Assembly: GCF_039645565.1 (NCBI RefSeq)
Contig: NZ_CP147914.1
Coordinates: 1,361,573-1,425,572, forward strand
DNA: 64,000 bases
Direction of reading: 5' to 3'
From: Sulfurimonas sp. HSL1-2
GTDB lineage: Bacteria; Campylobacterota; Campylobacteria; Campylobacterales; Sulfurimonadaceae
Positions 1-64,000 of the stretch are shown piece after piece; within the stretch, counting starts at the first letter, position 1, and each line of letters begins with the position of its first letter. A model generated the notes under the pieces. That model worked only from the letters and a program-made list of their open reading frames with translations. It ran no database searches and was not told the origin of the DNA. The position numbers were made by a program, and so were the translations under genes.

Positions 1-11
1 AAGGAGTATAG

Positions 12-371
12 ATGCTTGCATGGGGAATAGGTATTGTGGTTGTACTGACTGCACTTTATTTTTTGGCCAAAAAATTCGAAAGCCTGAAAAATGTGCCAAC
101 AGAAAAATTGTATGAAACACTGGAAGATGAGAATCAATACAGGTTTTGGTTCAAATCAATCGAGGAACTTGTGCGCAGAGGTGAAGATATGACATATCTG
201 AAAAACAAGCTCCTGGATGGTTTGGAATCTACCATTCTTAGAGATAGAGTTTTTGCTTCAGAGTCCTACAAAGCAATTTTTCCAAATGTATTACAGTCTA
301 TTGGATATAAACCGAACAAAGAGCCGGATGAAGATATGCGTGTCAAACTTGCAGCCCTAAGAACGAAATAG
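12..371 (+). CDS. Cassette-encoded hypothetical protein, N-terminal membrane anchor
   Basis: Unrecognised 119-residue protein. Residues 2-19 are hydrophobic and are followed by a charged, helical-looking region rich in Lys and Glu, suggesting a single membrane anchor with a soluble tail. The ATG is preceded by AAGGAG at 1-6, so the start is well supported. The gene ends 11 nt before the next one, and both precede the attC-like site at 928, so they appear to share one two-gene cassette. Base composition is AT-rich compared with the backbone genes. No function can be assigned from the sequence. Confidence 0.7.
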   Translation: MLAWGIGIVVVLTALYFLAKKFESLKNVPTEKLYETLEDENQYRFWFKSIEELVRRGEDMTYLKNKLLDGLESTILRDRVFASESYKAIFPNVLQSIGYKPNKEPDEDMRVKLAALRTK

Positions 372-382
372 GAAATCGAATT

Positions 383-919
383 ATGAAATATGTCGGAATT
401 ATTTTATTAGTCCTGGTTGGATACTTTATTTGGCACTTCGTCATTCAAAACAAGCCCATTGTCATAGCAACATCAAATTCAGGCAAAAAGGTTTCCGGAA
501 CTCTAAAGTTACCAATACAAGCCAATCAATTGACTATTCAAATTCAAAACAATGAACATAACACTGTTATTACAGGCATCAAAGTATCCAGAGATGTGCA
601 TGACAGTTTGGGATTATCTGCTCCTAATGGCTTTCATCAAGAAGCAATGGCATTTGAAGATAGCGATGACACTGAAACAAAAGAATACGTAAAAAAATTC
701 AATGCAGAGACTGTTCGGTATGATGGCAACTATAAAATCGGACCAAACCAAAAGGCAGAGCTGATCTTCCCAATAACCAATCTGGATGATTTACACGGGG
801 AAATAGACTTTACATATGAACATAAACTTGGGTTTGGCGGTTCGATTTCCTTCTTTTCTGTACAGCTAAATCCTGAAAGAAAATCATCTGATGAAGACAA
901 TCTCACAAGTAATGGATAA
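383..919 (+). CDS. Cassette-encoded hypothetical protein with N-terminal TM or signal anchor
   Basis: Unrecognised 178-residue protein. Residues 4-20 form a hydrophobic segment (start MKYVGIILLVLVGYF), followed by a mainly beta-type polar region ending in a Ser/Asp-rich tail, so it is probably an exported or membrane-anchored protein. An AGGAA element lies shortly upstream of the ATG. The stop at 917-919 is only 8 nt before the attC-like site at 928, the usual position for the last gene of a cassette. It probably shares a cassette and transcript with the preceding 119-residue gene. No family is recognised. Confidence 0.7.
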   Translation: MKYVGIILLVLVGYFIWHFVIQNKPIVIATSNSGKKVSGTLKLPIQANQLTIQIQNNEHNTVITGIKVSRDVHDSLGLSAPNGFHQEAMAFEDSDDTETKEYVKKFNAETVRYDGNYKIGPNQKAELIFPITNLDDLHGEIDFTYEHKLGFGGSISFFSVQLNPERKSSDEDNLTSNG

Positions 920-927
920 TCGTCATA

Positions 928-999
928 AGATAACAAATCACAGGAGACCAATCAAAAACCCGCGGGCGGCTTTTTGATTGCTCATTTTAAACGTTATAC
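928..999 (+). repeat. attC-like site 1
   Basis: 72-nt imperfect palindrome. The R''-like box ends in TAAC at 931-934 and the R' box GTTATAC lies at 993-999. The inner arms AATCAAAAA and TTTTTGATT flank a GC-rich apex. It matches the other two sites at almost every position. The apex followed by TTTTT could also work as a terminator, but the conserved outer boxes and the repetition behind each gene favour a recombination site. Confidence 0.82.
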
Positions 1000-1013
1000 A
1001 GAAGGACACTTGA

Positions 1014-1439
1014 ATGATTCTTGAAAGTCTCGGACTGACATCATATGACATCGCTCTTCTTGTCGGTTGCCCAATCGGCGCTGTTATTGGTAGCCTGGCA
1101 CAGGCTATAGTTAAGAGTATTGATCTTGAGGGACCGCCTACAAACGAAGATGACATGAAGATAGCATCCAAGGAGCTTCAAGAATTACGTGGTACGTGGC
1201 TATATCTTAGGATGGTTCTAGGTGGCATCCTTGGCATTGTTTTAGGGTTGTACTTTATTGGCTCCATCCAACCTTCCGCTGCAACTGTCGCGAAGATCAT
1301 TGCTTTGTCAATAATTGCAGGATATGCGGCACCTAAAGTTTGGGAAGCGCAGGAACGCATCGTCGAAGCAAAGTTGAAGAAGATAGCCGACAGAGAAGAA
1401 GCTAATGACTCGGCTGCTGAGCGTGAAAATTCCATATAA
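1014..1439 (+). CDS. Cassette-encoded hypothetical membrane protein
   Basis: Unrecognised 141-residue protein with about three hydrophobic segments (roughly residues 8-28, 62-84 and 90-106) and a charged, Glu/Lys-rich C-terminal helix, so a small inner-membrane protein is likely. An AAGGA element precedes the ATG. The TAA stop (1437-1439) lies inside the R'' box of attC-like site 2, a typical gene-cassette arrangement. It begins 14 nt after site 1, leaving little room for its own promoter, so transcription probably reads through from upstream cassettes or the integron promoter. Confidence 0.72.
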   Translation: MILESLGLTSYDIALLVGCPIGAVIGSLAQAIVKSIDLEGPPTNEDDMKIASKELQELRGTWLYLRMVLGGILGIVLGLYFIGSIQPSAATVAKIIALSIIAGYAAPKVWEAQERIVEAKLKKIADREEANDSAAERENSI

Positions 1440-1505
1440 CAAATCAGAGGAGACTAATCAAACACCCGCGGGCGGCTTTTTGATTGCTCATTTTAAACGT
1501 TAGGC
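1434..1505 (+). repeat. attC-like site 2
   Basis: 72-nt imperfect palindrome with R'' ATATAAC at 1434-1440 and R' GTTAGGC at 1499-1505, the latter a perfect GTTRRRY match. It differs from sites 1 and 3 at only a few bases and carries the same long inner stem. The upstream gene's TAA lies within R''. Confidence 0.85.
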
Positions 1506-1510
1506 TAAGA

Positions 1511-1939
1511 ATGAAAAAGTATCTTCTTTATCTACTTCTATTGCTTACTGGACTTTTGAATAGCTTTGCGGTCATTGCTTTGGCAGGTATTTTCTATCCC
1601 TTAGATGTAATAACATGGACAGTCAAAATGCTAAAAGAGCTTGAGCTCATTTACCTTGGATCATTTGCTGTGTACTTTATAGCTCAGTCGACTTTAGCAT
1701 TAATCAGTCTTCCATTTTTTCTATTATCAGCATACATGTTCACTCGCTATACCAGAATGAGTACTAACACAATAAGTACACTAAGTTCAACCGGAGTAGC
1801 ATTATTCGTAGCTATAGCAGGATACGTTGACGATCCAGGACCACTAATCTATCTACTTGACTTACTCATCCTTGTCATAATGAACGCAACTAGTATTTAT
1901 GCAATGGAGAAGCATTTAAAGGCACGTGAATATGCATAA
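1511..1939 (+). CDS. Cassette-encoded multi-pass membrane protein
   Basis: Unrecognised 142-residue protein. It has an N-terminal hydrophobic helix (MKKYLLYLLLLLTGLL) and about three further hydrophobic segments, so probably four transmembrane helices. The reading frame is open upstream to a TTG at 1484, but that lies inside the attC site. The ATG at 1511, 5 nt after the R' box, is the sensible start, although no strong ribosome-binding site precedes it. The TAA stop (1937-1939) is inside the R'' box of site 3. No family is recognised. Confidence 0.68.
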   Translation: MKKYLLYLLLLLTGLLNSFAVIALAGIFYPLDVITWTVKMLKELELIYLGSFAVYFIAQSTLALISLPFFLLSAYMFTRYTRMSTNTISTLSSTGVALFVAIAGYVDDPGPLIYLLDLLILVIMNATSIYAMEKHLKAREYA

Positions 1940-2005
1940 CAAATCAGTGGAGACCAATCAAAAACCCGCAGGCGGCTTTTTGATTGGTCATTTTAAACGT
2001 TACGC
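1934..2005 (+). repeat. attC-like site 3, array boundary
   Basis: 72-nt imperfect palindrome with R'' GCATAAC at 1934-1940 and R' GTTACGC at 1999-2005. The inner arms GACCAATCAAAAA and TTTTTGATTGGTC are perfectly complementary here. It is the last site before GC-rich backbone DNA. The stop codon of the convergent methyltransferase gene (complement of 2000-2002) lies within the R' box, so the array abuts that gene directly. Confidence 0.82.
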
Positions 2006-2953
2006 TTGCCGACTCGATTCAAACACCGTCGCACTCAAAAAGAGATAGGGTTTTCCGGTCAGCGTCACCCGGAACTTCTTCTGCTGCAAGTATTTCTTGC
2101 AAAAATAGACGTCTTTGTAGAGCAGCGACTGTTCCGAGAATGCATAGTTGGGTGCTTTGGCGCCGTAGATAAGTTCTCCGTCTGTCCAGCGGCTGTTGGG
2201 GAAGCCGAGGATGACGCTGCCGCCGGGAGCTAGGTAGTTCTGTATCAAGGACATAAAGAGCGGCTTGAACTCCACGCCGGGGCTCTGCAGGGTTCCTATG
2301 CTCATTATGAGGTCGAAACGGCCCAATTCGAGGCTGTCGAGGTCGTTGATGTCGTGGACGTGGAAGGTCACATTTGGCTCGGGAAACTTTGCCTGTGCTT
2401 CGGCGATGGCCGTCGCCGAATGGTCCACCCCGACCAGCTCCATATCGCTAAAACTGTCGCCAAGAATCCGGCGGATCAGCTCGAACTCCTCCCCGCTGTT
2501 GATGCCGAGGTTAAGCACCCGTTTCCGCTGCCCTATTTTGACCCGCTCTAACGAATGACGGTAAGCCCAGAGAAAGGCCGGTTCCTCGTTCTTGTTGATG
2601 GCCGCGAAGGGCGAGGCCGAGCCGTACTTCTCCGTCTTCTCCTCTACCTCTTCTCTGTGGAAGGATGCGCCTGTGTCGAGTTTCATAAAACGCAGGCGGA
2701 CAGTGCCGTTTTCGAGACTCGCAGGGGTCATCATCCGGCAGAGCAGAAGCTCCGCAAGGTCGGTCCATGCCTTGTAGCCTCTGTAGAGGTACTCTACACC
2801 TTCAACGGTAATAGTCGCTCCGGCATAATTGCCCGCGCCAAGGTCGGGGTCGAGGACGGAGAACTCTATGTTCTCCCCTGCGTTGAGCTGCGCCAACTGC
2901 GCTTCGAGCAGAGGCAGGATCTCCGCCATCGGTTCGGTCGTAAACGTCAGCAT
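2000..2953 (-). CDS. Class I SAM-dependent methyltransferase
   Basis: 317 residues from the ATG at 2953, chosen because GGGAG stands a few bases upstream and a longer start would run into mltA. The central part has a Rossmann methyltransferase core: RVLNLGINSGEE (motif I), VGVDHS (motif II acidic residue), and LIMSIGTLQSPG followed by LAPGGSVILGFPN. The N-terminal ~150 residues are not recognised and may bind substrate. The substrate is unknown. It begins 7 nt after the mltA stop, so the two are probably cotranscribed. Its stop codon falls in the R' box of the neighbouring attC-like site. Confidence 0.75.
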   Translation of the reverse strand: MLTFTTEPMAEILPLLEAQLAQLNAGENIEFSVLDPDLGAGNYAGATITVEGVEYLYRGYKAWTDLAELLLCRMMTPASLENGTVRLRFMKLDTGASFHREEVEEKTEKYGSASPFAAINKNEEPAFLWAYRHSLERVKIGQRKRVLNLGINSGEEFELIRRILGDSFSDMELVGVDHSATAIAEAQAKFPEPNVTFHVHDINDLDSLELGRFDLIMSIGTLQSPGVEFKPLFMSLIQNYLAPGGSVILGFPNSRWTDGELIYGAKAPNYAFSEQSLLYKDVYFCKKYLQQKKFRVTLTGKPYLFLSATVFESSRQA

Positions 2954-2960
2954 CTGCTCC

Positions 2961-4058
2961 CTACTCAGCTTTCGGCACAAGCAGCCAGAGGCGCAGCGGC
3001 GACTTCATCCGGCCTGCTTCGGCTTCGGCGTGTTCGCCATAGCCCCAGAAGAGGTCAGCGCGTACCTGCCCTTTTATGGCGCTGCCCGTATCCTGCGCCA
3101 TGGCCAGGAGCTGCAATGGCTTGCCGCCGAGGGGTTCGACGGCGTCGACGTAAACGGGGTAGCCCAGCGGGATGCGGGTGCGGTCGACGGCGACGGAGTG
3201 CATTGGGGTCAGCTCAGTGCCGAGGGTGCCCGTCGCCCCCTGCGTGCGCAGGCCGAAGAAGATGTAGCTGGGATTAGACTCCAGAATGCGTTTCTTCTCT
3301 TGCGGGTGGCTGCGAAGGTAGGCGCGGATCGTCTGCAGGGAGATCTGCGCTTTGGGAATGAGCCCCTCCTGCACCATCAGCTTCCCGATGGAGTGGTAGG
3401 GGTGGCCGTTGCGGTCGGTGTGGCCGATGTAGAGGGTCGTGTTGTCGTCGAGCAGGACACGCCCGGAGCCCTGGACGTGGAGAAAGAAGCGGTCGATGTC
3501 GCTGCTGACATAGCACAGCGGCCGCGCATCAACGTCCCCGGCGTTGATCTGCGCCCGGGAAGGGTAAGGCACCACGCGGTTTCCTTCAAGCCTGCCGCGC
3601 AGGTAGCGATGGGTCAGGTCGGGATAGAGCGAGGCGAGTTCGATGCGCAGCAGATCCCTCGGCGGGGCATAGAGCGGATAGGGGTAAGCGGCACTCTGCT
3701 TTGAAGAACCATGCAGGAGCGGTTCGTAGTAGCCCGTCATCAGCCCTTCGCTTTCCCCATTTTCTATCAGCATAAAGGGGCGGAAGTTTGCTTCAAAAAA
3801 GGCTTGGGGGTCGTTGCTCTTTTCCGCCTCGGCGCAGAGCGGCTGCAAGGCAGGCAGCTTGTTCAAAGCGCACTGTTTTTTGAAAACGGCCAGCCCCGCC
3901 TCGGCCCGCTGCTCGTCCCACTGCGGCAGCGTGTCGAAAGAGACGAAAACGCCGCTGCTGTCCGCTTCGCCGTTCAGGTTCAGGTGTGTTTCCTTCTGCG
4001 CACAGCCGGTCAAAAGGAGCAGAAAAATGAAAAGAAAATTGGTATGAAATATGTACAA
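2961..4058 (-). CDS. mltA: Membrane-bound lytic murein transglycosylase A
   Basis: 365-residue protein of the MltA family, which cleaves peptidoglycan between MurNAc and GlcNAc with 1,6-anhydro ring formation. A short signal ends in the lipobox LLTGC (Cys19), so it should be an outer- or inner-membrane lipoprotein facing the periplasm. The MltA domain (GLMTGYYEPLLHGS) is followed by a C-terminal 3D domain with AQDTGSAIKGQVRADLFWG, which holds the conserved aspartates. The start is a TTG at 4058, the only start that keeps the signal peptide in frame. It is divergent from dnaJ and leads into the methyltransferase gene. Confidence 0.88.
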   Translation of the reverse strand: MYIFHTNFLFIFLLLLTGCAQKETHLNLNGEADSSGVFVSFDTLPQWDEQRAEAGLAVFKKQCALNKLPALQPLCAEAEKSNDPQAFFEANFRPFMLIENGESEGLMTGYYEPLLHGSSKQSAAYPYPLYAPPRDLLRIELASLYPDLTHRYLRGRLEGNRVVPYPSRAQINAGDVDARPLCYVSSDIDRFFLHVQGSGRVLLDDNTTLYIGHTDRNGHPYHSIGKLMVQEGLIPKAQISLQTIRAYLRSHPQEKKRILESNPSYIFFGLRTQGATGTLGTELTPMHSVAVDRTRIPLGYPVYVDAVEPLGGKPLQLLAMAQDTGSAIKGQVRADLFWGYGEHAEAEAGRMKSPLRLWLLVPKAE

Positions 4059-4089
4059 CTTTATAAGACTCCACTCAAGATGGTATAAT
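4059..4089 (+). promoter_or_regulatory. dnaJ promoter with possible HspR (HAIR-like) operator
   Basis: TATAAT at 4084-4089 is a good -10 box upstream of dnaJ. The segment CTTTATA-N7-ACTCAAG at 4059-4079 keeps the spacing and one full arm of the HAIR element (CTTGAGT-N7-ACTCAAG) bound by HspR, which controls chaperone genes in Helicobacter and Campylobacter. Only 4 of 7 positions match in the left arm, so the operator is tentative. Confidence 0.4.
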
Positions 4090-4154
4090 TCCGAAAATTT
4101 TTTCGGGGCACTTCATTGTGCCGATCAAAAAAAACAGTATAACAAGGGATTTGT

Positions 4155-5273
4155 ATGGAAGAGATGAGCTATTACGAAATTTTGGAGATCAGCCAGAGCG
4201 CTGAAAAAACCGAGATCAAGAAAGCCTATCGCAAAATGGCAAAGAAGTACCATCCCGACGCCAACCCGGACGACCCGGAAGCGGAACACAAATTCAAGCT
4301 CTGTAACGAGGCCTACCAGGTCCTCAGCGACGACGAAAAACGGGGCATCTACGACCGCTACGGCAAACAGGGGCTAGAGGGCATGGGCGCCGGCGGCGGA
4401 CGCGGCGGCTTCGGCGGGTTTGAGGACCTGGGCGAGATCTTCGAAGAGATGTTCGGCGGCGGGCGCCGCTCGCGCCAGAACCCGGCGGACATGGACAAAT
4501 ACCCCCTCGACCTCGGCGTGGAGATCACTCTCAGCTTCAAAGAGGCGGTTTTCGGCTGCGACAAAGAGATCAGCTTCAGTTACAAAAAGGCGTGCGCGAT
4601 GTGCGACGGCACAGGCGCCAAGAACGGCAAGCTCGCGCCGTGTAAGCAGTGCGGCGGCAAGGGCCAGGTCTATATGCGCCAGGGCTTCATGACCTTCTCC
4701 CAGACCTGTCCGGTCTGCCACGGCGCGGGCACGATGCCGGGCGAGCCCTGCCCCGAGTGCCACGGTGCGGGCTTCGAGGAGGTCGAAGAGACCGTGACCA
4801 TCAAAGTCCCCGCGGGTGTCGACAGCGACAACCGCCTGCGCGTCTCCGGCAAGGGCAACGTCGGGAAGCGCGGCAACCGCGGCGACCTCTACGTCACCTT
4901 CCAGGTCGAGCACGACGAGACCTTCCAGCGCCACGGCAACGACGTCTACGTCGAAGTCCCCGTCTTCTTCACCCAGGCGATCCTCGGCGAGACCATCACC
5001 ATCCCGTCGCTGACCGGCGAGATCGAGCTCGAACTCGACCAGGGGACCCGCGACAAACAGCAGTACCGCTTCCGCAACGAGGGGATCGAGGACGTCCACG
5101 GCCACGGCAAGGGCAACCTGATCGCCCAGGTCAAGCTCGTCTACCCGAAAAAACTGAACGACGGCCAGAAAGACCTGCTCGAACAGCTGCAGGAGAGCTT
5201 CGGCATCGAATCGAAACCCCACGAGAGCGTCTTCGAATCGGCCTTTGAAAAGGTCAAAGGGTGGTTTAAATAA
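4155..5273 (+). CDS. dnaJ: Chaperone protein DnaJ
   Basis: 372-residue type I J-protein, co-chaperone that stimulates DnaK ATPase and delivers unfolded substrates in the cytoplasm. The J domain covers residues 5-70 with HPD at 33-35. A Gly/Phe-rich linker follows, then the zinc domain with four CxxCxGxG-type repeats ([32 protein letters not shown]) and the C-terminal substrate-binding domains. Length is normal for DnaJ. AAGGGA lies upstream of the ATG. The gene stands alone in this window, without dnaK or grpE beside it, and has a possible HspR site in its promoter. Confidence 0.97.
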
Positions 5274-5291
5274 GGGGCGGTAAAATACCTC

Positions 5292-5297
5292 TATAAT
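5292..5297 (+). promoter_or_regulatory. Putative -10 box for the chorismate-mutase-like gene
   Basis: TATAAT lies 17 nt before the ATG at 5315, with AGGAG between them. No clear -35 box is visible. Confidence 0.5.
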
Positions 5298-5314
5298 CAC
5301 CACAGGAGCGCCCT

Positions 5315-5608
5315 ATGAAAGCGTGCAACTCCCTCGCAGAAGTCCGTGAAGAGATCGACAAACTCGACGACCAGATCGTCGAACTCATCGCCAAACGCAA
5401 CAACTACATCAAACAGGCCGCCCGCTTCAAGAACACCATCGACGAAGTCAAGGCGCCCGAGCGCATCGATGCCGTGATCCAGCGCCTGCGCCGCAAAGCC
5501 CTCGATCTCGACCTCTCCCCCAACCTCGTCGCCGACCTCTACACGATGATGATCAACGAGATGGTCGAAACGGAAATCTCCGAACTGCGCAACGCCAAGG
5601 ACCTGTAA
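5315..5608 (+). CDS. AroQ-fold chorismate mutase / PchB-like protein
   Basis: 97-residue all-helical protein of the AroQ chorismate mutase class. The N-terminal LAEVREEIDKLDDQIVELI and the loop RFKNTIDEVKAPERI resemble Pseudomonas PchB (isochorismate-pyruvate lyase with weak mutase activity), including the Lys after RF in the active-site loop. It could therefore act on chorismate (to prephenate) or isochorismate. No salicylate or menaquinone genes are nearby to decide. It has its own -10 box, and its stop codon is followed immediately by the ATG of a methyltransferase gene, so the two are translationally linked. Confidence 0.75.
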   Translation: MKACNSLAEVREEIDKLDDQIVELIAKRNNYIKQAARFKNTIDEVKAPERIDAVIQRLRRKALDLDLSPNLVADLYTMMINEMVETEISELRNAKDL

Positions 5609-6208
5609 ATGTCCCGTTTCGACGCCGCTGCCGCCGACTGGGACAAGGGTGACCTGCGCCAGCAGATCGCGGCGCATACTGCCGATGCCGTCATCAACAC
5701 CATTGCCCTGAACTCAGAGATGTCACTGCTAGACTTCGGCGCGGGGACGGGACTGCTCACCTACCGCGTCGCCCCCCACGTCGGCTCCGTTACTGCCGTC
5801 GACACCTCCGAAAAGATGCTCGAAGTGCTGCAGAGCAAAAGCACCCCGGAGCACCAGATCAAAACCGCCTGCTGCGATATCACGCAGATGCCGCTGAGCG
5901 AAACCTTCGACGGCATCATCAGCTCCATGGCGATGCACCACGTCGAAGACACCGAAGGGTTCCTCAAGACCCTTTATGAGCACCTCAACCCCGGCGGCTT
6001 CATCGCCGTCGCGGACCTCGACAAAGAGGACGGCAGCTTCCACTCCCACGGCAATGACGGGGTCTTCCATTTCGGTTTTGACAGAGAGACGTTAAAAGGG
6101 ATGGCGGAAAAATGCGGGTTTGTGAACGCGGCCTTCACGACCGCGCTGACGATTGAGAAACCGGACAGGAACTATCCGGTCTTCCTATTTTCTGCTTATA
6201 AAGCATAA
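5609..6208 (+). CDS. Class I SAM-dependent methyltransferase
   Basis: 199-residue protein with a methyltransferase_11-type core: LLDFGAGTGLLTYRVA (motif I), VTAVDTSEKML (motif II), FDGIISSMAMHHVED (motif IV) and LNPGGFIAVADLD (post motif). Short and lacking extra domains, so a small-molecule methyltransferase is likely, but the substrate is unknown. The ATG abuts the TAA of the preceding PchB-like gene, which suggests coupled translation and perhaps a shared pathway. Confidence 0.82.
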   Translation: MSRFDAAAADWDKGDLRQQIAAHTADAVINTIALNSEMSLLDFGAGTGLLTYRVAPHVGSVTAVDTSEKMLEVLQSKSTPEHQIKTACCDITQMPLSETFDGIISSMAMHHVEDTEGFLKTLYEHLNPGGFIAVADLDKEDGSFHSHGNDGVFHFGFDRETLKGMAEKCGFVNAAFTTALTIEKPDRNYPVFLFSAYKA

Positions 6209-6327
6209 AACGACATCCGAGCAAAGCCCGGATATCTACGTTAACACTGGGTTTGTCCTCGTACCTGCGGAATTCCGATTCACTACATGCCTCGGCGGCA
6301 AGCCCGCGCGCAGATGAAGCGCGCTGA

Positions 6328-6537
6328 TCACTCCTCTTCTTTCTTCTCTTCGTGCTTGCAGCCAGTATTGAGCTTCAGCGGGATGTAGAGCGGACAGACG
6401 CCGAACACGCCCGTCAGCAGCGGCACCAGCCCGATCACGGCAACGATGTAGTTCGGCGCCACAAGCCCATAGGCGATCAGGGCGATGCCCAGAATAATTC
6501 GGATAACCTTATCGACGGTTCCCATATTGACACACAT
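6328..6537 (-). CDS. DUF2892 small membrane protein
   Basis: 69-residue inner-membrane protein of the DUF2892 (YgaP C-terminal-like) type. It starts MCVNMGTVDKVIRIILG, has two hydrophobic helices, the typical GLVPLLTGVFGVCPLY segment and an acidic Lys/Glu tail. Two adjacent ATGs exist. The second (6537) stands 6 nt from AAGGAG and is preferred over 6540. In other bacteria such proteins accompany rhodanese domains in sulfur handling, but no rhodanese is present here. A GC-rich stem (GCGCGC arms) just after the stop may terminate transcription. Confidence 0.8.
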   Translation of the reverse strand: MCVNMGTVDKVIRIILGIALIAYGLVAPNYIVAVIGLVPLLTGVFGVCPLYIPLKLNTGCKHEEKKEEE

Positions 6538-6623
6538 CATATTCTCCTTGGGTATAAAACTTGGATGGCATAGAGTATATACAAATCGGGGAACTGCCGT
6601 CAGTAACCTAAGTCACCAAACTC

Positions 6624-8396
6624 TCAGTGCGTCAGCTGTTTCTGCACGAAGCGCTGGTAGAACCCTTCGCGCCGCAGCAGCTCCTCCGGCGTCCCCGCCT
6701 CCACGATGCGGCCGCGGTCGAGGAAATAGACATAGTCCGCATGTTCGACGGTACTGAGGCGGTGGGCGATGATCAGGGTCGTTTTGCCCTTGAGGTAGTC
6801 GCGCAGCGAGGTGAAAAGGTGGCTCTCCGTCTGCACGTCCAGGGCCGAGGTCGATTCGTCGAGAATGACGACGCTCGGGTCGTGCAGCAGCATCCGCGCA
6901 ATGGCGAGCCGCTGGCGTTCGCCGCCGGAGAGCCGTATGCCGTCCTTGCCGATCATCGTTTCCAGCCCTTCTGTGAGCTTCGCCACGACGTCATCGAGCT
7001 GGGCGACATGCAGGGCGTCGAAGAGCTTTTCGTCGGGGATGTCCCGGCCCAGGGTCAGGTTCTGGCGCAGGGTATCGTTGAACATCTTCGGCGTCTGCAG
7101 CACGAGGGCGACATGGTCACGGATGACATCGAGCCCGATCTGCTCGGTCGGGATGCCGTCGATACAGATGCTCCCCTCCTGCGGGGCGTACAGCCCCAGG
7201 ACCAGCTGCGCCAGGGTCGTTTTGCCGCTGCCGCTGTGGCCCAGGAGCGCGACGGTCCTGCCCGCTTCGACCGTCATCGTGATATCGTGCAGCACCTTTT
7301 TCTCGCCGTAGCCGAAACTGAGGTGCTCCACGGAGATACTGTTCGTCGCCTTCCCGTCGAAGGGGTTGTGCTCATGGGGGTACTTGGGCTCCTTCTCCAG
7401 CCGCAGCAGCGCGTTGAGCCGCTCCAGCGCCGCCGTGGCGTTCTGGTAGGAGAAGATGATCTGCAGCATATCCTGAAGCGGGGTCACCATGAACCAGAGG
7501 TAACCGAGCACGGCGAACATCTCCCCGATGGAGAGTGATGAGAAGAGCACCATCAGCATCGACGCCGCGCGGAAAAACTCGAACCCGCTCAGAAAGAGCA
7601 GCGAAGAGAGCTGCCCCGCCGCCTCGCTCTTCCAGCCGAACTGCGTCGAGGCGTTCTTGATCCCCTTCGCATCCTCGATCATGCTGTCGATGTAGCGCCG
7701 CTCCTGGTTGTAGGTACGGATCTGCACAAAGAGGTCCAGGGTTTCGGAGAGGCGGTTCTGGAACCGCTCGATCTTCTGGTTCTCCGTCTTTTTGAGCCTC
7801 CGCACCTTCTTGCCCAGCCAGGTCGTCAGCGCGACGACGGCGGGATTGAGCAACAAGATGATGAGCGCGAGCTGCCAGTTGATATAGAGCAGCACCAGCG
7901 CTACGCCGATCAGCGAGAGCGCAGAGACGAAAAAGCGCCCGATGCTCACCCCGATGAAAGCGTCGACCGTGTCAATGTCCGTTACGAGCCGCGCGCTGAC
8001 GCCGCCCCCGCCGAGGGCTTCGTACTCGGAGACGGAGACATGGCGAAGGTGTTCCAGGATGCGCCGCCGGATCGTAAAGACGAGATGCTTGGAGATGATG
8101 GTGAAGAGGCGGGACTGGAAGACGTTGGCGACGACGAAGAGCATGCGCAGAAAGAGCGTCGTCAGCAGCACCACGACGATGTAGCCCCACGGCTCCCCGG
8201 GGGCGAACAGCGTGTCGATAAGGCCCGTCAGCTGGGCCGGCTTTTCGAGCAGTACCTGGTCGACCAGCAGCGGGAAGAGCAGCGGGACCGGCAGGGAGAT
8301 CGCGACGGCAAGTACCGCGACCGTCTGCCCCAATGCGATCCGTCTACGAAAAGGTTTGGTGTCGCGCAGCAGGGTGCGCCATGTCATTTCTTGCAT
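6624..8396 (-). CDS. ABC exporter, fused permease-ATPase (MsbA/lipid-exporter type)
   Basis: 590-residue half-transporter with an N-terminal six-helix membrane domain (about residues 15-310) and a C-terminal ATPase. Walker A is GHSGSGKTT, the signature is LSGGERQRLAIARM and Walker B is VVILDEST, all intact, so it should be an active homodimeric exporter. The substrate may be a lipid, peptide or drug and cannot be told from the sequence. The ATG at 8396 lies only 5 nt after a TATAAT on this strand, so the mRNA may be leaderless. An internal ATG three codons on is an alternative start. Confidence 0.88.
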   Translation of the reverse strand: MQEMTWRTLLRDTKPFRRRIALGQTVAVLAVAISLPVPLLFPLLVDQVLLEKPAQLTGLIDTLFAPGEPWGYIVVVLLTTLFLRMLFVVANVFQSRLFTIISKHLVFTIRRRILEHLRHVSVSEYEALGGGGVSARLVTDIDTVDAFIGVSIGRFFVSALSLIGVALVLLYINWQLALIILLLNPAVVALTTWLGKKVRRLKKTENQKIERFQNRLSETLDLFVQIRTYNQERRYIDSMIEDAKGIKNASTQFGWKSEAAGQLSSLLFLSGFEFFRAASMLMVLFSSLSIGEMFAVLGYLWFMVTPLQDMLQIIFSYQNATAALERLNALLRLEKEPKYPHEHNPFDGKATNSISVEHLSFGYGEKKVLHDITMTVEAGRTVALLGHSGSGKTTLAQLVLGLYAPQEGSICIDGIPTEQIGLDVIRDHVALVLQTPKMFNDTLRQNLTLGRDIPDEKLFDALHVAQLDDVVAKLTEGLETMIGKDGIRLSGGERQRLAIARMLLHDPSVVILDESTSALDVQTESHLFTSLRDYLKGKTTLIIAHRLSTVEHADYVYFLDRGRIVEAGTPEELLRREGFYQRFVQKQLTH

Positions 8397-8401
8397 GGGG
8401 G

Positions 8402-8407
8402 ATTATA
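8402..8407 (-). promoter_or_regulatory. -10 box placed directly before the ABC exporter start
   Basis: Reading the minus strand, TATAAT is followed by five C residues and then the ATG. A normal start of transcription 6-7 nt downstream would coincide with the start codon, implying a leaderless transcript. Confidence 0.5.
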
Positions 8408-8431
8408 GACCAGGAAGGGTGTGGAAAACGT

Positions 8432-8459
8432 AAAGCGGGGGGAGAACGCCCCCGCGTTT
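8432..8459 (-). terminator. Rho-independent terminator after the DUF4382 gene
   Basis: A GC-rich stem (GCGGGG / CCCCGC) with a short loop is flanked by AAA on one side and TTT on the other, 24 nt beyond the stop of the minus-strand DUF4382 gene. It separates this gene from the downstream ABC exporter. Confidence 0.55.
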
Positions 8460-8482
8460 ACCCGGGCGAAAGGTTGAAGCGG

Positions 8483-9037
8483 TTACTTCGTATCGATGTG
8501 AAGCACCGGTTTAAGTATCCACTTGTCACTGCCGGTGGAGTGGATCGACTTGTTCGCATCGAAGTCGACCGTCATCGTCATGTTGCCGTCCGGCGCCATG
8601 ATGAAGTTGTGGCTCTCTTTGATGACCATACTCGGTACCGTCAGTTCGCTGGGAACACCGCCGATGACGACATAGTTGCCGTACGGGTGAACCGTCGAGT
8701 CATTGCTGTCATACTGGAGAACCAGACGCATCTGCGTATACTTGGCCGCCGGGATGTTCGCGACGCCGATCATCGAGACATTGCCGTCGCGCAGTTTCAG
8801 CAGGTCGTAGGTACCGTTGACATCCGCCACGGTCAGCCAGGTGGAGTTGGACTCGTTGGACTCGTCCGAACGGTGCACCATCACTTTGTCGATTGTCACA
8901 TAGACGGCTTCAAACTCGGCGGGGGCATCTGTCAGGCCGACGTTGAGCACACCGCTGCCGGATGAGCTCCCGCCGCATCCGGCAATCCCGGCCGTCAGCA
9001 GTGCTGCTGCGGCGATACTTGCATAGAAACGTTTCAT
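8483..9037 (-). CDS. DUF4382 lipoprotein
   Basis: 184-residue secreted lipoprotein. The signal peptide ends in AGIAGC (Cys21), followed by a Gly/Ser linker and a DUF4382 domain beginning LNVGLTDAPAEFEAVYVTI. The rest is predicted beta-rich, and a Ser/Asn/Asp-rich loop is present near residue 60. Function of the family is not established; it is common in surface-exposed or periplasmic proteins of environmental bacteria. AAGGAG precedes the ATG. It has its own TATAAT promoter (9072-9077) and a terminator, so it is probably monocistronic. Confidence 0.82.
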   Translation of the reverse strand: MKRFYASIAAAALLTAGIAGCGGSSSGSGVLNVGLTDAPAEFEAVYVTIDKVMVHRSDESNESNSTWLTVADVNGTYDLLKLRDGNVSMIGVANIPAAKYTQMRLVLQYDSNDSTVHPYGNYVVIGGVPSELTVPSMVIKESHNFIMAPDGNMTMTVDFDANKSIHSTGSDKWILKPVLHIDTK

Positions 9038-9071
9038 TGCAGGCTCCTTAGTAATATTACTGTATCCTGCT

Positions 9072-9077
9072 ATTATA
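9072..9077 (-). promoter_or_regulatory. -10 box for the DUF4382 gene
   Basis: TATAAT on the minus strand lies 34 nt upstream of the ATG at 9037. The -35 region (about 9095-9100) is weak and overlaps the terminator of the preceding gene. Confidence 0.5.
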
Positions 9078-9097
9078 CCCCAGAAAAGTTACCGGCC

Positions 9098-9122
9098 GAA
9101 AGCCCCTGTTTTAGGGGCTTTT
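9098..9122 (-). terminator. Terminator at the end of the dihydroorotase-like gene
   Basis: Perfect stem AAAGCCCC / GGGGCTTT with a 6-nt loop and A/T runs on both flanks, touching the stop codon of the minus-strand gene. Its symmetry would let it work in both directions. Confidence 0.7.
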
Positions 9123-10321
9123 CAGGCGTTATGAAAGCGTTCGACGACCGTTCCATGAAGGGTTTCGCCGTCATAGAGCGATTGACGGTCTTCGAGCATG
9201 CGGACCGGCTGCGGGTCGAAAAGGACCACATCGGTCGTGCCCACGCCGATCGTACCGGCATCGCGTCCGATGGAACGGGCCGGTTCGCGGACGCAGAGCG
9301 TCACCAGCCGCTCCCAGCTGATCCAGCCCGAGGCGACGAGTTTCGTATAGAGCAGCGGCAGCGCATCGGAGATGCTCTCGCAGCCGTAAGCCGCGTCGGC
9401 GAAGGCGACCTCTTTGTTGACCGGCGAGTTCGGCTGGTGCAGCAGGGTCAGCATATCCACCGCCCCCGCCTCGAACGCCTCGCGCAGCTTCAGCACGTCG
9501 CTTTCGGACTGCAGCGGCGGGTCGAGCTTGGCGACGGTATTGAACCCTTCGCACGCCTCGTCGCTTTTGAGAAGGTGGTGCAGGCTCACCTCGCAGCGGA
9601 CATCCACACCTTCGCGTTTTGCGGCGGAGATCATCTCGATGGAGCGCGGGGAAGCGATGCTTTTGAAGACGATGGCGATCCCGAACTCCCGGGCGATCTC
9701 GATCATCCGTGCGACGTGGACCGGTTCGCCGAGCGCGGGGATGCCGACCAGGCCCAGGCGCTGGGCCACTGCCCCCTCGTTCATCACCCCGTTGGCGGAG
9801 AGGTTGCGGTCGAAGGCGCGGCAGAAGAGCGTCCCGCCGAACATCTTGACGTACTCGGCGACCCGCACGGCCAGGTGGTTGGAGATGGAGGTCGTCATAT
9901 AGGGTGCGACCGCGCCGCGTTTGAGCAGGATGGCGATGTTGCTGAAACGCTCGTCGTCGATCGTCGCGGCGATGGCCGTTTCGATCCGCGCCCCTTCGCA
10001 TCCGTCACGCTGGTTCTGGACGAACTCCAGGGAGATCGCATCGTCGACCGCGGGGGTCGAGTCGGGGGAGAGCACGACCGTCCCGACACCGCCTTTGCGC
10101 GCCGCCTTGGCCAGGTCGAGCAGGTGGCGGCCCGTCAGGCGGCCGTCCTTGAGACGGACGTTCGTATCGACGAGCGCCGGCAGCAGGATCTTTCCGGAGG
10201 CGTCGACACGCTCGTCCCCGGCAATCTGTTCGGCGATCTCGGCGATACGCCCCTCCTCGATGCGTACGCAAGCGACCCGTTCGCCGCTGCAGTCGCAAAT
10301 CGTCACGTTTTCAAAAATCAT
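9122..10321 (-). CDS. Dihydroorotase-like protein, probably non-catalytic (PyrC' type)
   Basis: 399-residue amidohydrolase-superfamily protein that aligns with dihydroorotase over its length (LPALVDTNVRLKDG, ends near GTIGVGTTDVVLFDP). The usual HxH zinc pair after the first strand is replaced by the N-x-R of DTNVR, so catalysis is unlikely. Inactive dihydroorotase homologues (PyrC') are known to be structural partners of aspartate transcarbamoylase. The ATG at 10321 has GAGGA upstream and is preferred over the longer open frame. No pyrB lies in the window, so the partner is inferred. Confidence 0.78.
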   Translation of the reverse strand: MIFENVTICDCSGERVACVRIEEGRIAEIAEQIAGDERVDASGKILLPALVDTNVRLKDGRLTGRHLLDLAKAARKGGVGTVVLSPDSTPAVDDAISLEFVQNQRDGCEGARIETAIAATIDDERFSNIAILLKRGAVAPYMTTSISNHLAVRVAEYVKMFGGTLFCRAFDRNLSANGVMNEGAVAQRLGLVGIPALGEPVHVARMIEIAREFGIAIVFKSIASPRSIEMISAAKREGVDVRCEVSLHHLLKSDEACEGFNTVAKLDPPLQSESDVLKLREAFEAGAVDMLTLLHQPNSPVNKEVAFADAAYGCESISDALPLLYTKLVASGWISWERLVTLCVREPARSIGRDAGTIGVGTTDVVLFDPQPVRMLEDRQSLYDGETLHGTVVERFHNA

Positions 10322-10370
10322 GCCCGTCCTCACTCCCGGGCCCCGCAAGCGCGCAGGAAGGCCCGGATGC

Positions 10371-10376
10371 TATAAT
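10371..10376 (+). promoter_or_regulatory. -10 box for the cytochrome c-lpxB-gnnBA operon
   Basis: TATAAT lies 40 nt upstream of the GTG start at 10417. It appears to drive the seven-gene run to hemF, since all later junctions are overlaps or gaps of 10 nt or less. Confidence 0.55.
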
Positions 10377-10416
10377 GTCGACATTGTATTGCAAAACCAA
10401 TAAGGCAGGGGTTAGA

Positions 10417-10785
10417 GTGCGTTTTTTTCTTTTGATTCTTCTCGCAGCCGGTGCATGCGCGGCGAAAAAAAGCGATGAGGGCTACGAGCGGGGCAGAACC
10501 CTCTACTTTCAAAACGGCTGCAACAACTGCCACGGCTCCCGCGCGGAGGGGACCGGCAACTACCCCTCTCTCGCCAACCGGGCCAAGGGGTTCCTGGCCT
10601 ATAAGCTCCAGACCTTCCGCAAAGGGATCGCCGACACCCCGATGCAGGAGATGATGATCGGCTTTGCATCGCCGCTCAGCGACGCGGACATCGATGCCAT
10701 CACCACCTTCCTGCACGACTTCCACGACGCCCAGACGGAACGCTACGACCCGGCCTTCCAGCAGTGGGGAGACGGCGGATCATGA
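10417..10785 (+). CDS. Small monohaem c-type cytochrome
   Basis: 122 residues from a GTG start chosen because it gives a clean signal peptide (FFLLILLAAGACA). One haem site CNNCH is followed by a class I cytochrome fold with distal Met candidates in DTPMQEMMIG. It is periplasmic, possibly lipid-anchored through the Cys of AGAC, and would carry electrons between respiratory complexes. The stop overlaps the lpxB start (ATGA), so it is the first gene of the lipid A operon. The pairing is odd by function, although hemF at the operon end supplies haem. Confidence 0.85.
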   Translation: MRFFLLILLAAGACAAKKSDEGYERGRTLYFQNGCNNCHGSRAEGTGNYPSLANRAKGFLAYKLQTFRKGIADTPMQEMMIGFASPLSDADIDAITTFLHDFHDAQTERYDPAFQQWGDGGS

Positions 10786-11834
10786 AGCTGCTCGTCTCCG
10801 CCCTCGAACACTCGGCCAATGTCCACTTGAAAGCCCTCAAAGCCGAACTGAGCGACGACGTCGAGCTGATCGGCATCTTCGACAGCTCCCTGGGTGAGCC
10901 CCTCGTCGACCTCCGCTCCCTGGCCATCATGGGCTTCGTCGATGCGCTCAAAAAGCTGCGCTACTTCTTCAAACTCGCCGACGAGATGGTTGAGCTCGCC
11001 GCCGGGGCCGACAAGGTGCTGCTGATGGACTCATCGGGCTTCAACCTCCCCCTGGCCAAAAAGATCAAGAAGCGCTACCCGGAGAAGGAGATCATCTACT
11101 ACATCCTCCCGCAGGCCTGGGCGTGGAAGCAAAAGCGCATCCCCGTACTGGAGCGCACGATCGACCGGCTCGCTTCCATCCTTCCCTTTGAGAAGGAGTA
11201 CTACAGCCCGGACGCCCCCATCGAGTACGTCGGCCACCCCCTGCTCGACGAGATCGCGCACTTCAAAACCGACAGCGCGCCGACCGTCAAACGCGTCGTA
11301 TTCATGCCCGGCAGCCGCAAAAGCGAGATCCGCCGCCTGATGCCGCTTTTCCGGGAACTGCGCGCGCGTCTCGATGCCGAAGCGGTGCTTGTCGTGCCGA
11401 AGCATTTTGCGAAAGAAGAGCTGAATGATCTTTACGGTAACCTATCACCGTTTATTGTGGCACACGATGCGCATGCAGCACTCTATGAGAGCGACTTCGC
11501 CTTCATCTGCAGCGGGACGGCGACCCTGGAAGCTTCGCTGATCGGTACCCCGTTCGTCCTCGCCTACGTGGCGAAACCGCTGGACTACCTGATCGCAAAA
11601 ACGCTCGTCAAACTCGACTACATCGGCCTGGCGAACATCATGTTCTCCCGCTTCAAAGGGCGGCCGCTGCACCCGGAGCTGATCCAGGACGCCGTCACGG
11701 CGGAAGCGCTTCTGGAGGCGATGCAGGCCCTTGACCGGCAGGCGTTCCTCGAAGACTCCAAAGCGCTCAGGGCGTACCTTGAGCACGGCAGCAGCGCTCG
11801 TGTGGCACATCTTATCGAAGGTGAACAGGAATGA
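10782..11834 (+). CDS. lpxB: Lipid-A-disaccharide synthase
   Basis: 350-residue glycosyltransferase (GT19) that joins UDP-2,3-diacyl-glucosamine and lipid X to form the lipid A disaccharide on the cytoplasmic face of the inner membrane. Family features include the YYILPQAWAWKQKR segment, FMPGSRKSEIRRLMPLF and FICSGTATLEASLIGTPFVLAY (each a classic LpxB block). The ATG at 10782 overlaps the cytochrome stop, and its own stop overlaps gnnB (ATGA). In this operon the acceptor and donor are probably GlcNAc3N-derived. Confidence 0.95.
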   Translation: MKLLVSALEHSANVHLKALKAELSDDVELIGIFDSSLGEPLVDLRSLAIMGFVDALKKLRYFFKLADEMVELAAGADKVLLMDSSGFNLPLAKKIKKRYPEKEIIYYILPQAWAWKQKRIPVLERTIDRLASILPFEKEYYSPDAPIEYVGHPLLDEIAHFKTDSAPTVKRVVFMPGSRKSEIRRLMPLFRELRARLDAEAVLVVPKHFAKEELNDLYGNLSPFIVAHDAHAALYESDFAFICSGTATLEASLIGTPFVLAYVAKPLDYLIAKTLVKLDYIGLANIMFSRFKGRPLHPELIQDAVTAEALLEAMQALDRQAFLEDSKALRAYLEHGSSARVAHLIEGEQE

Positions 11835-12928
11835 AAATCAATTTTATCGATCTGCAGGCGCAGTATCAGGCATACAAAGAGGAGATCGACCGCGAAGTCG
11901 GCGAGGTCATGGCATCGGCCCAGTTCATCGGCGGACCGAAACTGCAGAAGCTTGAGAGCGACCTCGCCGCCTACACCGGCGCGGCGCACGCCATCGGCTG
12001 CAGCAGCGGCACGGACGCCCTGCTGCTGGCGCTCATGGCCCTCGACATCAAGGCCGGGGACGAGGTCATCACCACCCCGTTCACCTTCATTGCCACGGCC
12101 GAAGTCATCGCCTTCCTCGGCGCCAAAGCCGTCTTCGTCGACATCGACGAGACGACCTACAACATCGATGCCGCTTTGATCGAGGATGCCATCACCGAAC
12201 GCACGAAGGCAATCATCCCCGTCTCGCTCTACGGCCAGTGCGCCGACATGGACGCGGTCAACGCCATCGCCGCCAAACACGGCCTCCCCGTTATCGAGGA
12301 CGCCTGCCAGAGCTTCGGGGCCGAGTACAAGGGCAAAAAGTCCTGCAACCTCTCCACGATCGGCTGTACCTCCTTCTTCCCGTCCAAACCGCTGGGCGCG
12401 TACGGGGACGGCGGCGCCGTCTTCACGAACGACGATGCCCTGGCTGAGAAGATCCGCATGCTGCTCAACCACGGTCAGAACGAGCGCTACAAGCACCGCT
12501 ACATCGGTATCAACGGCCGTCTCGACGCCATTCAGGCGGCGGTGCTCAACGTCAAACTGGCCCACTTCGACGGCGAAGTCGAAGCGCGTATGCGCATCGG
12601 TGCGGCCTACAGCGAAAAGCTGGCCGGTTCGAACGTCGTCACCCCTGCCGTCATGGAAGACCGCACCAGCGTCTACGCGCAGTACTCCGTCCGCGTCAAG
12701 AACCGCGAAGCCGTCGCCGCGGCCCTGAACGCCAAAGGCGTCCCGACGGCCGTCCACTACCCCATGCCGCTGCACCTGCAGGAGGCGTTCGCGTCCCTGG
12801 GCCATAAGGCCGGCGACTTCCCCGTCTCCGAACGCGTCAGCGAAGAGATCATGTCCCTGCCGATGAGCCCCTACCTCACCGCTGAGCAGCAGGACTTCAT
12901 CGTGAAGGCCCTGGAGGAAAACGCATGA
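11831..12928 (+). CDS. gnnB: UDP-GlcNAc3N aminotransferase GnnB-like (DegT/DnrJ/EryC1)
   Basis: 365-residue PLP-dependent sugar aminotransferase. The lysine in TSFFPSKPLGAYGDGG (Lys186) would form the Schiff base; GCSSGTDALLLAL and IEDACQSFGAEYKGK are conserved cofactor-binding blocks. GnnB transaminates the 3-keto product of GnnA to UDP-2-acetamido-3-amino-2,3-dideoxyglucose. The assignment rests mainly on position: lpxB-gnnB-gnnA-lpxA-like mirrors the described Acidithiobacillus arrangement with gnnA and gnnB between lpxA and lpxB. WbpE-type activity is the alternative. Starts and stops overlap both neighbours by 4 nt. Confidence 0.82.
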   Translation: MKINFIDLQAQYQAYKEEIDREVGEVMASAQFIGGPKLQKLESDLAAYTGAAHAIGCSSGTDALLLALMALDIKAGDEVITTPFTFIATAEVIAFLGAKAVFVDIDETTYNIDAALIEDAITERTKAIIPVSLYGQCADMDAVNAIAAKHGLPVIEDACQSFGAEYKGKKSCNLSTIGCTSFFPSKPLGAYGDGGAVFTNDDALAEKIRMLLNHGQNERYKHRYIGINGRLDAIQAAVLNVKLAHFDGEVEARMRIGAAYSEKLAGSNVVTPAVMEDRTSVYAQYSVRVKNREAVAAALNAKGVPTAVHYPMPLHLQEAFASLGHKAGDFPVSERVSEEIMSLPMSPYLTAEQQDFIVKALEENA

Positions 12929-13824
12929 TCAAGATCGCCCTGATCGGCCTGGGTTCCATGGGCCGCAACCACTACCGCATCCTCCATGCCCTCGGCGAGA
13001 AGGTGCAGATCGTAGCCCTCTGCGACGTCGTGAAAAACGGCGACTTCGCCGAGCCCTTCTTCACCGACGTCGACGAGATGCTCGACACCGCCAAGCCCGA
13101 TGCCGCCATCATCGTCGTGCCGACCTTCCTGCACAAAGAGGTCGCGCTCAAGTGTATCGAGCGCGGGGTGCATGTCTTTATCGAAAAGCCGGCGGCCTCG
13201 ACCATCGAGGACGCGAAACTGATCGCCAAGGCGGTCAAAGAGGCGGGGCTTAAAAGCTGCGTCGGCCACGTCGAACGTTTCAACCCCGTCGTCCAGGCGC
13301 TCAAAGAGGAGCTCAAAGGCAAGGAGATCTATACGATGTCCATCACCCGCGTCGGCCCCTTCCCGCCGCGTATCGCCGACGTCGGCGTCCTCACGGACCT
13401 CTCCGTGCACGACATCGACCTGATGCGCTTCATCACCCACCGCAACATCCTGGAGAAGAACATCTTCAAATCCCGCAAGATCCACAACCACCACGAGGAC
13501 AACGCGGTCCTGAGCTTCGAGCTTGAAGACGCCATTGTCGCCGAGATCCTCACCAACTGGCTCACACCGTTCAAAAAACGCACCATCGAGGTCGCCTGCA
13601 AGGACGCCTACTTCGAGGCGGACCTGATCACGCAGAACCTCACGGAGTATTCGAACTTCCACGTCAACAACTCCTACGTCGTGCGCGGCTGCCACATCAA
13701 GAAGGACGAACCGCTCCTCAAAGAGGTCGAGGCCTTCGTCACCTACCTTGAAACGGGCGAGCGCGGCTCGCTGGCCACGATCGAGGACAGTATCATTACC
13801 CTGCAGGTGGCAACCGAAGCATGA
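12925..13824 (+). CDS. gnnA: UDP-GlcNAc 3-dehydrogenase GnnA-like (Gfo/Idh/MocA)
   Basis: 299-residue NAD(P)-dependent oxidoreductase. The N-terminal Rossmann fold carries GLGSMGRNHYR, followed by VFIEKPAA, the conserved catalytic Lys block of the family, and the substrate-side stretch LTDLSVHDIDLMRF with the typical Asp and His. GnnA oxidises the 3-hydroxyl of UDP-GlcNAc, giving the ketone that GnnB aminates, which leads to N-linked acyl chains in lipid A. The order lpxB-gnnB-gnnA-lpxA-like supports this. A WbpB-type dehydrogenase is the alternative. It overlaps both neighbours by 4 nt. Confidence 0.82.
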   Translation: MIKIALIGLGSMGRNHYRILHALGEKVQIVALCDVVKNGDFAEPFFTDVDEMLDTAKPDAAIIVVPTFLHKEVALKCIERGVHVFIEKPAASTIEDAKLIAKAVKEAGLKSCVGHVERFNPVVQALKEELKGKEIYTMSITRVGPFPPRIADVGVLTDLSVHDIDLMRFITHRNILEKNIFKSRKIHNHHEDNAVLSFELEDAIVAEILTNWLTPFKKRTIEVACKDAYFEADLITQNLTEYSNFHVNNSYVVRGCHIKKDEPLLKEVEAFVTYLETGERGSLATIEDSIITLQVATEA

Positions 13825-14543
13825 TCCATCCTACCGCCGTCATCGCTCCGGGTGCCCAGATCGCCCCGGACGCCCAGATCGGGCCTTTCTGCCATATCGG
13901 CGCCGAGAGCGTCATCGGGGCGGGCGCTCGGCTTGAAGCGCACGTCGTGCTTGAAGGGCCCGTCACCCTCGAAAAGGGCGTACGCCTCTTCTCCTTTGTC
14001 AAGATCGGCAACGGCCTCGCCCCCGTGACCCTGGGGCGTGGTACCTTTGTGCGCGAGTTCTGCCAGATCGCGACCCAGAACGACACGGCCGACGCCGTGA
14101 GCATCGGCGAAGAGAACTTCATCATGGCCTACGTCCAGCTCTTTCCCGGGGTCTCCCTCGGGGCCAACTGCATCCTTACCAACGCCGTGACGATGCAGGA
14201 GAAGAGCCGCTGCGAGGAGCGCGTCATCGTCGGCGGGCTCAGCACCGTTGCGGCGGGCTGTACCATCGGCACGGGCGTCATGGTCGGTGGTGCGTCGAAC
14301 CTCCGGTACGACGTCCCGCCCTTCTGCCTCGTCGAAGGCAACCCCGCCACCGTCCGCGGCCTCAACCTGATCGGGATGCGGCGCCGCTTTGAGGACCGCG
14401 AAGATATCGAAAGCGTGCGCCGCTGCTTCCGGCAGCTGCACAAGCAGTTCGATCCCCTCGCTGCCGCCGAAATGACCGAAGCCCTCGATAACCCGCAGGC
14501 CAAACGTTTTACCGGCTTTATCGCCGCACACCGCTGCGCCTGA
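13821..14543 (+). CDS. LpxA-like left-handed beta-helix acyltransferase lacking catalytic histidines
   Basis: 240-residue hexapeptide-repeat protein clearly built like UDP-GlcNAc acyltransferase (start MIHPTAVIAPGAQI, end region VPPFCLVEGNPATVRGLNL). By eye alignment to E. coli LpxA, His99, His122, His125 (the general base) and His160 correspond to Ala84, Gln106, Pro109 and Ala144 here. It is also ~20 residues shorter in the C-terminal helices. So either it is a non-catalytic paralogue, or it uses other chemistry. It overlaps gnnA by 4 nt, so a role with GlcNAc3N is likely. A bona fide lpxA is presumably elsewhere in the genome. Confidence 0.8.
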   Translation: MIHPTAVIAPGAQIAPDAQIGPFCHIGAESVIGAGARLEAHVVLEGPVTLEKGVRLFSFVKIGNGLAPVTLGRGTFVREFCQIATQNDTADAVSIGEENFIMAYVQLFPGVSLGANCILTNAVTMQEKSRCEERVIVGGLSTVAAGCTIGTGVMVGGASNLRYDVPPFCLVEGNPATVRGLNLIGMRRRFEDREDIESVRRCFRQLHKQFDPLAAAEMTEALDNPQAKRFTGFIAAHRCA

Positions 14544-14553
14544 GGAGAAAAAC

Positions 14554-15021
14554 ATGCTGAAATTCAACACCTACGACACTGAAACCCTTTCCGCGATCCG
14601 CGAAAACCTGAACACCTGCGCCGAAGCCCTGGGCGGCACCGGACGCCTGCTCGGCCTGGCCGAGACGATCCTCGGCATGAAACCGTCGCCACTGCAGAAC
14701 AAGACGGCATCGTTTCACTTCGAGCAGGGCAAGGTCAGCTGGGATAAGGTCCTCTTTGCCGACAAGATCGTCACCGTCGCACAGATGATCAAGAAGCACG
14801 ACACGATGGAAAACATCCTGGAAAAGGGCTCGAAAAAAGAGCAGAACGCCATCCGCACCCTTTTCCCCGTCACCTTCACCATCACGCCAAAGGAGGGGGA
14901 GCCCTTCACCTTTAAGGCCGTCGACGCCCCCGACGCGAAGACGGCGCGCATCAACCCCCTGTTCGAACTGCTCTTTTTCGCCTCGACGGGACTGATCAAA
15001 AAAGCGCTCAAGGAGGCATAA
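14554..15021 (+). CDS. Conserved-looking hypothetical protein in the lpx-hemF operon
   Basis: Unrecognised 155-residue protein without signal peptide. It begins with a helical region (TETLSAIRENLNTCAEALGG), has a charged middle with several Lys, and ends with a hydrophobic stretch (INPLFELLFFASTGLIKKAL) that could be a membrane-associated helix. It follows the LpxA-like gene by 10 nt, with GAGGAG upstream, and precedes hemF by 3 nt, so it is cotranscribed with both. No function is inferred. Confidence 0.75.
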   Translation: MLKFNTYDTETLSAIRENLNTCAEALGGTGRLLGLAETILGMKPSPLQNKTASFHFEQGKVSWDKVLFADKIVTVAQMIKKHDTMENILEKGSKKEQNAIRTLFPVTFTITPKEGEPFTFKAVDAPDAKTARINPLFELLFFASTGLIKKALKEA

Positions 15022-15024
15022 GTC

Positions 15025-16062
15025 ATGGAACGTATCTACTCGAAAACGGCGGAGTCCGAGGCGGCGATCGCCCTGATGGAGAACCTGCAGCTCTATTTTG
15101 TCAACCGTCTCAACGGCCTCAGCCAGATCTTCGGTGCGAACGTCCCTTTTGAAGCGGTGGAGTGGTTCCGCGACGAAGGGCGCCACGGCGGCGGGATGCG
15201 CTACGAGGGGCGCGACGAGCGCCTCTTCAACCGCGCCTCTGTCAACGTCTCCCAGGTACATTACGAGGATATGCCCCAGAAGAAGCTCGACGCCGCCAGC
15301 GCCATCTCGACCATCATCCACCCGCGCAACCCCCATGTCCCCTCTATCCACATGCACATCAGCTACACCCGTATGAAGGACGGGAACGGCTACTGGCGCA
15401 TCATGGCGGACCTGAACCCCTCCATCTTCTACGAAGAGGATCAGCACCGCTTTATCGAGCACCTCAACTTCATCACCCCCGACCTTTTCGATAAAGGCGC
15501 GGAGCAGGGAGACCGCTACTTCCGTATCCCCGCCCTGGGACGCCACCGCGGCGTCGCGCACTTCTACCTGGAGCACTACAACAGCGGCGATTTCGGGACG
15601 GACTACGGTTTTGCGAAGTATTTTGCCGAGCAGGTGATCGACGTTTACGTCTCCATTATCTCGGACGCCCTCGCCAAGCGGACGGAGGTGAGCGAAGAGG
15701 ATGTCGCCGAACAGCTCGCCTACCACACGCTCTACTTTTTCCAGGTTCTCACCCTCGACCGCGGCACGACCTCCGGCCTGCTGATCCATGACCAGAACGA
15801 TGTCGGCATTATGGGCTCCATCCCCGAGTTCGTCGACAGAACGCTGCTGCAGAGCTGGCTGCCGAAGATGACCGCCCCGCAGGACGCACTCCTCCAGGCG
15901 CTCATCGACGCCCTCCCCGACGAGGAGATCGTCCTGGTCGACGAACCGGTCAAGGCGCGCCTTGCCGCAGCGGTACGCGCCCATTACAAAGCCCATCCGG
16001 AGGCCCTTTCCATGCAGGCCGACAGCGTTGTCGTCCCGCCGACCGTGGAGAACCACCGCTAG
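15025..16062 (+). CDS. hemF: Oxygen-dependent coproporphyrinogen III oxidase
   Basis: 345-residue HemF, which oxidatively decarboxylates coproporphyrinogen III to protoporphyrinogen IX in cytoplasmic haem synthesis using O2. Recognised by RHGGGMRYEG, ASVNVSQVHYED, the HMHISYTRMKDG block and the GRHRGVAHFYLEHYN region. Slightly longer than E. coli HemF (~300) because of a C-terminal extension with Ala-rich helices. It is the last gene of the operon that starts with a cytochrome c, and indicates that the organism meets oxygen. Confidence 0.93.
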   Translation: MERIYSKTAESEAAIALMENLQLYFVNRLNGLSQIFGANVPFEAVEWFRDEGRHGGGMRYEGRDERLFNRASVNVSQVHYEDMPQKKLDAASAISTIIHPRNPHVPSIHMHISYTRMKDGNGYWRIMADLNPSIFYEEDQHRFIEHLNFITPDLFDKGAEQGDRYFRIPALGRHRGVAHFYLEHYNSGDFGTDYGFAKYFAEQVIDVYVSIISDALAKRTEVSEEDVAEQLAYHTLYFFQVLTLDRGTTSGLLIHDQNDVGIMGSIPEFVDRTLLQSWLPKMTAPQDALLQALIDALPDEEIVLVDEPVKARLAAAVRAHYKAHPEALSMQADSVVVPPTVENHR

Positions 16063-16070
16063 TATCCGGC

Positions 16071-16076
16071 TATAAT
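16071..16076 (+). promoter_or_regulatory. -10 box for the microprotein-trkAH operon
   Basis: TATAAT lies 31 nt before the ATG at 16107, with AAGGAG at 16095-16100. It probably drives both microproteins and trkA-trkH. Confidence 0.55.
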
Positions 16077-16106
16077 GGTCTGAAGAGAAGCCCTAAGGAG
16101 TCACCC

Positions 16107-16247
16107 ATGGGACCAGCAAACCTTCCGCCGGACAGTGCCGGCCACCTCAACACCGCCGCCCTTCCGGGCTTTATGGTCTGGGCCGGGGTCATCATCTGCC
16201 TTGTCGCCTTCGCCTGGTACCTGGAAAAACAGCGCGGCGACGATTAG
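16107..16247 (+). CDS. Single-TM microprotein upstream of trkA (copy 1)
   Basis: 46-residue protein read directly from the sequence. A polar N-terminus rich in Pro/Ser/Asn is followed by LPGF, one hydrophobic helix (MVWAGVIICLVAFAW) and a charged tail beginning YLEKQ. AAGGAG precedes the ATG at the right distance. The next small gene encodes the same LPGF-15 residues-YLxK layout, so the two are paralogues. Position directly before trkA suggests a small accessory subunit of the K+ transporter, comparable in size to KdpF, but this is only inference. Confidence 0.65.
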   Translation: MGPANLPPDSAGHLNTAALPGFMVWAGVIICLVAFAWYLEKQRGDD

Positions 16248-16256
16248 GCTCTATCG

Positions 16257-16391
16257 ATGCAGAACCCCGATGCCGCCGCCCTTTTTGAAACGATCATCCT
16301 TCCCGGTTTTGCCGGCCTTTTGGCCGCCGCACTCCTTTTGCTTGTGTATGCAGCCTATCTGAATAAAAAACACCCCAAGGACAGACCGTGA
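16257..16391 (+). CDS. Single-TM microprotein upstream of trkA (copy 2)
   Basis: 44-residue protein with a short N-terminus, LPGF, a hydrophobic helix (AGLLAAALLLLVYAA) and YLNKKHPKD tail. The spacing between LPGF and YL is 15 residues, exactly as in the preceding microprotein. The stop overlaps the GTG start of trkA (GTGA), so translation of trkA is coupled to it. No good ribosome-binding site is visible, consistent with coupling to copy 1, which ends 9 nt upstream. Confidence 0.62.
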   Translation: MQNPDAAALFETIILPGFAGLLAAALLLLVYAAYLNKKHPKDRP

Positions 16392-17713
16392 ATATCATCA
16401 TCGCCGGGGCCGGACGGGTCGGCTACCGCCTCGCCAGCACCCTTTCACACCGCCACAACGTCACCATCATCGACCAGCGGGCCGCGGCGCTGCAGCAGCT
16501 CCAGGAGAGCATCGACGTCTTCACCATCGCGGGCAACATCGAGAACCCCGACACCTACCTTCCCCTGAAAAACCGCCGGTTCGACATATTCATCGCGGTG
16601 ACCGACAGCGACGAAGCGAACATACTCTCCACCCTCATTGCCGGGGATTTCATCGATGCCGATACCAAGATCATCCGTCTCAAGAACCCCTACTTCGCCG
16701 ACAGCACCATTGCCGGGAAACTCGGCATCAGCAGCGCCGTTTTCCCCTTCTCCTCCGCGGCCCGCTCCATCAGCGCCCTGCTGGACTACCCGCAGGCAAA
16801 CAACGTCAAATCCTTTATCTATTCGCCTTTTCAGATGGTCTCCGTCTACGTCGAAAGCGCACCGGAGACGGGCATCCCCGTCGCGGAGTTTGTCCATGAA
16901 ACCTGCGTCGTCGTCGGCCTGGAGCGTGCCAAGCACTTCACCCTGCCCGATGCGGAGAGCGTGCTCTACCGGGGCGACCTCGTCTACTTCTTCGGGGATC
17001 CCGACACCATCCGCGCCTACTGCGCCCGGCTCAACCCCGCCGTCCCCGACCGCATCAGCCGCGTCGCCATCTTCGATGCGGGGCTGCTGGGACTTGAGAT
17101 CGCCAAGGCGCTGATCCCGCGGGGGATCAAGCTCAAGATCATCGACAAGCATCTCGAGAAATGCGAACGCGCTTCCGAACTGCTGCAGGAGCATGCGTCG
17201 GTGATCAACAGCCACTACATCGAACACACCCTCTTCGACAATGAGCATGCCGGCCGTGCCGATATGGCCATCTTTACGAGCGAAGAGGACGAGGAGAACA
17301 TCATCCGCTGCCTCGAGGCCAAAGAACACGGCATCCCGCGCACGGTCGCCATCAACAACGATATTGAGCGCTACGGCCTGATGCATTCGCTCGGCATCAT
17401 CCCGATGCGCGGCCCGAAATCGAGTGCCTATTACGCCATCCTCGAGGCGATCGGGTCGAGCTCCATCATCTCCGAACGCCACTACTGCGGCGGCAGGGGG
17501 ATCATCTATTCGCGCAAGATCTTTTCCGACTCGCCGATGCTCGAGAAGATGCTCCCGCCGCCGGACCCGAAGCGCTGCAGAAGTTTTCTGCTCAGAGACA
17601 ACCTCCTCCTGCCGTGGGTCGCAAAATTGCAACTGCACGAGGAGGACGTTCTGTTCGTATTTCTTGATGCCGAAAATGAGGAGGCGATGAAGCGGTGGAT
17701 ATACACACTCTGA
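16388..17713 (+). CDS. trkA: Trk potassium uptake regulatory subunit TrkA
   Basis: 441-residue cytoplasmic NAD-binding gating subunit of the Trk K+ uptake system. Two RCK_N domains are present: the first starts MNIIIAGAGRVGYRLAS with VTIIDQ as the acidic end of strand 2, and the second begins near residue 215 (RVAIFDAGLLGLEIAKAL). RCK_C-like regions follow each. The second Rossmann motif is less canonical. The GTG start overlaps the stop of the upstream microprotein, and the 3' end overlaps trkH by 19 nt. Confidence 0.92.
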   Translation: MNIIIAGAGRVGYRLASTLSHRHNVTIIDQRAAALQQLQESIDVFTIAGNIENPDTYLPLKNRRFDIFIAVTDSDEANILSTLIAGDFIDADTKIIRLKNPYFADSTIAGKLGISSAVFPFSSAARSISALLDYPQANNVKSFIYSPFQMVSVYVESAPETGIPVAEFVHETCVVVGLERAKHFTLPDAESVLYRGDLVYFFGDPDTIRAYCARLNPAVPDRISRVAIFDAGLLGLEIAKALIPRGIKLKIIDKHLEKCERASELLQEHASVINSHYIEHTLFDNEHAGRADMAIFTSEEDEENIIRCLEAKEHGIPRTVAINNDIERYGLMHSLGIIPMRGPKSSAYYAILEAIGSSSIISERHYCGGRGIIYSRKIFSDSPMLEKMLPPPDPKRCRSFLLRDNLLLPWVAKLQLHEEDVLFVFLDAENEEAMKRWIYTL

Positions 17714-19149
17714 TCAACAGCGCCAAATTCATCAGCAGTATCGGCACCGGGCTGGCGCTCTTTTTCCTGATCCCGATCGCGACGGGGCTCTGGTACGGCG
17801 AGGATATGAAATCCTTCATCCTCTTCGACCTGCTCTTTTTCCTCTTCAATGCCGCGATCTTCGGCGCCCTGGCCCGCCGCCGGATGCAGATGACGGTCAA
17901 GGGGGCCATCTTCTCGGTCAATCTCATCTGGCTGCTCCTGGGCATCGGCGGCGCCATCCCGCTCTACCTCTACACCGACGTGACCCCGAGCGGCGCCTTT
18001 TTCGAGGCCATCAGCGGCTTTACGACGACGGGTGCGACGATCTACACGCAGATCGAGCAGCTGCCCAAAAGTATCCTGATGCTGCGCAGCCTGATGCACT
18101 GGCTCGGCGGCATGGGGATCATCGTCCTGGGCGTGGGGCTCTTCTCCCTGATCAACCCCACGGGATCGCTCACGATGTTCCGGGCGGAGTCCACCGGGAT
18201 TCAGCTGGAAAAAGCGACGCCCAAGATCAGAGATACCGCCCTGTGGCTCTGGGGGATCTACTTCCTTTTTACAAGTGCGAACACCCTGCTGCTCCTTGCG
18301 GGCGGGATGGGCTTTTTCGATGCCGTCAACCACGCCTTCTCCACGATTGCCACGGGCGGCTTTTCGACCCGGGACCTCTCGATGGGGTACTGGAACGATG
18401 CGCCTTTCATCCTCTGGACCACCACCCTTTTTATGATCATCTCGGGGATCAACTTCCTCGTACACCTCAAAGCGCTGCGGGGCGATTTCAGCGGATGGCG
18501 CAGCGAAGAGGTGCGGTGGTATCTCGGGATCTTTCTGCTTTTCTCCGTGCTGCTGACCGCGCTGCATCTGCTTAACGGCAGCGACGGGTTTGGCTACAGT
18601 GCGACCCACGCCTTCTTTACCGTCGCGTCGCTGCTGACGACCACCGGGTTCACGACGCTCGATTATGAGCTGTGGGGCGCGGCGCCCGTGGCGCTGCTGC
18701 TGATCGCCATGCTGCTCGGCGGCAACGCCGGTTCGACGGCCGGGGGGATGAAGACCATCCGCTTTGTCGTCCTTTTCAAAAACCTCAGAGCCCAGCTGAA
18801 GCAGATCCTGCAGCCCAGCGCCGTCATCGGCATCTTCATCGACCGCGAACGCGTCGGCAGCGAGATCATCGGCAGGGTCAGCGGTTTCCTCGTGCTCTTT
18901 ATCGCGACCAATGTCCTGGTCTCTCTCTACCTCTTTGTCCGCGGCTACGACCCCATGACCTCCATCAGCACCGCCGTCGCCTGCGTCAGCAACATCGGGC
19001 CGGGCTTCGCGCTCATCGGGCCGTCGCAGAATTTCCACTTCTACTCCGACGCGGACAAGCTCCTGCTCTCGGCCGCCATGATCATCGGCAGGCTGGAGTT
19101 CTATACGGTCGTGCTGCTGTTTACCCGGAGTTTCTGGAAACGCTACTAG
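17695..19149 (+). CDS. trkH: Trk potassium transporter membrane subunit TrkH
   Basis: 484-residue integral membrane K+ channel/transporter with four P-loop repeats of the SKT family. Filter-like segments are visible as FTTTGATIY, IATGGFSTRD, LTTTGFTTLD and CVSNIGPGFA. About ten TM helices. The start is a GTG inside the end of trkA, so the two are translationally coupled and form one complex. Its TAG overlaps the stop codon of the convergent gene by 2 nt, giving a terminator-free 3' junction. Confidence 0.94.
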   Translation: MDIHTLINSAKFISSIGTGLALFFLIPIATGLWYGEDMKSFILFDLLFFLFNAAIFGALARRRMQMTVKGAIFSVNLIWLLLGIGGAIPLYLYTDVTPSGAFFEAISGFTTTGATIYTQIEQLPKSILMLRSLMHWLGGMGIIVLGVGLFSLINPTGSLTMFRAESTGIQLEKATPKIRDTALWLWGIYFLFTSANTLLLLAGGMGFFDAVNHAFSTIATGGFSTRDLSMGYWNDAPFILWTTTLFMIISGINFLVHLKALRGDFSGWRSEEVRWYLGIFLLFSVLLTALHLLNGSDGFGYSATHAFFTVASLLTTTGFTTLDYELWGAAPVALLLIAMLLGGNAGSTAGGMKTIRFVVLFKNLRAQLKQILQPSAVIGIFIDRERVGSEIIGRVSGFLVLFIATNVLVSLYLFVRGYDPMTSISTAVACVSNIGPGFALIGPSQNFHFYSDADKLLLSAAMIIGRLEFYTVVLLFTRSFWKRY

Positions 19150-19661
19150 TTTTCCCGGGACGATTCGTTCCAGATGGGGTTTTCCCGGTCGTCAGGGTGG
19201 AGCTTCGCTTTTTCGTCCGGGTAGATGTGCCAGAATGACTGATCGATGGCCGCGTCTTTATAAAGGGGCTTTTTATCGTGCCCGAAGGGACACCACCAGT
19301 TCTCCACCACCTTTACCAGGTAGGCCAGGTAGCTGAACAGCGCCACGCTCAGCGGGCAGTAGAGCTTGCAGTTGAAGATCCAGAAGAAGCGGTAGCGGGC
19401 GAACTGCCACCACGCCGTCTCCGTGGTAAAGATGATCTGGTCCTGCCGCGTATAGCGGTGGCTGGCCCACTCCGGCACGAAATCCCGGAAGGATTTCAGG
19501 TGCTCCGCCCCCATGATCCGGAGGTGCCAGCGCACCAGCAGCACCGCCAGGACGGCAAAAGGGACGGCGACCAGGATCGGCAGGTAGATCAGTACCGTTC
19601 CCGGGACCGTCTTCCAGACCGTCTTCGTTTTATGATTCTCCCCGATTCTCACCCGTTCCAT
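19146..19661 (-). CDS. Hypothetical two-TM membrane protein
   Basis: Unrecognised 171-residue protein. Two hydrophobic segments are seen (about residues 20-45 and 100-118), with an aromatic-rich middle (FTTETAWWQFARYRFFWIF) and an acidic C-terminal tail. Two Cys (FNCKLYCP) sit before the second helix and one (WWCPFG) after it. It is convergent with trkH, the stop codons overlapping, which may give antisense interference between the two transcripts. No function assigned. Confidence 0.7.
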   Translation of the reverse strand: MERVRIGENHKTKTVWKTVPGTVLIYLPILVAVPFAVLAVLLVRWHLRIMGAEHLKSFRDFVPEWASHRYTRQDQIIFTTETAWWQFARYRFFWIFNCKLYCPLSVALFSYLAYLVKVVENWWCPFGHDKKPLYKDAAIDQSFWHIYPDEKAKLHPDDRENPIWNESSREN

Positions 19662-19776
19662 GCTGCTCCTTTATCGGTACCCAGTATAGACAAAGCGGCT
19701 TGAGGGGGTGATTAAGCTGCCGCTGCCGCGCTGACCGTATACACCACCGGACATCGTATCATCAGCCGTTTGGGAC

Positions 19777-19782
19777 TATAAT
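19777..19782 (+). promoter_or_regulatory. -10 box for the TehB-like gene
   Basis: TATAAT 57 nt upstream of the TTG start at 19840; AAGGAG follows close to the start codon. No -35 match is evident. Confidence 0.5.
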
Positions 19783-19839
19783 CGGTCGCATCGTTTCTGC
19801 ATACCCGGCACTGCAGAGATCATACGACAAGGAGAAACA

Positions 19840-20415
19840 TTGGCACAAAAAGACAAAGAGAAATGGGATAAGAAGTACACCGAGATGGAGGGGCTGCTCG
19901 AACGCAGGCCGCCGAGCGAGCTGGTCAGCAAACACGCCGCCGAAGCCCCCGGAGCGAGGGCCCTCGACCTCGCCTGCGGCGGCGGACGCCACAGCCTCTA
20001 TCTGGCCGACAGGGGTTTTACGGTCGATGCCGTGGACATCTCGACCGTCGCCCTCGCGGCGCTGCGTGAAAAAGCGGACCTCGGGCACATCAACCTGATC
20101 GAGGCGGACCTCGACACCTTCGTCCCCGACGCGGGAGCCTACGACATGATCGTGAAGACGAACTTCCTTGACCGCGACCTGATCGGGCGTGCGAAAGCGG
20201 CGCTGAGACCCGGCGGCATCATGGTCGTGGAGACCTACATGGCCGACGAAGGCAACGAAAAACCCGACTCCAACCCCGACTTCCTGCTCCAGAAGGAGGA
20301 GCTCAAATCACTCTTCGGCGAGGGTTTTACCGTGCTCGAGTACAAAGAGTTCTGGAACGAACCGTACGAGAAATACCGTATGAAGAAGCAGGCCATCGCC
20401 GTACGCAAAGATTGA
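19840..20415 (+). CDS. TehB-family SAM-dependent methyltransferase
   Basis: 191-residue cytoplasmic methyltransferase. Motif I is RALDLACGGGRHSLYLADRG, followed by VDAVDIS and the LRPGGIMVVETYM post-motif. The CGGGRxSLYLA form is typical of tellurite-resistance TehB and of thiopurine-type methyltransferases, which may methylate chalcogens. The start is a TTG at 19840, supported by AAGGAG at the correct spacing and the lysine-rich N-terminus. It is monocistronic by position, followed by a new promoter. Confidence 0.82.
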   Translation: MAQKDKEKWDKKYTEMEGLLERRPPSELVSKHAAEAPGARALDLACGGGRHSLYLADRGFTVDAVDISTVALAALREKADLGHINLIEADLDTFVPDAGAYDMIVKTNFLDRDLIGRAKAALRPGGIMVVETYMADEGNEKPDSNPDFLLQKEELKSLFGEGFTVLEYKEFWNEPYEKYRMKKQAIAVRKD

Positions 20416-20421
20416 TGACTG

Positions 20422-20427
20422 TATAAT
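20422..20427 (+). promoter_or_regulatory. -10 box for the Cys-rich gene and metE
   Basis: TATAAT just after the TehB-like stop codon and 31 nt before the TTG start of the Cys-rich gene. No separate promoter is obvious in the 57 nt before metE, so the two may share this one. Confidence 0.5.
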
Positions 20428-20457
20428 GCGGCAACATTTTTGGAAGAGGAGAGGTTT

Positions 20458-20787
20458 TTGAGAGCACCCAGAGGTTTCGGCAAGCGCTACTTTACCCTCG
20501 CTTCCATCCAGGCGCACAGCGTCGCGCCCGCGCAGAACGCCCTGCGCGACTGCCTTGAAACCTATGCAACCGCCCTGCAGCGTGACCGCGAAAGCGACGA
20601 GGACCCGCCGGAAGAGCCCCTCGAAGCCCTCGCTTGCTTCGCCAACGACAAACCCTGCCACTGCGACTGTTACTTTAGACGCCGAACCTTCCTGACCCTG
20701 CGCGCGTGCCGCAAAAAATCCGCCTGTAACTGCAACTGCCGATTCTACAGCTTCCGACGCACCGGGGTACACCCGCCGCACCTCTGA
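20458..20787 (+). CDS. Cysteine-rich small protein upstream of metE
   Basis: Unrecognised 109-residue protein. The second half has two similar Cys clusters, PCHCDCYF and ACNCNCRFYSF, plus further Cys, giving nine cysteines in all. The first half is helical and acidic in the middle (RESDEDPPEEP). The TTG at 20458 is chosen because GAGGAG stands 6 nt upstream; an in-frame TTG at 20440 is possible. The cluster pattern suggests metal binding (Zn or Cu) or a redox-sensitive role. It lies 57 nt before metE, a zinc enzyme, so a link to zinc or methionine supply is conceivable but unproven. Confidence 0.6.
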   Translation: MRAPRGFGKRYFTLASIQAHSVAPAQNALRDCLETYATALQRDRESDEDPPEEPLEALACFANDKPCHCDCYFRRRTFLTLRACRKKSACNCNCRFYSFRRTGVHPPHL

Positions 20788-20844
20788 TTTTTTTCCAACC
20801 GATCATTCCAACAATCAAAAAGAAAAATATCAAAGGATATACCC

Positions 20845-23196
20845 ATGTCAAAAAACTACGTTATCGGCTACCCGCGCATCGGGGAGAACCGCGAACTGAA
20901 ATTCGCGCTGGAGAACTACTGGAGCGGCAAAAGCGACCTCGCGGCCCTGGAAGCGAGCGCGGCAGAACTGCGCCGCCGCCACTGGAAGGAGCAGCATGAC
21001 GCCGGCATCGCTGTCATCAGCTGCAACGACTTCAGCTACTACGACGCGATGCTCGATACCTGTATCATGCTCGGTGCGGTCCCGGCCCGCTTCCGCAACA
21101 TCAAGGACGAAACGCTCCGCTACTTCACGATGGCCCGCGGCGACAGTCAGCGTACCGCGATGCAGATGACCAAGTGGTTCAATACCAACTACCACTATAT
21201 CGTCCCCGAGTTCGCTGCAGACGACACCTTCGCGCCGAACGCCGCGAAGATCATCTCCGAATACCGTGAAGCAAAGGCCGCGGGGATCGCCCCGAAAATC
21301 AACCTGATCGGCCCCCTCACTTTCCTCTGGCTCGGCAAAAGCGTCGACAGAAACTTTGACCGCCATGCCCATTTCGATGCCGTTGTCGCCTGCTACGAAG
21401 CGGTGCTGACGGCGATCAGTACTCTCGACGAGCAGATTACCGTCCAGATCGACGAGCCGCTCCTGGTAACGGGGCCGGACGTCAAAACCCTGAGCCTGCT
21501 CAAACGCGCCTACGACCGGCTCGGCTCCACCGTCTCACACGTCAAAATCATCGTCGCGACCTACTTCGAACACGCCTGCGAGGCCGTCGAAGTCCTGGCC
21601 CATACGCCGATCAGCGGGATCGCCCTCGACTTCGTCCATGGCCCGCGCAACATGGATGCCCTCGCCACTATCGCCCAAAGCGGAAAAACGCTCATTGCAG
21701 GGGTGATCGACGGGCGGAATGTCTGGCGCAGCGACCTCGATGCCGTCGGCGACAGGCTCGAGACGATCGCGCAGACGGTGCCGAAAGCCCTTATCGTTCC
21801 CGCCACCTCCTGTTCGCTGCTGCACGTCCCCTATTCGCTCGAAGCGGAAACGAAACTCGATGCGGAAATAAAGCAGTGGCTCGCCTTTGCGAAGGAGAAG
21901 CTGGCCGAACTGAACCTCGTCGCCAAACGCTTCGCCGGTGAGGCACTGGACGATGCAGAGCTGAGCCTGATGCAACTCAGCCGGGAAGCGGTCCACACAC
22001 GGCAATGCTCCCCGCGCATCCACGACGCCGCCGTACAGCAGCGCGTTGCATCGCAGACGACGACGGAGCGTGCGCAACCCTATACGGAGCGGATCAAGGC
22101 CCAGCGCGAAGCACTGGCCTACCCCCTGCTGCCGACGACGACCATCGGTTCTTTCCCGCAGACGCCGGAACTGCGTAGCCTTCGCCGCGACTTCAAACGC
22201 GGCGACATCGATGCCCGGACGTACGAAGCGGGCATCAAAGCCTATATCGACGACTGCATCGCCTTTCAGGAGTCGATCGGGCTGGACGTACTCGTGCACG
22301 GCGAACCGGAACGCAACGATATGGTCGAGTATTTCGGCGAACAGCTCGCCGGGTTTGCGTTCAGCGCCAACGGCTGGGTTCAGAGCTACGGCAGCCGCTG
22401 CGTCAAGCCGCCGCTCATCTACGGCGACGTCAGCCGCCCGCTGCCGATGACGGTGGGCTGGACGACCTATGCGCAGAGCAAAACGGCGAAGATCGTCAAG
22501 GGCATGCTCACCGGCCCCGTCACGATCCTCAACTGGTCCTTCGTCCGCGACGACATGTCCCGTGCCGATGTTGCCGCGCAGATCGCCATTGCCATCGGCG
22601 ACGAGGTCGACGACCTCCAGGATTCCGGTATCCGCATCATCCAGGTGGACGAGGCGGCCTTCAAGGAGGGGTACCCGCTGCGCCGCGAGAATATCGCTGC
22701 CTACGAGACGTGGGCCGTCGACGCCTTCCGCCGCAGCGTCGCCTGTGCACGCAGCGAGACGCAGATCCATACGCATATGTGCTACAGCCAGTTCAACGAC
22801 ATCATCCACACCATCGAGGCGATGGACGCGGACGTCATCTCCATCGAGACTGCCCGCAGCGGCAACGCCTTGCTGCGCATCTTCAAGGAGGTCGGCTACA
22901 AGCAGGAGGTCGGGCCAGGCGTCTACGACATCCACTCCCCCCGCATCCCGCCGGTGGCGGAGATGGTCGCGCAGATTCATGCCCTGCTGGAGGTACTGCC
23001 GCAAGAGCAGCTCTGGATCAACCCCGACTGCGGCCTTAAAACCCGAAAATGGGAGGAGGTCAAACCGAGCCTGGCCAACATGGTCGAAGCCGTCGGGGAG
23101 GTCCGCGCCTCATTTGACGCTATAATCGCATCCAAAAAAGGCGATGCAGCATGGACGAACCCCTCGAGATCCTCTACCGCGACGAGTGGCTTGTAG
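20845..23196 (+). CDS. metE: Cobalamin-independent methionine synthase
   Basis: 783-residue MetE, which transfers the methyl group of 5-methyl-tetrahydropteroyltriglutamate to homocysteine in the cytoplasm. Two homologous barrels are present. The C-terminal one has the zinc ligands in IHTHMCYSQFND and NPDCGLKTR, and TIGSFPQTPELR binds homocysteine. It is about 30 residues longer than E. coli MetE, the excess being at the C-terminus, where its end overlaps truC by 46 nt. AAGGA precedes the ATG. Confidence 0.96.
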   Translation: MSKNYVIGYPRIGENRELKFALENYWSGKSDLAALEASAAELRRRHWKEQHDAGIAVISCNDFSYYDAMLDTCIMLGAVPARFRNIKDETLRYFTMARGDSQRTAMQMTKWFNTNYHYIVPEFAADDTFAPNAAKIISEYREAKAAGIAPKINLIGPLTFLWLGKSVDRNFDRHAHFDAVVACYEAVLTAISTLDEQITVQIDEPLLVTGPDVKTLSLLKRAYDRLGSTVSHVKIIVATYFEHACEAVEVLAHTPISGIALDFVHGPRNMDALATIAQSGKTLIAGVIDGRNVWRSDLDAVGDRLETIAQTVPKALIVPATSCSLLHVPYSLEAETKLDAEIKQWLAFAKEKLAELNLVAKRFAGEALDDAELSLMQLSREAVHTRQCSPRIHDAAVQQRVASQTTTERAQPYTERIKAQREALAYPLLPTTTIGSFPQTPELRSLRRDFKRGDIDARTYEAGIKAYIDDCIAFQESIGLDVLVHGEPERNDMVEYFGEQLAGFAFSANGWVQSYGSRCVKPPLIYGDVSRPLPMTVGWTTYAQSKTAKIVKGMLTGPVTILNWSFVRDDMSRADVAAQIAIAIGDEVDDLQDSGIRIIQVDEAAFKEGYPLRRENIAAYETWAVDAFRRSVACARSETQIHTHMCYSQFNDIIHTIEAMDADVISIETARSGNALLRIFKEVGYKQEVGPGVYDIHSPRIPPVAEMVAQIHALLEVLPQEQLWINPDCGLKTRKWEEVKPSLANMVEAVGEVRASFDAIIASKKGDAAWTNPSRSSTATSGL
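23121..23126 (+). promoter_or_regulatory. Internal -10 box within the 3' end of metE
   Basis: TATAAT lies inside the metE coding region, 25 nt before the truC ATG, so truC may have its own promoter in addition to read-through. Confidence 0.4.
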
Positions 23197-23879
23197 CCGT
23201 AAACAAGCCCAGCGGGCTGCTCGTGCACCGCTCCTGGATCGACAAGGACGAGACCCGCTTCGCGCTGCAGCTCGTCCGCGACCAGATCGGGCAGTACGTC
23301 TACCCCGTCCACCGCCTCGACAAGCCTACTTCCGGGGTGCTGCTCTTCGCCCTCGACCCGGAAACAGCCCGCAAAGTCGGCGAGATCTTCGAGGCGGGGA
23401 GCGTCCGCAAAGAGTACCTCGCCGTCGTTCGCGGCTATATTGACGAAGCGGGCCGCATCGACTACCCGCTCAAAGAGCTGCTCGACAAAATGACCGATGC
23501 GAAGGCGCGCACGGACAAGGAGGCCCAGGAGGCCGTCACGGGCTTTGAGCGCCTCGCCACCGTCGAACTCCCTATCCCCGTCGGGCGCTACCGGGCTGCG
23601 CGCTACTCCCTGGTGCGGCTGCGGCCCGAAACGGGGCGCAAACACCAGCTCCGCCGCCATATGAAGCACCTGCTGCACCCCATCGTCGGCGATACCAAAT
23701 ACGGGCGGACCGAACACAACAACCTCTTCCGGGAGCATTTCGGCTGCCACCGCCTGCTGCTGGCCTCGACGAAGCTGGAACTCCCCCACCCCGTCACCGG
23801 TGAACCGCTCTGCATCAGCGCCTCCCCCGGGGAGATTATCGAAGTGCTCATGGCACGATTCGGCTGGCATACTGAATAA
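23151..23879 (+). CDS. truC: tRNA pseudouridine(65) synthase TruC
   Basis: 242-residue RluA-family pseudouridine synthase. The catalytic block is VHRLDKPTSGVLLF, with the essential Asp. The N-terminal LEILYRDEWLVAVNKPSGLL and later ETGRKHQLRRHMKHL match E. coli TruC closely, so uridine 65 of tRNA is the probable target. The gene starts inside the metE 3' end (46-nt overlap, different frame). An RluA-type rRNA role cannot be excluded. Confidence 0.85.
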   Translation: MDEPLEILYRDEWLVAVNKPSGLLVHRSWIDKDETRFALQLVRDQIGQYVYPVHRLDKPTSGVLLFALDPETARKVGEIFEAGSVRKEYLAVVRGYIDEAGRIDYPLKELLDKMTDAKARTDKEAQEAVTGFERLATVELPIPVGRYRAARYSLVRLRPETGRKHQLRRHMKHLLHPIVGDTKYGRTEHNNLFREHFGCHRLLLASTKLELPHPVTGEPLCISASPGEIIEVLMARFGWHTE

Positions 23880-23961
23880 TAATTTTTAATTTTACACGCC
23901 GCACACTCCCTTAACAATACGGTGGCATAATGAAAAATAACGCCCGTGTAAAGGAGTGCCG

Positions 23962-24354
23962 ATGAAACCGATACTACTGCCCCTTCTCCTCTGCGCATCG
24001 CTTTTTGCCGCGGACGGCTACAAGATCTATGAGCAGCACTGCGCCTCCTGCCACATGGTCATGCTGCCGCTGAACGAACCCGAACGCGGCTTGCAGAAGG
24101 CGAAGATGAAAGCGCCGACGATGCGCATGGTCTCGATGCGCCTGAAAATGATGATCCATATTCACAACGAAGACGAGGATATCCAGCGCAAAGTCGTCAA
24201 GGCCTTTATCAAGGAGTACATTGACGACCCCGACGAGGATTATGTTCTGTGCCTGCCGGAGATGGTGGAAAAATTCGGGGTGATGACGCCCGTCAAAGGG
24301 TTGACGAACGCCGAGAAAGAAGCCGTTGCCGAATGGCTGTGGGAGCAGTTCTAG
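23962..24354 (+). CDS. Small monohaem c-type cytochrome
   Basis: 130-residue secreted protein. The signal peptide (ILLPLLLCASLFA) is followed at once by YKIYEQHCASCHMV with a single CASCH haem site. A Met-rich stretch (MRMVSMRLKMMIHIH) could supply the distal ligand. The C-terminal half is helical and acidic. AAGGAG precedes the ATG at 23962, and the upstream in-frame GTG is less likely. Periplasmic electron carrier; partner unknown. It is followed by convergent dsbD after 12 nt. DsbD-type thiol reduction is used in cytochrome c maturation, a plausible functional link. Confidence 0.82.
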   Translation: MKPILLPLLLCASLFAADGYKIYEQHCASCHMVMLPLNEPERGLQKAKMKAPTMRMVSMRLKMMIHIHNEDEDIQRKVVKAFIKEYIDDPDEDYVLCLPEMVEKFGVMTPVKGLTNAEKEAVAEWLWEQF

Positions 24355-24366
24355 ACCGCAGGATCG

Positions 24367-26166
24367 CTAGAGTGAACGCAGGTGTTCGAGGAACGCCTCG
24401 GGCGGTTTATAGCCGATCAGCGTCTTGTTCTCGATCAGTTTTCCGCTTTCGTCAAAGAAGAGGATACCCGGAGGACCGAAGAGACCGAACTGCTTTGTGA
24501 GCGCCTTTTCGGGGTCGCTGTTCTCCGTCACGTCCGCCTGCACCAGGATAAAATCATCCAGTGCCGATACGACCCGCGGATCGGCAAAGGTGATCTCCGC
24601 ATACTCTGCACAGGCCGTGCACCATGCGGCCGAGAAATCCAGCATCACCTTTTTTCCCCTGTTCGCCGCGAGGATCTGCTCCAGCTCCGCCTCGGAATGG
24701 ATCACCTGAAAGGCCACCTCCTTCGTCGAAGCGGCCGCAGGCGTGCCGTCCGTACACATCTTCACCTCAAACCCTTTGAGCGGCTGCGTCAACGACGTAC
24801 CGCCTGAGAGCGCCCCGACGAGCAGGATCGTCCCGTAGAGCATAAAGACGATGCCGATCGCCTTGATAAAGGAGTGCATTGAGCGGCGCACACCGCCGTG
24901 GACCGGTTCGAAAGCACCGAGGTAGACGGCGGCGACAATAAAGTAGATCGCCCAGAGCATCATCGTGATCCAGTCCGGGAGCACCCGCGATACCATCCAG
25001 ATGGCAATACCGATCATAATGGCGCCGAATACTTCCGTAACGATGTTCATCCAGCCGCCCGGTTTCGGCATGAACCTGCCCGCACCCAGGCCGATGAGCA
25101 GGAGGGGGACCCCCATCCCGAGGCTCATGACGAAGAGGGCGATGCCGCCGAGCGCCGCATTGCCCGTCTGGCCGATGTAGATCAGTGCCGCCGCCAGGCC
25201 GGGTGCCACGCAGGGGCCGACGATAAGTGCGCTCAGAAAGCCCATCACCGCGACGCCGCTAAATCCGCCCTTCTCACCCGCCTTGTCGGAAAAACGCGAC
25301 AGCCGCGTCTGCAGCGTCGCCGGGAGCCCGATCTCGTAAAACCCGAACATCGAGAATGCCAGAGCGACAAAGATCAATGCGAAGGCGCCGATCGCCCACG
25401 GATTCTGCAGAATCACCTGCAGGTTCTCGCCGAAAAGTCCCGCCATGATCCCGGCGATCGTATAGGCGAATGCCATCGCCAGGACGTAGACCAGCGAGAG
25501 GGTGAACCCGCGTCTGGCCGTGAGATGCTCCCCCTGTGAGACGATGATGGAGGAGAGGATCGGGATCATCGGGAAGATGCACGGGGTCAGCGAGAGCGCC
25601 AGTCCGAAACCGAAGAAAAGTGCGAGAATCGCCCAGAGGCTGCCGCCCTTGAGCGTGTCGACGATCAGGTCCGTTTCGCTCTCACCCTTCGCGGCGGCCG
25701 GAGCCTTCGGCTTTTCGGGCGCCGCGGCGGCAGCCGATCCAAGTTTAGCGAGGTCAACGTCAAAAGTGTACTCTTTGTTCTGCGGCTCATAGCAGAGCCC
25801 GCGCTCCGAGCAGCCCTGGAACGCCAAAGAGACAGTCACGGGAACCGTGCCCGTTTTCTGCGAGGAGGTCAGGATGATCTCGACGGGGACCTTGTGCAGG
25901 TGGACCATGTCGCCGTCGTGCTCCTCGGCGACGCTGTTGACCTTGACTTCGGAGATGGAGACCGTGGAGGGCGCCTTGATGGCGGCATCAAGTTTGTCCG
26001 CATAGACGTAGATCCCCTCCCCCAGTTCGATATCGATGGCAATGTGCTGGTTGTCCAGCAGGGATGCCTTGGGCTTGAACGCCTCTTCTGGCATCAGAAA
26101 ACTGCTTTGAAAGGCGAAGAGGAGTGTCGCCGAAAGCAGGGTAAAAAACGCGATAAACCGTTTCAC
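24367..26166 (-). CDS. dsbD: Thiol:disulfide interchange protein DsbD
   Basis: 599-residue inner-membrane reductant conveyor. The three usual parts are present: an N-terminal periplasmic alpha domain with Cys118 and Cys125 (GCSERGLC), a central eight-helix beta domain with LTPCIFPMIP and VGPCVAPGLA, and a C-terminal thioredoxin-like gamma domain with WCTACAEYA. It moves electrons from cytoplasmic thioredoxin to periplasmic proteins. The GTG at 26166 is the start that yields the signal peptide KRFIAFFTLLSATLLFAF and has AAAGG upstream; the open frame before it is not translated protein-like. Confidence 0.94.
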   Translation of the reverse strand: MKRFIAFFTLLSATLLFAFQSSFLMPEEAFKPKASLLDNQHIAIDIELGEGIYVYADKLDAAIKAPSTVSISEVKVNSVAEEHDGDMVHLHKVPVEIILTSSQKTGTVPVTVSLAFQGCSERGLCYEPQNKEYTFDVDLAKLGSAAAAAPEKPKAPAAAKGESETDLIVDTLKGGSLWAILALFFGFGLALSLTPCIFPMIPILSSIIVSQGEHLTARRGFTLSLVYVLAMAFAYTIAGIMAGLFGENLQVILQNPWAIGAFALIFVALAFSMFGFYEIGLPATLQTRLSRFSDKAGEKGGFSGVAVMGFLSALIVGPCVAPGLAAALIYIGQTGNAALGGIALFVMSLGMGVPLLLIGLGAGRFMPKPGGWMNIVTEVFGAIMIGIAIWMVSRVLPDWITMMLWAIYFIVAAVYLGAFEPVHGGVRRSMHSFIKAIGIVFMLYGTILLVGALSGGTSLTQPLKGFEVKMCTDGTPAAASTKEVAFQVIHSEAELEQILAANRGKKVMLDFSAAWCTACAEYAEITFADPRVVSALDDFILVQADVTENSDPEKALTKQFGLFGPPGILFFDESGKLIENKTLIGYKPPEAFLEHLRSL

Positions 26167-26264
26167 AGAAAACCTTTGTGACGAAGTTGCGCCACATTTT
26201 AGCGCAAGAAGCAAAAACGAATCAGTAACATGCCCCTGCTGCTGCGGGGTCAGGCCGCCGGACT

Positions 26265-28082
26265 TTACTTCAGAAACGGGAGCAGCCGGGCATAGAAACA
26301 GGCGGCATGCTGTACGGCGTCGACACGGACCCACTGCCGTGTCAGTTTGAAGCGGAAACTGCCGACGGTACGCGCCGGATCGCGGTGGGCGTACGTCGAT
26401 TCGGGGGTATTGAACGTAGCGAGCAGTCCCCGCGCCGCCAGCAGCATGGGGCCGAGTACCCGTGTCATCTCCGCCCGCTCGCCGCGCTGACGGGCCAGAC
26501 GGTAGGCCGCCATCAGCCCCTCACAGCGGGAGCCGTCATGATAGACATGGTCGCCGAAGCGGTAGTAGAAACCACCGGGATAATCGGGGTAGAGCGCGTC
26601 GTCGGGCATATACATGTGCCGGATCATCTGCGCCGCATCGCCATAGACGAAGGCACGGTGCGCGTCCGTCACGATCGCTGCGATCCCGTCCCATGCCTCG
26701 ATCGCCTGCATCAGCCAGCTGTCGGCCGGCAGCGGTTCGAAAAGGTCTGCATACTTCTCGGGACGGATATGCACGAGGAAATCAAGCGCACGGCGGCTCT
26801 GTGCGAGGATGACCGCTTTGAGCCCCTCCGCCGCGTCTGCATGCGCATAAAAGAGGGCCAGCCCGAGCAGCGCCTCGCCCGGGTAGTAAAAAGAGAAGAG
26901 CTCACGCTTCGTTTTCGCATCGATATCGACGAGCGGTGCGCCCTTCTGGTGACGCGGGTGACGGTAATACCCGATCATCTCCCCGTCCTCCGTTATACGG
27001 CCGAGCAGATGCCGCACCATCCCCTCTGCATAATGGCGGTACCGCTTGTCGCCACTGGCATGTTCGTAGCGCATCAGGGCGGCCAGCCCTATTCCCGCCC
27101 CGCCGAGTTTGGACTTCTTGTTATAAAAAGGGTAACACCTATAGCCCTCTTCGCCCTCCTCTTCACGCAGTGTCGTCACAAAGAAGTCGATGGAGCGGCG
27201 TGCGGCCGCCAGCAGCCGCTCTTCCCTAAAACGTTCGTACCCTTCGATCAGGGTGATCGTCGCGCCGCTGTGGCGCAGTATGTTGTAATAGCCCGGATTT
27301 TTCGGATGCTGAAAGTCGGCCTCGCTGTCCATGATGGGGTCATAGTAGTAGAGGAACCGGCCATCCTCCCGCATATTGTCCGCCAGCCACCCTATGCTCG
27401 CCCGCACGACACGCTCCACCCCCGCTGCAGAGAGGTTGAAAGGCGCAGGAATGCCGCGGTACAGCGGCAGGGCCCCCGCTTCGTAAGAGATCACCGCGAC
27501 GCTTTTGAGCAGGGAGCACTGAAGCGGCAGCGACAGCATGCGCGCGGCACGCGCTTCTTCATCCTCGCCCCGCTCCGCCAGGCCGAACCGCCGGGCGAGA
27601 AAATCCAGCAGCTGCGTTACGCTCATGATGCTGTGGGTGACCGCATCCGTCGGCATGACGTAACGCACCTGTCCGTTCCATTCACACCGCAGACCGGTCA
27701 CACCGGGTTCGAAACGCGCCGGGGAGAGCGCCATCCACGTCAGCGACCGGAGATCGCAGGGGACGGCATCGGTGACCATCTCGACCAGGATCCGGCACGC
27801 GGACGGGTCTGCGATGTCAAATGCCTCGAAACCTTTGCGTTTTTTCAGACCTGCGACGGCCCCCAGGAGACTCGCTTCTGCCGAACGGCGCCGCGAACCC
27901 CATCGCAGCGGCTTTTTCCCGGGCTGGAAAAGGGTGACATACCATTGCGAGCACCCCGGATCGAACGCGTGTCCGAAGCGCTTCGGGATGCGCAGGGAAA
28001 CCTCCCCCCCTCCCAGTATTTTACGGATATCCGCGATGAAATGCGTTTCATCCGTTCCGGAGACCGCATGCGGTAGCGTCAT
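26265..28082 (-). CDS. Large hypothetical protein, probable alpha/alpha-toroid (glycan-enzyme-like)
   Basis: 605-residue protein with no signal peptide. From about residue 225 it is rich in paired helices with the motifs PKNPGYYNILRHSGATI, GGAGIGLAALMRYE, FSFYYPGEALLGLALFY and YHDGSRCEGLMAAY, the look of (alpha/alpha)6 toroid enzymes such as glycoside hydrolases and uronyl epimerases. The N-terminal 200 residues are not recognised. AAAGGAGACGGA precedes the ATG. It lies downstream of the LapA-like gene beyond a terminator, on the same strand, so a role in surface polysaccharide is plausible but unproven. Confidence 0.68.
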   Translation of the reverse strand: MTLPHAVSGTDETHFIADIRKILGGGEVSLRIPKRFGHAFDPGCSQWYVTLFQPGKKPLRWGSRRRSAEASLLGAVAGLKKRKGFEAFDIADPSACRILVEMVTDAVPCDLRSLTWMALSPARFEPGVTGLRCEWNGQVRYVMPTDAVTHSIMSVTQLLDFLARRFGLAERGEDEEARAARMLSLPLQCSLLKSVAVISYEAGALPLYRGIPAPFNLSAAGVERVVRASIGWLADNMREDGRFLYYYDPIMDSEADFQHPKNPGYYNILRHSGATITLIEGYERFREERLLAAARRSIDFFVTTLREEEGEEGYRCYPFYNKKSKLGGAGIGLAALMRYEHASGDKRYRHYAEGMVRHLLGRITEDGEMIGYYRHPRHQKGAPLVDIDAKTKRELFSFYYPGEALLGLALFYAHADAAEGLKAVILAQSRRALDFLVHIRPEKYADLFEPLPADSWLMQAIEAWDGIAAIVTDAHRAFVYGDAAQMIRHMYMPDDALYPDYPGGFYYRFGDHVYHDGSRCEGLMAAYRLARQRGERAEMTRVLGPMLLAARGLLATFNTPESTYAHRDPARTVGSFRFKLTRQWVRVDAVQHAACFYARLLPFLK

Positions 28083-28137
28083 TCCGTCTCCTTTATCTGC
28101 CTGGCATCAAAACTGTCCGATGTTTTCAGGCCCTTAC

Positions 28138-28157
28138 AAAAATGTGCCCGCGGGCAC
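28138..28157 (-). terminator. Rho-independent terminator after the LapA-like gene
   Basis: On the minus strand a perfect 14-nt palindrome GTGCCCGCGGGCAC is followed by ATTTTTG. It lies 44 nt beyond the stop codon of the Asp-rich gene and separates it from the 605-residue gene. Confidence 0.72.
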
Positions 28158-28200
28158 GCTTTGGTAAGAGCACAGGGGTGCGGGCGTCAACCCGCCCCTG

Positions 28201-29466
28201 TCAGACGATGCTGTCCGGATCCGGATCAACATCCAGATCGGCCAGATCGCTGTCGTCGAAGAGATCGTAATCCTCCGCGTCCATGGTACCGTGACCGCCG
28301 CCGCCCTGTCCCGGGTTGCTGTCGTCATCATGGTCTTCGTCATTGCCGTGACCGTTGTCATGGTCATCGTCGCTGTCGGCATCCGTATCGCTGTCAGAAT
28401 CCGCGTCGGTATCTGTATCGCTGTCTGTATCAGTATCGGTATCCGTGTCGGAGTCATCATCCGTGTCGGCACCGTGACCGCCGCCGCCCTGTCCCGGGTT
28501 ACTGTCATCGTCATGATCTTCATCATTGCCGTGACCGTTGTTACCGTCGTCATCCGTATCGGTATCAGTATCTGTGTCAGTGTCGGAGTCATCATCCGTG
28601 TCGGCACCATGACCGCCGCCTCCCTGTCCCGGGTTGCTGTCGTCGTCGTGGTCATCGTCGTTGCCGTGACCGTTGTTGCCGTCGTCATCATCGTCGGAAT
28701 CGTCATCCGTGTCGGCACCGTGACCGCCGCCTCCCTGTCCCGGGTTGCTGTCGTCGTCGTGGTCATCGTCGTTGCCGTGACCGTTGTTGCCGTCGTCATC
28801 GTCATCGTCATCGTCATCATCGTCGTCGTCGTCATCATCGTCGTCGTTGTCGTCATCGTTATCGGTGTCGTCATCGTCGTCATTATCGGTATCTGTGTCG
28901 GTGTCCGTATCCGTATCAGTGTCCGTATCTGTATCAGTGTCGGTATCAGTGTCCGTATCAGTGTCCGTATCAGTGTCCGTATCAGTGTCGGTATCTGTAT
29001 CAGCCGCCGGCTGTGCATCCGCCGGATTTCCGAGTTCCGCACTCGCAAAACCGTGTTCGGCACCTTCGGCGGAAGACTGTTCTGCACCGACGTCACCCCG
29101 CGCATCGTCACGCTGTTCATACAGAGCACCGTTGCTCAGACCGCTGCCCTGTGCACCACCCTGGCCGGCTGCAGTCGCACCCATCTCACCCATAAGGGCG
29201 GTTTCCAGTGCCGTTACGTCGCCGATCAGTGCATCGTTCGCGGCCGTATCGACCGTCACACTGCTGTCGAGGACCACATGCTCATTCGAGCCGATCTCGA
29301 CGGTGTGCCCGTTATTAAGGCTCAGTGCGATGCCGCCTTCACCTGTAATAACCGTGTCATTCTCATGGATAATATCACCGGAGACGGCAATCTTTTCACT
29401 GCCGTTCGGTCCAATCACCTTTACTACGCCTTCTACTGCCGTTACCATTCCGATTGCAGTTGCCAT
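28201..29466 (-). CDS. Miniature LapA-like surface protein: retention module plus Asp-rich repeats
   Basis: 421 residues. Residues 1-85 form a LapA-type retention module (GMVTAVEGVVKVIGPNG, GDIIHENDTVITGEGG). TAAG at 98-101 is a dialanine site of the kind LapG cleaves, at nearly the same distance as in P. fluorescens LapA. A linker (102-154) leads to DT/DS/D runs with four copies of NGHGNDxDHDDDSNPGQGGG, likely Ca2+-binding, and then an acidic C-terminal tail ending DPDPDSIV, as in type I secretion signals. LapA adhesins normally exceed thousands of residues, and no VWA or RTX domain is visible. AAAGGAG and a good promoter precede it. Confidence 0.8.
   Translation of the reverse strand: MATAIGMVTAVEGVVKVIGPNGSEKIAVSGDIIHENDTVITGEGGIALSLNNGHTVEIGSNEHVVLDSSVTVDTAANDALIGDVTALETALMGEMGATAAGQGGAQGSGLSNGALYEQRDDARGDVGAEQSSAEGAEHGFASAELGNPADAQPAADTDTDTDTDTDTDTDTDTDTDTDTDTDTDTDTDTDTDTDNDDDDDTDNDDDNDDDDDDDDDDDDDDDDDDGNNGHGNDDDHDDDSNPGQGGGGHGADTDDDSDDDDDGNNGHGNDDDHDDDSNPGQGGGGHGADTDDDSDTDTDTDTDTDDDGNNGHGNDEDHDDDSNPGQGGGGHGADTDDDSDTDTDTDTDSDTDTDADSDSDTDADSDDDHDNGHGNDEDHDDDSNPGQGGGGHGTMDAEDYDLFDDSDLADLDVDPDPDSIV
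28289..28791 (-). repeat. Four tandem-spaced coding repeats in the LapA-like gene
   Basis: Four ~70-nt near-identical segments at about 28289-28357, 28471-28544, 28607-28680 and 28717-28791 encode the glycine/aspartate motif NGHGNDxDHDDDSNPGQGGG. They are separated by DT, DS or DDD spacers of different length. The DNA identity is high enough for copy-number change by recombination. Confidence 0.85.
28796..29008 (-). repeat. Microsatellite-like Asp and Asp-Thr codon runs
   Basis: From 28796 to about 28880 the minus strand is a run of GAT/GAC codons (poly-Asp). From about 28881 to 29008 it alternates GAT/GAC with ACN codons, giving a long (Asp-Thr)n stretch. Third positions vary, so this is protein-level selection rather than a pure simple repeat, but the tract could still slip. 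Confidence 0.85.
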
Positions 29467-29495
29467 CTCATCTCCTTTGAATGTATCTTAGCTGT

Positions 29496-29525
29496 ATTAT
29501 AGACATAAAGCCTGTGAGAACTCAA
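29496..29525 (-). promoter_or_regulatory. Promoter of the LapA-like gene
   Basis: Minus-strand TTGAGT (29520-29525), an 18-nt spacer and TATAAT (29496-29501), about 30 nt upstream of the start codon. This is the best -35/-10 pair seen in the window and indicates transcription separate from the lap secretion operon. Confidence 0.6.
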
Positions 29526-29549
29526 TACTACTTTCGTATGAATTTGTTA

Positions 29550-30164
29550 TTATTTGCCGCTATTGACCATAATCGCCAGCTCAAGCCGGCTGGCCACGCC
29601 GAGCTTTTCATACACCGTTTTCAGATGCGTCTTGACCGTCTGTTCGGCGATATCCGCCGTCTGGGCGATCTCTTTGTTGCTCATGCCCAGCGCCACCATC
29701 TCCGCCAGTTCCCGCTCCCGTGCGGAGAGCGGTTCAAGCGTCTCCTGCCTGCCGGCCGCGATCATACTGTTTTGCCGGATCATCATCTGAATGAACTCCG
29801 GATAGAGCCAGATATTACCGCCGACGACGGCCTTGACAGCCTGGTTGATATTGTTGGCGGAGGCATAGGCATTCAGCAGGGCACGCGCGCCCCCTTTGAG
29901 TAGCACGATCCCGTCCGAATAGACGGGACTGCTGTTCATTGCCATCACGGCGGTCTTCGTCGACTTGAGATACTGCAGCAGCTCCTCGATCTCGCCGATA
30001 TGCCCGTCGTAATCAAACAGCACGGCGGCAGGGCGGGCCTCTTCCAGGGCCGCATAAAGCGATCCCAGTTCCTGAAACCCCTGCAGTTTATACAGCCGCG
30101 ACATGCCGCTTTTCCAATGCTTCAGTACCGAATCGCGCTTCGAATAGAGGTAGAGTCTTTTCAT
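29550..30164 (-). CDS. LuxR-family (CsgD-like) transcriptional regulator
   Basis: 204-residue regulator. The C-terminal HTH (about 140-200) reads LSARERELAEMVALGMSNKEIAQ and TVKTHLKTVYEKLGVASR, a clear LuxR/NarL DNA-binding domain. The N-terminal half resembles a receiver fold (AVLFDYDGH) but lacks the usual conserved Lys near GARALLNAY and other phosphorylation residues, as in CsgD. Its ATG is 1 nt from the lapC stop and has AAGGAG, so it is the last gene of the lap operon. The promoter of the LapA-like gene next door is its obvious candidate target. Confidence 0.82.
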   Translation of the reverse strand: MKRLYLYSKRDSVLKHWKSGMSRLYKLQGFQELGSLYAALEEARPAAVLFDYDGHIGEIEELLQYLKSTKTAVMAMNSSPVYSDGIVLLKGGARALLNAYASANNINQAVKAVVGGNIWLYPEFIQMMIRQNSMIAAGRQETLEPLSARERELAEMVALGMSNKEIAQTADIAEQTVKTHLKTVYEKLGVASRLELAIMVNSGK

Positions 30165-30165
30165 C

Positions 30166-31554
30166 TTATCGCTCCTTGAAGGCGTTGTCTTTCGTCCGCA
30201 GGAGCGGGCGAAGGATATAGTCGAGAATACTTTTCTTGCCGGTAACGATCTCCGCGTTGACGACCATCCCCGGGATCAGCTTCAGCGGATTCTCGACGGT
30301 ACCGAGGAAGGTCTTGTCCGTTTCGATCCAGACCTGGTAGTAGGTCCTGCCGTCGGCTTCGTTGATGGAGTCGGGGCTGATCCGTACCACCCGGCCGCTC
30401 AGCCCCCCGTATATGGAAAAATCGTAGGCCGTAATCTTGATGACGGCACGCTGGTCGGGGTACAAGAAGGCGATATCGCGCGGGTGGACTTTTACTTCCA
30501 CCAGCAGAGAGTCGCCCGTCGGGAGGATATCCATCAGCTTCATCCCCGGCGTCACGACCCCGCCGATTGTCGTGACGTAGAGGCGTTTAACGATCCCGTC
30601 AACCGGGGAGCGCACGAGGGTCCGGCTTACCTGGTCCTCCAGCGCCGTCTGCGACTCTTTGATCCGCTGCATCTGCGCCTCGATGCCGTTGAGCTCCTCC
30701 TTGGCCCGGTTCTGGAACGCCAGCTCCGCTTCGTCGCGTTTGCTCTTGGCCTCTTCGATCATCGCCCTTGTCGACGTGATCTGGTGGCGTGTGGCCGTCA
30801 ACGACTGCTCGACGTTGTTGGCATCGCGCTGCAGTTTGATGAAGTCGACCTCGGGCACGATGCGTTTTTCCACCAGCGGCCGGTTGATATCGATCTCCTT
30901 CTGCACCAGGGTCATTTCCGCTTCAAGCTGCGTATAGTGTTCCCGCGCCTCTTTGAGCTCGCTGGTCCGCTGCGCGATCTGTGACTTGAGGATGGCGATG
31001 CTCTTCTGGAGCTGCTGCTTGTTGCTCTGGTAAAGGCTGCGCTCCTTCTCTATCAGCACTTTTTGCGCCGGGTCGCTCGTCTCGGGCTCGATAAACGCCG
31101 TGCCGTAGGCCTCAGCCCGCAGGCGGATCGCCCGGGCATACAGCTCGTCGTACTCCAGACGATTGCGTTCGACGGTCGAACTGAAAAAAATATCCTGCAT
31201 CTTCAGAAGCGGTTCGCCTTTCTGGACCAGGTCGCCCTCCTTGATCAGGATCTCCTTGACGATCCCCCCTTCGAGGTTCTGGATCGGTTTGATCTGACTG
31301 CTGGGGACGATTTTCCCGTCGCCTTTGACGACCTCGTCGATCATGGCATTGTCCGCCCAAATGATGAAGATCGCCACCGTCAGCAGCATGATCCACAAAA
31401 ACAGCCGTGAATGCAGCGCCGTGCGCTCCAGGACCGCGGCCGTTCGGCTGTTGAGATACGCGAGCTCTTTTTCCGTAACGGCTTTGGGACGGAGGTCGTT
31501 CTTGTTCTCCGGGCGCTTCGGCAACTTGTTGGAGAGCATGGATCCGTTAAGCAT
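30166..31554 (-). CDS. lapC: Type I secretion membrane fusion protein (HlyD/LapC family)
   Basis: 462-residue periplasmic adaptor that links the ABC exporter to the TolC-like channel. One TM helix (LFLWIMLLTVAIFIIW, about residues 50-68) is followed by a lipoyl half motif (GKIVPSSQIKPIQNLEGGIV), a long coiled coil (roughly 150-300) and the second lipoyl/beta-barrel part (VRSPVDGIVKRLYVTTIGGV). The ATG overlaps the lapB end by 8 nt and the stop is 1 nt before the regulator. Its substrate is inferred to be the adjacent LapA-like protein. Confidence 0.92.
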   Translation of the reverse strand: MLNGSMLSNKLPKRPENKNDLRPKAVTEKELAYLNSRTAAVLERTALHSRLFLWIMLLTVAIFIIWADNAMIDEVVKGDGKIVPSSQIKPIQNLEGGIVKEILIKEGDLVQKGEPLLKMQDIFFSSTVERNRLEYDELYARAIRLRAEAYGTAFIEPETSDPAQKVLIEKERSLYQSNKQQLQKSIAILKSQIAQRTSELKEAREHYTQLEAEMTLVQKEIDINRPLVEKRIVPEVDFIKLQRDANNVEQSLTATRHQITSTRAMIEEAKSKRDEAELAFQNRAKEELNGIEAQMQRIKESQTALEDQVSRTLVRSPVDGIVKRLYVTTIGGVVTPGMKLMDILPTGDSLLVEVKVHPRDIAFLYPDQRAVIKITAYDFSIYGGLSGRVVRISPDSINEADGRTYYQVWIETDKTFLGTVENPLKLIPGMVVNAEIVTGKKSILDYILRPLLRTKDNAFKER

Positions 31555-33700
31555 GATGCACCTCCGACTTATTCAGGTAGGCGAGGACCTCTTTCTTCGT
31601 CCCGTCCATGACCACTTCCCCGCGCTCGAGGAGAATGATGCGGTCGACCAGTTCGAGGACGGCATCTTTATGGGTAACGAAGATGGCCGTTTTCCCCTTG
31701 ATCTTCTGGGCGATCCCGAGGATAGCGATACGTTCGCTCTCTTCGTCCAGGTGTGAGGTCGGTTCATCGAAGAGGACAAACGTGAAGTTGTCGATCAATG
31801 CACGCGCAATCCCGATGGACTGCCGCTGCCCGCCCGAGACGTTCTGTCCCCGCTCCTTGATCTTCATGTTGAAACCGTCGGGGTTCTGGTTGATGTAGCG
31901 CAGGGCGCCGCTCAGGCGGGCCGCTTCGACGATCTCGTGCGAGTCGATGCCGGGGTGTTTCAGGGCGATATTCTCCTTGATCGTCCCCTGCAGCAGAATG
32001 ATCTCCTGCGGTACATAGGCGATCTCTTTACGCAGTTCCGCCGGGGCATACTGGTCCATCTCGACCTCGTCGATGAGGATCATCCCCTCTTTGGGCGCAT
32101 AAAAGCCCATCAGCAGGTTAATGATGGTCGTTTTACCCGAGCCCATCTCTCCCATTATGGCCACATGCTCGCCGGGCTTGATCGTAAACGAGACGTTGTT
32201 CAGGGCATTCCGCGCCGCATCGGGATAGGCGAAATCGACATTGACGAACTCAATGTTCCCTTTAAGATGGCGTGCACTGATAAAATCCCGTTCGGTCGGG
32301 TGCTCGATCGCGCTGTCCATCACCTTTTCGATCGCCCGGAATCCTGACCTGGCCTTGTTAAACTGCAAAATCAGCATCACCAGCTTCCCAACCGGGTTGA
32401 CCGCCCGCGAAGCCAGGATATAGGCGACCAGCAGTCCCCCCGTCGTCAACATCCCCTGATGGATCATATAGACGCTCGCCACGATGACGGCGACCGTCTG
32501 CACCCGGATCAGGAAAGCCGTGACCGTCGCAATGGAACCGTTAAGCACACGCGACTTCAGTCCCCGCTGCGCGATCTTGCCGGTCGCTTCCTCCAGTTTC
32601 CACTGCATCACGCTGTTGTAGTTGAAGGCCTTGATCGTCTCAATGGCATTGAGGCTTTCGAGCAGAATACTGTTTTTCATCGATGCCGCCTGGTTCGAAT
32701 TGCGGATGCTCGTTCGGATCGGCCCCTTGATCAGGAACGCATAAAGCACGATCAGCAGGATCGTAAACAGGGGGATATAGACGATATCCCCTGCCACCCA
32801 GTAAACCACCAGCAAAAAGAGGATGGAAAAAGGGAGGTCGATCACGGTCGTCACGACCGTAGAAGTCAGAAAATTCCGGATACTCTCATACTGTTTCAGG
32901 TCGCTTGAAAACGCCCCGACGGAACCGACCTGTTCGGAGAGCTTCATATCCATCACATGCTCGAAGATCTTCGAGGACATGATGACGTCGCTCTTCTTGG
33001 CCGCGATCTCCATGAAGTAGCTGCGCAGGAACCTCAAGAGGGCTTCGAGTACAAAGATCGCGACGACCCCGTAGGTCAGGACCCACAGCGTATCGAGAGC
33101 CGAATTCGGGATCACCCGGTCGAAGACGTTGCGCATATACAGCGGCAGTATCAGGATGAAGAGGTTGACCAGGAACGACCCGATCAGGATGTCGCCGTAA
33201 ATCGCTTTCGTACGCTTGAGCGTACTCCAGAACCAGTGACGGTCATCCTTCTCTGCCTTGTCGTCCTCCTCTTCGACACGGTAGCCGAAGTTCTTTTTCA
33301 TCAGGAAGCAGTAGCCGAGGTACTCCTCCTCAAGGTGCTCGATGGCAATCCACCCCTCCTGCTCTGGGACCCCCGGGATCAGCACGTTCGCATACTCCAT
33401 CTCTTTGTCAAACTCGAGCAGGACGCAGGCCCGCTCCTCTTTGAGGACAAGGATGCATGGCAGCAGATGCTGCGCGATCTTGCGCAGCGGTTTTTTCTGG
33501 AGGGTGCTGGCGAAACCCGCTTTTTCCGCTGCGCGGCTGAAAAGGGAGCGGGAGCGCTGCGGATCGGGTTCAAAAAGCTTCGGATCCCTCGGATCGACCG
33601 GCAGGCCGGCCAGTACCATCTCCTCCGTCACCTCCTGATGATAGAGTTTCGCGACGGCCAGCAGGGCATCAAGCAGCCCGGAACGATTGCGTTCGCCCAT
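31547..33700 (-). CDS. lapB: Type I secretion ABC exporter with C39-like domain (LapB)
   Basis: 717-residue exporter. An N-terminal C39-peptidase-like domain (about 1-130) shows no catalytic Cys/His pattern, as in exporters of LapA-type adhesins. Six TM helices follow, then the ATPase with Walker A GEMGSGKTT, signature VSGGQRQSIGIARAL and Walker B FVLFDEPTS. It energises one-step secretion of the LapA-like protein. Its ATG immediately follows the lapD stop and its end overlaps lapC by 8 nt, so synthesis of the three is coupled. Confidence 0.93.
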   Translation of the reverse strand: MGERNRSGLLDALLAVAKLYHQEVTEEMVLAGLPVDPRDPKLFEPDPQRSRSLFSRAAEKAGFASTLQKKPLRKIAQHLLPCILVLKEERACVLLEFDKEMEYANVLIPGVPEQEGWIAIEHLEEEYLGYCFLMKKNFGYRVEEEDDKAEKDDRHWFWSTLKRTKAIYGDILIGSFLVNLFILILPLYMRNVFDRVIPNSALDTLWVLTYGVVAIFVLEALLRFLRSYFMEIAAKKSDVIMSSKIFEHVMDMKLSEQVGSVGAFSSDLKQYESIRNFLTSTVVTTVIDLPFSILFLLVVYWVAGDIVYIPLFTILLIVLYAFLIKGPIRTSIRNSNQAASMKNSILLESLNAIETIKAFNYNSVMQWKLEEATGKIAQRGLKSRVLNGSIATVTAFLIRVQTVAVIVASVYMIHQGMLTTGGLLVAYILASRAVNPVGKLVMLILQFNKARSGFRAIEKVMDSAIEHPTERDFISARHLKGNIEFVNVDFAYPDAARNALNNVSFTIKPGEHVAIMGEMGSGKTTIINLLMGFYAPKEGMILIDEVEMDQYAPAELRKEIAYVPQEIILLQGTIKENIALKHPGIDSHEIVEAARLSGALRYINQNPDGFNMKIKERGQNVSGGQRQSIGIARALIDNFTFVLFDEPTSHLDEESERIAILGIAQKIKGKTAIFVTHKDAVLELVDRIILLERGEVVMDGTKKEVLAYLNKSEVHHA

Positions 33701-35608
33701 TTACGCCGCCCCCTTGGCCGGTTCGCCGATCCAGAAGCCCTGCAGCAAGTCGATCCCGAGCTGGTGCAGACGGTCTGCCGTCTCCTCGCTGTCGACCCCT
33801 GTTGCGATCAGTTCGATATCGATCAGGCGGGCGATGGTGAAGAGTGCCGCTTCGCGCTTGCCCTCGGAGCCGACCAGCGAAAGCAGGTAGACCGCATCGA
33901 TCTTCAGGTAGGAGGGCTTGATCCGCTGCAGGGAGGTCAGCTCTTTTTCCGACTCGACCGTAAAGTGGTCGATACCGAACCGCCATCCCTGCTTCTGCAC
34001 GAAGGCGGAGAAGGTCGCCGCCGTCTCCGGCTCGGCCATCACCATACTGTTGGAAACCTCGAAGGAGAGCGCCAGCTTATTGGTCTCCCAGCTGCTTTTA
34101 CGCTCCGCGAGCCACCCCATGGTGGCACTGTGGGCAATGAAATTCCCCGAAACGTTCACCGCGATCTCGCTGGCATGCAGGGTCTCACCGACCTTGTCCA
34201 GCACGTAACGGTCAAGTTCCTCCTGCAGTTCAAGGTGCCCGACGACCGGAATGAATGCCCCGGCATTGAGCAGGCTGCCCTCGAGCTCCAGGCGCAGCAG
34301 CAGCTCCTGCTGGACCGTCAGCCCGTTACGGGAGACGACCGGCTGGTAGAAGGCAACGAAGTGGTCCAGTTTCATGGCATTGCGCAGATGTTTGCGCCAC
34401 GCGTCGTGCCCCCATGTGGGGACATTGTCATGCTTGGCACGGTAAAGGAACGGCGCCGTCCCCCGTTCGGCTTCCGCCTGCATCAACGCGTAGTCAAGGT
34501 GGCTCAGCAGTTCCGATGCCGCTTCCCCGGCACGGTAAGGCGTCGCCGCGATCGTCACGCAGTAGCCGGCCCCGCGGCAGCTTTCCGCCGCCGAGGTGAG
34601 CAGCCCCGTGATTTCGGACTCCTCCAGCGACGGGATAATCAGCATCACATCGAACTCGCGGACGCGGCAGGCGACTCCTTCCTCGACGCCGTTGACGATC
34701 CCCCTGGCAATATCACTGATGAATGAGAGCACTTTCTGCAGGACGTAGCCGCCCTCTTCGTGCTTCACCTTGTCGGGGTCGCACAGCTGGAACGCGGCGA
34801 CATAACCCGAGGAGAAGCGGTCTTCGCCCGAGACGAGGCTGCCGAGTTTCATCATGAAGAAATCCCGGTTTTTGAGGTGGGTCTGCCGGTCCTCATACAG
34901 CAGCGTGTTATAGCGGGCGACGGCGTCGGCTTCCTGCTTGTAGACCTCTTTAACCTTGTATACGAGGGTATTGATGGCCTTGACCACGTCACGGATCTCC
35001 TTGGTCCTCGGCAGCGAATCCTGGATGATAAACCGGTTGCCAGAGACCGCTTCCGCCTGTTCCCGGACCGCTTCGAGCGAACGCAGTACGACCTTCAGCA
35101 TAAAGAAGATCCCGGCCATGGCCATCACGCTCAGAATAATGAAACTGGCAATTACCTCTTTGAAAGCATCCCACATCTGGGTATAGGCCTGCCCGCGGTG
35201 TCCCTCGATCTGGAGCTGGCCGACGAGCATCCACTCTTTGCCGACGGGCACGGTCGCCGCCGCCGGCGGCAGCGCGATGCTATGCGCAAACCACTCCGGT
35301 ACGGTGTCCAGGGTCAGCGGCGTATGGCGTTCGTACAGGACTTCGCCGTCCACGTTCCGGTAGATGATCGCCTCGTAAAGCCCGCTGTCGAAGACCGCAT
35401 TGATCATCGTCTCCGCCATCGCGACATCCTCGCCGTTGCTCGCCTTGCTGATCGCCAGTCCCAGCGACGACGCCGTATTGCGCGCGCTGGTGTAGAGCTG
35501 ATCCTCGATAAAGCGGACGTTCGTCCGGTAGTTACTGAACATTGTCATCGCCAGCAGGGCGACAACGAGTACCGACATCGCCAGCGTGATCTCTTTGAAG
35601 AGTGTCAC
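33701..35608 (-). CDS. lapD: c-di-GMP receptor LapD (degenerate GGDEF-EAL)
   Basis: 635-residue inner-membrane receptor. TM1 (about 9-25) and TM2 (about 155-173) enclose a periplasmic LapD/MoxY-type sensor domain, followed by a HAMP segment, a GGDEF-like domain without the GGDEF signature (VREFDVMLII) and an EAL-like domain with ELL in place of EAL (QQELLLRLELEG). The loss of both signatures fits a binding-only receptor that sequesters LapG when c-di-GMP is high. GTG start with AAGGAGGGA; GTGA overlap with lapG. No diguanylate cyclase lies in the window. Confidence 0.9.
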   Translation of the reverse strand: MTLFKEITLAMSVLVVALLAMTMFSNYRTNVRFIEDQLYTSARNTASSLGLAISKASNGEDVAMAETMINAVFDSGLYEAIIYRNVDGEVLYERHTPLTLDTVPEWFAHSIALPPAAATVPVGKEWMLVGQLQIEGHRGQAYTQMWDAFKEVIASFIILSVMAMAGIFFMLKVVLRSLEAVREQAEAVSGNRFIIQDSLPRTKEIRDVVKAINTLVYKVKEVYKQEADAVARYNTLLYEDRQTHLKNRDFFMMKLGSLVSGEDRFSSGYVAAFQLCDPDKVKHEEGGYVLQKVLSFISDIARGIVNGVEEGVACRVREFDVMLIIPSLEESEITGLLTSAAESCRGAGYCVTIAATPYRAGEAASELLSHLDYALMQAEAERGTAPFLYRAKHDNVPTWGHDAWRKHLRNAMKLDHFVAFYQPVVSRNGLTVQQELLLRLELEGSLLNAGAFIPVVGHLELQEELDRYVLDKVGETLHASEIAVNVSGNFIAHSATMGWLAERKSSWETNKLALSFEVSNSMVMAEPETAATFSAFVQKQGWRFGIDHFTVESEKELTSLQRIKPSYLKIDAVYLLSLVGSEGKREAALFTIARLIDIELIATGVDSEETADRLHQLGIDLLQGFWIGEPAKGAA

Positions 35609-36261
35609 AATCCCTCCTTTTCAATGCGCTGCAGGAATACAGCCCACTCTTTGTTTCGTGTCGACCCGCCCGCCAGGGTCCTGCCTCTTCCCTTCTGGGT
35701 ATTCAGAAAGAGGGATTCCGCATTGAAACTGTAGACATAAACCAGGTCTTTGCGTTTCGTTGACGGGAAAATACGGTAATTGAGATTATCCAGGACCAGC
35801 GGAACGGCTTTCGGATTTTCATAATAGGTTAGAACCATGTGGGCCTGATTGAGCCTGATCGCTTTGACGTAGGTGAAATAGAGCTTGTACTCGGGAACGC
35901 CCAGGCGTTTGAGGGCAAAATACTTAGCAATAACGTAGTCTTCGCAATCTCCCTGGTCACGTGTCAGGAATTCACTCGGGCGCGCCCAGTAATCCTCTAC
36001 GCCCCAGTTCTCCAGGTCGGAAACGAAACGGACACGATTGAAGAAGTCATTGACCCCCTCAAGCTTTTCCATTTCACTTTTGTTCCGAAGGTCCCGGAGC
36101 ATTTTGTCCATGGCCTCAAACCGTTTCTTGGCAAAATAATCCTGCTTTGCTGCCTTGGAGGCAGCCAGTGAAGGCTCCACTGCCAACAACGGCGCACCTT
36201 TTCCTGCCCAGACGAAAAGAACCAGAAAAAGTGCAAGAAACCTGGGCAAACCAAGTACCAC
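35605..36261 (-). CDS. lapG: Periplasmic transglutaminase-like cysteine protease LapG
   Basis: 218-residue protease of the bacterial transglutaminase-like family. A signal peptide precedes the catalytic domain. The triad is visible as Cys106 (DQGDCEDYV), His141 (NQAHMVL) and Asp158 (LVLDNL), with spacing almost identical to P. fluorescens LapG; acidic residues by the Cys would bind Ca2+. It should cut the TAAG site of the LapA-like protein and release it. The listed start is a GTG at 36261. A TTG at 36249 with AAGGTGG upstream is an equally good start. It overlaps lapD by 4 nt. Confidence 0.93.
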   Translation of the reverse strand: MVLGLPRFLALFLVLFVWAGKGAPLLAVEPSLAASKAAKQDYFAKKRFEAMDKMLRDLRNKSEMEKLEGVNDFFNRVRFVSDLENWGVEDYWARPSEFLTRDQGDCEDYVIAKYFALKRLGVPEYKLYFTYVKAIRLNQAHMVLTYYENPKAVPLVLDNLNYRIFPSTKRKDLVYVYSFNAESLFLNTQKGRGRTLAGGSTRNKEWAVFLQRIEKEGL

Positions 36262-36284
36262 CTTGTTATGTTGTCGCCCGACGC

Positions 36285-37661
36285 CTACTCGGACGCCGGG
36301 ACCTTCGTTTCTGCCATGGCGTCGCGTTTCAGCGCCAGAATCTCATCGGGTTTCACTGCCGCGACCAGCGGGAGGTTCCCGACGTTCTCAATGACCCGGT
36401 ATTCGGACAGCTGCTGATCGTACAGCGCAGAGACATAGGCCTTGCGGGAAGTATAGTACTCGTTCTCGACATCAAGGACGTCCAGCAGTGTCCGGCGTCC
36501 GAGGCGGAACTCTTCGAGATACGCCTGGAGGGTCTTCTGCGTGAAGTCGCGGTGATCTTTGAGGTATTCAAGCTGCTCCGCAATCCGTGTTTTTGCCGCC
36601 CAGGAGTAGTTAAGGCGTTCGAATACGAGGCGCTGGTTCTCCATCATTTTTTCGGAGGCGTTGAACGCGGACGCCAGCGCTTTATTGCGCCCGGCGACGT
36701 CCGAACCGCCGTTATAGAGGTTCCAAGACGCGATCAGCTGGACCGTAAATTCGTTTTCGTCCCCGGAGTTCGTACGCCACGCGTAATCGCCCGTCCTGTC
36801 GTTGTTAACATGGGTCTCTTTGACTTCCAGGTCAACGGTCGGATAGTAGTTCGAAGCCGCCTGACGATACGCCGCCTGCGCCGCTTCGATATTTTTGCGG
36901 TTGGCCATCAGGGTCGGGTAACGCAGAACCGCCGTTTTTTCCGCCGCTTCGATGCTCTCCGGCAACAGCGAAGCGTTGATGTCCGCTTCCATCATATCGT
37001 CGGGGTTGACCGCCTCACCGTAGATGCGCTTGAAGCTTGTCTGAGCATCGTCGTAGTTGTTCATGGCGACCTTGACGTTCGATTCGGCTAGCGCAAGACG
37101 TCCGGAAATCTGTTCCATATCCGACTGTGTGCCCGCACCGGCTTCGACGCGCTCTTTGATCATGTCGTAGTAGCGCTGGTGCGTATCACGGTTCTCTACC
37201 GTGAGAGCGAGGAGCTGCTTCTGTTTCAGAACGCCCAGGTAGCTCTCGATCATGGAGAGCCCAAGCTGGCTCACCTTTTCCATCAGGGAGTGCTCTGCCG
37301 AAAGCAGCCGTGCGTCCTGCTGGGCGACATCATACATCGTTGAAAAGCCCCGGAAGAGGTTTTCGCGCGCCCGGACGAACGCCTCTGTATGCAGGTAGTC
37401 ATCCTGGTCATTGTTCGGGTCAAACGATCCGACGGAACCTTCATCATGTTTATAACCGACACTGCCCTGGATATCAACCACCGGAAGATAGTCGGCGAAC
37501 GCAATCGTTTTATCCTCTTCCACCGCGCGGTAATCCTCGATACGCTGCCGGACTTCCGGGTTGGTATCAATGACCGTACGATAGGCTTCCTCTACCGTGA
37601 GTCCGTAACCGGACGTCGCCAATAAGAAAGGTAGAATCCCCAATATACCTTTACGTTTCAT
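36285..37661 (-). CDS. lapE: TolC-family outer-membrane channel of the lap operon
   Basis: 458-residue outer-membrane efflux protein. A signal peptide (GILGILPFLLATSGYG) is followed by two OEP repeats rich in coiled coil; typical end-of-repeat motifs are FRLGRRTLLDVLDVENEYY and the earlier ERVEAGAGTQSDMEQ. It forms the exit duct for the LapB-LapC exporter. The ATG at 37661 has AAAGGA 7 nt upstream and is preferred over a TTG at 37667. It is the first gene of the minus-strand operon, whose order is lapE-lapG-lapD-lapB-lapC-regulator. Confidence 0.92.
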   Translation of the reverse strand: MKRKGILGILPFLLATSGYGLTVEEAYRTVIDTNPEVRQRIEDYRAVEEDKTIAFADYLPVVDIQGSVGYKHDEGSVGSFDPNNDQDDYLHTEAFVRARENLFRGFSTMYDVAQQDARLLSAEHSLMEKVSQLGLSMIESYLGVLKQKQLLALTVENRDTHQRYYDMIKERVEAGAGTQSDMEQISGRLALAESNVKVAMNNYDDAQTSFKRIYGEAVNPDDMMEADINASLLPESIEAAEKTAVLRYPTLMANRKNIEAAQAAYRQAASNYYPTVDLEVKETHVNNDRTGDYAWRTNSGDENEFTVQLIASWNLYNGGSDVAGRNKALASAFNASEKMMENQRLVFERLNYSWAAKTRIAEQLEYLKDHRDFTQKTLQAYLEEFRLGRRTLLDVLDVENEYYTSRKAYVSALYDQQLSEYRVIENVGNLPLVAAVKPDEILALKRDAMAETKVPASE

Positions 37662-37711
37662 TGTCAATCCTTTGCACTTGATTTGCCAGTTTTTAAACTG
37701 TCCTTATAGGG

Positions 37712-37717
37712 ATTATA
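37712..37717 (-). promoter_or_regulatory. -10 box of the lap secretion operon
   Basis: Minus-strand TATAAT about 50 nt upstream of the lapE start. It lies in the divergent intergenic region shared with the YyaL-like gene. The -35 region is AT-rich without a clear match. Confidence 0.5.
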
Positions 37718-37792
37718 GCCCGTTTCAGCCTTATAAGAACATAATGTAATAATTTTTATCTGCGAACTTTCAGGATTAAATAACAGTTTGTA

Positions 37793-37798
37793 TATAAT
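37793..37798 (+). promoter_or_regulatory. -10 box of the YyaL-like gene
   Basis: TATAAT within TATATAATG, 31 nt before the chosen ATG at 37830. The intergenic region upstream is AT-rich compared with its flanks. Confidence 0.5.
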
Positions 37799-37829
37799 GC
37801 CCCCCTATCCCAACCGTGAGGGACCGAAA

Positions 37830-39770
37830 ATGCCCAACAGACTCGCCAACGAAGATTCCCCCTACCTGCAGCAGCACAAGAACAACCCCGTCGACTGGTA
37901 CCCCTGGTGCGACGAAGCTTTTGCGCGCGCCCGCGAGGAGAACCGTCCCATTTTCATCTCCATCGGCTACAGCAGCTGCCACTGGTGCCACGTCATGGAG
38001 CATGAGGTGTTCGAAAACGAAAGCATCGCCGCCTACCTGAACGCACACTTCATCAGCATCAAGGTCGACCGCGAAGAGCGCCCCGACCTCGATAAGTACT
38101 ACCAGGAGGTCCACCAGCTGCTCAACCGCCGTGCAGGCGGCTGGCCCGCCTCCATCTTCTGTACGCCCGACAACAAACCCTTCTATGCCGGTACCTACAT
38201 TCCCCCGACCACGCGCGAGCGGATGCTGGGCTTTACGGAACTGACCGAGATCATCGCCACCAAGGTGGCCGAAGGGGACGAAAAGCTCTTCCAGAACGCC
38301 GACGAGATCCAGAACTATCTGAAACCCGAAGACCGGCCGAAAGAGGCAACGGTACTGAAGCCCTCCCTGGCTACCGGATTCGTCAAACAGGCGCTGCACA
38401 ACTTCGAGAGCACGCACGGCGGCTTCTCCCAGCAGCCGAAATTCCCGCACACCTCGACGCTGAATGCCCTGCTCGACATCGTCCTGTTGCAAAACGATGC
38501 CGATGCGAAAACGATGGTGACGCAGACCCTCTCGACGATGCACCGCGGGGGGATGTACGACCTCATTGACGGCGGGTTCTGCCGCTACAGCGTCGACCCG
38601 GAGTGGCTGGTGCCGCATTTCGAGAAGATGACCTACGACAACGGCCTGCTCTGCGAACTCTATGCCAGGGCCGGGCGGATGCTGGACGATGCGTCCTATA
38701 CCCGCACGGCCGCGGAGATCGCCGGCTTCATGGCGGCGAAGATGCAGGAGGACGGCCTCTTCTACTCCGCCAGCGACGCCGACAGCGAGGGGGAGGAAGG
38801 CACCTACTTCATCGTTGCATACGACGTTGCAAAGTCGGCGCTGATCGAGGAAGGTTTCGCCGGGGATGACGCCGATGCGATCCTGGAGACCCTGCATGTC
38901 ACGCCGAACGGAAATTTTGAGGGCAAGAACATCCTCTGGCTCTCCGAGCCCCTCGCACGCCCCGAGTGGTTCGCCTCCGTCCGCGACGTCTTCCTCCGCC
39001 TGCGTACGGAACGCGAATACCCCTTTATCGACCGTAAGATCCAGACCTCCTGGAACGCCATGATGATCCGTGGACTCTTCGAACTCGGCAAAAGTGACCC
39101 CGCCTATATCGAAAAAGCGGTTTCAGCTCTCAAGGCCCTGCAGGACTTCCTGATGCCGGACGGCACGCTCTACCACACCGCCCTCATTCATAGCACGCCG
39201 AAAATCGGTGCGTTCCTGGAAGATTACGCCTACCTTGGTACCGCCTTCGTCAAAGCCTACGAAGCGACCTATGACGAAACCTACCTCATGCAGGCACAGC
39301 AGATGGCCAACCGCGCGCTGGAGACCCTCTACGACAACGGGCGCTGGTACTTCAGCAAGGGCGAGTTCGTCACCGACGCCGACCCCACTGACAGCTCCTA
39401 CCCCGGCTCCGTCGGCGTTATGGTCGACCTGCTGCTGAGCCTGGGCATCCTCGTCGAGGAGAAGTACCGCCGCTTCGCCTTCAAAACCCTGGAGTACTAC
39501 TCCGCCCGCCTGGCGAAAACGCCCATCTACTTCCCCTACCTCTTCAACCAGGCACTGCGCTACCTCTTCGAAGACCTCGTCGTCAAAGCCGATGCCGAAC
39601 GGCTGGCATCCGCCGCAGGTAACCTCTCGACGGTCACCTACCCCTACCTCCACGTCAAGGCCACCGACGACGATGCTTATATGCTCTGCGGCGTCCAGAG
39701 CTGTTTTGCACAGCTCAAGAATGCGGACGAGATCGCCCCAACGATCAAGGAGAAGTTCTCCACAATCTGA
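37830..39770 (+). CDS. Thioredoxin-domain DUF255 protein (YyaL/SPATA20 family)
   Basis: 646-residue cytoplasmic protein. The N-terminal DUF255/thioredoxin_7 domain starts [20 protein letters not shown] and has the active-site-like [20 protein letters not shown] is also typical. The rest is an (alpha/alpha) toroid resembling N-acylglucosamine 2-epimerase or cellulase folds ([14 protein letters not shown]). The family is very widespread but its reaction is not established. The ATG at 37830 has GAGGGA upstream; earlier in-frame codons overlap the promoter. Confidence 0.9.
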
Positions 39771-39849
39771 TAAATTATAAGCGCAAGGGATAGGTAAGCC
39801 CTGCGCTATTGCTGTGCGCTCTTACATCATGAAAGCACTTTATCCGTGT

Positions 39850-39855
39850 TATAAT
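39850..39855 (+). promoter_or_regulatory. -10 box of ppk2
   Basis: TATAAT 18 nt before the ATG at 39873, with AAGGAG in between. A GC-rich imperfect stem (GCGC/AGGG arms) just after the YyaL-like gene at about 39780-39808 may separate the two transcripts. Confidence 0.5.
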
Positions 39856-39872
39856 CGGCCAAAGGAGCATGT

Positions 39873-40826
39873 ATGGGCACAAAGCACGATATGCTGGGCA
39901 CGGAACTGGAAACGGGTGAGATTCTCAAAGAGATTGTCCATGACGACCGCAGGATCGAAAGCGCCGAGGCGTTCGAGCGGGAACGGCGCGAGCACAACAA
40001 GAACGGCAAGAAGCGGGTCGCCGTCTGGATCCGCAAGAGCGTGATCGACTACGAAGATGAGCTCAAGCAGCTGCAGATCGAACTGCTGAAACTGCAGAAA
40101 CATGTCAAGGAGCAGGGACTGAAACTGCTGCTCATCTTCGAGGGACGCGACGCCGCCGGCAAGGGCGGGACGATCAAGCGCATCACAGAACACCTCAATC
40201 CCCGCGGCGCGCGCGTCGTGGCGCTCAACAAACCCTCGGACGTCGAGAAGACGCAGTGGTATTTCCAGCGCTACGTCGAGCACCTCCCCAGTGCGGGCGA
40301 GATCGTCCTGTTCGACCGCAGCTGGTACAACCGCGCCGGTGTCGAGCCCGTCATGGGGTTCTGTACCCAGGACGAGCACCAGGAGTTCCTGCACGAAGTT
40401 CCCCAGTTCGAGAAGATGCTCGTCAATGCCGGCATCATCCTCGTCAAGTTCTACTTCTCCGTCTCGAAAAAAGAGCAGGCGAAGCGCTTCAAGGAGCGCG
40501 AACGCAACCCGCTAAAGCACTACAAACTCTCCCCCATCGACCTGCGTTCACAGGAGCTGTGGGACAAATACACTATCGCCGAATACTCCATGTTCATGGC
40601 CTCGCACACGGAGCACGCCCCCTGGACGGTCATTCATGCGGACAAGAAGAAAAAAGCGCGGCTCAACTGCATCAAATACATTCTGAAACAGCTCGATTAT
40701 CATGACAGGGTGGAGAAGAAAAAGCTGAAGACGGACGGTGAAACGCTCTATTCGGCAGACAGGATGATCGCCGCGTTCGACAGCAGCGTCGCCCTGCAGC
40801 CCGAAAAGGCTGAAAAAGGAGATTAG
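39873..40826 (+). CDS. ppk2: Polyphosphate kinase 2
   Basis: 317-residue PPK2-family kinase, which uses polyphosphate to phosphorylate nucleotides (or the reverse). Walker A-like GRDAAGKGGTIKRI, the lid and base-binding region (LNPRGARVVALNKPS) and Walker B-like LFDRSWYNRAGVEPVM are intact. The extended N-terminus (about 50 residues, charged) fits class I/II single-domain enzymes. Strong AAGGAG at the start. Its TAG overlaps the stop of convergent thrC by 2 nt. Confidence 0.93.
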   Translation: MGTKHDMLGTELETGEILKEIVHDDRRIESAEAFERERREHNKNGKKRVAVWIRKSVIDYEDELKQLQIELLKLQKHVKEQGLKLLLIFEGRDAAGKGGTIKRITEHLNPRGARVVALNKPSDVEKTQWYFQRYVEHLPSAGEIVLFDRSWYNRAGVEPVMGFCTQDEHQEFLHEVPQFEKMLVNAGIILVKFYFSVSKKEQAKRFKERERNPLKHYKLSPIDLRSQELWDKYTIAEYSMFMASHTEHAPWTVIHADKKKKARLNCIKYILKQLDYHDRVEKKKLKTDGETLYSADRMIAAFDSSVALQPEKAEKGD

Positions 40827-42295
40827 ATAAAGTTCAGGATCTCCGCTTCGATCTGCTCTTTTTCGATAATGGTATCCTGAACGACCGGCTTGTCAAAGAG
40901 GGCCTTGATCATGTCGGGAATGCCGATATTCGCTTCGGCGGCGATCGCGTTCAGGGCGTCGATGTCGTGCGTATCGATCTCGCCGGTGAGCGCGTTGGCG
41001 ATCGTCGGGGAGAACTTCGTCCACTCGGCCGTGGAGTAGGCGATGGTTTTGAGTTCCTTCGTCGCGCAGCTCTCGTAGGCCTTGAAACAGGTGGCCGTAT
41101 GCGGGTCCATCAGGTAGCCGTGTTCCAGCGCGATCTTGATGAACTGCTTGCCCTCGTCGCCTGTTGCGAAATCCGCCGCGAAGAACTCCTGCAGCTTGGA
41201 GAGCTCCATCGTGCAGAGCTCGTAGTAGTGCTCGTTGTCAAGCTGCTCCATCAGCGCCTTCGTGCGTTCTTCGCCGAAGAGATCGTACAGGATGCGCTCG
41301 ACGTTGGAGGATTTGAGAATGTCCATCGCAGGTGACGTCGTCGCAACGACGTGGGCGTCGCGCAGGTCGTATTTCCCCGTCGTAATGAGGCGTGTCAGGA
41401 CGTTGTTCTCGTTGGAGGCGATGATGATCTTCTCGACCGGCAGCCCCATCTTCATGGCGTAGTAGCCGCCCAGGGCGTTACCGAAGTTGCCGCTCGGCAC
41501 ATCCAGGTAGACCTTCTCGCCCATCGTGATGGCACCCTGGCGCACCAGCTCGAGGTAGCTGTGGATGTGGTAGATGATCTGGAAGATGATCCGGCCGAAG
41601 TTGACGGAGTTCGCCGCGGAGAGGGAGGTGTTTTTCTCCTTCAGTGCCGCTTTGAAGGTGTCGGAGCCGAGCAGGCGCTTGAGGGCACCCTGGGCATCGT
41701 CGAAGCTCCCCTTGATACCGATCACTTTCAGGTTTTCCGCATCCTCGGTCACCATCTGCAGGCGCTGAACGTCACTGGTTCCGCCGTCGGGGTACATACA
41801 CGCGACCTTGACGTTGGCGCGGTTTTTGAATGTTTCCAGCGCCGCCGGTCCCGTATCGCCGCTCGTCGCCGCGAGGATCAGGTAGTTCTCGTTTCTGGCC
41901 TGTGCAATGGAAGAGAGCACGACGCCGAAGGGCTGCAGCGCCATGTCTTTGAAGGCGCGTGTCGGGCCGTGGTAGAGTTCGCTGACATAGAGGTCCTCTT
42001 TGACCTTGACGACCGGGACGGGGTTGGAAGGGTCGTCAAAAGCGTCGTAGAGCGCAAGCGCCTCGTCGATGACCGCTTCGTCGATGTCGATACCGAAACG
42101 CGTGAGCATATCCTTTGCCATCGTCTTGTAACTGCTGCCCAGGTGCTTTTGCAAGAAGGTCTCGCCCAGCTCCGGAAGCGCTTCGGGGACGTACAGCCCG
42201 CCGAAAGAGGCGATCGGGCTCAAAATCGCCTGGGAGAAGGTTACTTTTAAAGGATGGGTTCCGTCATTTCCACGTGTCTCGATAAACTGCATCAT
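40823..42295 (-). CDS. thrC: Threonine synthase
   Basis: 490-residue PLP enzyme that converts O-phosphohomoserine to threonine in the cytoplasm. The PLP lysine is in GPTRAFKDMALQPFG; SGDTGPAALETF is the phosphate-binding loop. The N-terminus (FIETRGNDGTHPLKVTFSQAI) is typical of the class II ThrC. Two adjacent ATGs start the frame (42295, 42292). Convergent with ppk2; no other threonine gene is nearby. Confidence 0.95.
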   Translation of the reverse strand: MMQFIETRGNDGTHPLKVTFSQAILSPIASFGGLYVPEALPELGETFLQKHLGSSYKTMAKDMLTRFGIDIDEAVIDEALALYDAFDDPSNPVPVVKVKEDLYVSELYHGPTRAFKDMALQPFGVVLSSIAQARNENYLILAATSGDTGPAALETFKNRANVKVACMYPDGGTSDVQRLQMVTEDAENLKVIGIKGSFDDAQGALKRLLGSDTFKAALKEKNTSLSAANSVNFGRIIFQIIYHIHSYLELVRQGAITMGEKVYLDVPSGNFGNALGGYYAMKMGLPVEKIIIASNENNVLTRLITTGKYDLRDAHVVATTSPAMDILKSSNVERILYDLFGEERTKALMEQLDNEHYYELCTMELSKLQEFFAADFATGDEGKQFIKIALEHGYLMDPHTATCFKAYESCATKELKTIAYSTAEWTKFSPTIANALTGEIDTHDIDALNAIAAEANIGIPDMIKALFDKPVVQDTIIEKEQIEAEILNFI

Positions 42296-42349
42296 CTTCG
42301 CTTTGAAAAAATTTTTCGCAATTATAGCGAAGCGGGAGTTAGAGGCGCC

Positions 42350-43822
42350 CTAAACGAAACGGTAGCGTTTTTCGGCAAAATCGACGACCCTGCCCCTGCG
42401 TACCTGAACCCCTTCCGAAGCCAGCAGTGCGATCTTGCCCCGGACACCGCCCTCGCCCGAATAGCTGCCGACACGGCCATCACTGCGGACCACACGGTGG
42501 CACGGAACCTCCGGAGCATACGGATTGCAGCCCACGGCCGTACCGACGGCGCGGACCGCATTTGTGCCCAGAAAAGCCGCCAGGTCCCCGTAGGTCGTCA
42601 CCTTCCCTTTCGGGATGCGCTTCAGCGCCTCCCAAACCGACTGCTGGAATGGGGTGCCCTGCATCCGGGGCTCGCTTGTACCTCTCACAGTCTGCGTGTC
42701 GTTCCTTCCGGCCGTCCACTGCCCGATCCGGAACACGACGAACTCGGCCGGCCGTACCGCTGCGGCACCGATTTCGACAACCAGCCGCCCGTTATCGACA
42801 TCATCCTGTGTCATCGTCGTCCGGTCGCACCGGACAAAAAAAGCCTCCTCCGGCTTGACACCACTCAACGCCCCTTTGCGCCACTCTGCGTAAAGAAAGT
42901 TTGAGACGGCCCCTTTTACCTGCGACCAGAGCGGTTCGCCGTTGGGTTCGAACACGGCCCACTGAGTGCCTTTATCAATGGACTCTTCCAGGTAGAGGAG
43001 GAAGCGGCGGACATTGACATACTTCCACTCCGAACCCGGAGGGGCGATGGTCCGCGCCCCCCACACCAGGATGCCCCGCCCGGGGAAGCTGAGAATGCAG
43101 TTGATCCCTTCCGGGTTCAGCAGGGCCTGCTCATTCTGGGTAATGCTCCGCTCCAGAGCTGCAGCCCCGTCAATGAGCGCATTCGCCGGTGCCTTGAAGA
43201 CACCGCGTTTACCATCAATCCTGGCGTAGATCCCTGCGATGGCACCGCTGGGCGGCACCGGTTTTGTCTCCGTGACCGGGTTCCCGTCACCGTCAACCGT
43301 TTCAACCCCCATGACAATCCACGGATAGTAGAGTGCACCGATCCCCTTGTCCGACACGAGACGGCTCTTCTGAGCCCTAACCGTCGCGACGTCCGCCCCC
43401 GCAATGCTGTCTAATATACAGAAGCGTCCCCCCGCCGCTTCGCAGTGGGCGATCACTGCCGACTGCACCTCGTAGGTGGTTGCACCGGGGATGCAGACAA
43501 TGCCCACTTCATCAACCTGTTCCAGTGCCGTCAGTCCAGAACACAGGCTGTTATGATCTTCGACATTGACGACATAGCAGCGCTGCCCGCCGTTGGCAAA
43601 AAAACTCTGAACTGCCGGTGCAAGCCAGGGGGTGTCGTCGCTGTAGCGGCCGTACGTATCCGTAAACTCCCGCCCGGAGGTTGTCAGCACGGCAGTGCCA
43701 TGCTCGTTCGGCAGCGCTGCAACGCCGACAAAGCCAGCCGTGGCAGTCCACACCCCTGCGATAGGGCTTGCCCCCGTCGCCATCTCTTCCACGTAGATCC
43801 CGGGGGAATTCAGTGTTGCCAC
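42350..43822 (-). CDS. In-frame fusion of contractile-tail sheath protein and O6-alkylguanine-DNA alkyltransferase domain
   Basis: 490-residue open frame. Residues 1-~383 are a short tail-sheath protein of the phage/eCIS type: LNSPGIYVEEMATGASPIAGV at the N-terminus and GRLVVEIGAAAVRPAEFVVF at the usual C-terminal end. A ~18-residue linker joins it to an MGMT/Ogt DNA-binding domain (residues 387-490) with KGKVTTYGDLAAFLG and the active-site PCHRV (Cys441). The GTG start has TAGGAG upstream. No other tail, baseplate or phage gene is in the window. An internal ATG (42664) could start the alkyltransferase alone but has no good ribosome-binding site. Confidence 0.88.
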   Translation of the reverse strand: MATLNSPGIYVEEMATGASPIAGVWTATAGFVGVAALPNEHGTAVLTTSGREFTDTYGRYSDDTPWLAPAVQSFFANGGQRCYVVNVEDHNSLCSGLTALEQVDEVGIVCIPGATTYEVQSAVIAHCEAAGGRFCILDSIAGADVATVRAQKSRLVSDKGIGALYYPWIVMGVETVDGDGNPVTETKPVPPSGAIAGIYARIDGKRGVFKAPANALIDGAAALERSITQNEQALLNPEGINCILSFPGRGILVWGARTIAPPGSEWKYVNVRRFLLYLEESIDKGTQWAVFEPNGEPLWSQVKGAVSNFLYAEWRKGALSGVKPEEAFFVRCDRTTMTQDDVDNGRLVVEIGAAAVRPAEFVVFRIGQWTAGRNDTQTVRGTSEPRMQGTPFQQSVWEALKRIPKGKVTTYGDLAAFLGTNAVRAVGTAVGCNPYAPEVPCHRVVRSDGRVGSYSGEGGVRGKIALLASEGVQVRRGRVVDFAEKRYRFV

Positions 43823-43863
43823 GGCATGCTCCTAGTGTGCCGGTGCCGAAACGGGGAGCCGTT

Positions 43864-44184
43864 TCACTTCACACTCGCCTGAAGCCACCCCAGGTAACTG
43901 TCGTTGCCGGCGACGATGGGGGCGGCAATGATCTCGGGGACGTCGTACGGGTGCAGCGCCTCGATGCGCGTTTTGAGACTCTCGAAGGCGGCTGCGGTCG
44001 TCTTGATGATGAGCAGCACCTCTTCGTCCTCGCAGTATTCGCCTTTGAAGATATAGTGCGACATCACGGCAGGAAGACGGTTGACGCAGGCGCAGAGCTG
44101 CTCCTTTACCACGGCTTCGGCAATATCTTTGGCGCTGAGTGCATCGGGGCACGTACAGTAAACGATGATCGATTCTGTTTTCAT
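43864..44184 (-). CDS. cutA: Divalent-cation tolerance protein CutA
   Basis: 106-residue CutA1, a trimeric ferredoxin-like fold protein linked to copper and other metal tolerance. Family features are CACVNRLPAVMSHYIFKGEY, EEVLLIIKTT and HPYDVPEIIAAPI. Its length is normal. The ATG lies 7 nt after a minus-strand TATAAT, so the transcript may be leaderless. The start of the sheath-fusion gene is 41 nt downstream, so they may be cotranscribed. Confidence 0.95.
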   Translation of the reverse strand: MKTESIIVYCTCPDALSAKDIAEAVVKEQLCACVNRLPAVMSHYIFKGEYCEDEEVLLIIKTTAAAFESLKTRIEALHPYDVPEIIAAPIVAGNDSYLGWLQASVK

Positions 44185-44190
44185 GACTTC

Positions 44191-44196
44191 ATTATA
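44191..44196 (-). promoter_or_regulatory. -10 box placed directly before cutA
   Basis: Minus-strand TATAAT followed after 6 nt by the cutA ATG, the spacing expected for transcription starting at the start codon. Confidence 0.5.
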
Positions 44197-44246
44197 GCGC
44201 TTATCGAAAAACCGGGCTGCGCAGAAAAAGAACAGCCATCATAAAA

Positions 44247-44252
44247 TATAAT
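44247..44252 (+). promoter_or_regulatory. -10 box placed directly before mddA
   Basis: TATAAT followed after 5 nt by the ATG at 44258; no ribosome-binding site is present between them, again suggesting a leaderless mRNA. It is divergent from the cutA promoter. Confidence 0.5.
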
Positions 44253-44257
44253 ACAGC

Positions 44258-44989
44258 ATGCAACAGATTCTTCTCTTTATTTACGCCCTCTTCGCCTACC
44301 TGTCGGCGATGGTCTCCGTCTCACTGCTGATCCTCTGGGTCTACCCCTGGTCATTTATGCCGTTCACCATCGACAGCGGCAAGAGCGGCAGTTTTGCATT
44401 GGTGATCAACCTGGCACTGATCGCGCTTTTCGGTCTGCAGCACTCCGTCATGGCCCGAACCGCCGTCAAGCAGGTGCTTTTCGGTGCGCTGCCCGTCGCT
44501 TTCCGCACCTCGACCTATACAGTCCTCTCGGCGCTCTGCCTGCTGCTGATCATCCTGCTGTGGCAGCCGATGACAGGCACCGTGTACGCGTTCGAAACCG
44601 GGCCCCTCTTCTGGGCGGCGACGCTGCTCTACGTCCTGGGGTGGAGCATGGCCTTCGTCGCGACTTTCCAGATCGACCACTTCGAGCTCTTCGGGCTGCA
44701 CCAGGGGTACCGGGCACTGCGGGGGATTCCGGAACCCGAAGTACGTTTCCAGAAAAAGGGATTCTACCGGTATGTACGCCATCCCATCCAGACCGGCACC
44801 GTGATCGGCCTCTGGGCCACGCCGGTCATGAGTACGGGGCATCTGCTCTTTTCAACGGGGATGACGCTCTATATTCTTATCGGACTGGTCTTCGAGGAGA
44901 AAGACCTTGTCAAAACGCTGGGAGAGGCCTACCGACGCTACCGTGAAGAGGTGCCTATGCTGCTGCCGTTCGGGAAAAAACGCGCCTGA
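44258..44989 (+). CDS. mddA: Methanethiol S-methyltransferase-like membrane protein (MddA/NnrU superfamily)
   Basis: 243-residue integral membrane protein with about six TM helices. ALFGLQHSVMAR and ATFQIDHFELFGLHQGYRAL match MddA, which methylates methanethiol to dimethyl sulfide with SAM. RYVRHPIQTG and the LVFEEKDLV motif are shared with isoprenylcysteine methyltransferase-like enzymes. Plausible in a sulfur-cycling organism. An NnrU-type role is the alternative. Its stop directly abuts the stop of convergent lrgB. Confidence 0.75.
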   Translation: MQQILLFIYALFAYLSAMVSVSLLILWVYPWSFMPFTIDSGKSGSFALVINLALIALFGLQHSVMARTAVKQVLFGALPVAFRTSTYTVLSALCLLLIILLWQPMTGTVYAFETGPLFWAATLLYVLGWSMAFVATFQIDHFELFGLHQGYRALRGIPEPEVRFQKKGFYRYVRHPIQTGTVIGLWATPVMSTGHLLFSTGMTLYILIGLVFEEKDLVKTLGEAYRRYREEVPMLLPFGKKRA

Positions 44990-45715
44990 TCAGCGCCACC
45001 CCAGCCACTCAAACAGGGGCGGCAGCAGCAGGGCCGTCAGAAAAGCGGCCAGCGCCATCGCCAGCCCGGCAAAGGCGCCGCTGACGGGGTGGACTTCGAA
45101 GGCCCGCGCCGTTCCGACACCGTGGGCCGTCACCCCCATCGCCGTCCCCACCGCGCTCTCATCCGTAACGCCTGCCGCTTTAAGTACGCGCAGCCCGATT
45201 ACCGCCCCCGTAATCCCCGTAAAGACGACAAATGCTGCCGTCATCGCCGGGATACCGCCGAGCACTTCACTGATGCCCATGGCCACCGGCGTCGTCACCG
45301 ATTTCGGTGCCAGGGAGAGCAGCGTTGTACGGTCAAGCCCCAGCACGTAACCTATCGCCACGGCGCTGAAGGCCCCGGTCAGAACGCCGACGGCCAGTGA
45401 CACCGTCACGGGGAACCAGATGGCGCGCAGCCGGGCCATCTGGCGGAAAAGCGGCACGGCAAGGGCCACCGTGGCGGGTCCCAGGAGAAAATGCAGGAAC
45501 TGCGCCCCGGCGAAGTAGGCGTCATAGGAGGTATGGCTCAGCTCCAGCAGGGCGATCAAAACGACGATGGAGACGGCCACGGGGTTCAGCAGGGCCGCGC
45601 TGCCGCTTTTGAGAAAGAGTTTCTGCGCCGCGAGGTAGACGAGGATGGTCAGCGTCAGCCACCACAGCGGCGAGGCGGAAAGGTAGACCCAGAAGCTGTC
45701 AAACGCCATCGGCAT
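44990..45715 (-). CDS. lrgB: LrgB family membrane protein
   Basis: 241-residue inner-membrane protein with about seven hydrophobic helices. LrgB hallmarks include LGPATVALAVPLF, LAPKSVTTPVAMGI and GTAMGVTAHGVGTARAFE. With LrgA it forms a holin/antiholin-like or carboxylate-transport pair (pyruvate in Bacillus and Staphylococcus, glycolate in plants). The start overlaps lrgA by 17 nt. Two close ATGs exist; the first is given. Confidence 0.92.
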   Translation of the reverse strand: MPMAFDSFWVYLSASPLWWLTLTILVYLAAQKLFLKSGSAALLNPVAVSIVVLIALLELSHTSYDAYFAGAQFLHFLLGPATVALAVPLFRQMARLRAIWFPVTVSLAVGVLTGAFSAVAIGYVLGLDRTTLLSLAPKSVTTPVAMGISEVLGGIPAMTAAFVVFTGITGAVIGLRVLKAAGVTDESAVGTAMGVTAHGVGTARAFEVHPVSGAFAGLAMALAAFLTALLLPPLFEWLGWR

Positions 45716-46061
45716 GCTCCGTTTTCTGACGTCGCAGCAGCCACTGCATCGTCCACCCCGTCACCACCAGCGTGATCACGGCACTGGCGAGCAGCGTCAC
45801 CCCCAGTTTCAGCCAGATACCGCCCAGGGCATCGAAGTACACCATCACCCCGACCCCGGCGGGCACAAACAGGAGTGCAAGGTATTTGAGCAGTCCGTCG
45901 GCGGTCAGGTCCAGATCGTGGGAGGAACGGCCCCGGTAGCGGAGCCAGAGAAAGAGCAGCAGCATCCCGAGCACGGGACCGGGCAGCGGCCAGCCCGAGA
46001 GCCGCACCAGCGCCTCGCCGCAAAGCTGGCAGAAAAGCAGGAGAGCCATGCCGTTGAGCAT
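45699..46061 (-). CDS. lrgA: CidA/LrgA family holin-like protein
   Basis: 120-residue protein with four TM helices. LFCQLCGEALVRL and LPGPVLGMLLLFLWL are the conserved CidA/LrgA N-terminal blocks, and LLFVPAGVGVMVYFD is the central one. It overlaps lrgB by 17 nt and follows argB by 17 nt on the same strand, so it may be transcribed from the nadE/lpxK/argB run. Confidence 0.92.
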   Translation of the reverse strand: MLNGMALLLFCQLCGEALVRLSGWPLPGPVLGMLLLFLWLRYRGRSSHDLDLTADGLLKYLALLFVPAGVGVMVYFDALGGIWLKLGVTLLASAVITLVVTGWTMQWLLRRQKTEHADGV

Positions 46062-46078
46062 CGTATCGCCCCTGATGC

Positions 46079-46930
46079 CTAGAGGGTAATCTGCGTACCG
46101 ATACCCTCTTCGGTAAAGAGTTCGAGCAGGATGGCGTGTTCGATCCGGCCGTCGATGATGTGGGCTTTCTGGACACCGCGCTCGATCGCCTCGATACAGG
46201 CATCGACCTTCGGAACCATACCGCCATGGATCGTTTTGTCGGCCTTGAGCTCTTCGACTTTCGCTTCGGTCAAGGAGGAGAGCAGCTTGCCCTCGGCGTC
46301 GAGGACGCCCGGGGTGTCGGTCATAAAAACGACCTTTTTCGCCCCGATGGCCCCGGCGATCTTGGAGGCTGCCAGGTCGGCGTTGATGTTGTAGCCCGGA
46401 TGGCCCGTCTCGCCGTCGGAGGCGATCGGCGCGATAACGGGGATGAACTTCTCATCGATCAGGCGGTGAATGACGTCGGCCTTGACATGCTCGATCACCC
46501 CGGTAAGGCCCCATTTACCGGCATCTTTGGGCTGCGCACGCAGAAACTGCGCGTCTTTGCCGTTCACGCCGAACGCGCTGGCGCCGTGGGAGTTGAGCAG
46601 CGCGACGATCTCGTTGTTGACCTCGCCGCACAGTACCATCTCGACGATGCGCATCACTTCCGGGGTCGTGACGCGCTGCCCGTCAATGAACTCGGTGGGA
46701 ATGTCCAGTTTGGAGAGCATCTCGTTGATGCGCGGTCCCCCGCCGTGAACGATAACAGGACGGATCCCGACAAGATACATCAGCAGCACGTCTTTGGCGA
46801 ATTTCGCCTTGAGCGTTTCGGAAGTCTGTGCCGCGCCGCCGTATTTGATGACGACGATCTGGTTTCTGAACTCCTTGATGAACGGCAGCGCCTCCAGGAG
46901 GGTCTTGACGGTATCAATCTTTGTTTTCAT
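46079..46930 (-). CDS. argB: Acetylglutamate kinase
   Basis: 283-residue ArgB, which phosphorylates N-acetylglutamate in arginine synthesis. The phosphate-binding IVVIKYGGAA, VIVHGGGPRI and late GGMVPKVDACIEAI blocks are intact. The N-terminal helix (KTLLEALPFIKEF) is of the arginine-sensitive hexameric type. The ATG at 46930 is chosen because it gives the standard length; the frame overlaps the lpxK end by 17 nt. Confidence 0.96.
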   Translation of the reverse strand: MKTKIDTVKTLLEALPFIKEFRNQIVVIKYGGAAQTSETLKAKFAKDVLLMYLVGIRPVIVHGGGPRINEMLSKLDIPTEFIDGQRVTTPEVMRIVEMVLCGEVNNEIVALLNSHGASAFGVNGKDAQFLRAQPKDAGKWGLTGVIEHVKADVIHRLIDEKFIPVIAPIASDGETGHPGYNINADLAASKIAGAIGAKKVVFMTDTPGVLDAEGKLLSSLTEAKVEELKADKTIHGGMVPKVDACIEAIERGVQKAHIIDGRIEHAILLELFTEEGIGTQITL

Positions 46931-47837
46931 CGTATGTCCTGATGTAGTGTTCCACTGCTTCGGCCAGCGCGTCACCGAGCTCCAGGCGGAGCTCCATCAG
47001 CGCAAGCGGAAGGTCAAAGTGGCGAATTTTAACGTAATCTTTATAAGTAACGAGCAAGGCGTCCGCCCCGTACTTTTCGAGGATGGCGGCCAGTTCGTCG
47101 CGGGTGAAAAAATAGTGGTCGGGGAAGGTTTCCCTGGCGACCACGTCGGGCAGAAACGGGTCAAGCCGCTCGGGCCGAGCGATGGCCGTCACCAGGACCA
47201 TCTTCGCGGCGGCATCCCTGATCGTGACGCGGCGAGTGAAATCCTCCCCCTCCCGGACAAGCCGCGCTTTTTTCCCCGGCCAGAGCCGCTCGCGGAAGGG
47301 GCCGGCGGGGAGGCAGAAGCCGTTGGCGGGCGTGACGTCAATGACGATGTCATACTTCGCGATAAAGTGTTTGCCGTAGCCGTCGTCGAGAAAGACGCAT
47401 TCGCATCCCATCGCCTTCGCCTGTGCAATGCCCGCTTCGCGGTCCTCACTGACGATGACGACGGCCTGGGGCAGCTGCAGGGCGTACAGCATCGCCTCGT
47501 CGCCGCTGCACGCGACATCACAGAGGATGCGCTGTCCGTCGGAAACGACCTGCAGGCCGCTGCTTTGGCGTCCGTAGCCGCGCAGCACGACGGCGGGGTG
47601 CGTATAGTGCTGTGCCAGCGCCACCGTCAGGGGGGTCTTGCCGCTGCCGCCGACGGTCAGGTTCCCGATGCTGATGACGGGGAGTCCCTGCTTTCTCGGG
47701 ACACTGTTTTGAAAACGGCGGAACATGATGAAACAGTAAAGGGCGCCGAGGGGCCAGAGGATATAAGCGAGCAGACGCTGAAAGAGCGAGGGGGCGTAAA
47801 AGAAGCGCTCCCCCCAGGCGACGAGGCGGGGTTTCAC
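46914..47837 (-). CDS. lpxK: Tetraacyldisaccharide 4'-kinase
   Basis: 307-residue LpxK, which adds the 4'-phosphate to the lipid A disaccharide at the inner membrane. An N-terminal membrane-associated helix (LLAYILWPLGALYCFIMF) precedes the P-loop SIGNLTVGGSGKTPLTVAL; LRGYGR and VFLDDGYGKHF are conserved. It is far from the lpxB-gnn operon. The GTG start overlaps the aminotransferase stop (GTGA) and the end overlaps argB. Confidence 0.94.
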   Translation of the reverse strand: MKPRLVAWGERFFYAPSLFQRLLAYILWPLGALYCFIMFRRFQNSVPRKQGLPVISIGNLTVGGSGKTPLTVALAQHYTHPAVVLRGYGRQSSGLQVVSDGQRILCDVACSGDEAMLYALQLPQAVVIVSEDREAGIAQAKAMGCECVFLDDGYGKHFIAKYDIVIDVTPANGFCLPAGPFRERLWPGKKARLVREGEDFTRRVTIRDAAAKMVLVTAIARPERLDPFLPDVVARETFPDHYFFTRDELAAILEKYGADALLVTYKDYVKIRHFDLPLALMELRLELGDALAEAVEHYIRTYDENKD

Positions 47838-48952
47838 ACGCGGTTTTTCGCCAGGTCGATGACCGCGTCGCAGACGAAATCGACCTCTTTGTCCGTGATG
47901 GAGCCGAAGATCGGCAGGGAGAGGACCTGCTGGTAGTTGCGCAGTGCGACCGGGAAGTCGTTGATGCGCAGGTTGTATTTGTTCTTGTAGTATGCCATCA
48001 GGTGCAGCGGGATGTAGTGCAGCCCCGTCTCGATCCCTTTGGCCAGAAGATCGCGGGCGAACCCGTCGCGGTTCTTGTCGATCTTGATGATGTAGTTGCT
48101 GAAGGCGTGATCCCCGTGGATCTCCGGAGGAGTGATATGGTAGACCCCTTTGAGCCGTTCACTGTAACGCGCCGCCACCTCTTTCTGGCGGGCGATCACC
48201 TTGTCCTGGTGGGAGATAAAGGCGTCGTTGAAGGCCGCCTCGATCGGGCTCATCGTGTATTTGCTCCCGATGTCGACGACGTCGTAGATGTAGCTGAGCC
48301 CCTCTTCGTCACGCACCATGGCGTGGTTGCGCAGCAGGGTCGCACGCTCCATCATATCGGCGTCGTCGGTCACGAGCATCCCGCCGTTGCTGATGGTCTG
48401 TTTCATGTGCGGGCTGAAGCTGAAGCAGGTGATGTCCGCGCCCGTCGAGCCGATCTTCTTCCCTTTGTAGGTCGCGCCGAGCGCATCGGAAGCGTCTTCG
48501 ACGATCTTGACGTTGTAGATCTTGGCGATGTTGTAGAGCCGGTCAAGGTCCATCGGCTGGCCGGCAATGTGCGAGACGATAACCGCCTTGAGCTTCTTGG
48601 CACTGTTGGCCTCGAGGTAGCGCTCAAGCTTGTCGATATCCATGTTCATCGTCCACTCGTTGACGTCGATAAAGATCGGTTCGGCGTCAAAGTGGCGCAC
48701 GACTTCCGGCACCGCCGGGAAGGCGTTGACGGAACAGAGCACCTTGTCCCCGCGTTTGAGGTCGATGGCCAGCATCGCCAGGTGCAGAGCCGCCGTGCCG
48801 TGTGACGTTGCGAGCGCATAGCCGCAGCCGATGTAGTTCTCAAAATTCGCTTCGAGATCCTCCACGGCGAATTCGGCATCGCCCTGCAGTACCTGCTCGA
48901 CCTTGTTACGTTCCTTGGGACCGATCTCCGGCCGGTAAAACGGTACTTTCAT
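47834..48952 (-). CDS. DegT/DnrJ/EryC1/StrS aminotransferase
   Basis: 372-residue PLP-dependent sugar aminotransferase. ATSHGTAALHLAMLAI binds the cofactor phosphate and KIVEDASDALGATYKGK carries the PLP-interacting Asp. The Schiff-base lysine is probably in FSPHMKQTISNGG, where the loop to GG seems one residue shorter than in close relatives. Substrate is a nucleotide-linked keto sugar, unknown here. Clustered with lpxK and nadE. It overlaps lpxK by 4 nt. Confidence 0.82.
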   Translation of the reverse strand: MKVPFYRPEIGPKERNKVEQVLQGDAEFAVEDLEANFENYIGCGYALATSHGTAALHLAMLAIDLKRGDKVLCSVNAFPAVPEVVRHFDAEPIFIDVNEWTMNMDIDKLERYLEANSAKKLKAVIVSHIAGQPMDLDRLYNIAKIYNVKIVEDASDALGATYKGKKIGSTGADITCFSFSPHMKQTISNGGMLVTDDADMMERATLLRNHAMVRDEEGLSYIYDVVDIGSKYTMSPIEAAFNDAFISHQDKVIARQKEVAARYSERLKGVYHITPPEIHGDHAFSNYIIKIDKNRDGFARDLLAKGIETGLHYIPLHLMAYYKNKYNLRINDFPVALRNYQQVLSLPIFGSITDKEVDFVCDAVIDLAKNRV

Positions 48953-48961
48953 CCTCTTCTC

Positions 48962-49762
48962 CTATAATGTGATATCGCGTGGATAGTTAAAATCATGGTT
49001 GATCGTCCGCGACGTCAGTTTCGCGATGACGGGCATTTTGCGCTTGAACTGGTTGCGGTAGATCCGTGTCAGGATCAGTTCCACCAGTGCCGCATCACAC
49101 CCCTCTTCGATCAATTCCGTTTTGCTGGCACGCTCTTCGACGTAGCGCCGCAGCACGGCGTCGATCTGTGCGTAGCTGTATCCCAGCTCCGCTTCGTCGC
49201 TCTGCCCCGCCCAGAGGTCTGCCGAAGGGGGTTTGCTGACGATGCTCTCCGGGACTTCCAGGTGGCGCGCCAGTTCGAAAACCTCTGTTTTATAAAGGTC
49301 GCCGATGGGGTTGACCGCGCTGGCCAGGTCCCCGAACAGCGTTCCGTACCCCAGCATCAGTTCACTCTTGTTGCTTGTACCCAGCACCAGCGCACGCTCC
49401 CGCGCCGAGATGTCAAACAGCGTCGCCATCCTCATCCGCGCCGAAAAATTCCCGATACGGAGGTTATCCATCGCCTCGTGCTCGTACGCTTTGAGCATCG
49501 GCGCAATGCTGTGGGTCTCTGCGCGGATACCGAAACGTTCGCAGAGCTCGTCGGCATCGTCCAGGCTGCTCTGCGACGAGTAGTGCGACGGCATTTTGAC
49601 ACAGAGCAGCCGGTCCCCGAAGGCACGATGGGCCAGGACGGCGACCACGGCGGAATCGATCCCGCCGCTCAGCCCGACGACCACCCGGTTCAGACCGGTC
49701 TTCTCGACTTCGTCAACAAGGAACTTCGTCAAAAAGTCGCTGACCATTGCGTATTTGCCCAT
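48962..49762 (-). CDS. nadE: NH3-dependent NAD+ synthetase
   Basis: 266-residue NadE, which amidates deamido-NAD+ using ATP and ammonia. The PP-loop VVGLSGGIDSAVVAVLA is intact, as are LGTSNKSELMLGYGTLFGD and KPPSADLWAGQSDE. No glutaminase domain is present. AAGGAA precedes the ATG. It is the first gene of a tight minus-strand run (nadE, aminotransferase, lpxK, argB, then lrgA, lrgB). Confidence 0.95.
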   Translation of the reverse strand: MGKYAMVSDFLTKFLVDEVEKTGLNRVVVGLSGGIDSAVVAVLAHRAFGDRLLCVKMPSHYSSQSSLDDADELCERFGIRAETHSIAPMLKAYEHEAMDNLRIGNFSARMRMATLFDISARERALVLGTSNKSELMLGYGTLFGDLASAVNPIGDLYKTEVFELARHLEVPESIVSKPPSADLWAGQSDEAELGYSYAQIDAVLRRYVEERASKTELIEEGCDAALVELILTRIYRNQFKRKMPVIAKLTSRTINHDFNYPRDITL

Positions 49763-49871
49763 CCGCGGTTCCTTGTCATCTTTTTATGCTTCCCTTGCGT
49801 ATCCCGCTATAAAGGATTTTATTTAGAGAAGCCTTAACAATTAAAATTATATCAAATTTTCCTTCGCAAAC

Positions 49872-49884
49872 GATAATCATTACA
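49872..49884. promoter_or_regulatory. Possible Fur-box-like half palindrome
   Basis: GATAATCATTACA resembles the 13-nt core GATAATCATTATC of a Fur box, in the AT-rich divergent region between nadE and the NrfJ-like gene. Only one unit is seen, so this is weak. Confidence 0.25.
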
Positions 49885-49969
49885 ATCCAGAACTTTTTTC
49901 TCCCTCTTTCCCGATCGTTGTATATGCATCTGATATGATGCAAAGACCAAAACAGCGAGGAGAATTCGA

Positions 49970-50626
49970 ATGAAGACATTATTCATTCTTATAATGACAG
50001 TTTACGGCCTCTGGGCAGCCGGTCCGAATGCACCGGTGCAGCATACGGCACGCGTCGTCGAGACGATGGATGCCGGAGGCTACACCTATATGAAGGTTTC
50101 CGAAGGCAGTGCACCCTACTGGGTCGCGGTGACGGCGACGAAAGTCGGTGTCGGTGACAACGTCTCTTTCACCGAACAGATGTGGATGCCGAACTTTAAA
50201 AGCCGTGCCCTCGACCGTACCTTCGACAAGATCCTGTTCGCCTCCATGGCGCCGGGTGCCGCCGCGACCGCAGAGCGTGTCCAGCCCCAAAACGCCCCCA
50301 AAGAGCGCCTGAAAAAAGCCGAAGGCGGCTATACCGTTGCGGAAGTCTTCACCCAACGCCAGGCGCTCAAGGGCAAAAACGTCAAGGTGCGCGGCAAAGT
50401 CACCAAGATCTCCAGACAGATCATGAAGCGAAACTGGGTCCACCTCGAAGACGGCAGCGGCGATACCATGACGGACGACCTGGTCTTTACGGCAAGTAGT
50501 GTAGCGAATATTAAAGAAGGCGATATTGTGATTGCAACGGGAAAAGTCGAGACGGATAAGGATTTCGGGTACGGTTACTTCTACCCGGTCATTGTCGAAG
50601 AGAGTACGTTTGCCAAAGAGCGCTGA
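49970..50626 (+). CDS. NrfJ-like exported protein with two OB-type domains
   Basis: 218-residue secreted protein. A signal peptide (LFILIMTVYGLWAAG) is followed by VVETMDAGGYTYMKVSEG, a hallmark of NrfJ-like proteins, and then by a second OB-like domain from about residue 120 (GKNVKVRGKVTKISRQ and NWVHLEDGSG). NrfJ-type proteins accompany epsilonproteobacterial nitrite reductases, but no nrf gene is nearby, so the role here is open. AGGAG precedes the ATG. Convergent with a 35-residue microprotein immediately after its stop. Confidence 0.78.
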   Translation: MKTLFILIMTVYGLWAAGPNAPVQHTARVVETMDAGGYTYMKVSEGSAPYWVAVTATKVGVGDNVSFTEQMWMPNFKSRALDRTFDKILFASMAPGAAATAERVQPQNAPKERLKKAEGGYTVAEVFTQRQALKGKNVKVRGKVTKISRQIMKRNWVHLEDGSGDTMTDDLVFTASSVANIKEGDIVIATGKVETDKDFGYGYFYPVIVEESTFAKER

Positions 50627-50734
50627 TCAGCGCTCTTTTACGCCCCCGGAGCGAATCAGCACCGAGGCGCCGAAAATCACCAGTGCCGCCAATGCCACGA
50701 CAGTCTGGGTCTGCGCGAAGAAAGCGTAATCCAT
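50627..50734 (-). CDS. Single-TM microprotein
   Basis: 35-residue protein read directly from the sequence. A short N-terminus (MDYAFFAQTQT) leads into one hydrophobic helix (VVALAALVIFGASVLI) and a basic tail RSGGVKER. AAGGGGAACAA stands upstream of the ATG. Its stop abuts that of the convergent NrfJ-like gene. The size and layout are those of small subunits of respiratory oxidases (CydX, CcoQ type) or other microproteins, but no partner gene is adjacent. Confidence 0.5.
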   Translation of the reverse strand: MDYAFFAQTQTVVALAALVIFGASVLIRSGGVKER

Positions 50735-50791
50735 TTGTTCCCCTTTTGTTACCTTTATGTAATCCTATTGTAACAAATTAGCTTTCTTTCG

Positions 50792-51607
50792 TCAACAGAT
50801 CTTTTCCGTACTCATACGGTTGAGTTCGCTGCAGCTGAAACCCGCCGCTTTGCGGGCATCGACGTTGAGGTATTTCTGGCGCGGGTAGCTACCCGGGCAG
50901 CACTGCTCGACAATCTCGAAATAGACCGATTTGTCCCTCCCCGCCGCTTCGCAGGCGTAATCGAACCAGCGGTCCCCCTTGCGGACATGCTCCACCTCCT
51001 CATCCAAAATCACCTTCAGCGCGTCGACGATCCGGGCGATCATGGGATCCTTTTTGATCGGTATCAGTTTCTCGAGGATCTGCGGGGTCGCATCCAGTCC
51101 GTTCGCCTCGAAATAGCGCGGTACGACCGCCATGCGTTCGAGCAGCGTCAGTGTCTTCTGGCCGGCCTCGAAGAGCCCCGCATGCACCGGCAGAACGCCG
51201 TAACGACTGCCCAGCGCTTCGAGCAGGGTATGCAGCATCTCGAAGTGGCGGCACTCGTCGTCGGCGACTTCGAGCCAGTCGTCGTAGAAGGCTTTCGGCA
51301 TTTCCGTGAAACGGTAGGCGTGGTCCAGGGCCAGGTCGATCGCGCTGTATTCGATATGGGCAATGGCGTGCAGCAGCAGGATCTTTCCCTCGTCGGTGAC
51401 GGGGCTTTTGCGTTTGGGGACGTGCTGCGGCGGGACGATCTCGCAGACGGAGGCAAAGGAGGGTTCGTCGAAACAAACCGGGGTAAACGCCGTTTCGAAC
51501 GAAACTTCCCCCGCTTGGTATGCAGCATAGAAGGTACGGAACGCCGCCAGCTTCGCCGCCGGCTCCGCGGTCTGGATGATCGATTGCAGGGTGGTGTGAA
51601 ATAGCAT
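50792..51607 (-). CDS. DUF455 ferritin-like protein
   Basis: 271-residue all-helical protein. AHIEYSAIDLALDHAYR, DDECRHFEMLHTLLEALG and DEEVEHVRKGDRWFDYACE give the Glu/His ligands of a ferritin-like di-iron centre as in DUF455. Reaction unknown; relatives resemble MiaE-type hydroxylases. The ATG at 51607 is used because it starts the domain cleanly; a -10-like TAGAAT lies only 5 nt upstream on this strand, so a leaderless transcript is possible. Divergent from the MBL gene. Confidence 0.85.
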   Translation of the reverse strand: MLFHTTLQSIIQTAEPAAKLAAFRTFYAAYQAGEVSFETAFTPVCFDEPSFASVCEIVPPQHVPKRKSPVTDEGKILLLHAIAHIEYSAIDLALDHAYRFTEMPKAFYDDWLEVADDECRHFEMLHTLLEALGSRYGVLPVHAGLFEAGQKTLTLLERMAVVPRYFEANGLDATPQILEKLIPIKKDPMIARIVDALKVILDEEVEHVRKGDRWFDYACEAAGRDKSVYFEIVEQCCPGSYPRQKYLNVDARKAAGFSCSELNRMSTEKIC

Positions 51608-51608
51608 G

Positions 51609-51614
51609 TATAAT
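51609..51614 (+). promoter_or_regulatory. -10 box of the MBL hydrolase gene
   Basis: TATAAT 19 nt before the ATG at 51633, with AAAGG between. It overlaps the start region of the divergent DUF455 gene. Confidence 0.5.
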
Positions 51615-51632
51615 TCTACCAAAGGAAAACGT

Positions 51633-52226
51633 ATGCAGATCAAGAAAAAGCCCATGGGGCCCTACCAGACCAACTGTTACATCGTGACGGAGAACGGCAG
51701 CGACATCATTATCGATCCGGGCGTGGGCGCCGTGGAGTGGGTCAAGGCCAATGTGACGAACCCCGTGGCCATCCTCAATACCCACGGCCATTTCGACCAC
51801 GTCTGGAGCAACCAGGAGCTTAAAGAGTACTACGGCATCCCCCTGTACACCCCCAAAGGCGACGTGATGCTGCTGCAGAAAAGCGGCTGGATGCCCGACC
51901 TGCCGCCCTCCTACCCTGACGTCGAGGTCGAGGGGGACCAGACCTTCGAGATCGGCGGCATCGAAGTGACCTTCCGCCACTTCCCCGGCCACTGCCCCGG
52001 CTGTTCCATGATCGAGATCGGCGACGCCGTCTTCAGCGGCGATTTTATCTTCCAGAACTCCATCGGCCGCGTCGACTTCCCCTACTCTTCGCCCGCAGAG
52101 ATGAAAAAGAGCCTCAAGAAGTTCCTGCAGCTTGATTACGACAAGACAGTCTACCCGGGCCACGGCGGAGCGACGACCATCAAGGCCGAGCAACGTAACG
52201 TCCCCTACTGGCTCAATGCCATCTGA
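51633..52226 (+). CDS. MBL-fold metallo-hydrolase (glyoxalase II-like)
   Basis: 197-residue metallo-beta-lactamase fold hydrolase. The metal-binding motif is NTHGHFDHVW, followed by HFPGHCPGCS, FSGDFIF and YPGHGGAT, so two metals can be bound. Such small proteins are annotated as hydroxyacylglutathione hydrolase or persulfide-related hydrolases; which applies cannot be told. The start MQIKKKPMGPYQTNCYIV is typical. AAAGG precedes the ATG. Confidence 0.88.
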   Translation: MQIKKKPMGPYQTNCYIVTENGSDIIIDPGVGAVEWVKANVTNPVAILNTHGHFDHVWSNQELKEYYGIPLYTPKGDVMLLQKSGWMPDLPPSYPDVEVEGDQTFEIGGIEVTFRHFPGHCPGCSMIEIGDAVFSGDFIFQNSIGRVDFPYSSPAEMKKSLKKFLQLDYDKTVYPGHGGATTIKAEQRNVPYWLNAI

Positions 52227-52612
52227 TTCTTTGTGACGTGGCAGGTTGTCTCATACCTGTCAATCATCCGCAGCTACCCCTTCCGATTTCCCCCTTTTTA
52301 GACCCGCCGCCCAAACAGATATAAAGCACTACTCTGTCCTCTAAGACATCAGGGCTGCAGGCTGCAACGGATCAAGCCGCCGTTCATCAAATTTAACCCG
52401 CTTTCTTTGCCGCCGGGATCGTCCGTGATCGGGCAGTAAACACTGAAGTTTCCTGTGAATTTTGATACAGATTGACCATTCCAAACTGATAATTCAGGCC
52501 ATAAAAACCCCCTAAAACAGGAGCAAAGAGCGGATAAAGCCTGCTTCGATACCATGCGGCGGCTCATTGCCTCTATCAACATTCTTTTATCACTATCCAA
52601 AGGATCCAAATC
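52227..52612. other. Intergenic region without confident gene
   Basis: 386 nt, visibly less GC-rich than its neighbours. A minus-strand open frame (52349-52609, 86 codons) has no clear ribosome-binding site or recognised domain. Its C-terminal part contains FTGNFSVYCP and might be a remnant of a secreted or pilin-like gene. AAAGGA at the right end belongs to the next gene. No tRNA or attC-like site is seen. Confidence 0.4.
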
Positions 52613-53338
52613 ATGAAAAAAACCATCCTGTTACTGCTGGCAACCGTGCCGATGTTCGGCGACGCTTTCAACGAAGGTCAGTTTGCATACGACAAGGGTA
52701 ATTACCGCAAGGCCGCCATCCAGTGGGATAAAGCCTGCAGCACTGGTGAAGAAACTGCCTGCTACAACCTCGGTATCATGTACTACAACGGCCAGGGCAT
52801 CGGCCAAGACTATGCCAAAGCCGCCGGTTTCTACAAGAAAGCATGCGACGCGGGGAGTGCACTGGGGTGTACAAACCTCGGCCGCATGTACGAGCACGGC
52901 CGCGGTATCGCCAAGAATGAATCCCGAGCCGTCACGCTCTTCCGCAAAGCGTGCGACGCGAACGAAGCAGCGGGATGCTTCAACCTCGGCAATATGCTCG
53001 GCGACGGCCGGGGCGCGGAACGGGACTATGCACAGGCCGCCAAATACTTCGAGGACTCCTGTGACGCCGGGAATGCCCACGCCTGTACGAATACCGGCAA
53101 CCTCTACAGCTCCGGCAAGGGCGTAAAGCGCGATGCGGCAGCGGCGGTCAGGTACTTCAAAAAGGCTTGCGATAACGGCAGCGCCAGCGGCTGCTATAAC
53201 CTCGGAAATATGTACACGCTCGGTGAAGGCACGAAGCGCAATGATGCGGCAGCGGCGCTGCTGTACGGCAAGGCTTGCGACGGCGGCTCTACGCTCGGCT
53301 GCAAATACTACAACAAATTGAAGCAGGCAGGGCTCTGA
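52613..53338 (+). CDS. Secreted cysteine-rich Sel1-repeat protein (Hcp-like)
   Basis: 241-residue protein with a signal peptide (MKKTILLLLATVPMFGDAF) and six ~36-residue Sel1/TPR-like repeats. Each repeat carries the Cys pair AC-x7-C (such as ACSTGEETACYNLG), which would form one disulfide per repeat, exactly as in Helicobacter cysteine-rich proteins HcpA-E. Periplasmic or secreted; such proteins bind peptidoglycan fragments or other proteins. AAAGGA precedes the ATG. It is monocistronic by position. Confidence 0.9.
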   Translation: MKKTILLLLATVPMFGDAFNEGQFAYDKGNYRKAAIQWDKACSTGEETACYNLGIMYYNGQGIGQDYAKAAGFYKKACDAGSALGCTNLGRMYEHGRGIAKNESRAVTLFRKACDANEAAGCFNLGNMLGDGRGAERDYAQAAKYFEDSCDAGNAHACTNTGNLYSSGKGVKRDAAAAVRYFKKACDNGSASGCYNLGNMYTLGEGTKRNDAAAALLYGKACDGGSTLGCKYYNKLKQAGL

Positions 53339-53398
53339 TTTTTCATTTATTCATTCGGTAGTTTGCGGTAGCATGTTTACAACACAAAGGAGATGGTA

Positions 53399-53482
53399 AT
53401 GGAAATGGGCACCGTGAAGTTCCCGCAGCTTGATGACGGCAAAACGCGCTACCCCGGCCCCTGTCGGCTTCATGCGAACTGA
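53399..53482 (+). CDS. Possible 27-residue leader ORF upstream of the CitE-like gene
   Basis: An ATG with a strong AAAGGAGATGGTA before it opens a 27-codon frame (MEMGTVKFPQLDDG at the start) that ends with a TGA 8 nt beyond the likely CitE-like ATG at 53472. It may be a translated leader that couples to the main gene by re-initiation, or the true N-terminus of the main gene displaced by a frameshift. Neither is proven. Confidence 0.4.
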   Translation: MEMGTVKFPQLDDGKTRYPGPCRLHAN

Positions 53483-54356
53483 GCCCATCCATCCCGCCGA
53501 GCTGGGCGGAACCCTCTTCGTCCCGGCGACGCATCCCGGCCTCACCGCCGTGCTTAGCGGAAAGAAGTACCCGCAGCTGCGCAGCTGCGTCATCGATCTT
53601 GAAGACGGCATCAACGCCGCCGATCGCCCCGGGGCACTCCGGCAACTCCAAATCCTCCTGCCGCAGCTCGCTGAGACAACCCTGCTCCGTTTTCTCCGCC
53701 CCGCCTCGCCGCAGATGCTCGCCGAGCTGCTGCAGATGGAGGGGATCGAACGGTTTGAGGGCTTCGTCCTGCCGAAATTCGGCACCGACAATGCGGAGAC
53801 ATGGCTGACGCTTCTGAACGACAATGCATTCGCATTCATGCCCTCCATCGAAGGCGATGATCTCTTTTCGCAGGCAAGGCTTCATGCCCTCGCCGAACGC
53901 CTCCGGCCCTATCAGGCGCGCATCCCGACAGTGCGTTTCGGGCTTGAGGACATGCTGCGCCAGCTGGGGATGACACGCGACTGCGTGACGCCGCTCTATA
54001 CACTAGTCGCCCCGGCCCAGGTGATTGCCACGCTCCTCACCGTCTTCAAACCACACGGTTTCAACCTTTGCGGCGGCGTCTACAAATGTTTCCGGGATGC
54101 GGATGGGTTTGCGAAAGAGCTCGAAGCGGATCTGACACAGGGGCTCTTCGGAAAAACGATCATCCACCCCTCCCAGATCGATGCCGTGGAAGAGGCCTAC
54201 CGGGTCGATGCTGCGGCGTTGGCGCAGGCGGAAACGATCGTTTCCGCATCATGCAATGTTTCAAGCTTTCGTGGTATGATGGTGGAGAAACCGACCCAGC
54301 TGCCCTGGGCGCAGATGATTCTGCGGCGCGCAGCGCTCTACGGAGTAAACGCATGA
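53472..54356 (+). CDS. HpcH/HpaI aldolase/citrate-lyase beta-like protein
   Basis: 294 residues from the ATG at 53472. TIM-barrel enzyme of the CitE/HpcH superfamily: GGTLFVPATHPG, SCVIDLEDGI (metal and substrate Asp/Glu), LPKFGTDNAE, MPSIEGDDLF and the FGKTIIHPSQIDAVEEAY end motif are all present. The family splits or forms C-C bonds in acyl-CoA or keto-acid substrates; the substrate here is unknown and no cit operon is nearby. No ribosome-binding site precedes this ATG, so it may depend on the overlapping leader ORF. Its stop overlaps the next start (ATGA). Confidence 0.8.
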   Translation: MRTEPIHPAELGGTLFVPATHPGLTAVLSGKKYPQLRSCVIDLEDGINAADRPGALRQLQILLPQLAETTLLRFLRPASPQMLAELLQMEGIERFEGFVLPKFGTDNAETWLTLLNDNAFAFMPSIEGDDLFSQARLHALAERLRPYQARIPTVRFGLEDMLRQLGMTRDCVTPLYTLVAPAQVIATLLTVFKPHGFNLCGGVYKCFRDADGFAKELEADLTQGLFGKTIIHPSQIDAVEEAYRVDAAALAQAETIVSASCNVSSFRGMMVEKPTQLPWAQMILRRAALYGVNA

Positions 54357-54568
54357 CCAAATTTGTCCACAACGCCCCGTCACAGGATGAAGTCTATTCT
54401 TTCAATATGCAGGTCTCCCACAGCGAGAACTACACGACCTACCGCATTCCCCTCGGGTCGACGTCCGAAGGACAGAAAGAGCGCCTCTCGCGCCGCTACG
54501 GCATTCCCGTGCGGATCCTTGAAGACGAGCGCGAACTCATCATCAAGATCATGAACGAAGTCGGGTAA
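54353..54568 (+). CDS. Small hypothetical protein
   Basis: Unrecognised 71-residue cytoplasmic protein, charged and without TM segments (MTKFVHNAPSQDEVYSFNM at the start; RRYGIPVRILEDERELIIKI near the end). Its ATG overlaps the CitE-like stop by 4 nt, so the two are translationally coupled. The end is convergent with the SGNH hydrolase gene, 5 nt away. Confidence 0.65.
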   Translation: MTKFVHNAPSQDEVYSFNMQVSHSENYTTYRIPLGSTSEGQKERLSRRYGIPVRILEDERELIIKIMNEVG

Positions 54569-54573
54569 GAGGG

Positions 54574-55188
54574 CTATTCGATATACCCCAGGGAGCGCAG
54601 GCGTGCCGCGACCCTTTCAGCGATCACACGGTATCCCGCCGCGTTGGGATGAACATAATCCGCTCTGAGCCCCCTGTCACCGAGTACGTCCGGCAGCAGA
54701 GAAGGCATATAGGGTATACCTTCCTCATCTGCAACCTCCTTGTAAAGCGGCAGCGACGACATGCCGAATACGCCAAACGTAGGAACGCCGATCAATACAA
54801 CATCGATGCCTTTGCTTTTCGCGAGCTGGACGATACGTTTGAGGTTGGCTTTGAGGCGTGCATGCGAGCGCTGCTGCAGAATATCGTTCCCGCCAAGACA
54901 GAGCAGCATCAAGCGGATGCTCTCATCTTCAAGCAGCCGGGGGAAACGTACCGCGCCCTCCTCTGTTGTCTCGCCGTTCACCCCGGCATTGATCACAGGG
55001 AGACCGGTCAGCGTATGCAGCACCGCGGGGTAGCTTTCAGCGGCTTTTGCGCCGTATCCGTAGGTGATACTGTCGCCGAACGCGAGGATCTTTTCACCGG
55101 GTTGCAAGGGCGTCATCTCCGCATCTGATTTCAGGAGATAGAGGGCAGCCAACAGCAGCAGAAGGATGAGGGCAAAAATTTTGACCAT
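54574..55188 (-). CDS. SGNH/GDSL-type arylesterase (TesA-like)
   Basis: 204-residue exported lipase/esterase. An N-terminal hydrophobic anchor (KIFALILLLLLAALYLL) precedes the catalytic domain: ILAFGDSITYGYGA (block I Ser), VNGETTEEG, LCLGGNDILQ (block III) and ADYVHPNAAGY (block V Asp-His). It hydrolyses thioesters or esters in the periplasm. Two adjacent ATGs; the second is given. It starts 5 nt after the mnmA stop. Confidence 0.9.
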   Translation of the reverse strand: MVKIFALILLLLLAALYLLKSDAEMTPLQPGEKILAFGDSITYGYGAKAAESYPAVLHTLTGLPVINAGVNGETTEEGAVRFPRLLEDESIRLMLLCLGGNDILQQRSHARLKANLKRIVQLAKSKGIDVVLIGVPTFGVFGMSSLPLYKEVADEEGIPYMPSLLPDVLGDRGLRADYVHPNAAGYRVIAERVAARLRSLGYIE

Positions 55189-55193
55189 CACTG

Positions 55194-56216
55194 CTACTCG
55201 ATCCAGCCTCCGCCGATCAGTTTGTCACCGTCGTAGAAGACGGCAGCCTGTCCGGCTGCGACGCCCAGGACAGGCTCCTGCAGCTTGATCTGTGCTTTTT
55301 CCCCTTCAATCGTGACGTGGCACGGTACGGCTTTCGTACGGTAGCGCAGTTTGACCGTCGTATCGAATTCACTGCGCTCGTCGAAGAGGTTGATATTGCC
55401 GATGGTGACATCCCATATCTCCAGATCTTCTTTCATGCCGACGACGATCTGGTTCGTCTCGGGCTTGATCTCGAGCACGAAGTGCGGTTCATGCGCACCG
55501 TGAACGGTAAAGCCTTTGCGCTTGCCGATGGTGTAGTGCATATACCCTTTGTGCTCCCCGACAACGTTCCCTTCACGGTCAAGCACCTCGCCGGGCTGAT
55601 CGATGTTCACGTAATCCTTGAGCACATCGGCGTAGGTCGTCTCGACGAAGCAAATCTCGCTGGATTCCGCCTGGGAGGCAAAGGACTCCAACCCCTCGAC
55701 GGCAGCGGCATAAGCCTTGATATCCGTCTTTTTGCGCTCGCCCAGCGGGAAAATGAGGCGCGGCAGGATCTTCTTGTCGACGTAGAAGAGGAAGTAGCTC
55801 TGGTCTTTCGTATCGTCTTCCGCCTGGTAGAGGAAGCGGCCGTCAGTCTTGATATAGTGGCCCGTCGCCAGGTAGTCCGCGCCCACCTCGTCGGCGAAAT
55901 CCGCCAGGGCACCGAACTTCATCGTCCGGTTGCACAGGGCGCAGGGATTGGGCGTACGTCCCGCCTTGTAGGTTTCGACGAAGGGGGTAAAGACGTTCTG
56001 GTTGAACTGCTCCTGCAGGTCGAGGACATGCAGTTTCACCCCGGCGAAATCGGCCGCCTTCTGGGCGCGTGCCTGGTGGATCTCATGGTAGCCCGGTTTG
56101 GAGTGCAGCTTCATGTACACCCCTTCGACCTCGTATCCCTGTTCCTTGAGCAGCATGGTCGTCACCGTCGAATCCACCCCGCCGCTCATCCCGATAAGCA
56201 CTTTTTTCTTTTCCAT
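55194..56216 (-). CDS. mnmA: tRNA-specific 2-thiouridylase MnmA
   Basis: 340-residue MnmA, which thiolates U34 of Lys, Glu and Gln tRNAs. The PP-loop is [16 protein letters not shown], and the active cysteines are in [12 protein letters not shown] and SSEICFVE. The C-terminal domain is present. The ATG at 56216 is preceded by GGAAGGG; the frame upstream is longer but not protein-like. The SGNH hydrolase follows on the same strand. Confidence 0.96.
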
Positions 56217-56287
56217 TGCCCTTCCAGCATTTTTTCGCAATTGTAACAGCATTGTGATAATTAAACCTAATATTTTCTTCCCAAACG

Positions 56288-57556
56288 CTACGTTTCAGGC
56301 AACTGATTCCCCATGGAGGTATTAGCAAAACAGATCTTGAAGTTATGCTGCCCCTCTTCGTACGCGTAGCGCAGTGCATAACCGTGGCGCGTCACGATCT
56401 CGTTGACGATGTAGAGCCCGAGGCCCATCCCCTCCAGGGAGTGCTGGGAGAGGTCGCGCTGGTACGCCTTGAGGTAGTGGGTATACTCCTCCTTGAACGG
56501 CTCCCCGGCATTGGCAATCCGCAGACAGTCCCCTTCAAAACCGATGGTGACCGGCCGCTGCGACGCGTACTTCACCGCGTTGTCGATCAGGTTTTTCAGG
56601 GCATAGGCAAAGAGGTCGAAATCGACCATGATCTTTTCGCTGCCGACGGCGATCTCCAGCTCCGATCGCGGCACCCCCAGCAGGTCGATCGCCTGGTCCA
56701 GGACGTCGACGCAGGCGTAGGAGCGGATATCGAGCTGCAGGTGGCGGGCCGTCAGCGACTCCACCCGGGCCAGGTCGTTGAGGTGCCCCTGCATCTGTTC
56801 GAAAAGCTCCTCGAGGATCGCCTTGTCCTTGGGCGCAATCTCCAGCAGGTGTGCCAGCAGCTTCCCTTTGCTGATCGGGGTTTTGAGCTCATGCATGACG
56901 TTGCGCAGGAAGAGCGAACGGCTGCGCTGCAGGGCCTCGATCTTCTGGACGCTGTCGTGGAAGGCATTGGCCACCTGCGCCACCTCGTCGCTCCCCTCGA
57001 CCTTCGTATCGATCCCCTTCTCCCCGTCGGCAAAACGGAGGATCTGCCGGTGCAGGTGCTGCAGCGGTTCGATGGAGCCCGACATATAGCGGTAGAGCAG
57101 AATGACCGTGATCAGGACGATGGCGGCCGCAACGAGGATGTAGAGCATATAGGGCTTCATCTCCTTGTCGCTGCGGTAGTAATACATGTCGTGCATCTTG
57201 TAGGCGTAGTAGCAGTGCATATCGTAGACAAAGATCTCGATGTTTCCCGACTGGAAGGTGCGACGCAGCAGCGGGTCCTCGATGAAGGGTTTGCCCTCTT
57301 CGCGGATCCGCTTCATCACCTCCCCGCCGACGGGGGTGAGCTGGTGCTCTTTGAGGTAGCGCGCGAATGCTTCGGGCGTCGGCTTGGTCATAAAAAGCAG
57401 GTCGTAGAGCATGACGGCGCGCTGGATCTCGTTGCGTTTGTCGAGCTGGATGGAGAGGTAAAGTGCCATCAGCGTCGCCGCGATCAGCAGCAGGGCCGTG
57501 ATGGCACCTACCAGGCGGGCGGCGAAGATGATCGAACGGGGGTTAATGTTCGTCAA
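56288..57556 (-). CDS. Sensor histidine kinase (ArsS-like)
   Basis: 422-residue inner-membrane kinase. TM1 (about 10-35) and TM2 (about 138-160) bracket a ~100-residue periplasmic sensor that is rich in His/Tyr ([16 protein letters not shown]), compatible with pH or metal sensing as in Helicobacter ArsS. A HAMP segment precedes the H box ([14 protein letters not shown]), then N box [12 protein letters not shown] and G box [12 protein letters not shown]. It overlaps the response regulator gene by 14 nt, so the pair is cotranscribed. Confidence 0.88.
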
Positions 57557-58223
57557 ACCGGTACCCTATGCCGCGCACGGTCTGGATGAAGGTGTCAAAA
57601 TGCTCCGGGTCGAGCTTTTTGCGGATGCGCCCGACAAGGATATTGATGCTCTCGACCCCGCTGTCGAAACGGTGCGACTCGATGCTGTTGGCGATATCGG
57701 CACGGGAGATGGTGCGGTTGGGATGCTTCAGCATCAGTTTAAGGATCTCGTACTCCGCCAGGGTCAGTCTTAACGGCTCGCCGTCAAAGTAGATGAGTGT
57801 CGCCTCTTCGTCGATGCGGAAACGGCTCTGCGTCTCCTCCGCTTCCGTCTCGCTCCGCCCCCGGCGCCGCAGCACGGTCTTGATCCGCGCCATCAGTTCA
57901 CGCGGGTCGTAGGGTTTGGGGAGGTAGTCGTCCGCCCCGTTCTCCAGCCCGGTCAGCTTGTCGTCGAGGTCGGTGCGTGCGCTGGAGATGATGATGGGCA
58001 CATCGGAGTGCTCGCGGATCTTGCGGCAGAGCATCAGCCCGTCCATCTCCGGCAGGGAGAGGTCGAGGACCACGAGGTCGTACGGTGCCGCTTCCAGCGC
58101 CTTCATCGCCCGGGAGGGACGCGTGACGTGCTCGACCGCCATCCCCTCCTGGCGCAGAAAACGCCCCAGCAGTTCCGCCATCTGGACATCGTCTTCGATC
58201 AAAAGCAAGCGGGTCGCGTCCAC
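57543..58223 (-). CDS. OmpR-family response regulator (ArsR/HP0166-like)
   Basis: 226-residue regulator. The receiver holds the acidic pair (IEDD), phospho-acceptor Asp in LVVLDLSLPEMDG and the Lys in LPKPYDPREL. A winged-helix DNA-binding domain follows (PNRTISRADIANSI and TVRGIGYRF). The GTG at 58223 has AAAGGA 6 nt upstream and is preferred over the ATGs at 58244 and 58238. It is paired with the adjacent kinase. Confidence 0.9.
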   Translation of the reverse strand: MDATRLLLIEDDVQMAELLGRFLRQEGMAVEHVTRPSRAMKALEAAPYDLVVLDLSLPEMDGLMLCRKIREHSDVPIIISSARTDLDDKLTGLENGADDYLPKPYDPRELMARIKTVLRRRGRSETEAEETQSRFRIDEEATLIYFDGEPLRLTLAEYEILKLMLKHPNRTISRADIANSIESHRFDSGVESINILVGRIRKKLDPEHFDTFIQTVRGIGYRFDEH

Positions 58224-58274
58224 GGGCCATCCTTTCATCGGCATCCAGCATACCCCTGCATCAAAAACGCTTCA

Positions 58275-59060
58275 TTAACGTTCCGCGGGGTCGTCACCGT
58301 CCCCCGTGCAGCGCTCCTCGAAAAAGCGCTGCAGTTTCTGGTAATAGGGGGTATCTGAGAGGCCGCTCGCCCGGAGCGACTGCAGCTGCATCCGCAGCGA
58401 TTCGCGGATCTCCCGTACGACCAGGTCGACATCGTCGGTCAGCGTCAGCATGGCCAGGTCCTCCTCGCTGATCATCCCCTCGGCGAGCAGAGAGTTGCGT
58501 ATAAACTCCAGAAGCGGTGCGTAGAAAGCCTCCCCCATCAGGAAAACGCACACCCCGTCGACTTTCTTCGTCTGGATCAGGGTCAGCGCCTCGAAGAGCT
58601 CGTCCAGGGTTCCGAACCCTCCGGGCATGATGACGTAGGCCGTGGAGTATTTGACCAGCATCACCTTCCGGGAGAAGAAGTAGTCGAAATCCTCCTCCTT
58701 GGTCGTATAGGGGTTGGGGTGCTGTTCCGTCGGGAGTTCGATGTTGAGGCCGACCGATTCGATCCCCTCATCCCGGTAGTCGTAGGCCCCGCGGTTTGCC
58801 GCTTCCATGATGCCGGGACCGCCGCCGCTGATGACGTTGAAGCCCGAGGCCGCCAGTTTCCCGGAAAGTTCGACGGTTTTGGCGTACCAGGGGTGATCCT
58901 CGCCGACCCTGGCACTGCCGAAGATCGTCACCGCCGGTCCGAGGTCGCCCAGTTCGTCAAACCCCTTGACGAAATCGGCGATGATCTTGAAGACCGACCA
59001 GACGTCGGACGACTTGATATCCTTGACATAGCGCTGCTCGATCTTCTGCTCTTTGGCCAT
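58275..59060 (-). CDS. LOG family protein (TIGR00730 type)
   Basis: 261-residue Rossmann-type protein of the LOG/lysine-decarboxylase-like family. VISGGGPGIMEAANRGA and the signature MPGGFGTLDELFEALT are intact. Members split the N-glycosidic bond of nucleoside monophosphates (PpnN, LOG). Here extended at the C-terminus by a ~50-residue helical tail. AGGAGAAGT-like sequence precedes the ATG. It follows the nucleotidase gene by 2 nt, which suggests a shared role in nucleotide salvage. Confidence 0.9.
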   Translation of the reverse strand: MAKEQKIEQRYVKDIKSSDVWSVFKIIADFVKGFDELGDLGPAVTIFGSARVGEDHPWYAKTVELSGKLAASGFNVISGGGPGIMEAANRGAYDYRDEGIESVGLNIELPTEQHPNPYTTKEEDFDYFFSRKVMLVKYSTAYVIMPGGFGTLDELFEALTLIQTKKVDGVCVFLMGEAFYAPLLEFIRNSLLAEGMISEEDLAMLTLTDDVDLVVREIRESLRMQLQSLRASGLSDTPYYQKLQRFFEERCTGDGDDPAER

Positions 59061-59062
59061 CG

Positions 59063-59989
59063 CTACTTCTCCTCTGGCATCAGTGCACGGATCGGCGAAT
59101 CGCTCTTGTAGGGCACCTTGCCCGACGGCACGACCCGCGACGCCCCGTCGAGGTGGATATCCTGGTCATCAAAGAAGATATGGGCCCCGTACGCTTCGAG
59201 GACCTCCTCCTTGCCCAGACCGCCGAGAAAAAAGGCCTCGTCGACATGCACCCCCCAGCGCCGAAGGGTCTGGATGACCCGTTCGTGCGCCGGCGAGTTC
59301 CGCGCCGTGACGATGGCGATGCGCACCGGCGACGGTGCCGGGGCGAAGTGGCGCTGCAGATACGAGAGGGTGATCAGCAGCTTCGCGAACGGCCCCGCCT
59401 CCAGGGGCTCGTCGGCATGGGCTTTCTCATGCGCCCAGAACGCCTCGATGCCGTCACGCTTGTAGATCAGCTCGCTCGCCTCGGAAAAGAGCACCGCATC
59501 GGCGTCGAAGGCGATCCGGATCTGGTCATCGTGGCGCCCGGCCGTTTGCGGCGGCGCGTAGAGCACGGCGGCCGCCACCCCGCCGTCCACCGCCTGCTGC
59601 ACGTCCTCTTCGGACTTCGAGAGGAAGAGATCGACTTTGAAGGCGTCCAGGTAGGGGGAGAGCGACGTACCGCCGCTGAACGCCGCCCGCGTGATCGGCA
59701 GGCCGTAGTGGGCCACGGAGTTAAAGACCCGGAGCCCCGTATCGGGGGAGTTGCGCGACATGACGATCACTTCGACGACCGGCTTCCCCGCCTTGACGTT
59801 GAGGCCCAGCAGCGCCTCCACCAGAGGAAAAGCCGTCCCTTTTTCCAGCGGTACCTTCTCATGTTCGAGCTGGTAGGCGCGGTACGCCTCGAGCCCCTCT
59901 TCCTCGAAAACTCGGTTGGAAGTTTCCAGGTCGAAGAGCGCCCGGGAGGAGATACCGATCACCAGGACCGAAGAGAGATCAAATGCCAT
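59063..59989 (-). CDS. Cytosolic 5'-nucleotidase (cN-I type)
   Basis: 308-residue protein of the 5'-nucleotidase, cN-I family. The HAD-like catalytic start is degenerate relative to classic DxD at the N-terminus (VLVIGISSRALFDLETS), but IRIAFDADAVLF and FFDDQD supply acidic residues, and VIVMSRNSPDTGLRV and IVTARNSPAHERV are typical. It dephosphorylates nucleoside monophosphates. It is cotranscribed with the LOG gene (2-nt gap). Divergent from fba across a palindromic site. Confidence 0.82.
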   Translation of the reverse strand: MAFDLSSVLVIGISSRALFDLETSNRVFEEEGLEAYRAYQLEHEKVPLEKGTAFPLVEALLGLNVKAGKPVVEVIVMSRNSPDTGLRVFNSVAHYGLPITRAAFSGGTSLSPYLDAFKVDLFLSKSEEDVQQAVDGGVAAAVLYAPPQTAGRHDDQIRIAFDADAVLFSEASELIYKRDGIEAFWAHEKAHADEPLEAGPFAKLLITLSYLQRHFAPAPSPVRIAIVTARNSPAHERVIQTLRRWGVHVDEAFFLGGLGKEEVLEAYGAHIFFDDQDIHLDGASRVVPSGKVPYKSDSPIRALMPEEK

Positions 59990-60009
59990 TGCCTGCAACC
60001 TTCGCGTAA

Positions 60010-60027
60010 TAAATACGCACGTATTTA
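60010..60027. promoter_or_regulatory. 18-nt palindrome in the divergent fba-nucleotidase region
   Basis: TAAATACGCACGTATTTA: 8-nt arms that are perfectly complementary around CA. It lies immediately upstream of the expected -35 region of fba and around the expected transcription start of the divergent nucleotidase gene (minus-strand TATGAT at 60034-60039). It has the form of an operator for a dimeric regulator. Confidence 0.5.
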
Positions 60028-60050
60028 ACGGTTATCATAGCGAAAAGCGC

Positions 60051-60056
60051 TATAAT
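60051..60056 (+). promoter_or_regulatory. -10 box of fba
   Basis: TATAAT 37 nt upstream of the ATG at 60093, with the palindrome at 60010-60027 just upstream of the position of a -35 box. Confidence 0.55.
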
Positions 60057-60092
60057 CCGCATTAGAAATTTTCTGTCCCCAAGGATCTTTTT

Positions 60093-61172
60093 ATGGCACA
60101 AGGTATTCTCGATCTGGTCAAACCCGGCGTCCTCTTCGGAGACGACGTCCAGAAGGTGTTCGCAGCGGCGAAAGCGGGCAAGTTCGCCCTTCCGGCGGTC
60201 AACGTCGTCAACGTCGAATCCATCAACGGCGTCCTGGAAGCGGCGGCGAAGGTCAACTCCCCCGTCATCATCCAGTTCTCCAACGGCGGCGGCCAGTTCT
60301 ATGCGGGCAAAGGGCTCTCCAACGACGGCGAAAAAGCCGCCATCGCCGGAACGATCAGCGGGGCACACCATGTGCACATGATGGCCGAGCTCTACGGCGT
60401 CCCTGTCATCCTGCACACCGACCACGCGGCGCGCAAACTCCTGCCGTGGATCGACGCGCTGCTCGATGCGGGCGAAGCGCATTTCGACCGTACGGGCAAA
60501 CCGCTGTTCAGCTCCCACATGCTCGACCTCTCCGAAGAGAGCCTTGAAGAGAACGTCGCCACCTGTGCCGAGTACCTGGCGCGCATGGACAAGATCGGGA
60601 TGACCATCGAGATCGAGCTGGGCGTCACCGGCGGCGAAGAGGACGGCGTCGACAACACCAACATCGACAACGCCCTGCTCTACACCCAGCCCGAAGATGT
60701 CGCCTACGCCTACGAGATCCTCAGCAAGATCAGCCCGCGCTTCACCGTCGCGGCCTCCTTCGGGAACGTCCACGGGGTCTACAAGCCGGGCAACGTAGTC
60801 CTGACACCGAAAATCCTGGACAACTCGCAGCAGTACATCGCCGAGAAGTTCGGCACGGCCGAAAAACCGGTCAACTTCGTCTTCCACGGCGGCTCCGGCT
60901 CCGCACCCGAAGAGATCACCGAAGCCCTCGGCTACGGCGTCATCAAGATGAACATCGATACCGATACGCAGTGGGCAACCTGGGACGGCGTCAGAGACTA
61001 TGTCGCGAAGTACCACGACTACCTGCAGGGACAGATCGGCAACCCCGAAGGCGAAGACAAGCCGAACAAGAAGTACTACGACCCGCGCAAATGGCTCCGT
61101 GCCGGCCAGGAGAGCCTGGTCGCGCGCGTCGAGCAGGCCTTTGCCGACCTCAACGCCCTCAACCGCAACTAA
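60093..61172 (+). CDS. fba: Class II fructose-bisphosphate aldolase
   Basis: 359-residue zinc-dependent FbaA-type aldolase of glycolysis/gluconeogenesis. Zinc ligands are in VILHTDHAA, IEIELGVTGGEEDG and FGNVHGVYKPG; FVFHGGSGSAPEEI and KMNIDTDTQWA bind substrate. Its length matches the class IIA enzymes. AAGGATC precedes the ATG. Its stop overlaps that of the convergent PLP enzyme by 2 nt. Confidence 0.96.
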   Translation: MAQGILDLVKPGVLFGDDVQKVFAAAKAGKFALPAVNVVNVESINGVLEAAAKVNSPVIIQFSNGGGQFYAGKGLSNDGEKAAIAGTISGAHHVHMMAELYGVPVILHTDHAARKLLPWIDALLDAGEAHFDRTGKPLFSSHMLDLSEESLEENVATCAEYLARMDKIGMTIEIELGVTGGEEDGVDNTNIDNALLYTQPEDVAYAYEILSKISPRFTVAASFGNVHGVYKPGNVVLTPKILDNSQQYIAEKFGTAEKPVNFVFHGGSGSAPEEITEALGYGVIKMNIDTDTQWATWDGVRDYVAKYHDYLQGQIGNPEGEDKPNKKYYDPRKWLRAGQESLVARVEQAFADLNALNRN

Positions 61173-62044
61173 GGGCGCCGCGCATAGCGCGCGAGCATCG
61201 TCTCGTTGCCGCTGACGCCGCCCGAATGCACGTACAGCATTTCTCCTTCCAATTCATCCCACGCTTCCATTAACGCCAGCCACATCACCGGTGCATAGAT
61301 CAGGTCGAATTCCACGCCCGCCGCTTTGAGTTTTTCGTATGTCTGCAGCAGCGCGTTGTGCAGGCTGCCGAAACGGTAGGGCGTGGAGAGGATTGTCAGG
61401 TTCGGCGGCAGCGGCATCAGCGCTTCGATCTGCCGCCGCAGGTAAGCCGGGTCACCGACGGCCGCGACCGTGACGATGCGGCACTCCGGCAGGGCTTTCG
61501 CCAGGTAGGCCGCCGTCGTCCCCGTCCCCGAGGGCGTCACGACATTGAGCTGTTCGATGCCCTGCTCCGCTTTCCACTCCCGGATCTCTTCGGCCAGTAC
61601 CGATACCCCCTCCTGCGCAGCCGGGTCGGCACCGCCCTGTGGAATCAACCGTACGCGTTCATTCTCCTTGCTACGCGCTTTCAGTGCATTTACGGCCGCA
61701 TCGTACGCCGTCGGATGCACTTCATGCAGCTGTATCCCCAGCGCCAGGGCATGGCGGTAGTTCCCCTGCGGGTCCGCTTTGAGATGCTGCGGTGCTGTTT
61801 TCGCGGTGTATTCGAAACGCCACCCTTTCAGACGGCAAAGCGCGGCGATGGAGAGCATGGCGTTGGACTGGATGCCGCCGTAGGAGACAAGCGTATGGAT
61901 GACGTTGGAAGGGGTCTGCAGCAGTGCGTAGAGTTTACGGTATTTATTGCCGCTGAAAAAGGGGTGGATCAGGTCGTCGCGTTTGAGGTAAAGCTCCCGC
62001 CCTTCAAACCGGAAGGGCTCGAACGGTGCGGGAATGAGGTGCAA
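61169..62044 (-). CDS. D-cysteine desulfhydrase / ACC deaminase family PLP enzyme
   Basis: 291-residue fold-type II PLP enzyme. LYLKRDDLIHPFFSGNKYRKL carries the Schiff-base Lys, LVSYGGIQSNAMLSIA and TPSGTGTTAAYLA bind the cofactor. Activity may be D-cysteine desulfhydration or ACC deamination; the family does not separate by eye. The start is a TTG at 62044, 1 nt after the PPIase stop, without a clear ribosome-binding site, so it probably relies on coupling. Confidence 0.85.
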   Translation of the reverse strand: MHLIPAPFEPFRFEGRELYLKRDDLIHPFFSGNKYRKLYALLQTPSNVIHTLVSYGGIQSNAMLSIAALCRLKGWRFEYTAKTAPQHLKADPQGNYRHALALGIQLHEVHPTAYDAAVNALKARSKENERVRLIPQGGADPAAQEGVSVLAEEIREWKAEQGIEQLNVVTPSGTGTTAAYLAKALPECRIVTVAAVGDPAYLRRQIEALMPLPPNLTILSTPYRFGSLHNALLQTYEKLKAAGVEFDLIYAPVMWLALMEAWDELEGEMLYVHSGGVSGNETMLARYARRP

Positions 62045-62045
62045 A

Positions 62046-62885
62046 TTATTTGCTGTAGGTGATTTTAGCAGCGTCTTTGAGCGCTTTGGTTTTCGCTTCC
62101 ATCTCTTTTTGGAATTTCTCCTGCTTCAGGCGCTGTTCGATGAACGGTTTTGCTTCATCAAGCGTCGCTTTTTTGCCCGCTTGCTTCTCTTCGAGATAGA
62201 TGATGTGGTAGCCGAACTGGGTTTTGACCGGTGCCGGCGTAATCTCGCCCACTTTCATACCGAAGACGGCATCGTTGAATTCCGGTACCATCTGCCCCTG
62301 CTGGAAGAAGCCGAGGTCGCCGCCCTTCGGACCGCTCGGGCCTGTTGATTTCGCTTTGGCTTCTTCGATGAACTTCTCTTTGAGCTTGTCGCCTTTGAGG
62401 CTTTTCATCCCGGCGATGATCGTTTTCGCTTCATCCTCCGTTTTGACGAGGATATGGCGTGCATGGACCTTCTCTTTCTGTTCGAACTCGTCGCCGTGGC
62501 TGTCATAGTAAGCCTTGATCTCTTTGTCAGTGACCTTGATGCCTTCGAGCAGGTTCTCCTGCCAGACTTTCGCTGCCAGCTGTTTCTGGATGCGCGCCAC
62601 GATATCGTCATACTCTTTTTTGTATTTTGCGGAATCGAGGACACCCTCTTTCTTCGCGGCTTCGTAGACGAGCTCCTGCATGACGAGGCCCTCAACGACG
62701 CGCTGCTGCAGTTCGTCCTGCTTCTCTTTCGGCAGAGAGGTGAAACGACCCTGCGTTCCCTCCATCAGGACCGCATTCACCTCTTCGGATGTGATCGTTT
62801 TCCCGTTGACCGTGGCCACGACTGCCGCAGAGGCGCTCACGCTGATCAGCGCTGCCGCCATCAATGATTTGATGATAAGCTTCAT
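62046..62885 (-). CDS. Periplasmic peptidyl-prolyl isomerase (PEB4/PpiC type)
   Basis: 279-residue SurA-like periplasmic chaperone. A signal peptide (LIIKSLMAAALISVSASA) precedes helical chaperone regions and a parvulin domain (VHARHILVKTEDEAKTII, GDLGFFQQGQMVPEFNDAVF and TQFGYHIIYLEEK). It resembles Campylobacter PEB4/CBF2, which assists outer-membrane protein folding. AAAGGTG precedes the ATG; TACAAT at 62913-62918 on the minus strand is a plausible -10. Confidence 0.92.
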   Translation of the reverse strand: MKLIIKSLMAAALISVSASAAVVATVNGKTITSEEVNAVLMEGTQGRFTSLPKEKQDELQQRVVEGLVMQELVYEAAKKEGVLDSAKYKKEYDDIVARIQKQLAAKVWQENLLEGIKVTDKEIKAYYDSHGDEFEQKEKVHARHILVKTEDEAKTIIAGMKSLKGDKLKEKFIEEAKAKSTGPSGPKGGDLGFFQQGQMVPEFNDAVFGMKVGEITPAPVKTQFGYHIIYLEEKQAGKKATLDEAKPFIEQRLKQEKFQKEMEAKTKALKDAAKITYSK

Positions 62886-62962
62886 TCATTCACCTTTGTT
62901 TAAAGTGAAAGTATTGTAATTACGAATATTAAACAGATACCCAACGGCCGGGGCGGGCCGCC

Positions 62963-64000
62963 TTAGGAGAGGGCAGGTTTGCTCAGATAGCGTTCGAGAA
63001 TCCCCTCGAGTTTTTCGCGGCCCAGGGGTTTGGCGAGGTAGTCGTCAAGCCCCTCGCCGAGGATGCGTTCCCGGTCACCCTCCATGACAAGGGCCGTCAC
63101 GGCGATGATGGGGGCCGGGTGTTCGCGGAAGAGCGGAAGCTTGCGGATCTCATGCGTCGCGGCGATCCCATCCTTGACCGGCATGTCGATATCCATGAAG
63201 ATCACGTCAAAGGGGTATTTGCGGCACAGCTCTACCGCATCGTGCCCGTTGGCGGCCACCGTGACGGAGAGGTTGTACTCTTCGAGCAGCAGTTTGGTCA
63301 GGCGCTGGTTGATGATGTTGTCTTCGACGACCAGAGCCTTGATCTTGCGCTCGCCGCCCTGCGGCTTTTCGACGCTCCTGACCGGCAGCTGCAGGACCTG
63401 GGTCAGGTGTTTGGAGATCCGTGAAGGCAGCAACGGTTTTTTCAGGGTGTAATCGATCACCTGGCGCACGCGCTCCGGCAGGACCTCTTCCTCGTCGACC
63501 AGCATGACGAAGCGGCACGGGTGCGACTCGAAGGCCCCCAGCTGCATCAGCCAGCCCGAGTTCTCCTTCGGCGCGACGATATAGAGGATATCCGTCTCGC
63601 CGCAGTCCACATGCTCCGTGTAGTGCACCTTCGTCACCGAGAGGCCGAACGCCTGCAGGTAGCGGCTGAGAAGGTTGCCGTCGAAAAGGCGGTCGTCGTC
63701 GAAGAGCAGCACTTTCGCGCTGTGGTCGCGGATGGGGTCGAAGCTGGTCACGGTCGTACCGGTCACATTGAGGTTGAAGGAGAAATGCGACCCGCGCCCC
63801 TCTTCGGAGGTGACTTCCAGCCAGGAGCCCATCATATGCAGCAGCCCCTCGGTCAGGGTCAGCCCGACGCCCAGGCGGTTGTCGGAGTGCCCGCCCGTCT
63901 CGAAGAGCTTGGTAATGCTCGCCAGCCGCTCCGGCGCGATGCCGACGCCTGTATCCTTGACGCTGATGTGGAGGGTATAGAGGTCGTTCGCATGTTTCTT
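62963..64000 (-). CDS. Hybrid sensor histidine kinase, 5' end outside window
   Basis: Partial, 345 codons; the start lies beyond 64000. In order: the end of an HATPase domain (VKDTGVGIAPERL, then GVGLTLTEGL), a first receiver-like domain that lacks phosphorylation-site residues (VLLFDDDRLFDG... no LMD-type acceptor), and a second intact receiver with VEDN, acceptor Asp in VIFMDIDMPVKDG and Lys in DYLAKPL. Signals probably pass to another protein through the last receiver. The membrane/sensor part is not visible. Confidence 0.9.
   Translation of the reverse strand, partial: KKHANDLYTLHISVKDTGVGIAPERLASITKLFETGGHSDNRLGVGLTLTEGLLHMMGSWLEVTSEEGRGSHFSFNLNVTGTTVTSFDPIRDHSAKVLLFDDDRLFDGNLLSRYLQAFGLSVTKVHYTEHVDCGETDILYIVAPKENSGWLMQLGAFESHPCRFVMLVDEEEVLPERVRQVIDYTLKKPLLPSRISKHLTQVLQLPVRSVEKPQGGERKIKALVVEDNIINQRLTKLLLEEYNLSVTVAANGHDAVELCRKYPFDVIFMDIDMPVKDGIAATHEIRKLPLFREHPAPIIAVTALVMEGDRERILGEGLDDYLAKPLGREKLEGILERYLSKPALS

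Follow-up and report, generated by a model that had tools for sequence, protein, structure and literature searches.

What is encoded by the cysteine-rich reading frame of 109 residues that lies directly 5′ of metE in Sulfurimonas sp. HSL1-2? An earlier note, drawn up from the letters of the window (the whole 64,000-nucleotide stretch of DNA analysed here), had suggested a metallochaperone, a metal buffer or a sensor. Bacterial B12 regulation is known mainly as a riboswitch, and the cobalamin riboswitch (RF00174) controls metE, btuB and cbi genes. As judged from sequence comparison, a regulatory or sensor role appears to be the best reading of the frame.

Sequence evidence for a translated leader ORF upstream of metE

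The frame occupies positions 20458-20787 of the + strand, starts with TTG and is followed directly by metE. The features of the locus are as follows.

20422..20427, + strand, -10 promoter box TATAAT, 36 nt 5′ of the leader start codon (sequence)
20447..20454, + strand, leader ribosome binding site AGGAGAGG (sequence)
20458..20787, + strand, leader ORF, 109 aa, TTG start (frame conservation, codon freedom, dN/dS)
20467..20520, + strand, N-module motif PRGFGKRYFTLASIQAHS, residues 4-21, co-occurring with MetH and B12 genes
20605..20610, + strand, first Pro-Pro, residues 50-51 (DEDPP), matching in position the terminal Pro-Pro of short leaders
20656..20670, + strand, first Cys cluster CHCDC, residues 67-71, start of the C-module
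20725..20739, + strand, second Cys cluster CNCNC, residues 90-94
20743..20778, + strand, conserved tail FYSFRRTGVHPP, residues 96-107, two codons 5′ of the stop
20832..20837, + strand, metE ribosome binding site AAAGGA (sequence)
20845..23196, + strand, metE, B12-independent methionine synthase (PRK05222, 1071 bits; Pfam Meth_synt_1 and Meth_synt_2)

The position of TATAAT implies a 5′ UTR of approximately 20-25 nt, and AGGAGAGG is a strong ribosome site for the TTG start. The leader stop and the metE ATG are 57 nt apart, and because no promoter-like site was found on the + strand between them, the leader and metE likely share one transcript, as had been surmised before. No terminator was found on the + strand right 3′ of the leader. 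By Pfam and NCBIfam, the upstream neighbour is a TehB-like methyltransferase gene, and metE is followed by a pseudouridine synthase gene. The metE frame (783 aa) overlaps this next gene, whose ATG is at 23151, by 46 nt (23151-23196), and the final ~25 metE residues lie beyond the MetE model.

The nine cysteines of the leader (C32, C60, C67, C69, C71, C84, C90, C92 and C94) include the clusters PCHCDCYF and ACNCNCRFYSF, and the peptide has no internal Met or Trp. The earlier note had called it otherwise unrecognised, and in agreement no relative was found among Pfam, NCBIfam or PDB sequences; viral contigs likewise gave none. AlphaFold returned no confident fold (pLDDT 61, pTM 0.30), with the invariant tail within the low-confidence part. 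Among 84,980 named species genomes scanned, 252 relatives were retrieved; the best 80 of these were titled Sulfurimonas, Sulfurovum, Sulfurospirillum, Arcobacter/Aliarcobacter and similar, apart from a few bins without assignment and a single one labelled Helicobacter pylori. In the family search, 133/151 genomes gave a leader match at E≤0.01, a count that includes short N-terminal matches in other contexts; individual rows of this search, and of the whole-leader (A1), N-module (A4) and metE searches below, were read among the matches listed.

When the codons of 23 relatives, mostly situated directly 5′ of metE, were aligned, invariant residues were seen to be encoded by varied codons with free third positions, and the Arg pair of the tail was encoded by both CGN and AGR. 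The dN/dS was 0.08-0.17 in 9/10 metE-leader pairs, dS being saturated in the tenth (L015/L017), and 0.23 for one pair of copies 5′ of a TonB receptor. Constraint in the own genus was strongest over the first 25 codons (pN/pS 0.05 vs 0.15 elsewhere). These data indicate that the leader ORF is real, translated and selected as a peptide, not as RNA; the nine-cysteine frame first noticed in the window is thus a genuine ORF, and two findings that could have undone it, a lack of conservation in relatives with metE and signs of non-translation, went the other way, since the leader is linked to metE and conserved in such relatives, and dN/dS and codon freedom point to a translated frame.

Conservation was uneven along the peptide. 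The N-terminal motif, C67 and C69 (nearly) and the terminal RR-x-G-x-H-PP were invariant, and of the nine cysteines only C67, C69 and C90 were near-invariant. The two similar Cys clusters described earlier do exist in the window, but the second is not general: the own genus has it, as do some distant lineages, and most relatives have CPYYTTYFAFRRTGVHPP instead. Two CxC pairs are also present in some lineages.

Two modules, each followed by Pro-Pro

The metE leader consists of an N-module (motif consensus KGFGKxYFxLxAIxAxS) and a C-module (CxC...RRTGVHPP). In both, a conserved motif is followed ~39 residues later by Pro-Pro, and the two have no sequence in common. The internal duplication proposed earlier holds only loosely, for the two-module architecture and not for the sequences.

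A -10-like match of at least 5/6 was found in the 60 nt 5′ of the start at 83/92 N-module start sites vs 0.30 of random windows, and an exact TATAAT at 47/92 vs 0.033. Across the 92 sites, the box was commonest 30-37 nt 5′ of the start codon, which implies a leader 5′ UTR of ~20 nt. By these predictions, the translated leader is the first ORF after the promoter box, 5′ of metE, btuB-type or cbi genes; a translated small ORF directly 5′ of the regulated genes is one hallmark of leader (arrest) peptides.

Conserved stall-type residues near the C terminus are another. Pro-Pro was present in 85/85 leaders shorter than 200 aa and lay at most 15 residues from the stop in 79/85, and the leader search pattern contained no Pro-Pro requirement. 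In the short leaders (49-62 aa; 5′ of btuB or cbi genes), which have no Cys cluster, the first Pro-Pro started at residue 44-50 in 24/24 and at residue 49 in 16/24; in one (L313) it was at 44, with a second at 49. Shuffled short leaders contained a Pro-Pro by chance in 16% (mean 0.16 each) vs the 24/24 observed. Many metE leaders had two Pro-Pro pairs, one near residue 50 and one near residue 106. The first CxC and the final Pro-Pro were 34-39 residues apart in 73/74 leaders (median 39), with sequences otherwise differing; the remaining distance of 50 arose from the choice of an extra upstream CxC. Among the leaders listed, the pair and its preceding residue read HPP, SPP, APP or DPP. Receptors with an in-frame N-module often had no Pro-Pro (L092, L096 and the receptor of L095), so it is not universal.

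The spacer between leader and metE was 16-236 nt in 54/56 measured cases, mostly A/T-rich, and the leader overlapped metE in the other 2. Across these 56 cases, neither a terminator in common nor a blocked metE ribosome site was found that would link leader and metE.

The N-module follows B12 use

Relatives occurred in three positions: 5′ of metE (most), of a TonB-dependent receptor and of cbiM-cbiK-cbiL. Of 38 N-module contexts, 33 were at a TonB receptor, 8 of these in frame as the receptor's own N terminus, and 5 at a cbiM operon. This set does not include G381, G363 or the second G371, nor does it cover G407 and G408, which together with G363 make up the N-module genomes lacking MetH. For receptors with a separate leader, TonB-B12 was the best NCBIfam model in 8/8 and in L297, always below the equivalog cut-off, and in L297 btuF- and btuC-type genes follow the receptor; it was not obtained for the two in-frame receptors tested (L090 and L086). 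The cbi genes were identified by model as CbiM, CbiK, CbiL and CbiC in L300, and CobB in L299. One of the 38 contexts (L330, the same as L032) is a second copy in the own genome, at G000:C1:170827-171114, 5′ of a TonB receptor and with metH ~15 kb away. The annotation of this receptor is ambiguous, TonB-siderophore (1e-21) scoring slightly better than TonB-B12 (3e-19).

RF00174 matched 0/296 genomes of the phylum and 8/14 controls, and its covariance model had no match in the window or in 14 loci; Rfam at a loose threshold gave four weak matches, all below the gathering score. With no cobalamin riboswitch detectable in the phylum, metE, btuB and cbi genes must be regulated otherwise.

MetH (PF02965) was detected in 114/298 genomes, the whole-leader profile A1 in 135/298 (106 shared with MetH) and the N-module profile A4, whose source genomes belong to the same sample, in 109/298. 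N-module and MetH occurred together in 106 genomes, N-module only in 3, MetH only in 8 and neither in 181 (p 1e-66), and two of the three N-module-only genomes matched at E ~0.01; by genus, in counts compiled by hand from N-module and MetH rows among the matches listed, the numbers were 32, 2, 3 and 21 (p 1e-10), although the co-occurrence pattern is tied to phylogeny, so that both p-values overstate independence.

A census of 80 metE genomes (40 MetH+ and 40 MetH-), hand-picked among the matches listed of 201, separated the two modules. The N-module profile of the own family was found 5′ of metE in 30/40 MetH+ vs 0/40 MetH- genomes (E<1e-3), with two further MetH+ genomes just past the threshold (E 0.002-0.003), and the C-tail profile in 34/40 vs 11/40. 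By pattern, a leader ended before or within the metE start in 40/40 MetH+ genomes and before metE in 16/40 MetH- genomes, the MetH- figure thus depending on the method (16/40 by pattern, 11/40 by profile). The metE leader had the C-module only in 8/40 MetH+ genomes. The MetH- genomes with a C-module leader belong to genera g20 and g27; among the family labels, f3 is presumably Campylobacteraceae. The B12-binding domain PF02310 was found in 6/6 MetH+ genomes tested vs 0/26 MetH- genomes, 15 of which have a C-module leader, and the C-module was accordingly dropped as a B12 marker. Furthermore, in G338, which has metE and no detected MetH, the C-module was kept and the N-module had decayed and lacked Pro-Pro; in its genus-mate G358, with MetH, the N-module was intact. 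Taken together, MetH co-occurrence, the census, PF02310 and this genus pair indicate that the N-module follows B12 use and the C-module does not require it. Assigning one module to B12 and the other to methionine is a working model and not a clean split, since a CHCNC module also occurs in leaders that precede the TonB receptor in some genomes of the Sulfurimonas type.

CobS (PF02654) was found in 0/32 Campylobacterota genomes and 10/14 controls. Its absence extends to MetH+ genomes, which makes it useless as a marker of B12 use and bears on how Campylobacterota finish or salvage B12.

Alternative readings of the conserved frame

Alternatively, the leader could encode a small protein (chaperone, buffer or repressor) that binds metal or a cofactor, acts in trans and is produced in step with the genes downstream. 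Its Cys/His clusters, the two CxC pairs of some lineages and purifying selection along the whole length, including the middle (pN/pS 0.15), would suit such a protein. Nevertheless, we consider it unlikely: it has no confident fold, most of its cysteines are not conserved, short leaders lack the Cys cluster altogether, Pro-Pro lies beside the stop at a fixed spacing, and in the contexts read the frame is immediately 5′ of a gene or in frame with it. The metallochaperone or metal buffer of the earlier note fares poorly on the same grounds, with no relative found in Pfam, NCBIfam or PDB and with the N-module also 5′ of genes for B12 uptake and synthesis, in short leaders devoid of any such cluster. 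A metallothionein or metallochaperone was rejected on the missing Pfam/NCBIfam match and on C67, C69 and C90 being the only near-invariant cysteines of the nine.

A small exported helper of BtuB, with the N-module as signal peptide, is suggested by those lineages in which the N-module forms the TonB receptor N terminus and has signal-peptide-like hydropathy. The maximum hydropathy, however, was 0.90 for the own leader and 1.33 on average for long leaders vs a mean of 2.18 for 13 in-frame receptors, so that the hydrophobic N-terminal segment of an exported protein is missing from the own leader; an exported partner also makes little sense 5′ of metE, and Pro-Pro stands at the end. We regard this reading as quite improbable. 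The N-module is a signal-peptide-like TonB receptor N terminus in several lineages (in-frame receptors L086, L090, L092, L095 (from 2246), L096, L317-L321 and L327-L329), and the leader N-module and the receptor signal peptide may have a common origin.

A classical attenuator, in which a terminator responds to charged tRNA counted at Cys or Met codons, would account for the Cys-rich composition, and a 20-aa MetL leader precedes metBA in Campylobacter jejuni (the available text of PMC3847290). It is nonetheless very improbable here: the own leader lacks internal Met and Trp, relatives have other residues at the Cys positions, leaders also precede B12 genes, and no + strand terminator was found right after the own leader; it was rejected on the first and last of these points.

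Least probable of all, to the point of being nearly dismissed, is a structured RNA such as an unknown cobalamin riboswitch overlapping the ORF, which would explain a gene set equal to that generally known for cobalamin riboswitches but stands against the lack of an Rfam match, a 5′ UTR of ~20 nt, free third positions and RNAalifold consensus energies of only -0.36 kcal/mol for metE leaders (0/5 pairs covarying) and -1.4 kcal/mol for btuB leaders (one covarying pair). An aptamer-sized conserved RNA fold was not found in the 5′ leader, and RF00174 itself was rejected for want of a covariance-model match and a conserved fold.

A model of ribosome pausing in the B12/methionine regulon

We therefore return to the leader peptide. 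From its sequence and placement, the frame is, on balance, probably a cis-acting leader peptide of a B12/methionine regulon that acts through ribosome pausing, and such a peptide would most likely take the place of the B12 riboswitch. The ribosomal exit tunnel holds ~30-40 residues, which would put each conserved motif at the tunnel end once its Pro-Pro occupies the active centre. In the proposed mechanism, Pro-Pro at the active centre would make the ribosome pause with the conserved motif, ~39 residues back, at the tunnel exit; a cellular signal read there by the motif would set the length of the pause, and pause length would set the amount of downstream gene product via Rho, translational coupling or mRNA stability. 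The N-module would most likely respond to cobalamin status and the C-module to a signal that does not need B12, for which methionine or one-carbon status is the likeliest candidate; in the metE leader the two would be read in series. Several observations speak against this model: in-frame receptors often lack Pro-Pro, L090 and L086 did not give TonB-B12, the own receptor scores slightly better as TonB-siderophore, leader and metE share no common terminator or blocked ribosome site, and some MetH+ genomes have a metE leader with the C-module only.

A more far-reaching version, which we put forward only tentatively, would make the peptide a protein counterpart of the cobalamin riboswitch: the nascent chain would sense cobalamin on the ribosome, directly or via a partner, and control metE, btuB and cbi genes across Campylobacterota, with a B12-independent methionine-type sensor fused to it in the metE leader. 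If true, this would be, to our knowledge, the first case of regulation by a nascent chain linked to a large cofactor, with two separable input modules, and B12 sensing in these bacteria would become a directly testable question. The leaders and RF00174 share the same kind of genes; RF00174 is an RNA aptamer, whereas the element here is a peptide.

Among known systems, the leader would work most like TnaC and SpeFL, if stalling occurs as supposed. According to the available text of PMC8429421, in both systems the nascent peptide and the ribosome together sense a metabolite; both are short ORFs 5′ of the genes that they regulate, a sensor part precedes an effector part in SpeFL, and TnaC has Pro at the stall site. 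The metE leader would resemble them in these features; the present family differs in its B12 and methionine genes, its 50-110 residues, its Pro-Pro and its two modules per peptide. The RAPP-type arrest peptides (ApdA, ApdP and ApcA) and SecM, as described in the parts of PMC12992588 and PMC10987492 available, are small ORFs 5′ of a regulated gene with a C-terminal Pro-Pro-type end near the stop, and this end is what the leaders have in common with them. In contrast, the leaders carry HPP, SPP, APP or DPP, not a C-terminal RAPP, RGPP or RAGP, they are not 5′ of secretion genes, nor do the metE leaders look secretory; the available text of PMC10987492 makes no mention of Campylobacter, metE or cobalamin.

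In Mycobacterium tuberculosis, a translated uORF lies within the leader of the metE B12 riboswitch, where B12 is sensed by the RNA and the uORF has a modulating role (PMC11260477, available text). Both that uORF and the Campylobacterota leader are small ORFs 5′ of metE, but no aptamer was found here. In the same phylum, the LeuL, TrpL and MetL leaders of C. jejuni are described as tRNA-type attenuators of 20-28 aa (PMC3847290 and PMC11955535, available text), and MetL precedes metBA, not metE. In the open-access literature, no paper was found that describes a leader peptide for metE or B12 in Campylobacterota.

Other elements near the leaders

Two further sequence elements were observed. In some genomes (L007 and L008), palindromic repeats of CTTCGCAGGAATGACGG type are present in the intergenic region 3′ of the leader stop. 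Many of the C-module-only frames of MetH- genomes start with a shared (A/V)PC motif 5′ of the Cys cluster (L106, L115-L118, L134 and L137-L142), which is possibly another small conserved element.
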